Below, piece by piece: positions 1 through 38,171 of a stretch of 38,171 nt of DNA. Numbering within the stretch: position 1 is the first letter of the stretch; each line of letters starts with the position of its first letter. A model generated the notes under the pieces. That model worked only from the letters and a program-made list of their open reading frames with translations, had not been told where the DNA came from and searched no databases. A program made the position numbers and the translations under genes. The stretch comes from Virgibacillus sp. AGTR (GTDB lineage: Bacteria > Bacillota > Bacilli > Bacillales > Amphibacillaceae). The stretch is from assembly GCF_016919725.2 (NCBI RefSeq), contig NZ_JAJERH010000040.1, positions 1 to 38,171 on the forward strand, read 5' to 3'.

Positions 1-156
1 CAATTCGTCGGAGCATTGCCAATATACATTAAACATTTCAAAATAACTACTTGGCTTAACACAGTCATTGCACTGATTTTATACTTTCTTAACTTAGAAC
101 AAAAGCGCAAGCGCCCGATTAGAAACGTAGCGACTGAAGCGAGTGATTGGAGGTAA
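1..156 (+). CDS. C-terminal fragment of a membrane transporter (possibly Nramp/MntH-like)
   Basis: This is the 3' end of a gene that begins before the window; frame 1 stays open from base 1 to a TAA at 154-156 (51 codons). The fragment has a basic loop (YIKHFKITTW) followed by a hydrophobic helix ending in LILYFLNLE, which resembles the last helix of Nramp-type manganese transporters. That family call rests on one short helix and is tentative. The last 18 or so residues (from QKRKRP on) are encoded by the family C intergenic repeat that starts at 102. The native tail was therefore probably replaced or extended when the repeat arrived. It reads toward ykyA and could share the hairpin at 303-341. 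Confidence 0.45.
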   Translation, partial: QFVGALPIYIKHFKITTWLNTVIALILYFLNLEQKRKRPIRNVATEASDWR

Positions 157-250
157 AGGAAGCACGGTAAGCTTGCAAGCCGATGATGGCTTAGATTAGG
201 ACGATTCGTGAAGTCACCTCGTTTCTGGGCGCTGGAGCTGGACGCGGCTT
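102..250. repeat. Family C intergenic repeat (AAAAGCGCAAGCGCCC type)
   Basis: The element begins AAAAGCGCAAGCGCCC at 102-117 and ends near GGGCGCTGGAGCTGGACG at 228-245. The arms GCGCCC...AGAAACG on the left and CGTTTCTGGGCGC on the right can pair, so the transcript would fold into a long hairpin. Repeats starting AAAAGCGCAAGCGCC are common between genes in Bacillaceae genomes, as I recall. The GC content is visibly higher than in the flanks. Its left end lies inside the reading frame of the upstream gene. Confidence 0.65.
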
Positions 251-302
251 AACACGCCCCTATTTATCCACATGGGCAAACTCTATAAGTTCCTAAACTA
301 AC

Positions 303-341
303 AAAAACGCTACAGCATCACCTTTAGAGGTACTGTAGCGT
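303..341 (-). terminator. Terminator of ykyA
   Basis: A perfect 9-bp stem, ACGCTACAG at 307-315 pairing with CTGTAGCGT at 333-341, is followed on the minus strand by a five-base T run. It lies just past the ykyA stop. It could also stop transcripts from the left-hand gene, although its T run on that side is poor. Confidence 0.8.
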
Positions 342-363
342 GTTATTCCTAAAAACTACCTAT

Positions 364-1083
364 TTATTTTTCTGTTGAAGATTCTTTGGAGTTCGTTTCT
401 TTATTTGACTTATCTCCAGTAGGGTTTTCTTCATAGCTTACTTCCATACCTGCCAAACTATAGAATTCCTTCTTTAAGTTATTATACTTTACGGTATTAT
501 CATTAAACGCTTTATTTAAATCAATAACCTTTTCATAACTATCATTTATTTTATTAATTTGTTCAGTTAAAGTCTTTTGCTCAAGATCCTCTTTTTGAAG
601 CATGGTATACATTTCTTTTTCGAGTTTTAACGATTCTTGATAAGCTTTATTTAGCTTTGAATACGTTTCATAGCGCTTTTCCATTACTTCGTTCATATTT
701 TCAGCTTTCTTCTTCACTTTATCCGCTTCAAGATCAGTAATCAGCTCTTCTATTTCAGAGAATTCATTACTTGCTGCTTCAATACTTTCCTTTTCTTTAG
801 CTATTTCTTTAGCACGTTGATCAATTGTTTCAATTGCTTGTTTAGAATATTTCTTAATTTTATCCATTTCGTCCATACCGAGATTGACAATTTTACTGTA
901 TAATTGCTGCTCTTCTTTTTCTAAATCAGTAATTTTACTTTGTTGCTCCTCAAAGCCTTGTTCTAAAGAAACAGCTTCCTCTAAATGTCCTTGAATTTTT
1001 TCCTCAGTAGACTTACTACTACAAGCAGAAATCACTAATAAAAGTATGATTCCTGCGAAAATGGCAGATTTTTTTAATGGCAC
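364..1083 (-). CDS. ykyA: YkyA-family putative cell-wall-binding lipoprotein
   Basis: A 239-residue protein with a lipoprotein signal: basic start, hydrophobic stretch, then lipobox VISAC with the acylated Cys at residue 21. The rest is strongly helical and charged, rich in E, K and Q with heptad spacing, which suggests an extended coiled coil on the outer face of the membrane. Length and neighbourhood (def and ykrA alongside) match B. subtilis YkyA, whose precise function is not established. Translation starts at GTG 1083, behind TAGGGGGTAA at a normal distance. It is divergent from def and ends at the hairpin 303-341. Confidence 0.85.
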   Translation of the reverse strand: MPLKKSAIFAGIILLLVISACSSKSTEEKIQGHLEEAVSLEQGFEEQQSKITDLEKEEQQLYSKIVNLGMDEMDKIKKYSKQAIETIDQRAKEIAKEKESIEAASNEFSEIEELITDLEADKVKKKAENMNEVMEKRYETYSKLNKAYQESLKLEKEMYTMLQKEDLEQKTLTEQINKINDSYEKVIDLNKAFNDNTVKYNNLKKEFYSLAGMEVSYEENPTGDKSNKETNSKESSTEK

Positions 1084-1126
1084 GAATATTACCCCCTACA
1101 ACTTTTCCATCAATTATTCGATTCTC

Positions 1127-1135
1127 AGTATACCA
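1127..1135 (-). promoter_or_regulatory. Extended -10 promoter, ykyA
   Basis: On the minus strand, TGGTATACT gives the extended -10 form (TGnTATACT), about 44 bases before the ykyA start. No good -35 at 17 bases is visible, which fits an extended -10 promoter. This is pattern reading only. Confidence 0.45.
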
Positions 1136-1268
1136 TAAAATATATCGGACAAAAGATAAATCTAATTGCTCTAGCATGTATATAGTAAAACTATGATTAA
1201 TATAACTTAAATATGATAAAATATGAAATTGAAATGAAGAATAGAGTATAGGATTAGGAGTGGTATGC

Positions 1269-1820
1269 ATGATAACCATGAAAGATATTGTTCGTGAAGG
1301 GCATCCTTCTTTAACAACTGTTGCTGAAGAGGTGGAGAATCCATTAAACACCGCTGATAAAAAGTTATTAGAGGATATGATTACATTTTTAAAAAATAGT
1401 CAAGATGAAGAAATAGCTGAAAAATATCAATTACGCGCAGGGGTAGGTTTAGCAGCACCTCAGCTTGGCTTAAATAAGCGATTAGTAGCTGTACACTTCG
1501 AAGATCCTAATGGGAAGCAATACAGCTATGGGCTTGTTAACCCTAAAGTAATTAGTCACTCCGTAGAAAAAACCTATTTATCTACAGGTGAGGGGTGTTT
1601 ATCTGTCGACCGTCCAGTGGAAGGCTACGTGCCTAGGTATGCACGCATTACAGTAAAAGCTTTTGATAAGGAAGGTAACCCTTTAAAATTACGGTTAAAA
1701 GGCTATGCAGCGATCGTATTCCAACATGAGATTGATCACCTGAACGGTATTATGTTTTATGATCATATTAATGAAGATAATCCTTTTGCTATTCCAGAAA
1801 ATGCAAAACCAGTAGAATAA
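1269..1820 (+). CDS. def: Peptide deformylase
   Basis: Removes the N-formyl group from nascent proteins in the cytoplasm. The 183-residue protein carries all three deformylase motifs in order: GVGLAAPQ (58-65), EGCLS (108-112) and HEIDH (153-157), which supply the Cys and two His metal ligands and the catalytic Glu. It is closest to the Gram-positive type 2 enzymes, including B. subtilis YkrB. The start is taken as ATG 1269 because TTAGGAG at 1254-1260 lies 8 bases upstream and the protein then begins MITMKDIVR as in the B. subtilis homologue. A GTG at 1260 overlaps that ribosome site and is unlikely. It converges on ykrA through a shared hairpin. Confidence 0.95.
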
Positions 1821-1859
1821 AGAGAAACGGCAGAACCCTTATGGACTGCCGTTTCTCTT
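1820..1859. terminator. Bidirectional terminator between def and ykrA
   Basis: A 14-bp perfect stem, AAGAGAAACGGCAG at 1820-1833 with CTGCCGTTTCTCTT at 1846-1859, sits between the two convergent stops. T-rich sequence follows on the plus side and a short A-rich stretch mirrors it. Confidence 0.85.
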
Positions 1860-1865
1860 ATTCAT

Positions 1866-2639
1866 TTATACTAAATTTACATATTCTAATCCTTTTCGTA
1901 TTCCATCCTGATCAACAGAGGCTGTTGTAAAATCTGCTACTTTTTTTAATTCAGGAACTGCATTCCCCATGGCTATACCTGTACCTGTCTCCTTTAACAT
2001 TTCAATATCATTTAAACCGTCTCCAAACGAATAGGTATCTTGTAAATCTAATCCACTAGCTTCAATTAGCTTTTCTACTCCAACCGCTTTAGACCCCCCG
2101 ATTGGTAAAATATCACATGAATAATCGTGCCAGCGTAAGAAATGCAGGCGATCATGAGCTCGAGCAAAGAGCTTTTCTTGTTCATTTTCACAAAATATCA
2201 ACGCTTGATGAATTTTGTTTACTTTATAAAAATCTGGATCTACTTTTGGATAGGAAATTTTCAGACTCCCCATACTCTCGGAAATAAAGGGGTGATCCGA
2301 AACCGAGGCTCTCATTTCCTGATTATTTAAATAGACTAACGGATAATCTAAATCCAGTGCTTTATTATATAAGTTAGCAAGCTCTTCCTTCTCTAGTGGA
2401 TTTTCATAAACTGTTTTTCCTTCAAATACAACAAATTGTCCATTAAAGCTAACATAAGAATGAATATCCAACTCTTTCCGAATATCTTCAAACATAAACG
2501 GAGCTCTTCCAGTCGCTATCGCAACATAAACACCTTTATTTTTTAATTCTTGAATAGCCTCTTTTGTTGAAGCTGGTAACTGCTTATGATGATCTAATAA
2601 GGTGCCATCAATATCAAAAAATACAATTTTTTTCTGCAT
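1866..2639 (-). CDS. ykrA: Cof-type HAD phosphatase (YkrA)
   Basis: A 257-residue haloacid-dehalogenase phosphatase of the Cof/IIB class. Motif I is FFDIDGTLLD near residue 8 (nucleophile D9, acid D11). The motif IV region is SFGDGLNDIEML near residue 205, which binds magnesium. Between them is the large Cof cap domain. Such enzymes dephosphorylate sugar phosphates or nucleotide-like cofactors; the substrate cannot be read from sequence. The start is ATG 2639 with AGGGGA upstream. The gene occupies the same place beside def and rnjA as B. subtilis ykrA. Confidence 0.88.
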   Translation of the reverse strand: MQKKIVFFDIDGTLLDHHKQLPASTKEAIQELKNKGVYVAIATGRAPFMFEDIRKELDIHSYVSFNGQFVVFEGKTVYENPLEKEELANLYNKALDLDYPLVYLNNQEMRASVSDHPFISESMGSLKISYPKVDPDFYKVNKIHQALIFCENEQEKLFARAHDRLHFLRWHDYSCDILPIGGSKAVGVEKLIEASGLDLQDTYSFGDGLNDIEMLKETGTGIAMGNAVPELKKVADFTTASVDQDGIRKGLEYVNLV

Positions 2640-2691
2640 TCTGCTATTCCCCTTTTCTGGATGTATAAGAAATTAAACTATGTTAAAACTA

Positions 2692-2700
2692 AGTATACCA
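2692..2700 (-). promoter_or_regulatory. Extended -10 promoter, ykrA
   Basis: On the minus strand, TGGTATACT is an extended -10 element about 55 bases upstream of ATG 2639. No convincing -35 is seen. Confidence 0.4.
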
Positions 2701-2866
2701 ACGTATCAAAAGAAAGTCTGTAAAGCAATAATAAATATTTTTTAAAAGAAATAAAGTATTTTTATTTCAATCTTCCTCAACTCATACTATACTATAGATA
2801 AGAGGGATTGGATCGGTAGAACGTTTTTCTTGCTTTTCTTAAATCTGAGAAAGGAGCTGTAACGTC

Positions 2867-2962
2867 ATGTTAAAACGCCTAAAAGAAAAGCTCAAGAAAC
2901 GCTGGAAAGACTTTTTAGGCCAAGGACGTGTACCTACAACTTGTAAAAAAGACTACCATTGA
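2867..2962 (+). CDS. Small basic 31-residue ORF of unknown function
   Basis: ATG 2867 follows a strong ribosome site (AAAGGAG at 2850-2856), and the frame runs 31 codons to TGA at 2960-2962. The N-terminal half is a Lys/Arg-rich amphipathic helix (MLKRLKEKLKKRW) and the C-terminal half has one Cys. I do not recognise a family. It lies alone between ykrA and rpoY, with CATACTATA at 2783-2791 upstream, which resembles a sporulation -10 but lacks a clear -35. Possible roles include a microprotein or a leader peptide for rpoY-rnjA. The good ribosome site is the main support. Confidence 0.5.
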   Translation: MLKRLKEKLKKRWKDFLGQGRVPTTCKKDYH

Positions 2963-3055
2963 TAGTACCAATCGCAACAATATAAAGGTACCATAAAGCC
3001 GGAAATACAAAAACGGGAAATCGGATAAATCAGGAAAAACATGTATCAAATCAGG

Positions 3056-3061
3056 TATAAT
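3056..3061 (+). promoter_or_regulatory. Probable -10 element for rpoY-rnjA
   Basis: TATAAT at 3056-3061 lies 65 bases before the rpoY start. The region 17 bases upstream (around 3033) is a weak -35. Nothing else in 2963-3125 looks like a gene. Confidence 0.4.
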
Positions 3062-3125
3062 TTAGTGTAAATAAACGTGTTATAAAAATAGAAATGGACA
3101 AGAATGATAATTAAGGAGAGATGAG

Positions 3126-3335
3126 ATGATTTACAAAGTTTTATATCAAGAACTGCCAGAAGAAATTCCAGTTCGAGAGCGTACGAAGAGTGTATATGTT
3201 GAAGGAGAATCTGTAAGACAAGTTCGAAAAAAATTAAATGAACGCAAGTATAATATTGAGTATATCCACGAAATGGATGAAGCACATTTAGATTACGAAA
3301 AATTATCCGATGATTTTAAAGTGGAGAACATATAA
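3126..3335 (+). CDS. rpoY: RNA polymerase epsilon subunit (RpoY)
   Basis: A 69-residue small acidic/basic protein beginning MIYKVLYQE, matching the YkzG/RpoY family, which binds core RNA polymerase near the downstream jaw in Firmicutes. Length (69) equals the usual family length. TAAGGAGAG at 3112-3120 lies 5 bases before ATG 3126. It directly precedes rnjA with a 3-base gap, the conserved arrangement in Bacillales, so the RNA polymerase subunit and RNase J1 are made from one transcript. Confidence 0.93.
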   Translation: MIYKVLYQELPEEIPVRERTKSVYVEGESVRQVRKKLNERKYNIEYIHEMDEAHLDYEKLSDDFKVENI

Positions 3336-3338
3336 AAA

Positions 3339-5006
3339 ATGAAGTTCGTTAAAAATGACCAAGCTGCTGTTTTTGCATTAGGCGGACTAGGGGAAATCGG
3401 AAAGAATACGTACGGAGTACAATTCCAGGATGAAATAATATTAATTGATGCTGGAATTAAATTTCCTGAAGATGAACTTTTAGGTATCGACTACGTAATT
3501 CCTGATTACACTTACCTTGTGCAAAACCAGGATAAAATCAAAGGATTATTTATTACTCACGGTCATGAGGATCATATTGGGGGAATCCCTTATCTTCTTC
3601 GTGAAATTAATGTGCCAATATATGCCGGTAAACTTGCGATCGGATTAATTCGTAACAAATTAGACGAACACGGTCTATTAAGAAACGCTAAATTAAATAC
3701 CATACAAGAAGACGATATAATTAAATTCCGTAAAACTTCCGTTAGCTTTTTCCTTACTACTCACAGTATTCCCGATGCTTATGGTATCGTAGTTAAAACA
3801 CCACCAGGTAACATTGTGCATACTGGTGATTTCAAATTTGACTTTACACCTGTTGGTGAACCAGCTAATCTTTCTAGGATGGCTGAAATTGGCAAAGAAG
3901 GTGTGCTCTGTTTGCTTTCTGACAGTACGAACAGTGAGGTTCCTGGATTTACCATGTCAGAAAAAGTGGTTGGGGCGAACATCAAAGATATCTTTAGCAG
4001 AGTAAATGGTAGGGTTATATTTGCGACATTTGCGTCAAATATTTATCGACTTCAACAGGTTGTAGAAGCTGCAGTTAATAATAACCGTAAAATAGCTGTA
4101 TTCGGTCGTAGTATGGAATCTGCCATTAATCTCGGACAAGAATTAGGTTATATACAAGCTCCTAAAGACACATTTATTGATGCAAATCAGATTAATCGTC
4201 TTCCAGCTCAAGAAGTAACCATTCTATGTACCGGTTCACAAGGTGAACCTATGGCTGCCCTTTCCCGTATTGCCAATGGAACACACCGTCAGATTCAAAT
4301 TATACCAGGTGATACTGTTGTATTTTCTTCATCACCAATCCCTGGAAATACAATAAGTGTTGGACGTACAATTAATAAATTGTACCGAGCTGGTGCAGAT
4401 GTTATTCATGGCAAATTAAGTAATATTCATACTTCTGGTCACGGTAGTCAGGAAGAGCAAAAATTAATGCTTCGCCTTATCAAACCAAAATACTTCATGC
4501 CTATCCATGGAGAATACCGTATGCTAAAAGAGCATATGAAATTAGCCGAAGCGTGTGATGTAGAGCCAAGTAATTCATTTATTATGGATAATGGCGATGT
4601 ATTGGCATTAGGAAAAGATAATGCCATTATAGCTGGAAAAATCCCTTCAGGTTCCATTTATGTTGATGGAAGCGGCATAGGTGATATTGGTAATATCGTG
4701 TTACGAGATCGACGAATCCTTTCTGAAGAAGGACTTGTAATCGTGGTTGTCAGTATAAATATGAAAGAGTTTAAAATCTCTGCTGGACCAGACATCATCT
4801 CTAGAGGATTCGTTTATATGAGAGAATCAGAGGATCTCATTAATGAAGCGCAAAAATTAGTCGCTTCTCATCTAGATAAAGTAATGGAACGAAAAACTAC
4901 GCAATGGTCTGAAATTAAGAACGAAATAACAGATACGATTGCCCCATTTCTTTATGAAAAAACAAAACGCAGACCGATGGTGTTACCTATTATTATGGAA
5001 GTTTAA
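3339..5006 (+). CDS. rnjA: Ribonuclease J1
   Basis: A 555-residue endo- and 5'-3' exoribonuclease of the beta-CASP metallo-lactamase family, central to mRNA turnover and 16S rRNA maturation. The zinc motif HGHEDH is at residues 74-79. Further metal ligands lie in TTHSIPD and HTGDFKFD, and the beta-CASP region and C-terminal domain (KTKRRPM near the end) are complete. It is almost collinear with B. subtilis RnjA as I recall it. The start ATG 3339 is only 3 bases after rpoY and has a weak GTGGAG ribosome site inside rpoY, suggesting translational coupling. Confidence 0.97.
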
Positions 5007-5090
5007 TGGTAAAATAGTAGAACCGCTAAATAAAGATGATTAAATTTATCTTCTGACTGAGCGATAAATGAACAATCTGTCTGTAAAACA

Positions 5091-5136
5091 AAAACCCAAA
5101 CTTTATCTAAAATATTTCAGATAAAGTTTGGGTTTT
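5091..5136. terminator. Bidirectional terminator between rnjA and ktrC
   Basis: An 18-bp perfect stem has arms at 5091-5108 (AAAACCCAAACTTTATCT) and 5119-5136, with A and T runs on the outer flanks. It serves both convergent genes. Confidence 0.9.
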
Positions 5137-5149
5137 ACATTGCAACAAT

Positions 5150-5172
5150 TTTTTCGTCCCAGACTTTTTGTT
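5150..5172. repeat. Fragment of a family A repeat end
   Basis: TTTTTTCGTCCCAGACTTTTT matches the outer terminus of family A (reverse complement of GTCTGGGACGAAAA). No partner end is visible, so this looks like a solo end, 11 bases past the ktrC stop. Confidence 0.4.
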
Positions 5173-5182
5173 TTTTTTAGCT

Positions 5183-5848
5183 TTATTCCTCGATGACTAA
5201 ATGTTTTTCGAAGCGAGAAATATCTTTATCCGCACCGATAACGATAAGTATATCTCCTTCTGTGAAGACGTGATCAGCACTTGGTGAGACATTTATATCC
5301 TTTCCTTGTTTTACTGCGACAACGTTACAGCCATAGTTGGCTCGTATATCTAAATCTGCCAATGTTTTGCCTAACATTTTATTTCCTACTTTAACTTCGA
5401 CAATACTATGATCATCCGATAATTCTAGATAATCTAAAATATTATTGGAAATAATATTATGCGCTATTCGTTTACCCATATCTCTTTCAGGATGAACAAC
5501 TTGATCAGCACCAATTTTATTTAAAATTTTTGCATGGTAATCATTTTGAGCCTTAACTGTAATTTTTTTAATCCCTAAATCAGTCAATATAACCGTCGTA
5601 AGAATACTTGCTTGAATATCATCACCTATTGCCACAATCACATGATCTATATTTTTAACTCCTAATTCTTTCAACGACACTTCATCCGTTGAATCAGCAA
5701 TCACTGCGTGTGATGCAATATTTTTAAATTCATTTACTCGATCCTCATTATTATCAATAGCAAGAACTTCCATACCCTCCATGCTAAGCTCTTTACAAAT
5801 ACTACCACCAAATCTTCCAAGACCTATTACCGCAAATTCTCGTTTCAT
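5183..5848 (-). CDS. ktrC: KtrC, RCK-type gating subunit of potassium uptake
   Basis: A 221-residue cytoplasmic regulator of a Ktr potassium channel/transporter. Residues 1-135 form an RCK_N Rossmann domain with the dinucleotide motif GLGRFG (9-14). Residues 140-221 form an RCK_C domain, the c-di-AMP-binding part in Firmicutes KtrA/KtrC. The start is ATG 5848 behind GGAGGAAACAGG. The open frame runs 69 codons further upstream, but that extension has no ribosome site and the homologue begins MKKEFAVIGLGRFGG. The membrane partner ktrD lies in this window at 26317-27684, not adjacent, as in B. subtilis. Confidence 0.93.
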   Translation of the reverse strand: MKREFAVIGLGRFGGSICKELSMEGMEVLAIDNNEDRVNEFKNIASHAVIADSTDEVSLKELGVKNIDHVIVAIGDDIQASILTTVILTDLGIKKITVKAQNDYHAKILNKIGADQVVHPERDMGKRIAHNIISNNILDYLELSDDHSIVEVKVGNKMLGKTLADLDIRANYGCNVVAVKQGKDINVSPSADHVFTEGDILIVIGADKDISRFEKHLVIEE

Positions 5849-6039
5849 CCTGTTTCCTCCATCACTATTCTTTGTCCTTAGCTTATCACATATTTCTATA
5901 TGAATAAAAGAGACAAATATTTTGTGAACGGATAGCTTTCGCTGCGACTGTAAGCCTCTGTCAACAACAATCTTGGACTTTAAAGGATGTCTGAAAGGGA
6001 TTTCTGCCTGTATAAAATGAACCAAACGCTTCCCTATCC

Positions 6040-6086
6040 TCTCCAAAAAAAGCAACTTCCTAAAAACCCGCAGGAAGCCGCTTTTT
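6040..6086 (-). terminator. Hairpin with T run, probable terminator of the ABC exporter operon
   Basis: On the minus strand, AAAAAGCGGCTTCCT and AGGAAGTTGCTTTTT pair over 13 bp with a 2-base internal loop, followed by further Ts. It lies downstream of the ABC genes, past the family A repeat, and upstream of ktrC. The rest of 5849-6140 shows no gene and no clear promoter. Confidence 0.6.
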
Positions 6087-6140
6087 GCTTCCTAGGAGGT
6101 CTCTAGAACTCAGTATAGGCAGGGGTTTTCTAAACCATTA

Positions 6141-6441
6141 AAAAGAGGCTGGAACAAAACACAACTTCTTTACCCAAAATACGAATAATCATGTTATCAA
6201 TAGGAGTATCATCGCCGCACCGGGAAACTATACGCTCTTTCCACGAACACGGCCACAGCTAACTTGGTAAAGAAAAACACGTTATCAGTTGGATCTTCGG
6301 ACTCGTGCGGTTCCCGCTAGAGTCTCGCTTATTTCAGGTGCTAAATGAATGATTCTAATCAAAAAAACGAACGATAATTAATTTTTTTAATTAATTAGGT
6401 CCGTTTTTAATTGTTTCTTCATTCTTTTGTCTCAGCCTCTT
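6141..6441. repeat. Family A intergenic repeat, copy 1
   Basis: The left end AAAAGAGGCTGGAACAAAA (6141-6159) and the right end TTTTGTCTCAGCCTCTT (6425-6441) form imperfect terminal inverted repeats. The first 100 or so bases are nearly identical to copy 2 at 19273. The middle differs; here it contains an AT-rich palindrome near 6377-6400. The right end is 2 bases from the stop codon of the ABC gene at 6444. The element holds no ORF. Confidence 0.75.
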
Positions 6442-6443
6442 AA

Positions 6444-8282
6444 TCACATTGCATCAAGCATTTGAAATTGTGATTTCACTAATCCATAGTATTCTCCTTG
6501 CTTACGCATTAATTCACTATGATTTCCACTTTCTAATATTTTTCCTTGTTCTAATACGAAGATATTATCTGCTTCTCTAATGGTTGATAACCGATGTGCA
6601 ATGATAATTGCAGTTCTCCCCTTCAGCAGCCTTCCTAATGCTTCTTGTATCTTTACCTCTGTCTCCGTATCAATACTTGCCGTGGCTTCATCTAAGATTA
6701 AAATACTTGGATTAGCAAGCAATGCTCTTGCAAAAGATAATAGCTGCCTCTCACCCGCCGATAAAATATTCCCCCGCTCTTCAACTTCCGTTTCATAACC
6801 ATTTGCTAATCGCTGAATAAAATCATCTGCTCCAACAACCTTTGCTGCTTCTTTTACTTCTTCATCAGATGCATCTGGCCTACCAAATCGAATATTCTCT
6901 ATAATCGTGCCTGAGAATATAAATGTATCCTGTAACACTACACTTATTTTTTGCCGTAAGCTGTTTAGATTTACTTCCTTTAAATCATGCCCGTCAATTT
7001 TTACTTTTCCTTTTGTAGGATCGTAGAATCTACTGATTAAGTTAGCAATTGTCGACTTGCCGCTCCCCGTATGTCCAACTAACGCAATAGTTTGACCTTG
7101 CTTAATCTCAAAAGAAATTTCATGTAAAGCAATTCGATCATTATCATAAGAAAACTCTACCTTGTCAAATTCTATATGCCCGTTCATGTCATCAATTCCA
7201 TATGCATCTGCCGCCTCTTTTACATTTGGTTTTTCATCAAGGAATTCAAAAATTCGCTCTGAGGCGGCCATTGCCATTAGCATTTGATTATACATTTGCC
7301 CGAGTCGAGAAATTGGGTCCCAAAACATGCCAATAAAGAAGGCAAAAGATACAAAGTCTCCTATTTCTATCCCACCATTCTCCACACCTAAAAGAATTAG
7401 ATAGGCACCATATGAAATAAGAATGATCGTACCAATTGCATTACTCATCTCTACAAATGGACGAAACATCGCGCTTTTCCTCGTAGCTTCTCTCCAGCTT
7501 TTATAATTATCTGAGTTTACTCCATGGAAATATTCCCCGTTTTCTTTTTCCTGTGAGAATGACTGGGTAATCCGCATACCTTGAAGTCCTTCATTCAAAT
7601 GGGAATTCATGCGAGACTGTTGAATACGTACGGATTGCCAAGATCTACGAATAGTTCTTCTAAGCTTTGTTGTAAGGTAAAACATTACTGGCAGGATGAT
7701 CATGATTGCAAGCGCCAACTTCGGACTTAATACGAATAAGATGACGATGATACCAACAAGTGTAACAACGTCCATTAATAAATTTATAATTCCATTCGTA
7801 AATAATTCTTGAAGTGAATTAATATCGTTCATAATCCGTACTAAAATAGATCCCGCAGATCTAGAATCAAAAAAACGATGAGATAGATGTTGTACATGAG
7901 AAAACAAATGCTGTCGAATATCATAAATGACGTTCTGCCCTAGAATATTTACCCACTTAATTCGATAGACGTTACCAACATAACTGAGTAAGTAAAGGAT
8001 ACCTATACCAATAACTAAATAGGTAAGAAGCGAAATATTCCCTTCGTCAATTGCTAAATCAATCGCTACTTTACCAATTAAGATGGGGACAATAAGTCTT
8101 ACAGCTGTTGAAACTAGCATTGCAATAATTGCTGCAGGTAAGTATGTTCTCGAATAAGGCTTTAAATAAATAAGTAATCTCCACATTTGCTTCCAGTTAA
8201 AAGGTTTTTCAATAGCTTGATCCTGTGTATAGTAAAATCGTTGCAAATGTCTACTCTCTTTTTCCTCTCTTTGTTGCGCCAT
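6444..8282 (-). CDS. ABC exporter half-transporter, catalytic partner
   Basis: A 612-residue fusion of a six-helix membrane domain (about 30-330) and a nucleotide-binding domain. Walker A GHTGSGKS is near residue 402. The signature is LSAGERQ rather than LSGGQ. Walker B is ILILDEATASID near 524, with the catalytic Glu present. It pairs with the preceding gene, 11 bases upstream, to form a heterodimeric exporter. Paralogues in Bacillus include YheI/YheH (BmrC/D), YfiB/C and YknU/V; I cannot say which is orthologous. Substrates of this class are drugs, lipids or peptides. The start ATG 8282 has AGGAGGGAAACC before it. Confidence 0.88.
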   Translation of the reverse strand: MAQQREEKESRHLQRFYYTQDQAIEKPFNWKQMWRLLIYLKPYSRTYLPAAIIAMLVSTAVRLIVPILIGKVAIDLAIDEGNISLLTYLVIGIGILYLLSYVGNVYRIKWVNILGQNVIYDIRQHLFSHVQHLSHRFFDSRSAGSILVRIMNDINSLQELFTNGIINLLMDVVTLVGIIVILFVLSPKLALAIMIILPVMFYLTTKLRRTIRRSWQSVRIQQSRMNSHLNEGLQGMRITQSFSQEKENGEYFHGVNSDNYKSWREATRKSAMFRPFVEMSNAIGTIILISYGAYLILLGVENGGIEIGDFVSFAFFIGMFWDPISRLGQMYNQMLMAMAASERIFEFLDEKPNVKEAADAYGIDDMNGHIEFDKVEFSYDNDRIALHEISFEIKQGQTIALVGHTGSGKSTIANLISRFYDPTKGKVKIDGHDLKEVNLNSLRQKISVVLQDTFIFSGTIIENIRFGRPDASDEEVKEAAKVVGADDFIQRLANGYETEVEERGNILSAGERQLLSFARALLANPSILILDEATASIDTETEVKIQEALGRLLKGRTAIIIAHRLSTIREADNIFVLEQGKILESGNHSELMRKQGEYYGLVKSQFQMLDAM

Positions 8283-8293
8283 GGTTTCCCTCC

Positions 8294-10045
8294 TTATGCA
8301 TGTTGTCTATTCATGATCTCTTCACGATCCTGATATTGAATCTCATAAATACGCTGGTAAGCTCCCTGATTTTGTAACAGAAAATCATGTGTACCTCGCT
8401 CTACAACCTCACCATCCTCTAAAACAATGATTTCATCCGCGTGCTTTAAGGATGATATTCGATGGGCAATGATAAACGAGGTTCTACCTTTCATTACTTC
8501 TTTAAGTGCCTTTTGTATTTTAAATTCCGTCTCCATGTCTACAGCAGAAGTTGCATCATCTAACACGAGAATACTTGGATTAATACAGATTGCTCTGGCA
8601 ATGGCAATTCGTTGTTTCTGACCACCAGATAGCCCCATTCCTCGCTCCCCAAGCATCGTTTCATATCCATTTGGCATCTTCATAATAAAATCATGTGCTT
8701 GTGCTCGCATGGCTGCATCTATAATCTGTTCTTCTGAAACATTTGGGTTTCCGTATGCAATATTCTCTCTTATTGTTGTTGAAAACAGAAACGGCTCCTG
8801 CAATACAAATCCAATTGCTTGACGTAAGGTTTTAATGCGGTAGTCGGAAACAGCTCTCCCATCAACTAGAACCTCACCTTTTTCAGGCTCATAGAATCTT
8901 GTTATTAATTGAGTAATACTTGTTTTTCCTGAACCAGTTGACCCAATTAAGCCAACTACTTTCCCTGGTGGGGCATCAAATGAAATGTCTTTTAGGGCAG
9001 AATCATCGTTTTCAGAATAGGTTAATGTCACATTATTAAACGTTACATGGCCTTTAATAGGCTGATCGATAGCTGTTTCACTTTCCTCTATATCCTCTTT
9101 AGCTTCAAGTATTTCTAGCAATCGTTCAGCAGAAGCTTTTGCTTGAGAAAATTGATTGACAACAAAACCCAGATTCATTAGCGGACCCATAATGTACCAA
9201 ACCAGGCTAAAGAATGCGACGAGTTCACCAATAGATAAATTGCCGTTAATTACTAGGTAACCTCCAAATGCCAGTAAAGCCACGGCACAAAAGTTACCTA
9301 TAAATTCCATTAAAGGAAAATATTTAGACCATATGAAAGATGTTTTTAAATAGTTTTGTCGGTAATCATCATTGCTTACAGAAAATCTCCCTATTTCAAA
9401 ATCCTCTCTGGATAAAGATTTTACTGTATTCATCCCACTAATATTTTCCTGCACTCTTGTATTTAACTTTCCAAACGACTTACGAATTTTCCGAAATGCT
9501 GGATGAACCCGTTTATCGAACTGATACACAACGATTCCAAGAAAAGGCATTGCTGCCATCGTAACCAAGGCTAGCGGCACTGAAAAATAAAACATTACTC
9601 CTAAACTAATACCGATCAGTAAAATGATGCGCAGTAATTCAGAAAAACCAAATGATAGGAAAAAACGAAATCCTTCTACATCAGCGGTTAATCGTGACAT
9701 GATGTCACCTGTTTTTGCATTGTCATAGTATTTAAAAGAGAGCCTTTGTAGTTTATCGTATAGTGCGTCACGTAATTTATATACAGCTATAATCCCAAAT
9801 AAATCTCCTAAATATTGATGATAAAACGTAGCAAACCCCTTAAATATCATTAACAATAAAAATGCTCCTGAAATATACGGTATCAATTCATACTGATCAG
9901 CCAAAACGACGTTATCAATCGTCTGTTGCAATATAATTGGATACACAACGGTAATGACTGTAACAAAGAATAAGAAGAATAATGACAGCATTAAATATTT
10001 CTTGTACGGCCAAAAGAATTGCTTTAGCTTTTTAAATGTGTCCAA
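8294..10045 (-). CDS. ABC exporter half-transporter, degenerate-site partner
   Basis: A 583-residue exporter half: six membrane helices, then an ATPase domain with Walker A GSTGSGKT (about residue 367), a canonical signature LSGGQKQ and Walker B ILVLDDATSAVD (about 491). An Asp replaces the catalytic Glu after Walker B, the mark of the non-hydrolysing site in heterodimeric exporters. The start is taken as TTG 10045, since AAAGGAGGG sits 6 bases before it and the protein then begins fM-DTFKKLKQFFWPYKK. A longer frame from 10111 would read through that ribosome site. It is first in a two-gene operon. Confidence 0.87.
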   Translation of the reverse strand: MDTFKKLKQFFWPYKKYLMLSLFFLFFVTVITVVYPIILQQTIDNVVLADQYELIPYISGAFLLLMIFKGFATFYHQYLGDLFGIIAVYKLRDALYDKLQRLSFKYYDNAKTGDIMSRLTADVEGFRFFLSFGFSELLRIILLIGISLGVMFYFSVPLALVTMAAMPFLGIVVYQFDKRVHPAFRKIRKSFGKLNTRVQENISGMNTVKSLSREDFEIGRFSVSNDDYRQNYLKTSFIWSKYFPLMEFIGNFCAVALLAFGGYLVINGNLSIGELVAFFSLVWYIMGPLMNLGFVVNQFSQAKASAERLLEILEAKEDIEESETAIDQPIKGHVTFNNVTLTYSENDDSALKDISFDAPPGKVVGLIGSTGSGKTSITQLITRFYEPEKGEVLVDGRAVSDYRIKTLRQAIGFVLQEPFLFSTTIRENIAYGNPNVSEEQIIDAAMRAQAHDFIMKMPNGYETMLGERGMGLSGGQKQRIAIARAICINPSILVLDDATSAVDMETEFKIQKALKEVMKGRTSFIIAHRISSLKHADEIIVLEDGEVVERGTHDFLLQNQGAYQRIYEIQYQDREEIMNRQHA

Positions 10046-10302
10046 GTGTTTCCCTCCTTTAGATGAATTTCCGTAATTACTAATATAACGGGTTCCGAAA
10101 TAAATATCCACTCTTTTAACTCAATTTTTTAAATTTTTTTCAAGTTATTATTTTTAAGAATTATGAATGTGTATGAACCCTTCATTCAATGGCTTGACCT
10201 ATTAAAATATAAAACATGAATAGTTACATGATCAAACTTTTATCTTATTACCTTTATAGCATAAACGAACAATCGTTCTTATATATAATATTTTTTCCCA
10301 AA

Positions 10303-10328
10303 CAAAAACCTCTGCTTCGTTGCAGAGG
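10303..10328 (-). terminator. Terminator of ykuV
   Basis: A 7-bp stem (CCTCTGC at 10309-10315, GCAGAGG at 10322-10328) with a 6-base loop is followed on the minus strand by TTTTT. It lies 7 bases past the ykuV stop. The rest of the AT-rich stretch 10112-10300 shows no gene. Confidence 0.85.
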
Positions 10329-10335
10329 CCTATTG

Positions 10336-10788
10336 TTAGTTATTTTCAGCATGTACCAATCGCTGGATTCGCTGTTCAAGCATATTGGTATTACTTTTTC
10401 CCTTTTGTACAAAACGTAGTATTCCTGATTTATCAAATAGATAAAACGACGGAACATAATTCAATCCAAATGCATCTGTTATCTCATCATTGTTATCTAC
10501 AATAATCGGTTCATGCATACCATAATTAGCTACAACTAGTTTGATTTTCTTCATGTTCTTATCACTTATAGAACGTGGTATATGAACTGAAATAACCTGT
10601 AAATTCCCTTGATAAGTATCTCGTAATTGATTAATTCTAGGAATGGCTTTTTTACATAGATGACAACTGACAGACCAAAAATGGATGAATGTTGGTTTTG
10701 AGCCGATTAAATCTTCCTTGGTAATCGAATCACTGTTTAACCAATTAGTGGCTCCATTTAATTCCGGCATCTCATCACGTAAACGCAT
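10336..10788 (-). CDS. ykuV: Thiol-disulfide oxidoreductase YkuV
   Basis: A 150-residue cytoplasmic thioredoxin-fold protein of the TlpA/ResA type without signal peptide. The redox motif WSVSCHLC places the active cysteines at 42 and 45, and the cis-proline segment is YVPSF near residue 111. Sequence and length match B. subtilis YkuV, which reduces disulfides. The start ATG 10788 has TTTAGGAGGTAG upstream. It is the last gene of the leftward yku cluster, 105 bases after ykuS, and ends at its own hairpin. Confidence 0.92.
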   Translation of the reverse strand: MRLRDEMPELNGATNWLNSDSITKEDLIGSKPTFIHFWSVSCHLCKKAIPRINQLRDTYQGNLQVISVHIPRSISDKNMKKIKLVVANYGMHEPIIVDNNDEITDAFGLNYVPSFYLFDKSGILRFVQKGKSNTNMLEQRIQRLVHAENN

Positions 10789-10893
10789 GCTACTACCTCC
10801 TAAAGTATCCTTAAATTCAACCGTCTACCCATACCTATATATGAATAGTTGGATAAAATGGTTCGTTGAAAATAAGAATATTTAAGAGAAAAA

Positions 10894-11142
10894 TTAATCT
10901 AATTTATGATTTACCATTTGGCAAACATCATTTGCACTGAATCCTTGAGCATTAATTACAGCACCAGCAATTTGTGTATCCGTCACACCCATTAAATTCT
11001 TATCCTGTCCAGAAATAATACAACAATCACAATATGCAGCATCGTCTGCATTTTTTAAATCTACAACCTCATGTCCCATCTCCATTAATGCCTCTTTAAC
11101 ATCTGTTAATGTTTCTTCCACACCAATACGTGCCACTTTCAT
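10894..11142 (-). CDS. ykuS: UPF0180 protein YkuS
   Basis: An 82-residue protein of the UPF0180 family (B. subtilis YkuS, about 81 residues). It contains an unusual cysteine pair and a further Cys (DCCIISGQD near 39-47, C74) in an otherwise small soluble fold. No biochemical role is established. The start ATG 11142 has AGAGGAGGCA directly upstream. It follows ykuR by 63 bases on the same strand, so it may be co-transcribed with the lysine-pathway genes. Confidence 0.88.
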   Translation of the reverse strand: MKVARIGVEETLTDVKEALMEMGHEVVDLKNADDAAYCDCCIISGQDKNLMGVTDTQIAGAVINAQGFSANDVCQMVNHKLD

Positions 11143-11205
11143 TGCCTCCTCTATATATTTAATTCATATATAGATTTTGCAACTAATAAGAAAGATATAC
11201 AAAAG

Positions 11206-12321
11206 CTATAAAGAAAGCATCTTAATTGTTTTTGTAACAGCTTCTACTCCCACAAATAATGCGTCCTCATCAGGATTTAACTGTGCGTGGTGAAGACCAT
11301 ATTCAGAATCTACTCCTAGCCAAAACATAAATCCGGGTATATCTTTTAACATATACCCAAAATCCTCACCAGTCATTGCGGCATCTGCTTGTATATAATT
11401 CAGATCAGTCGCTTGAATTATTTCGGAAAAACGTTCCACCAGCTGGTGATCATTATACACCTGATAATAATTGGCACCATAATCAAGTGTAATGGAACAA
11501 TCATAGGCCATTTCAAAACCTTTAGCCATTTTCTCCAGTCGATTTTTTACCGTCTGAATAGCATTAGGATGTTCGGTTCGAATCGTTCCCTCCAGCCTTG
11601 CTGTCTCTGCAATCGCATTCTGAACAAATCCACTTTCCATTTTTCCTATAGTGACAACCGCACCCTCCAGCGGGTTTATGTTTCTCGAAACAATTTGCTG
11701 CATCTGCACGATAAAACTACTTGCAGCAACCGCCATATCCCTTGTTAAATGCGGATATGCAGCGTGTCCACCTTTGCCAGTAAAATCTAAATAAAGTTCA
11801 CTAGTATTAGCAAATAACAGCCCTGGTTTACTAGATACTGTACCTACTGGTAGTTCTGGAGCAATATGCAAAGCAAAGATTACATCTGGACGCCAATCAT
11901 TAAATTGTTCAGACTGCATTAATGGAAGTGCACCACCAGGTCCTTCTTCGGCAGGCTGGAATATAAATAAACAATTATCCTTAATCGGATTTTCAATCAT
12001 GTGCTGTAATGCTCCAAGTCCAATGGTCATATGAAAATCATGACCACAAGCATGCATCTTTCCTTGATGCAAGGAAGAAAACGCTAAATTGGTCTTTTCC
12101 ATAATTGGTAATCCATCCATATCAGCTCGAAAACCTATGGTTTTCTCCGGAGCTAATCCCGCTACAAATACAAGTATACCTGTTTTCCATAATTGAATAG
12201 ACACTCGATCAGTCTGGAAATCTTTAATTTTTTCAAGCAAGTATTGCTGTGTTTTTATTTCTTGAAATCCTAGTTCGGGTATCTGATGTAGATCTCTTCT
12301 AATCTCTTTTAGTTCTAGCAT
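11206..12321 (-). CDS. ykuR: N-acetyldiaminopimelate deacetylase
   Basis: A 371-residue M20 metallopeptidase-family amidohydrolase that removes acetate from N-acetyl-LL-diaminopimelate in the acetylase branch of lysine and peptidoglycan-precursor synthesis. Visible motifs are [16 protein letters not shown] (metal ligand His), QPAEEGPGG (catalytic and ligand Glu) and [14 protein letters not shown] near the C-terminus. The gene starts 13 bases after dapH. Its ribosome site (TAGGGA) is modest, so coupling to dapH is likely. That pairing makes the diaminopimelate role more secure than for M20 enzymes in general. Confidence 0.92.
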
Positions 12322-12334
12322 ATTTATTCCCTAC

Positions 12335-13054
12335 TTAGTCATTTAATTTCCGTAGCTCTTGTTTGATCTCTGTCTTTGATTTTGTATTCTCATCGATTTC
12401 TTTTAATACTTTTGCAGGCGTGCCAGCAACCAATGTGTTTGGCGCAACATCCTTTGTAACAATTGCTCCAGCTGCAACGATTGCTCCTTTCCCTATCGTA
12501 ACACCTTCCAACACAACTACATTTGCTCCAATTACCACATCATCTTCTACGACAACCGGTTTTGCAGATGGTGGTTCAATAACCCCAGCAAGAACGGTTC
12601 CTGCGCCAATATGACAATTCTTACCAACTGTCGCACGCCCACCCAGCACAGCGTTCATATCAATCATCGTTCCTGCGCCAATAACAGAACCGATATTTAT
12701 CATTGCTCCCATCATAATGACACAACCGTCACCAATTTCTACTTGATCACGAATTACAGCACCTGGTTCAATACGAGCATTAATTCCTTTTAAATCTAGT
12801 AATGGAATTGCCGAATTTCTGCGATCATTTTCCAGCACATAATCCTCTATAACATCTTTATTATTCTCTAATAGGCTCTTGATTGTTTCCCATTCTCCAA
12901 ATAAGACACCACTTTTACTCTCCAAAAACGATTGAATCGATTTATCTAATTCTAATTGACTTAAATCATTACCCTTTATATATACTTTCACTGGTGTACT
13001 TTTTTTGCTGTTTGAGATAAAGCTTATAATTTCATTTGCATCCATCATATTCAT
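12335..13054 (-). CDS. dapH: Tetrahydrodipicolinate N-acetyltransferase
   Basis: A 239-residue left-handed beta-helix acetyltransferase. An N-terminal alpha/beta part (1-85) is followed by hexapeptide repeats such as [11 protein letters not shown] and [19 protein letters not shown], and then a charged C-terminal tail. It acetylates tetrahydrodipicolinate with acetyl-CoA, the first step of the acetylated diaminopimelate branch. The sequence is very close to B. subtilis YkuQ/DapH (N-terminus [12 protein letters not shown] there, [12 protein letters not shown] here). The start ATG 13054 has AGGAGG 10 bases upstream. It heads an operon with ykuR. Confidence 0.95.
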
Positions 13055-13088
13055 TATTTCGTATCCTCCTATTTATGTACTATCTTTT

Positions 13089-13117
13089 AATTTAGCAGAT
13101 AGCTTTTTTCGTCGCAA
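13089..13117 (-). promoter_or_regulatory. Probable sigma-A promoter for dapH-ykuR
   Basis: On the minus strand TTGCGA (13112-13117) and TAAATT (13089-13094) are separated by exactly 17 bases, about 35 bases before the dapH start. Both hexamers are imperfect. No lysine riboswitch or T-box structure was seen in the short leader. Confidence 0.45.
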
Positions 13118-13140
13118 TTATTATCCATTATGTAAATTCC

Positions 13141-13394
13141 TAAAGAGGCTTTTACAAATAATCTTATCTAGATTATCCCTGTTCATTAAAGCAATGAAAG
13201 AGACTAAAGCAAAAGTATTTCTTCAAAAAATAACCCGAACGAATCAGTTCGGATTATTTTGGTATCATCGCTCTAGCAAAATACTTCGCTTTTTCAAGGA
13301 GTCTACTTATTTTGCCTGCGTTTCGTATAAACACTTAAATTTTTATTGTTCCGTTTTTGGGGGTTAACTATTTTAGTTTCGTCCCAGCATCTTC
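13141..13394. repeat. Degenerate family A repeat, copy 4
   Basis: The left end TAAAGAGGCTTTTACAAA (13141-13158) and the right end TTTTAGTTTCGTCCCAGC (13372-13389) resemble the family A termini. Inside is a hairpin, CCGAAC/GTTCGG near 13232-13250. The right boundary abuts the darB stop codon at 13395. This accounts for most of the 340-base gap; no ORF is credible within it. Confidence 0.5.
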
Positions 13395-13838
13395 TCATGA
13401 TTTTTGTGTATAAATGTCTTTTTTAACTTGCTTTAAAATGGCTCTTCTTGTTAGAATCCCATCAAAATATCCATCACTATCAGCCACACAGACAAAAGGA
13501 TGGTTAATAACTGTATTTAAGCCTTTAAGTAACGAATCTTCTTTTGATAAGCAAGGTATTTCTTCATTTAAAACATCCTTAACAAGGATGTCAGAAAGCC
13601 GCTCAAACTCAAAACGTTCAAGCCCTAATATTTGATTTAATATATTGGTTTTAGCTATTGTTCCAATTAATTTATAAGATGCATCAAGAACCGGAACTGC
13701 GGAATATCCAGACTTTACCAATACAAGCAAAGCATGCTCTAATGGATTATTTACTTGTACATGTGCAACCTTCTCGGAAGAAATCATCACATCACCAACA
13801 GATAGATCAGTTAATTGCTTATCTTGCAACATACTCAT
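13395..13838 (-). CDS. darB: DarB (YkuL), CBS-domain c-di-AMP receptor
   Basis: A 147-residue protein made of two CBS domains (about 8-66 and 85-143), matching B. subtilis YkuL. YkuL is now called DarB: it binds c-di-AMP and in the free form activates the stringent-response enzyme Rel and pyruvate carboxylase. The Listeria counterpart is CbpB. The segment MISSEKVAHVQVNNPLEHAL is conserved with DarB. I take ATG 13838 as start because GGGGTGATGTG precedes it and length equals the homologue; an ATG at 13856 lacks a ribosome site. It heads the leftward yku block but is separated from dapH by a repeat. Confidence 0.87.
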   Translation of the reverse strand: MSMLQDKQLTDLSVGDVMISSEKVAHVQVNNPLEHALLVLVKSGYSAVPVLDASYKLIGTIAKTNILNQILGLERFEFERLSDILVKDVLNEEIPCLSKEDSLLKGLNTVINHPFVCVADSDGYFDGILTRRAILKQVKKDIYTQKS

Positions 13839-13964
13839 CACATCACCCCTTATCATACTTTCATAGAAGGTACAGTTTCGTATCCATTTTATTAACCCAC
13901 CAAACTACATTCTATATTTTACCATAGTGTAGAAATAAGAAAAACGAAACAAGCTAATTTTGGT

Positions 13965-13993
13965 TTGCAAAAGCAACTTATAAAAGTTATAAT
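13965..13993 (+). promoter_or_regulatory. Sigma-A promoter of czrA-czcD
   Basis: TTGCAA (13965-13970), a 17-base spacer, and a perfect TATAAT (13988-13993). It lies 38 bases before the czrA start, and its -10 overlaps the operator by two bases. Confidence 0.75.
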
Positions 13994-14011
13994 ATGAACA
14001 TATGATCATAT
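13992..14011. promoter_or_regulatory. CzrA/ArsR-type operator
   Basis: The imperfect palindrome ATATGAACATATGATCATAT spans the start-point region. It matches the ATATGAAC-type half sites bound by CzrA/SmtB repressors. Binding here would block the overlapping -10, so the zinc sensor probably represses its own operon until zinc binds. Confidence 0.75.
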
Positions 14012-14030
14012 AGTATTGGAGAGAGAAAAA

Positions 14031-14333
14031 ATGGATTATAATCCAATTGATGAACAATTAATCGATGCTGTTTCACAAACGTTTAAAGCTTTATCTGATC
14101 CAACTCGTATTAAAATCTTACATTTACTCTTCCATAAAGAGTGTTCTGTCAGTGAGATCGCAGATTGCCTAAAAATGAATCAATCTACCATTTCACATCA
14201 GTTAAAGTATCTTAAACAGCTAAGACTAGTTAAAAACCGACGAGAAAAGACCATGTATTATTATTCTCCCGATGATTATCACGTTATGAATTTATTAGAA
14301 CAAACTATTGAGCACAGTAAACATACACGATAG
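14031..14333 (+). CDS. czrA: CzrA-type zinc-responsive ArsR/SmtB repressor
   Basis: A 100-residue winged-helix repressor. The DNA-recognition helix lies around CSVSEIADCLKMNQSTISHQ (38-57). The C-terminal helix has D82, H84, H95 and H98, which reproduces the spacing of the alpha-5 zinc site of CzrA (D-x-H...H-x-x-H), so it should sense zinc or cobalt rather than arsenic. The start is ATG 14031, since GGAGAGAG at 14018-14025 is its ribosome site; the TTG at 14016 lies upstream of that site. It is followed 11 bases later by czcD, the expected target, and preceded by a matching operator. Confidence 0.92.
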   Translation: MDYNPIDEQLIDAVSQTFKALSDPTRIKILHLLFHKECSVSEIADCLKMNQSTISHQLKYLKQLRLVKNRREKTMYYYSPDDYHVMNLLEQTIEHSKHTR

Positions 14334-14344
14334 GAGGCTTGATT

Positions 14345-15256
14345 ATGGGACATGATCATGACCATCACCATGGTCACCATCATCATACAAGTAACAAGAG
14401 GGTACTATTCTGGAGCTTCATCATGATTACGGCGTTTATGATAATTGAAGCAGTTGGAGGTTTGCTAACAAATAGTCTTGCTTTACTATCAGATGCTGGA
14501 CATATGTTGAGTGATGCAGCTGCATTAGGATTAAGTCTTTTAGCATTTAAAATTGGCGAGCGACAAGCGACTACTTCAAAAACATATGGTTATCGTAGAT
14601 TTGAAATCATCGCAGCGTTTATTAATGGCATAACATTGGTGCTTATTTCCCTCTATATTTTCTATGAAGCTTTTCATCGTTTTATGGATCCGCCAAATGT
14701 CAGTGCCAATATGATGATTATTGCCGTAATTGGGTTTATCGTTAATATCATTGTAGCTTGGATGCTGATGCGCGGAGACTCAGAAGATAACCTTAACATT
14801 AAAAGTGCATTACTTCATGTTTTAGGTGATCTCTTAGGTTCAGTTGGAGCCATCGTAGCAGGTATACTCATACTGCTTTTCGGTTGGAATATTGCCGATC
14901 CAATAGCTAGTGTAATCGTCGCCATTTTAATCTTAATTTCAGGTTTCAGAGTGACCAAGGAATCTATCCATATATTAATGGAAGGAAAGCCCGTGCATAT
15001 AGATGTAAAAGAAATTAAAACAGCATTATTAAAGTTACAAGGAATAAAAGATGTGCATGATTTACATGTTTGGTCAATTACCTCTGAGTTTCCAGCGTTG
15101 AGTTGTCATGTAGTTGTTGATGATTCTATCCATCGTGATGACTTACTTAAACAAGCAAATCAGGTATTAAAAGACCAGTTTCATATATCGCATTGCACCA
15201 TTCAAATGGAAGGTCTTCATACACCCTTTCAAGAAGATTGTGATTCCTGTCCTTAA
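14345..15256 (+). CDS. czcD: CzcD cation-diffusion-facilitator zinc exporter
   Basis: A 303-residue CDF antiporter that expels zinc (also cobalt or cadmium in relatives). It opens with a His-rich cytoplasmic tail (HDHDHHHGHHHH). Six membrane helices follow, with HMLSD in helix 2 and HVLGD in helix 5; this two-His, two-Asp site is typical of zinc-selective members. A cytoplasmic ferredoxin-like domain ends in EDCDSCP, a further possible metal site. The start ATG 14345 is 7 bases after AGGAGG; the TTG at 14339 is too close. It is co-transcribed with czrA. Confidence 0.94.
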   Translation: MGHDHDHHHGHHHHTSNKRVLFWSFIMITAFMIIEAVGGLLTNSLALLSDAGHMLSDAAALGLSLLAFKIGERQATTSKTYGYRRFEIIAAFINGITLVLISLYIFYEAFHRFMDPPNVSANMMIIAVIGFIVNIIVAWMLMRGDSEDNLNIKSALLHVLGDLLGSVGAIVAGILILLFGWNIADPIASVIVAILILISGFRVTKESIHILMEGKPVHIDVKEIKTALLKLQGIKDVHDLHVWSITSEFPALSCHVVVDDSIHRDDLLKQANQVLKDQFHISHCTIQMEGLHTPFQEDCDSCP

Positions 15257-15273
15257 ACGCTACCGAGATTAGG

Positions 15274-15306
15274 AGTGTCTGCCTTATTTTGGCGGACACT
15301 TCTTTC
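15274..15306 (+). terminator. Terminator of czrA-czcD
   Basis: AGTGTCTGCC (15274-15283) pairs with GGCGGACACT (15291-15300) with one G-T wobble and a 7-base loop, followed by TCTTTCT. Confidence 0.8.
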
Positions 15307-15487
15307 TATGTGAATATGCTCTCCTCCCAATAACAACAGTTCCTAAAACAAATACAGTAGCTCGTTTTTCATTATTTAAACGGTTTAATACCTATCCATT
15401 TTATCGTATGTTCTTATGAATCAAATGTCAAGTAATTAACTGACTATTCCGATAAAAAGTGTGGCTAATTCAATTTTTCACTATTCG

Positions 15488-15496
15488 TGTTATAAT
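15488..15496 (+). promoter_or_regulatory. Extended -10 promoter for ykuE
   Basis: TGTTATAAT at 15488-15496 is an extended -10 (TGnTATAAT), 37 bases before ykuE; the -35 is poor. The remainder of 15310-15480 shows nothing recognisable. Confidence 0.55.
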
Positions 15497-15532
15497 TTTG
15501 TTCTAATGCATGTCGAGAAAGGTTTGTAACCA

Positions 15533-16387
15533 ATGAACAGAAGATCATTTTTAAAAAAAGCGCTTGGTAGTTTCCTTGCGTTACTAGGGCTAAGCGGCGG
15601 AACATACTATTATGCAAAAGAAATTGAGCCTATACTTCTTCACATAAATAAAAACAGAATCTCATCTAAAAAAATAAACCCTGCATTTCAGGATTTTAAA
15701 ATCATTCAATTTTCAGATACTCATATTGGATTTCATTACACATTAGAACAACTCCATGAACTTGTTCTCAAAATCAATGGACTAGAACCTGATTTAATAG
15801 TATTTACTGGTGACCTTGTGGATGAGCCCCACACCTTTCAATGGGATGATAAAATTGTAAATATTTTAAGTAAATTAACCGCTCCTAAAGGAAAATATTG
15901 GATCTACGGAAACCATGACCATGGGGGATATGGGACAGAGATAGTGATGAAAGTAATGGAAAATGCTGGTTTTCATCTTTTACAAAACAATCACACAACA
16001 ATCGACGTTAACGGAGCGCAATTGACACTAGCAGGGATTGATGATGTTATGCTTGGCAAACCAGACTTACAATCAACACTTACTGAAGCTAATCCTGAAC
16101 TTTTTACCATATTACTTGCTCATGAACCTGATTTTGCTGATCAAGCCGTGAATTACCCTGTAGATGTCCAATTATCTGGGCATAGTCATGGTGGACAAGT
16201 AAGATTGCCATTTATTGGTCACCTCTATACACCTGCATATGCTGAAAAATATGTGCAAGGAAAATATTCGTTAAATGATGATAAGCTTTTATTATTTGTA
16301 AATAGCGGAATCGGAACTACTAGACTGCCCTATCGATTTTTATGTAAACCAGAGATTCACCTCTATACCCTTGAACATCATAGTTAA
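15533..16387 (+). CDS. ykuE: Tat-exported metallophosphoesterase YkuE
   Basis: A 284-residue calcineurin-like phosphoesterase. The N-terminus MNRRSFLKKALGSF is a twin-arginine signal (RRSFLK), so it is exported folded, with metals bound. Metal motifs are SDTH (D62, H64), GDLVD (D94), GNHDHGG (N127, H128), HEPD and SGHSHGGQ. B. subtilis YkuE is a known Tat substrate of the cell wall with Mn/Zn-dependent phosphoesterase activity on lipids. No TatA/TatC pair is in this window (B. subtilis has tatAy/tatCy for YwbN and YkuE), so the exporter must be elsewhere. It is monocistronic. Confidence 0.92.
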   Translation: MNRRSFLKKALGSFLALLGLSGGTYYYAKEIEPILLHINKNRISSKKINPAFQDFKIIQFSDTHIGFHYTLEQLHELVLKINGLEPDLIVFTGDLVDEPHTFQWDDKIVNILSKLTAPKGKYWIYGNHDHGGYGTEIVMKVMENAGFHLLQNNHTTIDVNGAQLTLAGIDDVMLGKPDLQSTLTEANPELFTILLAHEPDFADQAVNYPVDVQLSGHSHGGQVRLPFIGHLYTPAYAEKYVQGKYSLNDDKLLLFVNSGIGTTRLPYRFLCKPEIHLYTLEHHS

Positions 16388-16559
16388 CCTTCAGGCTATT
16401 TATTAATGTCAACTAATTATATGTTAGCGCAGAAACAAAATACCTAATAAAACACACACTATCACTATTTCAGTATTTTGTTAACAATTTATACATGGTA
16501 TTTTAGGGCTTTCCATGCTACACTTAATGGGATTTCAAACACGTATGGAGGTTTTACAT

Positions 16560-17138
16560 ATGCGGACAACGTGTAAATTCATTTTACCCTTAGTGTTTTT
16601 ATTATTATTATTAGCTGCTTGCGGAAATAAATATCAAGGCGACTACTCTGTTGAAGTAAAGGACTTTTCATTCACGAACCAAGATGGTGAAAATGTCTCC
16701 AAAAGTGAGTTAGATGGTGACTTTTGGATTGCGGATTTTATTTTCACAAATTGTGAGACGGTTTGTCCCCCAATGACATCCAATATGGCTAATCTACAAA
16801 CCCAACTAAAAGAAGCTGGCTTAGATGATGTTCGTCTTGTTTCGTTCAGTGTAGATCCAGATAATGATACGCCAGAAAAATTAAAGGAATTTGGAGAGTC
16901 CAGGGGTGCATCTTTTGATAACTGGGATTTCCTAACCGGTTATGAATTTGACAAAATCAAAGAGTTTTCTATTAAATCATTTAAAGCACCTCTAGAAATA
17001 CCAGCAGACTCTGATCAGGTCATGCATAGCGTTTATTTCTACATCATTTCTCCAGATGGTGACTTTATTTATCGATTTGATGGAAGAAAGCCAGATGAAG
17101 TGAAAAAAATCGTTCCAACGATTCAAGATTTGAAATAA
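16560..17138 (+). CDS. ypmQ: SCO1/SenC copper-chaperone lipoprotein
   Basis: A 192-residue lipoprotein (lipobox LLAAC, Cys 21) of the SCO1 family, which loads copper into the CuA site of cytochrome c oxidase on the outer membrane face. The copper ligands are present: C65 and C69 in FTNCETVCPP and H156 in VMHSVYF. It corresponds to B. subtilis YpmQ. The start is ATG 16560 with GGAGG 8 bases upstream; an earlier ATG at 16515 would put extra residues before the signal peptide. It is monocistronic and ends at a strong hairpin. Confidence 0.92.
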   Translation: MRTTCKFILPLVFLLLLLAACGNKYQGDYSVEVKDFSFTNQDGENVSKSELDGDFWIADFIFTNCETVCPPMTSNMANLQTQLKEAGLDDVRLVSFSVDPDNDTPEKLKEFGESRGASFDNWDFLTGYEFDKIKEFSIKSFKAPLEIPADSDQVMHSVYFYIISPDGDFIYRFDGRKPDEVKKIVPTIQDLK

Positions 17139-17145
17139 CGTAATA

Positions 17146-17175
17146 ACGAGCAGATAAGTTCTGCTCGTTTCTGTT
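17146..17175 (+). terminator. Terminator of ypmQ
   Basis: ACGAGCAGA (17146-17154) and TCTGCTCGT (17160-17168) form a perfect 9-bp stem, then TTCTGTTG. Confidence 0.85.
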
Positions 17176-17270
17176 GTTAAATGATTAGCTATCACTCTTG
17201 CAACAAGATATGCTTTGCGATAGGATATAGACAAGCTATTTAAGAACGGGAGCAAAGGAGGAGCCTAACT

Positions 17271-17747
17271 ATGACAAACAAACAACAACTAGAAGAACTT
17301 GCAAAAGCACTTTATACGATTAATCGGCATGCTAAAACAGCTCCTGACCCGAAACACCTCTACGATATAAAAAAAGAAACTATAAGTCGCTTACTCTCTG
17401 AAAAACGAGCTAATAAAGTCGGACTTCATTTTTCTAAACAGCCTAAATTTAGTAATCAACATTCAACGCTTCTTGTTAAAGTAGCTAACTATTATTTCCA
17501 TATTCCGCCAACCAAAAAAGACTTTAAGAATTTAGAGCACCTTGGATCATTAGACGAAAATTATCGGAACCCTCAAGCGAAAATGTCATTATCACAAGCG
17601 AAAAAAGTCATTTATCGTTATATTAATTGGAAGCCGGAAAATAAGAAAAGAAACTATGAAAAGAAACACTCTTCTGCTTCTACATATTTCACTCCTTCTT
17701 CATTGGGTAAAATGGAATGGCCGCCAAGTAAATCACACCGAAATTAG
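17271..17747 (+). CDS. ykyB: YkyB-family protein
   Basis: A 158-residue soluble basic protein matching B. subtilis YkyB (about 154 residues), a family of unknown function restricted to Bacillales. It opens with an acidic helix (LEELAKALYTINRHAKTA) and contains the conserved-looking segment KVGLHFSKQPKFSNQHSTLL in its middle. The C-terminal 30 residues are Lys- and Ser-rich and probably disordered. The ribosome site AAAGGAGGAG is strong. It sits next to yku-type genes as in B. subtilis, but nothing here points to a role. Confidence 0.8.
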   Translation: MTNKQQLEELAKALYTINRHAKTAPDPKHLYDIKKETISRLLSEKRANKVGLHFSKQPKFSNQHSTLLVKVANYYFHIPPTKKDFKNLEHLGSLDENYRNPQAKMSLSQAKKVIYRYINWKPENKKRNYEKKHSSASTYFTPSSLGKMEWPPSKSHRN

Positions 17748-17847
17748 AAATAATATTTAGCCTCATAATATCCTATTCCATACAAATACAAGTCAGTTAT
17801 ACGCTTTATACACCCTTTTCAAGTAGTAGCGGCAATCCTCTACTGCT

Positions 17848-18189
17848 TTATTTATGTGAAAATAATCGTTTTCCTGCCGAGAACAAGATTAGCACAATAC
17901 CAAAAATGGATAACGCTCGTAATAGTAGTGATAAATATGCATATGTAGATTTGTCTAATGTACCTGTAGTCATAAGAATACTAAAACATACTGTAAAAAC
18001 ACCTAAACTAATTCCGATGTACGACAGAAGCATATATGTACGTTTCCGCATATTCCACTGAATAAATATGTTTACGAAACGATATAAAATTCCTATTCCT
18101 AGAACGATCAGGAATAGTAACAAATAGCTACCCTCCCCTATTATTGATTGCAATCGATGCATATCATACTCTATATAAAGGATGTACAT
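17848..18189 (-). CDS. Small three-helix membrane protein, unknown function
   Basis: A 113-residue protein with hydrophobic segments at about 21-42, 53-73 and 84-105, separated by short basic loops (WNMRKRTY), so probably three membrane passes. I do not recognise the family. The start ATG 18189 is 8 bases after AAAGGG. It is divergent from the EamA gene and converges on ykyB. A weak hairpin (AGTAGAGG/CCGCTACT on the minus strand) lies beyond its stop near 17825-17845 and may end it. Confidence 0.65.
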   Translation of the reverse strand: MYILYIEYDMHRLQSIIGEGSYLLLFLIVLGIGILYRFVNIFIQWNMRKRTYMLLSYIGISLGVFTVCFSILMTTGTLDKSTYAYLSLLLRALSIFGIVLILFSAGKRLFSHK

Positions 18190-18296
18190 TGTATCGTCCC
18201 TTTCTTCTTTCCATAGATTAGTAGCATTCTATCCTACTCTTCTTTTAACTATACATCCTTATTCATCCCTAAGAAATTACCTTCTACACAAAATTC

Positions 18297-18326
18297 TCAC
18301 AGAACATTTATTAAATTTGATATAAT
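18297..18326 (+). promoter_or_regulatory. Extended -10 promoter for the EamA permease
   Basis: TGATATAAT (TG at 18318-18319, TATAAT at 18321-18326) is an extended -10; TCACAG at 18297-18302 is a weak -35 with an 18-base spacer. It lies 37 bases before the gene. Confidence 0.55.
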
Positions 18327-18362
18327 GGGCTAAATTGACAACTATAGAGGGGTGATTTGTAT

Positions 18363-19274
18363 TTGAAAAAAGCATATTTATATATTATCACCGGTGCTGC
18401 TTTATGGGGGACAATCAGTTGGTATGTTAAAAACCTCTATTCGTTTGGCTTCACACCTATGGAGGTAGTAATTTTACGAGCATGGTCAACAGCCCTATTG
18501 CTCTTTCTTTACTTATTATTTTTTTTCCGAAACAAACTAAAGCTTAAATCCTTGAAAGATATAAGGTATTTCCTTGGAACTGGTATTTTAAGCATTACTT
18601 TCTTTAATTTTTGCCTATTTACAGCGATTGAATTAAGTACCATTCCTGTGGCTACAGCATTATTATACACCGCCCCTGCATTTGTAATGATATTATCCTT
18701 TTTATTTTTCAAAGAGCCCATTACGAAAGGGAAGCTTATGGCTCTTCTAACGACATTAATTGGAACTTGTCTCGTAGTAGAAGTCATACCATTTAATCTA
18801 AATGCTGTATCTCTAAGTGCAATTATTTTTGGTTTAGGTGCTGGATTTGGCTACTCCTTATATAGTATATTTAGCAAGTTTGCACTTCGAAAATACTCTA
18901 GTCTCAGCATAACTACTTATACGTTCATCATAGCTGCAATTGCATTATCACCTCTATTTCCCTACAAGGAAAAATGGGAATTACTCATGTACCCCGAGGT
19001 GATTTTCTACACACTTGGATTAGGCTTTTTACCTACTGCTTTCGCTTATATTATTTATACACATGGACTTAACCACACAGAAGCTTCCAAAGCATCTATT
19101 TTATCAACAGTTGAGCCAGTTGTAGCTACATTGATAGGTATATTAATATTTCAAGAGACGTTTTCTATCATCCAATCGATTGGGATGGCTTGTATTTTGG
19201 GGGCTGTTCTTTTTATTCAGTTAAATAACCAACCTAAGGCGGTCAACCTTTTACGAAAAACTGGTACATCATAA
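18363..19274 (+). CDS. EamA/DMT-superfamily permease
   Basis: A 303-residue transporter with ten predicted helices arranged as two EamA repeats (about 5-135 and 150-285). The repeat-end signature is visible as FFKEPITKGKLMA in the first half and IFQETFSIIQSIGM in the second. These proteins usually export amino acids or metabolites; the substrate is not readable. The start is taken as TTG 18363 (fM-KKAYLYIITG), 7 bases after AGAGGGGTGA; another TTG at 18357 is too close. The TAA stop (19272-19274) is part of the left end of a family A repeat. Confidence 0.87.
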   Translation: MKKAYLYIITGAALWGTISWYVKNLYSFGFTPMEVVILRAWSTALLLFLYLLFFFRNKLKLKSLKDIRYFLGTGILSITFFNFCLFTAIELSTIPVATALLYTAPAFVMILSFLFFKEPITKGKLMALLTTLIGTCLVVEVIPFNLNAVSLSAIIFGLGAGFGYSLYSIFSKFALRKYSSLSITTYTFIIAAIALSPLFPYKEKWELLMYPEVIFYTLGLGFLPTAFAYIIYTHGLNHTEASKASILSTVEPVVATLIGILIFQETFSIIQSIGMACILGAVLFIQLNNQPKAVNLLRKTGTS

Positions 19275-19492
19275 AAGAGGCTGGGACAAAACACAACTTC
19301 TTTACTCAAAATACGAATAATCATATGATCAATAGGAGAATCATCGCCGCACCGTGAAAATATACGCTCTTTCCGCTATTTAGCCACAAAAACGCCCCCT
19401 GAAATTAGATTTTTTACTCTAACTTCAGGGAGTCGGTACCTTATCGTTCGTTTTTAATTATTTCTCTTCATTCTTTTGTCTCAGTCTCTTTT
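19273..19492. repeat. Family A intergenic repeat, copy 2
   Basis: The left end AAAAGAGGCTGGGACAAAA (19273-19291) and the right end TTTTGTCTCAGTCTCTTTT (19474-19492) are imperfect inverted repeats. The left 100 bases match copy 1 closely (CAACTTCTTTAC, then ATACGAATAATCAT). The centre holds its own hairpin, CCCCCTGAA...TTCAGGGAG near 19392-19431. It starts inside the stop codon of the EamA gene. Confidence 0.75.
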
Positions 19493-19510
19493 ACCTAGAC
19501 ATAATAGAGA

Positions 19511-19657
19511 TCAAGCTTTTTTCCTCTTGTTTTGGACTAATTTCATCTGTTTCATTTCTAATCTAGTTTCTATCTGAGAAATGCTTTTCTTATCGTCTAG
19601 TAATTCTTGTTTATTTTGTTTAACTAACTGCTCAAAATTTAACGTTTTTGGTCGCAT
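19511..19657 (-). CDS. FbpB-like small basic protein
   Basis: A 48-residue ORF with a good ribosome site (AAGGAGTG) 7 bases before ATG 19657. The pattern NFEQLVKQNKQELLDDKKSI followed by IETRLEMK and a basic tail resembles the Fur-regulated basic protein B family, small proteins thought to act with the FsrA RNA in the iron-sparing response. No Fur box (TGATAATnATTATCA) is visible upstream, so iron control is unsupported here, and other family members may have different roles. It lies between a repeat and patA, on the opposite strand. Confidence 0.65.
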   Translation of the reverse strand: MRPKTLNFEQLVKQNKQELLDDKKSISQIETRLEMKQMKLVQNKRKKA

Positions 19658-19772
19658 GTGATACACTCCTTTTATACTGTCAACAAGAGTATACCGTAAA
19701 TTCTTGTAAACTAGATCACAAATTTTTAAATATTTTTTAACAATTTAATTAATTCACCTTGGAGGTAATTTT

Positions 19773-20930
19773 ATGCAACATCTACTTAATAAAAATGTAA
19801 AAGAAATAGAAATATCAGGGATTCGTAAATTTTTTAATATGGTAGCAGATGAAAAAGATATTGTATCGTTAACCATTGGACAACCAGATTTCCATACACC
19901 CGATCACGTTAAGGAGGCAGCGGTAAATTCCTTACATAAAAACAAAACAACCTATACACATAATGCAGGTATTATTGAACTTCGTCGAGCCATAGCTGTG
20001 TTTAATCAAAAGCAGTACGCGATTAGCTATAATCCTGAAAATGAAGTCATTGTTACAACAGGTGCATCTCAGGCGATTGATATTGCTTTTCGTACCATAT
20101 TGAATCCAGGAGATGAGGTATTACTCCCTGGACCAATTTACCCTGGATATGAACCGTTAATCCGCTTAGCTGGAGCAAGTCCGGTTTATATGGATACAAC
20201 TAAAACAGGCTTTAAAGTTACTAAAGATATGCTTGTTAAGCATATAACAAAAAAAACAAAATGTATTGTTTTGCCCTATCCTTCTAATCCAACTGGGGCT
20301 TCATTCTCAACAGAAGAATTGCAACAACTTGTCTCCATACTGAAAGATAAAGAACTGTTTGTATTAGCAGACGAAATATATAGTGAATTAGTATATGACA
20401 GCCAACATATTTCCATAGCTAGATTTTCCGAGATAAGAGATAAAACCATTGTTATTAATGGGTTATCAAAATCCCACTCCATGACTGGGTTTCGAATTGG
20501 TTACGTATTAGCACCCGATTGGATCGCTTCGGAGATGCTAAAGGTTCATCAATATAATGTCTCCTGCGCTTCTTCCATTAGCCAGTATGCTGCATTAGAG
20601 GCTTTAACATATGGAATAGACGATTCAAGCGAAATGCGATCTGCTTATCAGCAGCGAAGAGATTATGTACAAGAGAGATTGAACAACATGGGGCTTAGTG
20701 TCCAGAGGCCTGAAGGAGCATTTTATTTCTTCCCAAAATTTCCGATAAAAGAAATAAGCTCATTCCAATTAGGATTGGACCTAGTAAGAAAAGGTAAGGT
20801 TGCGCTAGTACCAGGTAATAGCTTTTCTAAACTAGGAGAAGGATATATGCGCATTTCCTATGCATATCAATTAAAGACCTTACAAAAAGGACTGGATAGA
20901 TTGGAGGATTTTATTCAGACGTATTTATAA
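19773..20930 (+). CDS. patA: Aminotransferase A (PLP, class I fold)
   Basis: A 385-residue class I/II aminotransferase close to B. subtilis PatA (393 residues), a branch linked to lysine/diaminopimelate metabolism. The PLP lysine is K233 in NGLSKSHSMTGFRIG. Other landmarks are TGASQAID (phosphate cup), YPSNPTGA and DEIYSELVYD. The catalytic-domain sequence is intact, and the C-terminus is about 8 residues shorter than in B. subtilis. TTGGAGGTAATTTT precedes ATG 19773. Monocistronic; no clear terminator before the convergent Spo0E-like gene. Confidence 0.92.
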   Translation: MQHLLNKNVKEIEISGIRKFFNMVADEKDIVSLTIGQPDFHTPDHVKEAAVNSLHKNKTTYTHNAGIIELRRAIAVFNQKQYAISYNPENEVIVTTGASQAIDIAFRTILNPGDEVLLPGPIYPGYEPLIRLAGASPVYMDTTKTGFKVTKDMLVKHITKKTKCIVLPYPSNPTGASFSTEELQQLVSILKDKELFVLADEIYSELVYDSQHISIARFSEIRDKTIVINGLSKSHSMTGFRIGYVLAPDWIASEMLKVHQYNVSCASSISQYAALEALTYGIDDSSEMRSAYQQRRDYVQERLNNMGLSVQRPEGAFYFFPKFPIKEISSFQLGLDLVRKGKVALVPGNSFSKLGEGYMRISYAYQLKTLQKGLDRLEDFIQTYL

Positions 20931-20960
20931 ACCGTTCCTATAATTACATCATTATAATTT

Positions 20961-21134
20961 CTATTTTTCATGTGCATCAGGGTGTTTCATGCTCTCATAA
21001 AGATTTAAGAGCCTATCCAATTCTTGACTAAGCGCAACTGATTCAAGATTGGTAAACCCTTTTTCCAATGCAACCTCCGTCATTTTATTACGCAGAAATT
21101 CAATTCTTTTAAGAAGATTGTCTGTTGTACTCAT
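20961..21134 (-). CDS. Spo0E-like aspartyl-phosphate phosphatase
   Basis: A 57-residue protein with the family signature: IEFLRNKMTEVALEKGF, then SQELDRLLNLYES. The SQELD motif is the hallmark of Spo0E/YisI/YnzD proteins, which dephosphorylate Spo0A~P and delay sporulation by forming a two-helix hairpin. The strong ribosome site GGAGGAGG is 16 bases before the only in-frame ATG, an unusually long gap with no ATG, GTG or TTG between them. Start selection is therefore uncertain. It is convergent with patA. Confidence 0.83.
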   Translation of the reverse strand: MSTTDNLLKRIEFLRNKMTEVALEKGFTNLESVALSQELDRLLNLYESMKHPDAHEK

Positions 21135-21317
21135 TATGATCGCAGTGATACCTCCTCCTTTTGGTTTATTTTACTGTAGCATAGCATTACAGAATTTGAC
21201 AAGTTTTTCTTGCTATATAACACAAGCTATTTTATTTGTAGAGATTCTCTTACTCGCTTAGTTTTGTCCACTATGCTACTATAATAAGTGTAATGTTTTC
21301 TGGAAAGGATGTCTTCG

Positions 21318-21842
21318 GTGGCAGAAACAAAAAAGAAAAATGAATGGTTGGAATGGGTTAAGGCAATCATTATTGCAATTTTAATTGCTTTCTTTTTAAG
21401 AACGTTTATTTTTGCAACGTCTATTGTTGAAGGTGAAAGCATGGACCCCACTCTCCAAAACGGTGAAAGAGTAATCTTTAATAAAATAATCTATATTCTT
21501 GATGAACCAGAACGCGGGGACATTGTTATTATCGAAAGACCATTAAAAAATTATGTGAAACGTATTATTGGACTTCCTGGCGAGACAATTGAAATTAATG
21601 GAAGTAACCTTTATATTAATGGTGATAAATACGAACAAAATTTTTTAAATGAAGAAGCACAACGTCAGTCAGGTAATTATGGACCAGTGGAAATACCTGA
21701 AGGAAACTATTTTGTTATGGGAGACAATAGAGCAATAAGTAAGGATAGCCGAAATGGCTTGGGATTAATCGAAGAAAATGAAATTATAGGCCGCTCTGAA
21801 TTTATCATTTTCCCTTTCGATCAATGGTCCTTAACCAGATAA
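21318..21842 (+). CDS. lepB: Type I signal peptidase
   Basis: A 174-residue single-pass membrane serine protease (helix about 13-33) that cleaves signal peptides from exported proteins. The catalytic Ser is S41 in VEGESMDPTL and the Lys is K81 in NYVKRIIGLPGE; the conserved GDNR...SKDSR box follows. Size and one N-terminal anchor match SipS/SipT-type enzymes of Bacillus. The start is taken as GTG 21318, 9 bases after AAAGGA; an ATG at 21309 immediately abuts that site. It is monocistronic with a strong terminator. Confidence 0.93.
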   Translation: MAETKKKNEWLEWVKAIIIAILIAFFLRTFIFATSIVEGESMDPTLQNGERVIFNKIIYILDEPERGDIVIIERPLKNYVKRIIGLPGETIEINGSNLYINGDKYEQNFLNEEAQRQSGNYGPVEIPEGNYFVMGDNRAISKDSRNGLGLIEENEIIGRSEFIIFPFDQWSLTR

Positions 21843-21867
21843 ATAATAATATAACGTAGTGTATGGG

Positions 21868-21897
21868 AAAAGATCAGACGATTCGTCTGATCTTTTT
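21868..21897 (+). terminator. Terminator of the signal peptidase gene
   Basis: AAAAGATCAGACG (21868-21880) pairs perfectly with CGTCTGATCTTTT (21884-21896), followed by more Ts. Confidence 0.9.
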
Positions 21898-21916
21898 TGA
21901 AGTTTCCATTAATTAC

Positions 21917-22009
21917 TTATTTTTCTGCATCAAAGATACAGTAACCAATATTTAACAGAATAATAACAAAACAAATAATACCGAAGACAGCTCCCATATC
22001 GATTTCCAT
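21917..22009 (-). CDS. 30-residue single-span membrane peptide
   Basis: ATG 22009 follows a near-perfect ribosome site (GGAGGAGGTG), and the frame gives 30 residues: a short acidic start, one hydrophobic helix (about 7-25, including two Cys), and the tail FDAEK. It is too short for ordinary gene callers. I do not recognise a named family. The ribosome site strength and clean membrane-helix pattern argue that it is translated. It sits between the signal peptidase and the zinc-ribbon gene, on the opposite strand. Confidence 0.55.
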   Translation of the reverse strand: MEIDMGAVFGIICFVIILLNIGYCIFDAEK

Positions 22010-22190
22010 ATGTACCGCACCTCCTCCAAAAAGCTCCTATGTAACATAACTTAGTTAATCTTATTATTGGAATACTTCCACTTTATCATACCAATTTCTA
22101 TTACCTAAGAAAAGTCAAAATATGATAAAATAATGCTATTACTAATTAAATGAAAACAGAAGCTGTTTCATATAAAAGCAGGTGATTTAA

Positions 22191-23348
22191 ATGCTCCATT
22201 GTCCGTACTGTGGTACATCAATTAAAGAAGATGAGAGCTATTGTATTAAATGTGGCAAGAAACTACCAGAAGATAGGTTTAACCGGATGAAAAAGAAAGT
22301 AGGCAAGCAATTTTGGAAGCTACCAGCGATTGTCACAGGCTGTGTATTGCTTTCTATCGTCTTACTCTATGTTACGTTAGAAATTCGAACTGCTAAAGCA
22401 AAGGACTTATACAATAAGGGTGAAGAGAAGGTTCTAAATGCGGAATATCAAGAAGCTAAAGAGCTCTTTCAGAAAGCGATTGACTATAAGCATAATTTTA
22501 ATCAAGCACAGCATTCACTTGAATTTATGGATCATGCGTTATCCATAAGAGCTTCATTAGAAGAGTCAACGCAGTTTCTTAAAGAAAAAAAATATCAGGC
22601 AGCGCTCGATCTTATCAATAATACAGAAAACACGCTAAAAGACTTTGATGGGCCTGCGATAAACCAATTAATTGACGAGATTGCAGCTAATCGAAATGCT
22701 GTTAAATTAAAGCAAGTAACAGAATCTTTAAAAAAGGAACCGAATATTGATCAATTAAAAATATTACTTTGGGACGCTGCTTCTATCGACACTGAGGAAG
22801 CTGAACCAATTACAAAAGATATTAGAGACCAAATAATTAATTATACGTACACAAGGGCCAATGAGCAATTAAATAAAAAACAATTTAATGATGCGAAATT
22901 AATTGTTGAGGATGGCTTAAAATATGCTCCTAAGTCAGAGAAATTAACAAGTTTACAGACAACGATTGATAAGGAGCAGGTGAGTTTTGAAACGGCCCAG
23001 CAAAAAAGAATCGAGCAAGCTATGACCTCTGCTACGAAAGAACAGCAAGTAAATGAAAATGATGCGGTTGAATTAGTATCCATAAAAACCACTAGTGATG
23101 ATCAAGGTAATCTTGTAGTTAAAGGGAAGGTTAAGAGTGTGGCAACAATCCCTGTTAATTCCATCATGGTTAAGTATAGACTTCGAACTAAGGATGGGCA
23201 TGAGTTATTAACAAATGGCGTTTACGTATATCCTGATGAATTATATCCAGATGAGTCCGGAAACTTTGAATTCACTCATTTTGATATCGACTATAAAGCC
23301 AAAGATGTAGAAACGGATGTTGAGAAAATAACTTGGTATACCGATTAA
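22191..23348 (+). CDS. Zinc-ribbon, single-span, TPR-like membrane protein
   Basis: A 385-residue protein with an N-terminal cytoplasmic zinc ribbon (C4, C7, C18, C21 in CPYCG...CIKCG), a membrane helix at about 41-63, and a long extracellular helical region resembling tetratricopeptide repeats (A-K-D-L-Y-N-K-G then E-Y-Q-E-A-K-E-L-F-Q-K-A). The C-terminal domain of about 90 residues (from VELVSIKTTSDDQG) is beta-rich, like FxLYD-type domains. No specific function is known to me. It is 34 bases upstream of the HtrA-like protease, so the two are probably co-transcribed and may form a sensor/protease pair. Confidence 0.75.
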   Translation: MLHCPYCGTSIKEDESYCIKCGKKLPEDRFNRMKKKVGKQFWKLPAIVTGCVLLSIVLLYVTLEIRTAKAKDLYNKGEEKVLNAEYQEAKELFQKAIDYKHNFNQAQHSLEFMDHALSIRASLEESTQFLKEKKYQAALDLINNTENTLKDFDGPAINQLIDEIAANRNAVKLKQVTESLKKEPNIDQLKILLWDAASIDTEEAEPITKDIRDQIINYTYTRANEQLNKKQFNDAKLIVEDGLKYAPKSEKLTSLQTTIDKEQVSFETAQQKRIEQAMTSATKEQQVNENDAVELVSIKTTSDDQGNLVVKGKVKSVATIPVNSIMVKYRLRTKDGHELLTNGVYVYPDELYPDESGNFEFTHFDIDYKAKDVETDVEKITWYTD

Positions 23349-23382
23349 TTAAGAGGCTCATTCAAGCGAGGTGAACAATGCA

Positions 23383-24525
23383 GTGCCGAAACTAAAGTAT
23401 TCGACATATCTTCTATCAGGTCTTGTACTTATTATTGGTATCATAGCTATGATATTTATTTACCAAAAATGGCAAAGCGAAGATATGTCGATTAGTAATC
23501 CTGTCATAAATAAAGTAACTACAAGTAATCAAGATTTAGATTTAAAATCAATCATTCATGAAGCTGAAAAAAATGTAATTCAGATTGAGGGACAAAATGA
23601 AGATAGTACCATTACAGGCTCAGGATTCGTATATAATAAAAGTGGGGACATTATTACCAACGCCCATGTAATTAAAGATGCTGATGTAATCTATGTTCGT
23701 ACTGCCAATGCGCAAATTTATCCAGCTGCGGTTGTTGGGATTGGTGAAGATACAGATATTGCTGTCATTCGTGTTCCACAGCTTGCAGGTCAATATATGG
23801 AAGTCGAAAAAGAATCGCCTTCTGAAATAGGTGATGAAGTTATTGCATTAGGTAGTCCACACGGTTTTCAAAATACTGTTACATTAGGTATTATTTCTGG
23901 AAAAGAACGTAATTTTACGGTGGATGGATTTAATTATAATAATGTATATCAAATATCTGCTCAAATTACAGATGGGAATAGTGGCGGTCCATTAATTGAC
24001 AGAAAAACAGGTCATGTTGTTGGGATTAATTCAGTTGGAACTAAAGACGGCACGATAGGATTTAGTATCCCAATCACTGAAGTAATTGATGAAATGGACC
24101 AATGGTCACACGAAGCTCAAACGGATAAACTGGATTTTGCAAGCACATCAGATATTATTAGTTCTAAAGACCCCGATCAGATTCAAGAGGATGCAGAGTA
24201 TTTAGTTAATTATTTCCTTGAGAGTATTGAAATTAGAGATTACGTTAATGCTTACGCACTATTAAGTAGTGAGATGCAATCTAAGTCCTCCTACGCGCAA
24301 TTTCGAGAGGGTTATATTGATTTTATAAACGTGAAATTTTCAGAATTAAAAAGCACTATAGCAGACAATAATCAAGTTCAAATTGAAGCTTCCGTCACCA
24401 TTGAAAAAAGATCTAAAGAGGAAGAAAAAGCTAGCAAAACATCTTATGCCTATACGTTTACTACAAAATATGAAAATGATCAAATTAAAATTACTAGTAT
24501 TACAGCAACAGAAACAAAGGAATAA
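23383..24525 (+). CDS. HtrA-like membrane-anchored serine protease without PDZ
   Basis: A 380-residue trypsin-fold protease with an N-terminal anchor (about 8-28). The catalytic triad is visible: H95 in ITNAHVI, D125 in DTDIAVIRV and S200 in TDGNSGGPL. No PDZ follows; the last 120 residues (from DAEYLVNYFLESIEIRDY) look like an NTF2/DUF-type fold instead. The start is GTG 23383, 8 bases after CGAGGTGA, although GTG 23371 is possible. The TAA stop overlaps the left end of a family B repeat. Likely role: envelope protein quality control. Confidence 0.85.
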   Translation: MPKLKYSTYLLSGLVLIIGIIAMIFIYQKWQSEDMSISNPVINKVTTSNQDLDLKSIIHEAEKNVIQIEGQNEDSTITGSGFVYNKSGDIITNAHVIKDADVIYVRTANAQIYPAAVVGIGEDTDIAVIRVPQLAGQYMEVEKESPSEIGDEVIALGSPHGFQNTVTLGIISGKERNFTVDGFNYNNVYQISAQITDGNSGGPLIDRKTGHVVGINSVGTKDGTIGFSIPITEVIDEMDQWSHEAQTDKLDFASTSDIISSKDPDQIQEDAEYLVNYFLESIEIRDYVNAYALLSSEMQSKSSYAQFREGYIDFINVKFSELKSTIADNNQVQIEASVTIEKRSKEEEKASKTSYAYTFTTKYENDQIKITSITATETKE

Positions 24526-24594
24526 AGTTAAACTTCAATCAGCGGGAGTTTTGTTTATCCCCCAGAGGGCTTACTGCCAGTTATATTGGGGATA
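24524..24594 (+). repeat. Family B repeat, truncated copy (B3)
   Basis: It begins AAAGTTAAACTTCAATC (24524-24540) and ends ACTGCCAGTTATATTGGGGATA (about 24573-24594). It matches the two outer parts of the long copy at 36683-36858 but lacks about 100 central bases. Its first bases lie inside the stop codon of the protease gene. Confidence 0.7.
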
Positions 24595-24644
24595 GATCGG
24601 CCTTATTACTATTAGAAATCCGTTATAACTAGGTAAAAGTCCAA

Positions 24645-24672
24645 ACCATTTTCTCCGCGATCGCATATAGTG
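24645..24672 (+). promoter_or_regulatory. Possible sigma-K-like promoter for yjcZ
   Basis: AC at 24645-24646, a 17-base gap, then CATATAGTG at 24664-24672, one mismatch from the sigma-K -10 (CATANNNTA). Plausible because YjcZ proteins are sporulation-linked, but the match is short. Confidence 0.35.
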
Positions 24673-24697
24673 TAACTGTAAGATCGGAGGTGAAATA

Positions 24698-24817
24698 ATG
24701 GGTTACGGATATGGCGGAGGCTGCGGCTATCCTAGTGGAGGATATGGTAGCAACTTTGCATTAATCGTAGTGCTTTTTATTCTATTGATTATCGTAGGTG
24801 CTGCATTTTATTGCTAA
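24698..24817 (+). CDS. YjcZ-family small sporulation membrane peptide
   Basis: A 39-residue peptide with a Gly/Tyr-rich head ([17 protein letters not shown]) and a single hydrophobic helix ending FYC. This is the usual architecture of the YjcZ family of Bacillales sporulation peptides. ATG 24698 has a strong ribosome site, GGAGGTGA, 5 bases upstream. It is followed by a long bidirectional terminator. Its exact role in the spore is not established. Confidence 0.85.
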
Positions 24818-24822
24818 ACCAA

Positions 24823-24870
24823 AACAACAGCTTGTGCCATCTTTCTTCTCTTGGCGCAAGCTGTTGTTCT
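24823..24870. terminator. Bidirectional terminator between yjcZ and the EAL gene
   Basis: AACAACAGCTTGTGCCA (24823-24839) pairs with TGGCGCAAGCTGTTGTT (24852-24868) over 17 positions with one wobble, then CTTTT. Confidence 0.88.
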
Positions 24871-24871
24871 T

Positions 24872-26291
24872 TTAATTATCGTTAAGAAGCATTTCTTTTA
24901 ATTGATAGGCAGGTACTGGCCTGCTAAAAAAATACCCCTGCATTTCATCACACTTCTCTTGTTGAAGAAAGGTAAACTGTTCTTTCGTTTCAACACCTTC
25001 AGCAATAACTTTCATATTTAAAGAATGCGATAGTTGAATAATTGATTTCACAATCAGTCGATTCTCATCTTGTTTATTCATAAACATTTTATCAATCTTT
25101 AATTTAGTTATTGGAAATAAGCTTAAAGATTTTAATGAGGAATAACCTGTCCCAAAATCATCAATAGCAACTAAAATCCCCTCTGATCTAAGTTCTTGCA
25201 AAATATCCAATATCGATTGTTCATTTTTCATTGCCATGGATTCCGTTATTTCTAATTCTAGATATTTTGCATCTAAGTTTGTCTCATTTAGGATTTTTTT
25301 GATTTTTCCCACAAACCCTTTTTGGTGAAGTTGCACGGCAGATAGATTCACACTTACAACAATAGGTGTAAGTCCTTCATCCTGCCATTTTTTGTTTTGC
25401 CTACATGCTTCATGGAGAACCCACTCACCTATATCTATAATGATGCCCGTTTTTTCTGCAATCGAAATAAAATCACGTGGGGATATATAACCTTTTTCAG
25501 GGTGTCGCCATCGCAGTAATGCTTCCACTCCGATAATTCGTGAAGATGTAAAATCGACTTGCGGTTGATAATACAACTCAAATTGGCCGCCAATTATCGC
25601 TTTTCTCAGTTGATTTTCCATAGTAAGAAGTGACTTGAACTTTTCAGAGATAGAGGTTTCAAATAATTTATAGCAATTACGATATGTATCTTTTATTGAA
25701 AGCAATGCGGAGTTAGCGTGTTTAATTAAGTCATCAGCAGTAAGCCCATTTTGAGGGAAAAGACTAATGCCGATGCTTATTGAAGTATAGATTTCACAAT
25801 CATTTATTTTTACTGGGTCTTGAAAGCAATGGATTAATCGTTCTGCAAATTTATTAATGGATGCCTTCGTATCTATTCCATAGTGTAAAACGAGAAACAT
25901 ATCGCCACTTAGGCGAGCTATAAATGTGTTTGCTTCAATAAACCCCTTTAATCTTTCTCCACTTGCTTTAATTAATTTATCACCTACAGAATAACCCAGT
26001 GTATCATTAAGCTCTTTAATGTAGTCCAAATCAAAGGAGTAGATTGCCAAAACTTCGTTTCGGCTGGTAGCTCGCTCAATTGCTTCATTCAGTACTTTTG
26101 AAAATAATGTCTATTAGGTAAGTCCGTTAGCTCATCATAAAATGCTAAATATCCGATTCTATTTTAAGTAACGTATAAGCAGCGTCATTTCCGGCTAAGA
26201 TTATTCCACTCTTGTTCGTAATTAGGATAGCTTCTTGTAAATTAACTAAAATACGATGAGGGATTGGCAAAAAACGCTTCTGCTTAGACAT
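24872..26291 (-). pseudogene. Broken PAS-GGDEF-EAL cyclic di-GMP gene
   Basis: Three pieces in three frames. Piece A (26291-26145) starts at ATG 26291 behind GGGAGAG and encodes 48 residues with a PAS-like start (LQEAILITNKSGIILAGNDA). Piece B, read next, gives YLAFYDELTDLPNRHYF, the classic start of a GGDEF domain. Piece C continues as VLNEAIERATSR and then 392 residues from 26050. Most of the PAS domain is missing between A and B. In piece C the GGDEF motif is SGDMF, so cyclase activity is improbable, but the EAL side is intact (VEALLRW, LEITESM, IDDFGTGYSS, IAEGVET, QGYFFSRP). The downstream piece could still be a phosphodiesterase if translated from the TTG at 26050, which lacks a good ribosome site. 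Confidence 0.82.
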
Positions 26292-26316
26292 ATATCATTC
26301 TCTCCCAACTGACAAC

Positions 26317-27684
26317 TTATCCAATAATTAATTTTTCTTTCGGGTAATGATAATTACCACTGTTTTTATTATTTTTAAACATAAATAAAAATGTAATGAT
26401 ACCTACTCTGCCGATAAACATTAAAATCATTAGAACAACCTTACTAAATGAAGTTAATTCACTTGTAATACCTAGTGAAAGACCTACTGTACCAAAAGCA
26501 GATGTTGCTTCAAACATAATTTGTGTTATTGAAAATGGTTCAGCAATTGAAATAACCAGTACAGATGTAAATACTAAAATTAGTGCCATTAAAGTTACGG
26601 TAACAGCTTTTAGTAAATCTTCATCATACACTTCTCTGTTAAATAGACGAATACTCTTCCCGCCTCTAGCGTATGTAATGATAAAAATTACAACTAAAAT
26701 AAATGTAGTTGTACGTATGCCTCCTCCAGCACTGCTTGGTGAGGCACCAATAAACATTAATAAAGACATAAATAAATGGTTCTGCTCCGTAAGTTGGCTG
26801 ACATCCATTGTTGCTAGTCCACCACTTCTTGTCGTTACTGACTGAAAAAGCGAATAAAAGAATGCTTCATGCCATGATTTATCGACGAAAAAATTAGTAA
26901 TATCCAATAGATACATGAAAAAAGCACCAATAATAATAAGGATAAGAAATGTGGTGGTAGTAACTTTTGTAAATAAGCTAAAACGAATATGTTTTCGTAT
27001 ATCTGGCTTAGCAAATATGTATTCTTTTACCTCGATTAATACAGGAAAACCAATCGCCCCAAAAATAATTAATAGCATATTAATAAATTGTACAAAATAA
27101 TCGTCTTTAAATGGAATTAGTGACGAACCCGTTATATCAAATCCACCATTTGATACGGCGCTTATCGTACCAAAGAACCCATGAAGATACGCTTCTTTAG
27201 CTGTATCAAAATATTGTAAAAAATACGTTCCTAATACAATAAATCCAATAAATTCAATCGTTAACAGTACATAAACAATTTGCTTAATCAAACGAACCAT
27301 TCCTTCAAATGTCGTTTGATTTTGGTCTGTCATAATTAATCGACGTTCTTTCAAACCAATTTTTTTTCCTAGTAAAAGCCAAATGAATGTCCCAATCGCC
27401 ATAACTCCTACAGCACCTAGCTGTAGAATTGCTGCGAGTAAAATAATTCCCGTAGTGCTTAACGTATCTGCAACTGTAATGGAACTCAAACCAGTGACAC
27501 TAAGTGCACTGACGGCTGTAAATAGAATATCAATAAACGGAATATCTACTCCATCTTTATAAACGATTGGTAAGGACATAATGACCGTTGATAGTAACAC
27601 GGCAAAAAAATAAAATAATAATAAGATTTGAACTGGTGACAGCCTATTTGCCCAGCGAATCGCTGTCGTCTTTTGGTATTGCAT
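26317..27684 (-). CDS. ktrD: KtrD potassium-translocating subunit
   Basis: A 455-residue Trk/Ktr/HKT-superfamily membrane protein with four M1-P-M2 repeats. The four selectivity-filter loops can be seen as SVTGLSS, SNGGFD, TRSGGLA and FGTVGLS, each with the essential Gly. It imports potassium with sodium as co-ion when gated by an octameric KtrA/KtrC ring. KtrC is encoded at 5183-5848, and KtrC/KtrD is the low-affinity pair of B. subtilis. The start ATG 27684 has AAGGAG upstream. It is monocistronic, beside a broken EAL gene. Confidence 0.92.
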   Translation of the reverse strand: MQYQKTTAIRWANRLSPVQILLLFYFFAVLLSTVIMSLPIVYKDGVDIPFIDILFTAVSALSVTGLSSITVADTLSTTGIILLAAILQLGAVGVMAIGTFIWLLLGKKIGLKERRLIMTDQNQTTFEGMVRLIKQIVYVLLTIEFIGFIVLGTYFLQYFDTAKEAYLHGFFGTISAVSNGGFDITGSSLIPFKDDYFVQFINMLLIIFGAIGFPVLIEVKEYIFAKPDIRKHIRFSLFTKVTTTTFLILIIIGAFFMYLLDITNFFVDKSWHEAFFYSLFQSVTTRSGGLATMDVSQLTEQNHLFMSLLMFIGASPSSAGGGIRTTTFILVVIFIITYARGGKSIRLFNREVYDEDLLKAVTVTLMALILVFTSVLVISIAEPFSITQIMFEATSAFGTVGLSLGITSELTSFSKVVLMILMFIGRVGIITFLFMFKNNKNSGNYHYPKEKLIIG

Positions 27685-27745
27685 ATGTAATTACTCCTTG
27701 TTTGCTCTGGTGTTTACATCCATATGTACTAAAAATCCTATTCAT

Positions 27746-27754
27746 ATTATAGCA
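27746..27754 (-). promoter_or_regulatory. Extended -10 promoter for ktrD
   Basis: On the minus strand TGCTATAAT (27746-27754) is an extended -10, 62 bases before ktrD. The -35 is not convincing. I see no ydaO-type c-di-AMP riboswitch in the short leader. Confidence 0.5.
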
Positions 27755-27849
27755 GGCGCTGTAGATAAATGCGCCTATTTCATTCAAAAAAGTTCGCGAC
27801 CCGAATTTTCGCAAATTTTAAAACTTCACCAATGCTTGATTAACTTTTA

Positions 27850-28260
27850 TCACGTAATTTCTTTAAATTTCTTTAATAGTTCTTTACCTTGATATCCTTC
27901 TTCAATTAACGTAGTTAGCATTGATTCAATATTTGCCTTTCTTCTATCTACAATATTACCTAAAAATAACACATTCATGTTTGAGCCGATCTCATTCATA
28001 CCTATGATAGAAGTGATAAATGTCGCTGTATCATTACTTTCTTTTGTAATTTTAACCTGAATTAATATCTCATCTTTATTTTTACTTAATTGTTCAAAAT
28101 ATGGCATGTATGAGCTTTCAACGTAAGCCTCTACTGTCCATTGGTTTTTATCATCTTCCCGATTAATAATTAAACCATCTATCAATGGAATCCGATGTGG
28201 AATGATTTCTCCATCCTTTTCTTCCATCACATTTAATAATTTTAGTTTAAAAGTTTTCAA
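27850..28260 (-). CDS. YwpF-like protein
   Basis: A 136-residue soluble protein matching the YwpF family of Bacillales (unknown function): LKTFKLKLLN at the start, then IPLIDGLIINREDD and a C-terminal helix GYQGKELLKKFKEI. The start is TTG 28260, 8 bases after GAGGAG, giving the family's usual length; the GTG at 28269 overlaps the ribosome site. It stands alone upstream of ktrD with a 165-base gap. Confidence 0.75.
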   Translation of the reverse strand: MKTFKLKLLNVMEEKDGEIIPHRIPLIDGLIINREDDKNQWTVEAYVESSYMPYFEQLSKNKDEILIQVKITKESNDTATFITSIIGMNEIGSNMNVLFLGNIVDRRKANIESMLTTLIEEGYQGKELLKKFKEIT

Positions 28261-28461
28261 CGATACCACTCCTCGTATAGTATATTAAGGAATTAATTTT
28301 CAGCCTATCCATTCTGATTCATTTAAATAATATACAAGCTGTTGCAACTCGTTTGTGGAATTTTTCATAAATGCGTTTATTTCATTGCATCAGATCTCAA
28401 TCACTTGGACGTTCCGTGATGTTCCTAGATAATGTTCTAGGATCATTTGAGACAATTCTTT

Positions 28462-28749
28462 TCACTCCACCGGGCATAACCGAAATTGTAAAACTGTTTC
28501 CCGAGTGCTCGCAATAATATTGTCAGCCAAATTACGCAGGAAAAACAGCGGTTCCCCACCGTAATTCGTGCAAATCGCTCTACTATCAATCAATACAAAT
28601 TCATCAAATGATAATAATTCAGTCGTTGATAGAAATTTTTAGTTTTCACCAAAAATTCCTTTTGGTATACAATATGTGCAGCGTAAATTGCATTGATCCG
28701 TTACTGAAATCCTTACATCTTTAAGTGGTCTTCCAAATCGATCCTCCAT
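28462..28749 (-). pseudogene. moaA: moaA remnant (GTP 3',8-cyclase)
   Basis: Reading on from moeA on the minus strand, ATG 28749 opens [20 protein letters not shown] followed by RCTYC, the radical-SAM motif CxxxCxxC of MoaA (C20, C24, C27). The frame hits TAA at codon 37, just after GIFGEN, where intact MoaA continues with Tyr. Past the stop the same frame gives FLSTTELLSFDEF and then YGGEPLFFLRNLADNIIA, the conserved GGEPLLR segment with about nine residues missing before it, until TGA at 28462-28464. The remaining two-thirds of moaA is absent; 28270-28460 shows no recognisable frame. This gene cannot make a working enzyme. Confidence 0.85.
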
Positions 28750-28781
28750 AATTAATCACGACATTGCCTCCCCCCTTTATA

Positions 28782-30047
28782 TTAACGAAAATTCGCTTGA
28801 CCCTCCATGTCTTCCAATAATAGAACTTCTAGTTCATCGCCTTTTTCGTATTTTTCTTTTCCGCCCGGTATTTCTATCAGACATGTAGTATACGCTAGTG
28901 AAGATACCACATTTGAATGATCTATCCCAGCAAGTTGTACATATAGTTCTCTACCCTGATAGCTTAGTTGTCCTCTCACATATCGAGTATATGGATTCAT
29001 TTTTGGAAAATCATCATCTAGTTTTGCTTTGACACGTTTCATACAAACATTTTTTTGATGCATTATCCCTCTAATCATTGGTCGCACAAATAATTCAAAA
29101 CCTACGTAACATGCAGATGGATTACCAGATAGTCCAAATAAAAGTTTCTTTCCCTTCACCGCTACCGTTGTTACACTTCCTGGCCTCATCGCTACTTTAT
29201 TAAATAAGGTAGTTGCACCTAGCATGTTATAAAGCTCTGGCATAAGATCAAAATCACCAACGGATACACCACCTGTCGTGATTAAAATGTCTACTTCTTG
29301 AAGTACACGCTTGATTCGCGAATAACTGGAAGTAACATCATCATCAAGCTTTCCATAATAGCTAGGATCTCCCCCAGCTCGTTTGATTTGTGATAATATC
29401 ATATATGCATTCGAATTATATATTTTTCCACTTTCCAGGTCTTCATCTGGCTCAAGAAGTTCCGTCCCTGTCGCAATAACACCAATAAGTGGTTTTTTTA
29501 TCACTTCCACTTGATGATACCCAAACGTTGCCAATAAAGCTTTTATACCTGGATTGATGATTGCTCCTCGATCTACTAGCAAAGTTCCTTTAGCTAATTC
29601 AGAGCCTTCTTTAATAATATTTTGATTTTCTTCCATTTTTTTGGCTAATTCCATATAATGAATACCGTCTTTTTGATAGGTGTAGCAATCTTCAAGCATA
29701 ACAACACAATTAGCTCCCTGCGGGATTTTTGCACCAGTCATAATCCTTGTTGCCTGTCCTTCACCTAATTCATTTCTGGGTAATTGTCCAGCTCCAATAT
29801 AGTCGATAACTTCAAAAACAACCGGATCTTCATCTGTAGAATATTTCGTATCCTCTGCTCTAATAGCAAAACCGTCATAAGGAGATTTATGAAAGAAGGG
29901 TATATTATGTGTTGCAATAAATGGTGCTGCAAGCCGACGAAGGTCACAATTTTCAAGTGAGACAAGTTCCGTCTCAGCTTCCCATTTATGTCTCATTACT
30001 TTGTTAATTGCTTCATCCACCATAATAGGATTTCTAGGCTTCACCAT
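28782..30047 (-). CDS. moeA: Molybdopterin molybdenumtransferase
   Basis: A 421-residue MoeA that inserts molybdate into adenylylated molybdopterin. Landmarks: SPYDGFAI (55-62), TTGGVSVGDFD (257-267) and GLSGNPSACYVGFE (305-318), with the beta-barrel domain IV at the C-terminus. The frame is intact. The start ATG 30047 has AGGGGAGAAATGT upstream. It is followed 32 bases later by the dead moaA, so an operon once carried at least two molybdenum-cofactor genes. Its usefulness now depends on a second moaA elsewhere in the genome. Confidence 0.92.
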   Translation of the reverse strand: MVKPRNPIMVDEAINKVMRHKWEAETELVSLENCDLRRLAAPFIATHNIPFFHKSPYDGFAIRAEDTKYSTDEDPVVFEVIDYIGAGQLPRNELGEGQATRIMTGAKIPQGANCVVMLEDCYTYQKDGIHYMELAKKMEENQNIIKEGSELAKGTLLVDRGAIINPGIKALLATFGYHQVEVIKKPLIGVIATGTELLEPDEDLESGKIYNSNAYMILSQIKRAGGDPSYYGKLDDDVTSSYSRIKRVLQEVDILITTGGVSVGDFDLMPELYNMLGATTLFNKVAMRPGSVTTVAVKGKKLLFGLSGNPSACYVGFELFVRPMIRGIMHQKNVCMKRVKAKLDDDFPKMNPYTRYVRGQLSYQGRELYVQLAGIDHSNVVSSLAYTTCLIEIPGGKEKYEKGDELEVLLLEDMEGQANFR

Positions 30048-30214
30048 ACATTTCTCCCCTTATCCCTTTATATAAAGCTAGTGTACCAAAAATAGTAATT
30101 TTTTGATATAGCCTACGATCTGTGAAGCACGCACAATTCCAAAACAATATATCCAGCATGTAAAGCAAAGAAATAAAAATCGTCTTGATTGAACTTATAT
30201 ATACTTTTTGATTG

Positions 30215-30390
30215 TTTACCCCACATATAACTGGCAGTAAGATCCCCATTTCAAGAAACAAAGTGAAACCAATTTGGGGAAGTGTGGATCGACTGCCAGT
30301 AAATGTCCGATTGGTTCAAGGGCCTTTAGCTCATACCCTTGTGGTACTAACAATCTGAGGTGAACCCCCCCCGGATTGAAGTTTCACTTT
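30215..30390 (-). repeat. Family B repeat, full-length copy (B1), minus orientation
   Basis: Read on the plus strand it runs from TTTACCCCACATATAACTGGC (about 30215) through CGACTGCCAGTAAATGTCCG to GTTTCACTTT at 30381-30390. The order mirrors the copy at 36683-36858. An unusual run of eight Cs (30365-30372) lies near the right end. It fills most of 30048-30427, a stretch otherwise without genes, and abuts the promoter of the decayed lipoprotein gene. Confidence 0.75.
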
Positions 30391-30427
30391 ATTGTATAAT
30401 GGTAAAAAACAGGTGAGGTGTGTTCTT

Positions 30428-31110
30428 ATGAAGAAGGGTATATTGTTCCTATTAATGCTTTTACTTACCTCATGTAGCGATGACAAACCTGTTATTGAAA
30501 GAGCAGATGCTGGAATAAACCAAGAAAATAACGGAGCCGCATTCTTGGAAGAAATAGTAATAAAGATGTAGAAGAATTTATAGAGCTTTACTTAAAGAAT
30601 GAGAAAATAACCATTAATCTTCAATTGGTCCCGATATTAAGATCATATTTACATACATCTAGCGACCCAAAATCAGCTATGGAGAAAATGGATTCCGCTC
30701 ACTGATTTAGCAAAACCAATCTACCTGCTCGAATTTTCTTGTACCAACGATTTGTGCTCTTATTTAATTTTTAATCCAGCTATGAACCATAAAGCATACC
30801 TTATATCCGATTTAGCAAAGGCTGTGACTATTCATTCACAGACCTGTTTGTATTTCAACGGGATACACCTCCTCTTCCAGTATCAAATATCGTAGTTATT
30901 GACGTTGAAAGCTGGGAAATAGTATCATTAGCAAATACTAGTGGTGAAGATATTCTTCCTTTTATATGACCATTAAAAAATGCTAAATGAGAAGATAATC
31001 AAACCTTATCTGTTTTAAAACCTGATTTTCAAGAACCAGAGCTAAAAAAACAAACTACCTTAGATGATCTATCAATGAGTACCATCACTTTAGAAATTAA
31101 TTCACAGTAA
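30428..31110 (+). pseudogene. Decayed lipoprotein gene
   Basis: ATG 30428 follows GGTGAGGTG and a TATAAT at 30395-30400. It encodes a lipoprotein signal (lipobox LLTSC, Cys 16), but the frame ends after 47 codons. Coding-like sequence continues in another frame (NKDVEEFIELYLKNEKITIN), shifts again (YLISDLAKAVTIHSQT), and again (VSNIVVIDVESWEIVSLANT), ending in DDLSMSTITLEINSQ before TAA at 31108. Together these would give a lipoprotein of about 220 residues. At least three frameshifts or nonsense changes make it non-functional. I cannot name the family. Confidence 0.75.
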
Positions 31111-31125
31111 TAAAGGAGAATGATA

Positions 31126-31875
31126 ATGACAATATCAGCAATCGACACAATCATGAGTCATCGGTCTATTCGTAAGTTTAAAAACCAAAAACTTTCAGAA
31201 GAACAAATTCAAACAATTGTGACAGCCGCACAGCAAGCATCCACCTCTAGTCATGTTATGGCTTATACGATAATTGGCATCACTGATGAAAGCATAAAAG
31301 AACAACTAGCAGAAATCTCTGGACAACCCTACGTAAAAGATAATGGACACCTATTTGTCTTTTGTGGTGATCTACATCGCGTGGAGCAAATTGGTAGCAA
31401 TGAAGAAAGGCTGGCTATGCAGAAAAGCTTGGAAAGCTCTGAACAATTTATTGTCATGACAATTGATGCAGCGCTTGCTGCACAAAATGCGGCAATTACT
31501 GCCGAAGGCCTGGGCTTAGGAATCTGCTTTCTTGGAAGCTTACGCAATGACGTTCAAAAAGTAAACGATTTATTGAGGCTACCTCCAAGAGTAATACCAT
31601 TGTTCGGATTAGCCGTTGGATATCCAGACCAAGAGCCTGAATTAAAGCCAAGATTACCATACGAAGCCGTTTACCATCATAATACTTACTTACAGATAGA
31701 AAAACAGCTTCCTTTTATTCAACAGTTCGATCAAGAGCTTCACGATTATTATCAGATACGGACGCAGAATAAGCGCAAAGATACATGGACAGAACAAATG
31801 GTGAGAAAATTTTCAAACCCGATTCGAATGGATGTTGCTCCATTCTTGAAAATGAAAAATGTAAACAAACAATGA
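31126..31875 (+). CDS. nfsA: FMN-dependent NADPH nitroreductase (NfsA/NfrA family)
   Basis: A 249-residue flavoprotein reductase. The N-terminal FMN-binding signature SHRSIRKF (about 13-20) and the C-terminal PRLPYEAVYHHNTY segment are typical of the NfsA/NfrA group, which reduces nitroaromatics, flavins or quinones with NADPH. The start ATG 31126 is 7 bases after AAAGGAG; an ATG at 31120 is too close. The gene starts 15 bases after the decayed lipoprotein gene and may depend on that gene's promoter. Confidence 0.85.
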   Translation: MTISAIDTIMSHRSIRKFKNQKLSEEQIQTIVTAAQQASTSSHVMAYTIIGITDESIKEQLAEISGQPYVKDNGHLFVFCGDLHRVEQIGSNEERLAMQKSLESSEQFIVMTIDAALAAQNAAITAEGLGLGICFLGSLRNDVQKVNDLLRLPPRVIPLFGLAVGYPDQEPELKPRLPYEAVYHHNTYLQIEKQLPFIQQFDQELHDYYQIRTQNKRKDTWTEQMVRKFSNPIRMDVAPFLKMKNVNKQ

Positions 31876-31881
31876 GCTTCA

Positions 31882-32016
31882 TTTATCCCGCATATAACTA
31901 GCAGCAGGTCCCTAAAGTGAAACCCAATATGATAAGTGAGGGATCGACTGCCAGTACATGTCCGATTGGTTCCTATCAGTGGAGGGAACAAGCTCCACTG
32001 ATTGTAGTTTCACTTT
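31882..32016 (-). repeat. Family B repeat (B2), minus orientation
   Basis: It runs from TTTATCCCGCATATAACTAGC (31882) through CGACTGCCAGTACATGTCCG to GTTTCACTTT (32007-32016). The internal hairpin here is ATCAGTGGAGGGAACAAGCT with CCACTGAT. It carries both AAAGTGAAACCC (31914-31925) and GTTTCACTTT arms, which can pair over the whole element. It starts 7 bases after the nitroreductase stop. Confidence 0.75.
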
Positions 32017-32025
32017 ATGTATATA

Positions 32026-32260
32026 ACTAGGGTGTGGAACGAAACTAAAATAGTTCGAATAAATATTAATATGAAGCGCAGTCAAAAATACGTAGATTTT
32101 TAAAGAAGAGCGCTTTTTCTGCGATGTATCGCTGTCGAAGTCTTCCTTATCCCACGGGGAAAGGCGCCAACTGTAGGTGAGCCCCAGGAAGGTTGTATAC
32201 TGATGGAGCAATGATAGAACCTATTTAAGTAAATAAAATTATTTTGTTCCAGTCTCTAGT
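32026..32260. repeat. Family A-related repeat, copy 3
   Basis: The left end ACTAGGGTGTGGAACGAAAC (32026-32045) and the right end TTTTGTTCCAGTCTCTAGT (32242-32260) are imperfect inverted repeats related to family A. The middle is unlike copies 1 and 2. The right end contains CTA (32256-32258), which is the TAG stop of the minus-strand gene. Confidence 0.65.
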
Positions 32261-32702
32261 TAAAATGAAGTTCTTCAACATGATCAATCACTTTCCACTC
32301 TCCATTGACTTTAAAACGTGCTTCAAAATATATATTTGTCATTTTTTCACTTCTTGGTATCGGAAATATATCTGGATCTTGAGGTATGTATACATTTCCG
32401 CTTTTAAGCGTTCTATTTACAGGACTACCAGTAAAATCATGATTTTTATGATCCATAGATACAGATATTAAGGGGGACTGATGATGTACAACTACCTCCT
32501 CATTTCCAATATACTGTAATGATCGAAAAACTTCTATTCCTTCTTGTGTGTTTTCAATTCGTATATGTAAAATAAAATCATCCATCTCTTTACTCACTGT
32601 TATATTCTCACCTAATTTTGCATTTGCATTCCTAAAGTCGCTATAAATAAGTAAGAGTAAAAAAATACCAATCATCAATAAAATAACAATGATTTTCTTC
32701 AC
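32256..32702 (-). CDS. Signal-anchored extracytoplasmic protein, unknown function
   Basis: A 148-residue protein with one N-terminal hydrophobic helix (IIVILLMIGIFLLLLIY, about 3-20) and a beta-rich outer domain. No lipobox Cys and no conserved catalytic motif are visible. The start is GTG 32702, 7 bases after GGGAGG. I do not recognise the family. It is divergent from the spoVA2 operon, and its stop codon is supplied by a repeat end. Confidence 0.65.
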   Translation of the reverse strand: MKKIIVILLMIGIFLLLLIYSDFRNANAKLGENITVSKEMDDFILHIRIENTQEGIEVFRSLQYIGNEEVVVHHQSPLISVSMDHKNHDFTGSPVNRTLKSGNVYIPQDPDIFPIPRSEKMTNIYFEARFKVNGEWKVIDHVEELHFN

Positions 32703-32810
32703 ATGAAATCCTCCCACAAAACCTCTTACATATAAGACGATTTACCCCTTAATAATGTTTCAATTTTTAATAATTTTTCATAACTGGTTATAATAGGAAA
32801 AATATCCATC

Positions 32811-32840
32811 GTATATTTACCTCTAGAAATCCTCATTCTA
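32811..32840 (+). promoter_or_regulatory. Sigma-G-type promoter of the spoVA2 operon
   Basis: GTATA at 32811-32815, an 18-base spacer, and CATTCTA at 32834-32840 match the forespore sigma-G consensus (GHATR, N18, CATWHTA) at every constrained position. It lies 31 bases before the first gene of the operon, whose products are forespore proteins in other bacilli. Confidence 0.75.
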
Positions 32841-32871
32841 ACTAATGATGATATCACAAAGGAGGATCTGT

Positions 32872-33078
32872 ATGACTGTATCAAGCCAAGTTAAACAAAC
32901 CATAGCAGGTCTTAAAAGTGCCCAAGCCAGTTTTGAACAATTTGCACTACAAACTGAAAACAAGCAAGCAAAACAGCTATATGAAAATGCTGCACAACAA
33001 ACAATGGCTATCTTACAAAGTGTAGAGCCTAGAGTGAAGCAAATAGAACAGGAAGAGCCTCAATATAAAGGGTTTTAA
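32872..33078 (+). CDS. DUF1657 protein, first gene of the spoVA2 operon
   Basis: A 68-residue helical protein of the DUF1657 family: MTVSSQVKQTIAGLKSAQAS, then FEQFALQTENKQAKQLYENA. Members are small spore proteins found with SpoVA genes. The ORF ends EEPQYKGF; the second stand-alone DUF1657 in this operon also ends EEPQYK. The start is ATG 32872, after AAAGGAGGATCTGT; an upstream ATG at 32845 is not preceded by a site. A terminator-like hairpin follows before the next gene. Confidence 0.9.
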   Translation: MTVSSQVKQTIAGLKSAQASFEQFALQTENKQAKQLYENAAQQTMAILQSVEPRVKQIEQEEPQYKGF

Positions 33079-33096
33079 GAAGAAATTAACTATTTC

Positions 33097-33125
33097 GAGG
33101 CTGGAATTACCAGCCTCCCTTTTTA
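33097..33125 (+). terminator. Hairpin inside the spoVA2 operon (attenuating terminator)
   Basis: GAGGCTGG (33097-33104) and CCAGCCTC (33110-33117) form a perfect GC-rich 8-bp stem followed by CCTTTTT. It would release part of the transcripts after the first gene, leaving DUF1657 in excess. Confidence 0.8.
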
Positions 33126-33151
33126 GCTCGATAAATGAAATGGGTGATTAA

Positions 33152-33625
33152 ATGCAATGGAGATGGGCTAGAAATTTAATGATAAGTTTCTTACTAATTA
33201 CATTAATTGGTTGTGGTAATGACTCTGCTTTAGAGCCACCGACCAATCAACCGAATGGAGACATAGATTTAACAAAAATATCGACAAATTCATCTGTAAG
33301 TCAACATCATGCAAACAGAGCGAAAGAAATACTTAGTCACTACCAGGAAATAACTACAGTAAAGGCAGTTAATACAGATAAACATATGCTAATTGCGATA
33401 GAAATACAGCATGGTAAACGATTTCAACTGGGAAAGATAAGAGAACAACTAACCAAACAGATGAAAAAGGAATTTAAAGACTTAAAAGTCGAGCTTTCGA
33501 CAGATAAGAAAATTGTTATGGAATTAGAAATATTAGAGAAATCTATTCAATCCAAATCCTATAGTAAGAAAAAGCTGGAAAAGAAATTGAAAAAGCTTAT
33601 TGAATTCTCCAAAGAGCAGACATGA
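33152..33625 (+). CDS. YhcN/YlaJ-family spore lipoprotein
   Basis: A 157-residue lipoprotein (lipobox LIGC, Cys 21) with a short Pro/Asn-rich linker and an alpha/beta domain ending in a very Lys-rich helix. Its position and length correspond to the YhcN/YlaJ-like gene of spoVA2mob operons; similar lipoproteins are spore-membrane proteins that support germination. The start ATG 33152 has GGGTGA upstream. It is 18 bases from spoVAC. Confidence 0.82.
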   Translation: MQWRWARNLMISFLLITLIGCGNDSALEPPTNQPNGDIDLTKISTNSSVSQHHANRAKEILSHYQEITTVKAVNTDKHMLIAIEIQHGKRFQLGKIREQLTKQMKKEFKDLKVELSTDKKIVMELEILEKSIQSKSYSKKKLEKKLKKLIEFSKEQT

Positions 33626-33643
33626 GGAAATGAGGGATAATGA

Positions 33644-34123
33644 ATGGCAGATAAAACGAAAAAAAATACACCGCCTGATGCTCAGGAATATCAAGCTTTC
33701 CAACAAGAGAGGGAAGTGAAAAGACCCATATTAAAAAATTGTGTAAAAGCCTTTTTAGTAGGTGGAATCATTTGCTTTATAGGTCAAATCATTTCCACTT
33801 TTTATATCTATTACTTTCATTTCACGGAACAAACTGCAGGAAATCCCACTGTAGCAACTCTGATCTTTATTACGATGTTGTTTACTGGATTTGGATTTTA
33901 TGATCGAATTGGTCAATTTGCTGGGGCTGGTTCTGCCGTACCCGTTACAGGGTTTGGTAACGCTGTTATTTCAGCAGCAATTGAGCACCGAACTGAAGGA
34001 TTTATCCTAGGAGTAGGTACGAACATGCTGAAATTAGCTGGACCGGTTATTGTCTATGGTGTCTTTTCTGCATTTGTAATTGCCCTCATCAAAACCATTC
34101 TCATTCAGTGGGGTGGATTATAA
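33644..34123 (+). CDS. spoVAC: SpoVAC, dipicolinic-acid channel subunit
   Basis: A 159-residue integral membrane protein with a soluble N-terminal tail and about four helices. Conserved text includes FYDRIGQFAGAGSAVPVTGF and IEHRTEGFILG. SpoVAC in the spore inner membrane is the mechanosensitive part of the calcium-dipicolinate channel. The start ATG 33644 is 7 bases after GAGGG. Its TAA overlaps the ATG of spoVAD (TAATG), so translation is coupled. Confidence 0.93.
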   Translation: MADKTKKNTPPDAQEYQAFQQEREVKRPILKNCVKAFLVGGIICFIGQIISTFYIYYFHFTEQTAGNPTVATLIFITMLFTGFGFYDRIGQFAGAGSAVPVTGFGNAVISAAIEHRTEGFILGVGTNMLKLAGPVIVYGVFSAFVIALIKTILIQWGGL

Positions 34124-35139
34124 TGCTGACTGGACACCAAACATGGGTGTTTGCTAATACTCCTGTCATTATTGCTACTGGAACGGTCGGCGGACCGTTC
34201 GAAGCAAATGGTAATATAGCGAATGACTTTGATTTACTACATGAAGATATGTGGCTAAAGCAAGATTCCTTTGAGAAAGCACAACAAGCATTAATGGAAG
34301 AAGCTTGTCAAATGGCTATCAAAAAGAGCAAAATCGAAAAAGAACAAGTTGAATTTTTTATTAGTGGTGATTTGATAAACCAAATTACACCTAGTAGCTT
34401 TGCTGCAAAAACGATCGGCATTCCTTACTTGGGAATTTTTAACGCCTGTGCTACCTCTATGGAGAGCCTTGCATTATCAGCTATGATCATAAATGCCAAA
34501 GGAGCAAACTATATCTTAAGCGGAACTTCAAGTCATAATGCAGCTGCAGAAAAACAATACCGATACCCTACCGAATATGGAGGACAAAAACCGCCAACTG
34601 CTCAATGGACAGTTACAGGAGCGGGATGTGCATTACTCGCGCAACATGGTCAAGGTCCAGTTGTTACTTCCGCAACTATAGGAAAAATTGTTGATATGGA
34701 AATGACAGACCCGTTTAATATGGGTGGAGCCATGGCACCAGCAGCAGTAAATACAATTGAAACACATCTTAAAGAACGGAACATCGACCCCTCCTACTAT
34801 GATTATATTATTACTGGTGACTTAGGACATATCGGTAGAGAAGTCTCCTTGGACTTATTGCAGAAAAGAGGCGTAACCATCCATGAAGACCAATATGTTG
34901 ACTGTGGATTAACCATTTATCGGGAAGGTCAACCCGTTCTAGCTGGAGCTAGTGGCCCTGCTTGCTCAGCCATTGTAACGTATGGTCATTTTCTTAATTT
35001 AATGAAGAAGGGTGAAATTAAACGCATATTAGTTGTAGCAACTGGTGCGCTTCATTCACCACTAAGTATCCAACAAAATGATCCAATACCTTGTATTGCG
35101 CATGCAGTATCAATAGAAGCAGGAAGTGATGTTTCATGA
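34123..35139 (+). CDS. spoVAD: SpoVAD, dipicolinic-acid-binding subunit
   Basis: A 338-residue thiolase-fold protein, the same length as B. subtilis SpoVAD, which binds dipicolinic acid during uptake into the forespore. Conserved segments: [19 protein letters not shown] (the Cys that is the thiolase nucleophile position), [20 protein letters not shown] and [10 protein letters not shown]. The start is ATG 34123, overlapping the spoVAC stop; a start at 34108 would lie inside spoVAC. It overlaps spoVAEb by 4 bases. Confidence 0.94.
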
Positions 35140-35486
35140 TCTTTTTTTGGGCATTTGTAATCGGAGGTCTAATTTGTGTAGTTGGTCAACTCTTACTCGA
35201 TGTTCTAAAACTAAATCCAGGGCAAACATTGACTATATTGGTTGTATCCGGGGCAATTTTAGACGGTTTTGGACTCTATGAACCATTAATCGACTTTGCT
35301 GGTGCAGGGGCTACTGTACCAATTACAAGCTTTGGGAATTCACTGGTACATGGAGCAATGGCAGAAGCAGAAATCCACGGTCTAGTTGGAGTTGTAACTG
35401 GGATGTTTGAAGTAACAAGCGCTGGTATTTCAGCTGCAATTATTTTTGGTGTTATCGGTGCCATAATTTTCAAACCAAAAGGTTAG
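35136..35486 (+). CDS. spoVAEB: SpoVAEb membrane subunit
   Basis: A 116-residue membrane protein with about three or four helices and the family text [20 protein letters not shown], homologous to the same loop in SpoVAC. It forms the channel complex with SpoVAC and SpoVAD. The ATG overlaps the spoVAD stop (ATGA), so translation is coupled. Confidence 0.92.
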
Positions 35487-35497
35487 GAGGGTATTGA

Positions 35498-35698
35498 ATG
35501 ACAGTAGGTTCTCAGGTGAAAGGCTGTTTTTCTTCTATAAAAAGTATAGAGGCTACATTGCATCTATTATCAGAAAAAACAACGGAACAAGAGGCACAGC
35601 AAAGATACCTTCAAGTAGAGCAGTTAATAACTGAAATAAAAAGAGATTTGCAACAGCACGTTATTCAACTTACGAAAGAAGAGCCACAATACAAGTAA
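35498..35698 (+). CDS. Second DUF1657 protein of the spoVA2 operon
   Basis: A 66-residue DUF1657 member with a different body from the first copy (KGCFSSIKSIEATLHLLSEK) but the same opening (MTV-SQVK) and the same ending, EEPQYK. TTAGGAGGGTATTG precedes ATG 35498, 11 bases after spoVAEb. Between a channel subunit and the YetF fusion, it occupies the canonical sixth place of spoVA2mob. Confidence 0.88.
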   Translation: MTVGSQVKGCFSSIKSIEATLHLLSEKTTEQEAQQRYLQVEQLITEIKRDLQQHVIQLTKEEPQYK

Positions 35699-35725
35699 TC
35701 TGTAATAAGAAAGGATAGATAACCG

Positions 35726-36583
35726 ATGCCAGAATGGGTTATTGTGATCATACGGTCATTTTCTCTACTGATCATTTTGTTTTTTATGACGAAATGGCTT
35801 GGGAAGAAACAAATCTCACAATTAAATGTGTTTGAATATATTTCCGGTATCGTACTTGGAGGAATAGTTGCCATCCACACGATTGATCCAAACGCAAACT
35901 TAATTTATGCTATACTGTCCATGTTTATTTGGTTTATCGTACCATTAACTGTAGAGTATATTTCTTTAAAAAGTAAACGATTTCGGAACTTCACAGAGGG
36001 AAGCAGCACTGTTTTGATTCAGGATGGAAAAATTATGGAAGATAATCTTAAAAAGGAAGGATATTCGACAGATGATCTTTTAGAGAAATTAAGGGATAAT
36101 AATGTTTTTCTTGCATCTGATGTTGAATTTGCTGTACTTGAACCGTCCGGTTCTTTAAGTGTTCTTCCTAAAAAAGAAAACCAACCTCTAACAGCAAAAG
36201 ATTTAGGATTAAAGCTGGCGCCTGAAAAAGAACCTCAAACGGTTATTATGGATGGTGAAATGTTGTTAGAACCTCTTGCCAACTTATCCTTAAGTGTCAA
36301 CTGGTTGGAGACTGAACTTGATAAACAAAATGTTAGTATAGAAAATGTATTTCTGGCGCAAGCGGATAATGACGGACAGCTATACCTTGATTTATATGAC
36401 GATTTGCTTGCTGTGACGGAGCCGTCAGAAAAACCTTTACTTATGGCAACCATGAAAAAATGTCAAGCTGACCTCGAGCTTTTTGCATTAGCAACTGAGA
36501 ATCAACATGCGAAACAACTTTACGAAAAAAACAGCAAAAAACTTCAGCAAGCTATCGATTTACTTAATCCATATCTCATCTAA
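35726..36583 (+). CDS. YetF (DUF421) - DUF1657 fusion, '2Duf' heat-resistance protein
   Basis: A 285-residue protein. Residues 1-75 form about three membrane helices and 80-215 the soluble DUF421/YetF domain (LNVFEYISGIVLGGIVAIHT, then FTEGSSTVLIQDG). Residues from about 230 are a DUF1657 domain (TMKKCQADLELFALATENQ). This is the two-DUF protein of spoVA2mob operons, reported to raise spore wet-heat resistance by altering the inner membrane. The fused DUF1657 lacks the EEPQYK tail of the two free copies. It ends the operon at the hairpin 36586-36626. Confidence 0.9.
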   Translation: MPEWVIVIIRSFSLLIILFFMTKWLGKKQISQLNVFEYISGIVLGGIVAIHTIDPNANLIYAILSMFIWFIVPLTVEYISLKSKRFRNFTEGSSTVLIQDGKIMEDNLKKEGYSTDDLLEKLRDNNVFLASDVEFAVLEPSGSLSVLPKKENQPLTAKDLGLKLAPEKEPQTVIMDGEMLLEPLANLSLSVNWLETELDKQNVSIENVFLAQADNDGQLYLDLYDDLLAVTEPSEKPLLMATMKKCQADLELFALATENQHAKQLYEKNSKKLQQAIDLLNPYLI

Positions 36584-36585
36584 TT

Positions 36586-36632
36586 ATACACCCCCTTTAC
36601 GTACTTATGTGTAAGGCGGGGTGTATCTTTAT
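36586..36632 (+). terminator. Terminator of the spoVA2 operon
   Basis: ATACACCCC (36586-36594) pairs with GGGGTGTAT (36618-36626), with inner pairing of CTTTAC and GTAAGG, followed by CTTTATTG. Confidence 0.8.
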
Positions 36633-36682
36633 TGTCCAGCCACCGATTTCCTTTTGTTGCGGTTGCTTTTCGTGTAAAATAA

Positions 36683-36858
36683 AAAGTGAAACTTCAATCC
36701 GTGGGGTTTTTCTTTATCCCACACTGATAGTTAGTACCACAAGGGTATGACCTAAAGGCCTTTGAACTAATCGGACATTTACTGGCAGTCGACGATCCCT
36801 CACTTATCATATTGGGTTTCACTTTAGGGACCTACTGCCAGTTATACACGGGATAAAG
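36683..36858 (+). repeat. Family B repeat, full-length copy (B4), plus orientation
   Basis: It begins AAAGTGAAACTTCAATCCG (36683), has TTTATCCCACACTGATAG, a central hairpin (CCTAAAGGCCTTTG region), CGGACATTTACTGGCAGTCG, GTTTCACTTT (36816-36825), and ends ACTGCCAGTTATACACGGGA TAAAG. The AAAGTGAAAC and GTTTCACTTT arms are exact inverted repeats, and TTTATCCCACACTGAT pairs loosely with the right-hand end. It accounts for most of the 312-base gap between the spoVA2 operon and the symporter gene. Confidence 0.78.
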
Positions 36859-36895
36859 TAGTTATCTTTATTATATACGAAAGGGACTGAGTAAC

Positions 36896-38131
36896 ATGAG
36901 GAACAAATTGAAGGCCTATCGTTTTCCCATTATTTTACTATCATCGATCATTATAGGTTCTATTATTGGTCTTGCATTTGGTAAAGAGGCAACGGTAATT
37001 AAACCATTGGGTGACTTATTCATTAATTTATTATTTATGATTGTTGTTCCACTCGTTTTCTTTACCATATCATCTGCGATTGCCAGCATGGATAGTATGA
37101 AACGGCTCGGGAAAATCATGGGTTCTATGCTTACAATATTTATTGTTACTGGTATCATCGCATCAATATTTATGCTTACAGCCTCAGTAATTTTCCAGCC
37201 TGGTTCAGGTGTTGATATTCCACTTATGGAGCCAGATAATGTAGAAGAAATGAGTTTTTCTGAACAGATCGTCAATACATTTACCGTACCTGATTTTGTA
37301 GATTTATTTTCTCGTGAAAACATGCTTGCACTCATTATATTTTCTGTTTTAATCGGCGTAGCAACCGGTATTACAGGAGAAAAAGGTCGCCCATTCTCGA
37401 AATTCTTAACAAGTGGCTCTGAAGTATTTATGAAAATTATACAATTAGTCATGTATTATGCTCCTATTGGTTTAGGCGCTTATTTCGCTGCTTTAGTTGG
37501 TGAATTTGGAGCAGACCTGATTGGTGACTATGCAAAAGCTGTCATTATATATTATCCGGTTTCCTTCCTTTATTTTGTAATTGGCTTTACACTATACGCC
37601 TTTATAGCTGGTGGCAAAAAAGGAACCGTTCGATTTTGGAAGAACATTTTATCCCCTGCAGCTACCTCTTTAGGTACTGGTAGTAGTATTGCATCGCTTC
37701 CTGTGAATTTACAGGCAGCTAAACGAATTGGCGTACCAAAAGATATTAGGGAGACTATACTTCCCCTAGGAGCAACTATACATATGGATGGTTCATGCCT
37801 TTCTGCGATGTTAAAAATTTCCTTTGTCTTTGGTGTTTTTAATAAGGATTTTACAGGTATAGATACATTCTTAACAGCAATCGGTATCTGTTTGTTATCA
37901 GGAATTGTTATGAGTGGTATTCCTGGTGGTGGTTTTATGGGTGAGATGATGATTATTACCTTATACGGACTACCTATGGAGGCTTTACCAATTATATCGG
38001 CCATCGGTGTCGTTGTCGATCCACCAGCCACAATGGTTAATGTTACAGGTGACACAGTTTCAAGTATGCTTGTTACAAGACAATTAGAAGGAAAAGATTG
38101 GATGGAAAAAGCAAAAGCATCAACTGCTTAA
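36896..38131 (+). CDS. Dicarboxylate/amino acid:cation symporter (DAACS)
   Basis: A 411-residue secondary transporter of the glutamate/dicarboxylate symporter fold: eight helices and two re-entrant hairpins. HP1 is SLGTGSSIASLP, HP2 is GIPGGGFMGE, and helix 8 has D375, N382 and D386 (DPPATMVNVTGD). In helix 7 the usual NMDGT sodium motif is HMDGS (296-300), which may change cation coupling. The substrate is probably an anionic amino acid or a C4-dicarboxylate. AAAGGGA precedes ATG 36896. An incomplete hairpin (GGAGC/GCTC near 38143-38158) follows as the window ends. Confidence 0.88.
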   Translation: MRNKLKAYRFPIILLSSIIIGSIIGLAFGKEATVIKPLGDLFINLLFMIVVPLVFFTISSAIASMDSMKRLGKIMGSMLTIFIVTGIIASIFMLTASVIFQPGSGVDIPLMEPDNVEEMSFSEQIVNTFTVPDFVDLFSRENMLALIIFSVLIGVATGITGEKGRPFSKFLTSGSEVFMKIIQLVMYYAPIGLGAYFAALVGEFGADLIGDYAKAVIIYYPVSFLYFVIGFTLYAFIAGGKKGTVRFWKNILSPAATSLGTGSSIASLPVNLQAAKRIGVPKDIRETILPLGATIHMDGSCLSAMLKISFVFGVFNKDFTGIDTFLTAIGICLLSGIVMSGIPGGGFMGEMMIITLYGLPMEALPIISAIGVVVDPPATMVNVTGDTVSSMLVTRQLEGKDWMEKAKASTA

Positions 38132-38171
38132 TAAGAAAAACGGAGCAATATTCGCTCAGTCCTTATCACTA

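What the first reader, a model, noticed from the sequence alone, without database searches (positions are those of the whole stretch)
32811..36632. Complete spoVA2mob-like spore heat-resistance operon with its own forespore promoter
The seven genes and their order (DUF1657, YhcN/YlaJ, SpoVAC, SpoVAD, SpoVAEb, DUF1657, YetF-DUF1657) reproduce the spoVA2mob operon. In B. subtilis that operon travels on a Tn1546-like element and gives highly heat-resistant spores. Here it is read from a consensus sigma-G promoter (GTATA-N18-CATTCTA), with overlapping stops and starts in the channel genes. No transposase is next to it; intergenic repeats flank it instead. The operon itself is known; its setting here is what deserves attention.
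Basis: partly seen in the sequence, partly recalled or inferred. Interest (0 to 1): 0.7.

Follow-up and report, generated by a model that had tools for sequence, protein, structure and literature searches.

The report
Sole spore channel, old operon gutted
The operon called a borrowed heat-resistance add-on looks like this bacterium's only set of genes for loading its spores with their protective acid, while the older operon that normally does this job has lost its channel genes, a swap that seems to have recurred in several related bacterial families.

Summary
The seven-gene spoVA2-type operon is real (32811-36583): sigma-G-like promoter, DUF1657, YhcN/YlaJ-like lipoprotein (NJ2), SpoVAC, SpoVAD, SpoVAEb, DUF1657, YetF-DUF1657 (2Duf). 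The "mobile accessory" reading fails. SpoVAC, SpoVAD and SpoVAEb were found nowhere else in this genome, and SpoVAD is single in 8 of 8 genus members. The block is syntenic in all 8. The family's copies form one clade (bar two copies and one genus) that excludes transposon/plasmid spoVA2mob. No transposase was found in the window, and the flanking repeats are a genome-wide dispersed family. The real finding lies on another contig: the classical spoVA1 locus (sigF-AA-AB-AC-AD-AEb-AEa-AF-lysA) survives here as sigF-AA-AB-AF-lysA, its remaining genes intact and under purifying selection. The same "hollow" state was seen in 68 of 93 chosen loci across the order; a single origin is rejected and roughly 6-8 events are needed. 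Most likely spoVA2 became the only DPA channel and the resident channel genes were lost, while a SpoVAF-centred germination module stayed. Membership in spoVA2 is solid; heat resistance and expression are untested. The held papers searched do not describe the hollowing, though one published gene table shows it unremarked.

The parts
32811..32840 (+). sigma-G-type promoter GTATA-N18-CATTCTA
   Evidence: only match in 38 kb, both strands, 0.84 expected; like site in 5 of 26 other loci tested; consensus itself recalled
32872..33078 (+). DUF1657 protein, 68 aa (ORF may be extended to 32845)
   Evidence: PF07870 76 bits; AAAGGAGG upstream
33097..33117 (+). terminator-like hairpin between DUF1657 and NJ2, followed by a T run
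   Evidence: z -3.5; stem >=8 with T-rich tail in 36 of 58 loci against 2.9% of shuffles, 22 of 58 fail
33152..33625 (+). NJ2, YhcN/YlaJ-like lipoprotein, lipobox LIGC, predicted extracytoplasmic cap
   Evidence: PF09580 weak; lipobox pattern in 38 of 49 sequences including the window; YhcN 7peg ranks fifth in the fold search, E 0.043, TMt 0.64
33644..34123 (+). SpoVAC (channel membrane subunit)
   Evidence: TIGR02838 215 bits; with SpoVAEb the only such pair found in the genome
34123..35139 (+). SpoVAD (cytoplasmic plug)
   Evidence: PRK12404 607 bits; sole copy found in genome
35136..35486 (+). SpoVAEb (channel membrane subunit)
   Evidence: TIGR02839 162 bits
35498..35698 (+). second DUF1657 protein, 66 aa
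   Evidence: PF07870 44 bits
35726..36583 (+). 2Duf: YetF membrane/C-terminal domains plus DUF1657
   Evidence: PF04239, PF20730, PF07870; 20 family rows one clade (97*)
36586..36626 (+). terminator-like hairpin at operon end
   Evidence: fold z -4.0; not listed by the consensus scan
32256..32717 (-). divergent neighbour, 153 aa, one helix plus beta sandwich; marker of the locus in this family, function unknown
   Evidence: near spoVA2 in 20 of 45 family loci, 0 of 41 others; model pLDDT 90.6
31120..31875 (+). nitroreductase, conserved flank
   Evidence: 8 of 8 genus loci including the window
36896..38131 (+). dicarboxylate/amino-acid:cation symporter, conserved flank
   Evidence: 8 of 8 genus loci including the window

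Best explanation
This is a vertically inherited chromosomal spoVA2 operon that serves as the organism's only dipicolinic acid (DPA) channel. In the forespore, from a sigma-G promoter, it makes the C/Eb membrane channel, the D plug inside and the NJ2 lipoprotein cap outside, plus 2Duf and two DUF1657 proteins. The complex imports DPA during sporulation and releases it in germination. The resident spoVA1 locus on contig C161 has lost AC, AD, AEb and AEa but keeps AA-AB-AF. Shown by sequence: gene content, single copy, synteny, clade membership, the hollow locus, purifying selection on AA, AB and AF in the genus, and recurrence across the order. Inferred from published work on homologues: complex architecture, DPA transport, and an AF/FigP ion channel that amplifies the germination signal. 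Inferred here: once a second channel was present the resident one was dispensable and was deleted, while the AF-centred module was kept because it serves germination whichever channel is used.
For: One SpoVAD found in own genome and only the C/Eb pair of this operon. C161 locus: dacF-spoIIAA-spoIIAB-sigF-AA-AB-AF-lysA, 15 bp between AB and AF; no SpoVAEa in 8 of 8 genus members; FigP/YqhR in 15 of 15 genomes searched. Genus synteny 8 of 8. SpoVAD tree: spoVA1/spoVA2 split 100*; 50 of 53 family rows one clade (98*) without the 5 plasmid copies; C-D-Eb and 2Duf trees agree. Hollow 68, full 25 of 93 loci; in the 89-row tree 8 state changes, 7 forced by starred branches; one clade of all hollow rows rejected, p 3.6e-38. 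AB and AF kept in 66 of 66 hollow tree rows, AEa in 27; AA is present by choice, since loci were found through it. dN/dS of AA, AB, AF about 0.03-0.30 in four genus pairs. B. anthracis work (PMC13059800, parts 1-4 of 8 read): spoVA2 necessary and sufficient for wild-type DPA levels; NJ2 in the C2/D2/Eb2 complex; spoVAF the gene of spoVA1 that matters most for germination.
Against: No experiment in this organism. NJ2 is under the Pfam cut-off. Upstream of AA the sigma-G pattern is found in 18 of 23 full and 27 of 66 hollow tree rows but in 0 of 8 genus members; looser searches in the window's clade gave 3 and 2 of 31 against 0.9 and 1.9 expected, so expression of AA-AB-AF is unproven. AA-AB are not always kept with AF: 10 of 17 loci examined in genomes without detected SpoVAA keep AF alone, and G019 has no close AF (best 32% identity). 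SpoVA2-type SpoVAD also occurs in clostridia, so differential loss from an ancestor with both is as possible as acquisition. The genome is in 215 contigs.
Confidence: 0.85

Rival explanations
1. One reading: a mobile spoVA2mob operon acquired beside an intact spoVA1, giving extra heat resistance.
For: Identical seven-gene order to the B. velezensis copy beside a Tn3-family transposase, and 70-74% SpoVAD identity to most Bacillaceae plasmid copies; 2Duf is present.
Against: No intact spoVA1 and no second SpoVAD found; syntenic in 8 of 8 genus members; separate clade; no transposase in the 34 window ORFs scanned; flanking repeats are genome-wide.
Confidence: 0.04
2. Artefact: the spoVA1 channel genes exist but were missed through assembly gaps or divergence.
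For: 215 contigs.
Against: AB and AF are 15 bp apart on one contig; same state in all 8 genus members, one of them (G141) a single contig; the same Pfam searches find the spoVA1 proteins of G131 and a match in B. subtilis.
Confidence: 0.02
3. The leftover AA-AB-AF is a decaying relic with no function.
For: No recognisable sigma-G site upstream in the window genus; AA-AB absent from 10 AF-only loci, and AEa absent from 39 of 66 hollow rows.
Against: AB and AF open reading frames in 66 of 66 hollow tree rows; dN/dS about 0.03-0.30 in genus pairs, broadly like neighbouring sigF and lysA; FigP kept in 15 of 15.
Confidence: 0.07
4. Not replacement by transfer but old duplication and differential loss: the ancestor of the order had both channels and lineages lost one or the other. 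This shares the functional reading and differs only in history.
For: SpoVA2-like SpoVAD with DUF1657/2Duf in clostridia; 16 of 23 full tree rows come from genomes that also carry a spoVA2-type SpoVAD.
Against: SpoVAD2 also rides on plasmids, once beside a Tn3-family transposase; two family genomes (G109, G024) hold copies outside the family clade.
Confidence: 0.4

Closest known systems
spoVA2 locus of the Bacillus cereus group (PMC13059800; PMC10126465)
   Same: Same seven genes and order, predicted sigma-G promoter, NJ2-C-D-Eb core.
   Different: There it coexists with a complete spoVA1; here it is the only channel found and spoVA1 is gutted.
spoVA2mob on Tn1546 in B. subtilis-group strains (PMC5133452)
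   Same: Same seven genes, order and promoter type.
   Different: No transposon found; own chromosomal clade; not an addition to an intact spoVA1.
Classical spoVA1 operon between sigF and lysA (B. subtilis; seen here in G131)
   Same: Shares C, D, Eb homologues (46-67% identity to G131's copies).
   Different: Different place, different partner genes; the counterpart locus here is AA-AB-AF only.

Membership tests
spoVA2 operon | DUF1657, NJ2, C, D, Eb, DUF1657, 2Duf in order | tested here: met
   NJ2 below Pfam cut-off but 10 of 13 aligned members match
spoVA2 operon | SpoVAD groups with spoVA2, not spoVA1 | tested here: met
   100* split
spoVA2 operon | forespore sigma-G expression | tested here: inconclusive
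   consensus-like site present, 0.84 expected by chance; no expression data
spoVA2mob (Tn1546-borne) | carried on a Tn3-family transposon | tested here: not met
   no transposase or recombinase in 34 ORFs; compare L159
spoVA2mob (Tn1546-borne) | sequence clade with transposon/plasmid copies | tested here: not met
   union of 31 family and 4 plasmid/transposon rows rejected, p 2.7e-7 (grouping named after the SpoVAD tree was seen)
spoVA2mob (Tn1546-borne) | addition to an intact spoVA1 | tested here: not met
spoVA2mob (Tn1546-borne) | raises spore wet-heat resistance | not testable with these tools
   needs spores
classical spoVA1 | AA-AB-AC-AD-AEb-AEa-AF between sigF and lysA | tested here: not met
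   only AA-AB-AF there

The most novel reading that the evidence does not exclude
The spoVA1 operon is two separable machines: an exchangeable DPA channel (C-D-Eb) and a resident germination-signal module centred on SpoVAF. Evolution has repeatedly swapped the channel for the capped spoVA2 version and left the signal module in place, so SpoVAA and SpoVAB act with SpoVAF and the receptors rather than as parts of one particular channel. A chimera in G109 (NJ2-Eb at the resident site, C-D in a second operon) would be a swap caught half-way.
Probability: 0.5. Interest if true: 0.75.

Novelty: new variant of a known kind. Interest (0 to 1): 0.62.

Why it matters
DPA loading is central to spore dormancy, and the channel is taught from B. 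subtilis spoVA1. Here an operon first noticed as a mobile heat-resistance factor appears to be the sole channel of most of a bacterial family, and recurrent loss of C-D-Eb from the old operon acts as a natural dissection of it. It gives direct tests for the open question of what SpoVAA and SpoVAB do, and warns that finding 2Duf/spoVA2 in a genome does not by itself flag acquired heat resistance.

Tried and rejected
Mobile element bounded by repeats: rejected; the ~180-nt repeat has 47 reported matches across the genome. Single hollowing of all lineages: rejected. Three separate hollowings inside the family: not needed; holding the 42 family hollow rows together gave a likelihood 31 units higher than the free quick tree (p-AU 0.76), so one search's 10 hollow clades become about 8. 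A sigma-G site upstream of the hollow AA in the window genus: not found. SpoVAA as an obligate partner of SpoVAF: rejected as a strict rule. Rfam: nothing at gathering threshold in the window. SpoVAD on phages: four weak records of unnamed faecal phages, under 60% identity, not followed. Naming the strain: not possible; nearest named hits are Oceanobacillus, Virgibacillus sp. YIM 98842, Ornithinibacillus, Paucisalibacillus and Lentibacillus. NJ2 fold search: no hit below E 0.001; YhcN 7peg ranks fifth. The founding spoVA2mob paper and the SpoVAF/FigP paper are not held; statements about them rest on passages of PMC5133452, PMC10126465, PMC11841064 and PMC13059800. Loci were chosen, not random, and found through SpoVAA: one or a few per genus of the family and mostly non-classical genomes of the order, so 68 of 93 is not a prevalence. 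Four of the 93 (L108 and L128 full, L168 and L169 hollow) were dropped from the tree for too many gaps. In 3 of the 66 hollow genomes (G021, G108, G198) I did not annotate the SpoVAD locus; each has a SpoVAD match. The 31-row and 20-row family groups leave out L100 (counted there as order), G109 and g37. The 58 loci include at least three held under two locus numbers. Genomes without SpoVAA that I did not examine for AF: G002, G017 aside, also G040, G116, G117, G127, G225, G284, G289. Only 28 of the 80 named loci were annotated.
Full report
Observation. The first gene most likely starts at 32872. The promoter match is the only one in 38 kb, but 0.84 would be expected by chance, and only 5 of 26 other loci tested have a strict match upstream, so it rests on its position more than on its pattern. 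A hairpin with a stem of at least 8 pairs and a T-rich tail sits between DUF1657 and NJ2 in 36 of 58 related loci (a few held twice) against 2.9% of shuffles. It may let the small DUF1657 protein be made in excess of the channel (inference).

Copy number. With the window's SpoVAD as query, and with the Pfam models for SpoVAD and for SpoVAC/SpoVAEb, the window's own genome (4.7 Mb, rated 100% complete) shows this operon and nothing else. In the family, 155 of 159 genomes have a SpoVAD match; counting that table, 141 of the 155 have exactly one, including all 8 members of the genus. The C/Eb pair was also counted in two genus-mates, one pair each.

The other locus. SpoVAA lies on contig C161. 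Read out, that stretch is dacF-spoIIAA-spoIIAB-sigF-spoVAA-spoVAB-spoVAF-lysA: the classical spoVA1 position with AC, AD, AEb and AEa missing and AB 15 bp from AF. SpoVAEa is absent from all 8 genus members and present in 3 of the other 7 genomes searched. FigP (YqhR), the partner of SpoVAF according to PMC11841064 (passages read), is present in 15 of 15. In four genus pairs for which dS could be worked out (one of them with dS near or above 1) dN/dS is about 0.07-0.30 for AA, 0.06-0.08 for AB and 0.03-0.08 for AF, broadly like neighbouring sigF (0.02-0.15) and lysA (0.06-0.10); the ratios are mine from the dN and dS. So what is left is maintained in the genus. The fifth pair, which holds the window's own genome, is saturated at synonymous sites.

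How far it reaches. I read 93 chosen loci found through SpoVAA: 68 hollow and 25 with AC-AD-AEb or at least AD. One genus of the family (g37, 10 genomes) has SpoVAA and SpoVAD 1.5-2.2 kb apart in all ten, and the one read out, G131, has the classical operon. On a tree of five neighbouring proteins (89 rows) the state changes at least 8 times, 7 forced by well-supported branches. With the full state taken as ancestral there are 10 hollow clades, about 8 once the family is allowed to be one. One clade of all hollow rows is rejected at p 3.6e-38. These are quick trees on five linked genes; I take roughly six to eight events as the safe statement. All 66 hollow tree rows keep AB and AF; 27 keep AEa. 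In 63 of the 66 genomes I annotated the SpoVAD locus, and it is spoVA2-type. Of the 23 full rows, 7 belong to genomes with one SpoVAD only and 16 to genomes that also carry a spoVA2-type SpoVAD (14 annotated; G206 and G294 by 62-71% identity). Among genomes without a detected SpoVAA I examined 17 spoVAF loci: 10 keep AF alone between sigF and lysA, one keeps AEa-AF, and six still have SpoVAD at the locus without a detected AA-AB. G019 has neither SpoVAA nor a close SpoVAF.

Descent of the window's operon. Genus synteny is nitroreductase - 153-aa protein (divergent) - operon - SDF symporter in 8 of 8 genomes including the window. Of 45 family loci 36 share at least one of moeA, nitroreductase, the 153-aa gene or the symporter nearby; 0 of 41 loci in other families do. 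Some family loci were fetched with longer flanks; among those of about 9 kb, as in the other families, it is 18 of 26. The nine family loci that share none are L073, L079-L081, L084, L093, L100, L102 and L104; three of these are second copies or lie outside the family clade. Seven of eight named Oceanobacillus loci have the 153-aa gene there too. In the SpoVAD tree spoVA2 and spoVA1 separate at 100*, and 50 of 53 family rows form one clade (98*); the exceptions are G109 and a second copy in G024, which lie outside it, and g37, which is spoVA1. C-D-Eb (31 family rows, 99*) and 2Duf (20 rows, 97*) agree, and the B. velezensis copy beside a Tn3-family transposase and three other plasmid copies fall outside. 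So the operon is a spoVA2 by kinship, and not spoVA2mob.

Function. PMC13059800 (parts 1-4 of 8 read) showed in B. anthracis that spoVA2 is necessary and sufficient for wild-type DPA levels, that NJ2 is part of the complex and predicted to cap it, and that within spoVA1 it is spoVAF that matters most for germination. It describes an organism with both loci; a term search of its main text found no survey of other lineages. The hollow genomes look like the natural end point of that division of labour. Across the loci NJ2-C-D-Eb is the constant set (44 of 45 family loci, 36 of 41 others), while DUF1657 and 2Duf come and go (each near 29 of 45 family loci). In G169 and G197 NJ2-C-Eb sits apart from D, which fits NJ2 belonging with the membrane part. 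In G109 the resident site keeps NJ2-Eb while C-D is in a second operon without them, a chimeric channel; its genus-mate G110 has C, D and Eb together.

What is known. PMC5133452 and PMC10126465 (passages read) and PMC13059800 describe spoVA2mob and chromosomal spoVA2. PMC3533761 (passages read) lists spoVAC, spoVAD and spoVAEB in its table of conserved sporulation genes. According to PMC11841064 (passages read) loss of SpoVAA or SpoVAB in B. subtilis causes premature germination that loss of gerA suppresses. A gene table for Virgibacillus halodenitrificans (PMC10556750, two passages seen) lists spoVAA, spoVAB and spoVAF with 20 bp between the last two and, in those passages, makes no comment. 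Searches of the held library, seen as listings, turned up no title or abstract on the gutted spoVA1 or on spoVA2 as sole channel; subscription papers, including the founding spoVA2mob paper, are not held.

Limits. No expression or spore data; promoter of the hollow locus not identified in the window genus (0 of 8); direction of history (acquisition, or old duplication with loss) open, since clostridia carry DUF1657-2Duf-C-D-Eb arrangements.

Noticed in passing
window 30210-30395, 31880-32018, 36683-36860: Copies of a ~180-nt dispersed intergenic repeat; 47 matches reported in the genome, 314 first-look candidates of which 40 were scored; fold z -2.0 for the 36683 copy; no Rfam match at gathering threshold.
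   Followed up: partly
window 32256-32717 (-): 153-aa protein of this family, one helix plus beta sandwich (pLDDT 90.6); top PDB hit by E-value is a GGA1 appendage domain, highest TM-score among those listed is B. subtilis intracellular proteinase inhibitor 3isy (TMt 0.71, E 2.3e-3); next to spoVA2 in 20 of 45 family loci.
   Followed up: partly
L016 and L329 (G109): Chimeric channel: resident nitroreductase-hyp153-NJ2-SpoVAEb site lacks C and D; a second operon DUF1657-C-D-DUF1657-2Duf lacks NJ2 and Eb.
   Followed up: partly
L120/L327 (G169), L155/L328 (G197): SpoVAD lies with DUF1657 and 2Duf while NJ2-SpoVAC-SpoVAEb sit at another locus.
   Followed up: partly
window 33097-33117: Terminator-like hairpin after the first gene of spoVA2 operons (36 of 58 loci), also in the B. 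velezensis transposon copy.
   Followed up: partly
L310-L318, L321: Loci in which spoVAF alone was detected between sigF and lysA.
   Followed up: partly
L324-L326 (f14): Reverse case: AC-AD-AEb-AF kept, AA, AB and AEa not detected.
   Followed up: no
L240-L242, L244, L261, L264, L277: In clostridia and relatives the order is DUF1657-2Duf-C-D-Eb with no NJ2 detected in the held 3-kb flanks, suggesting the cap joined later.
   Followed up: no
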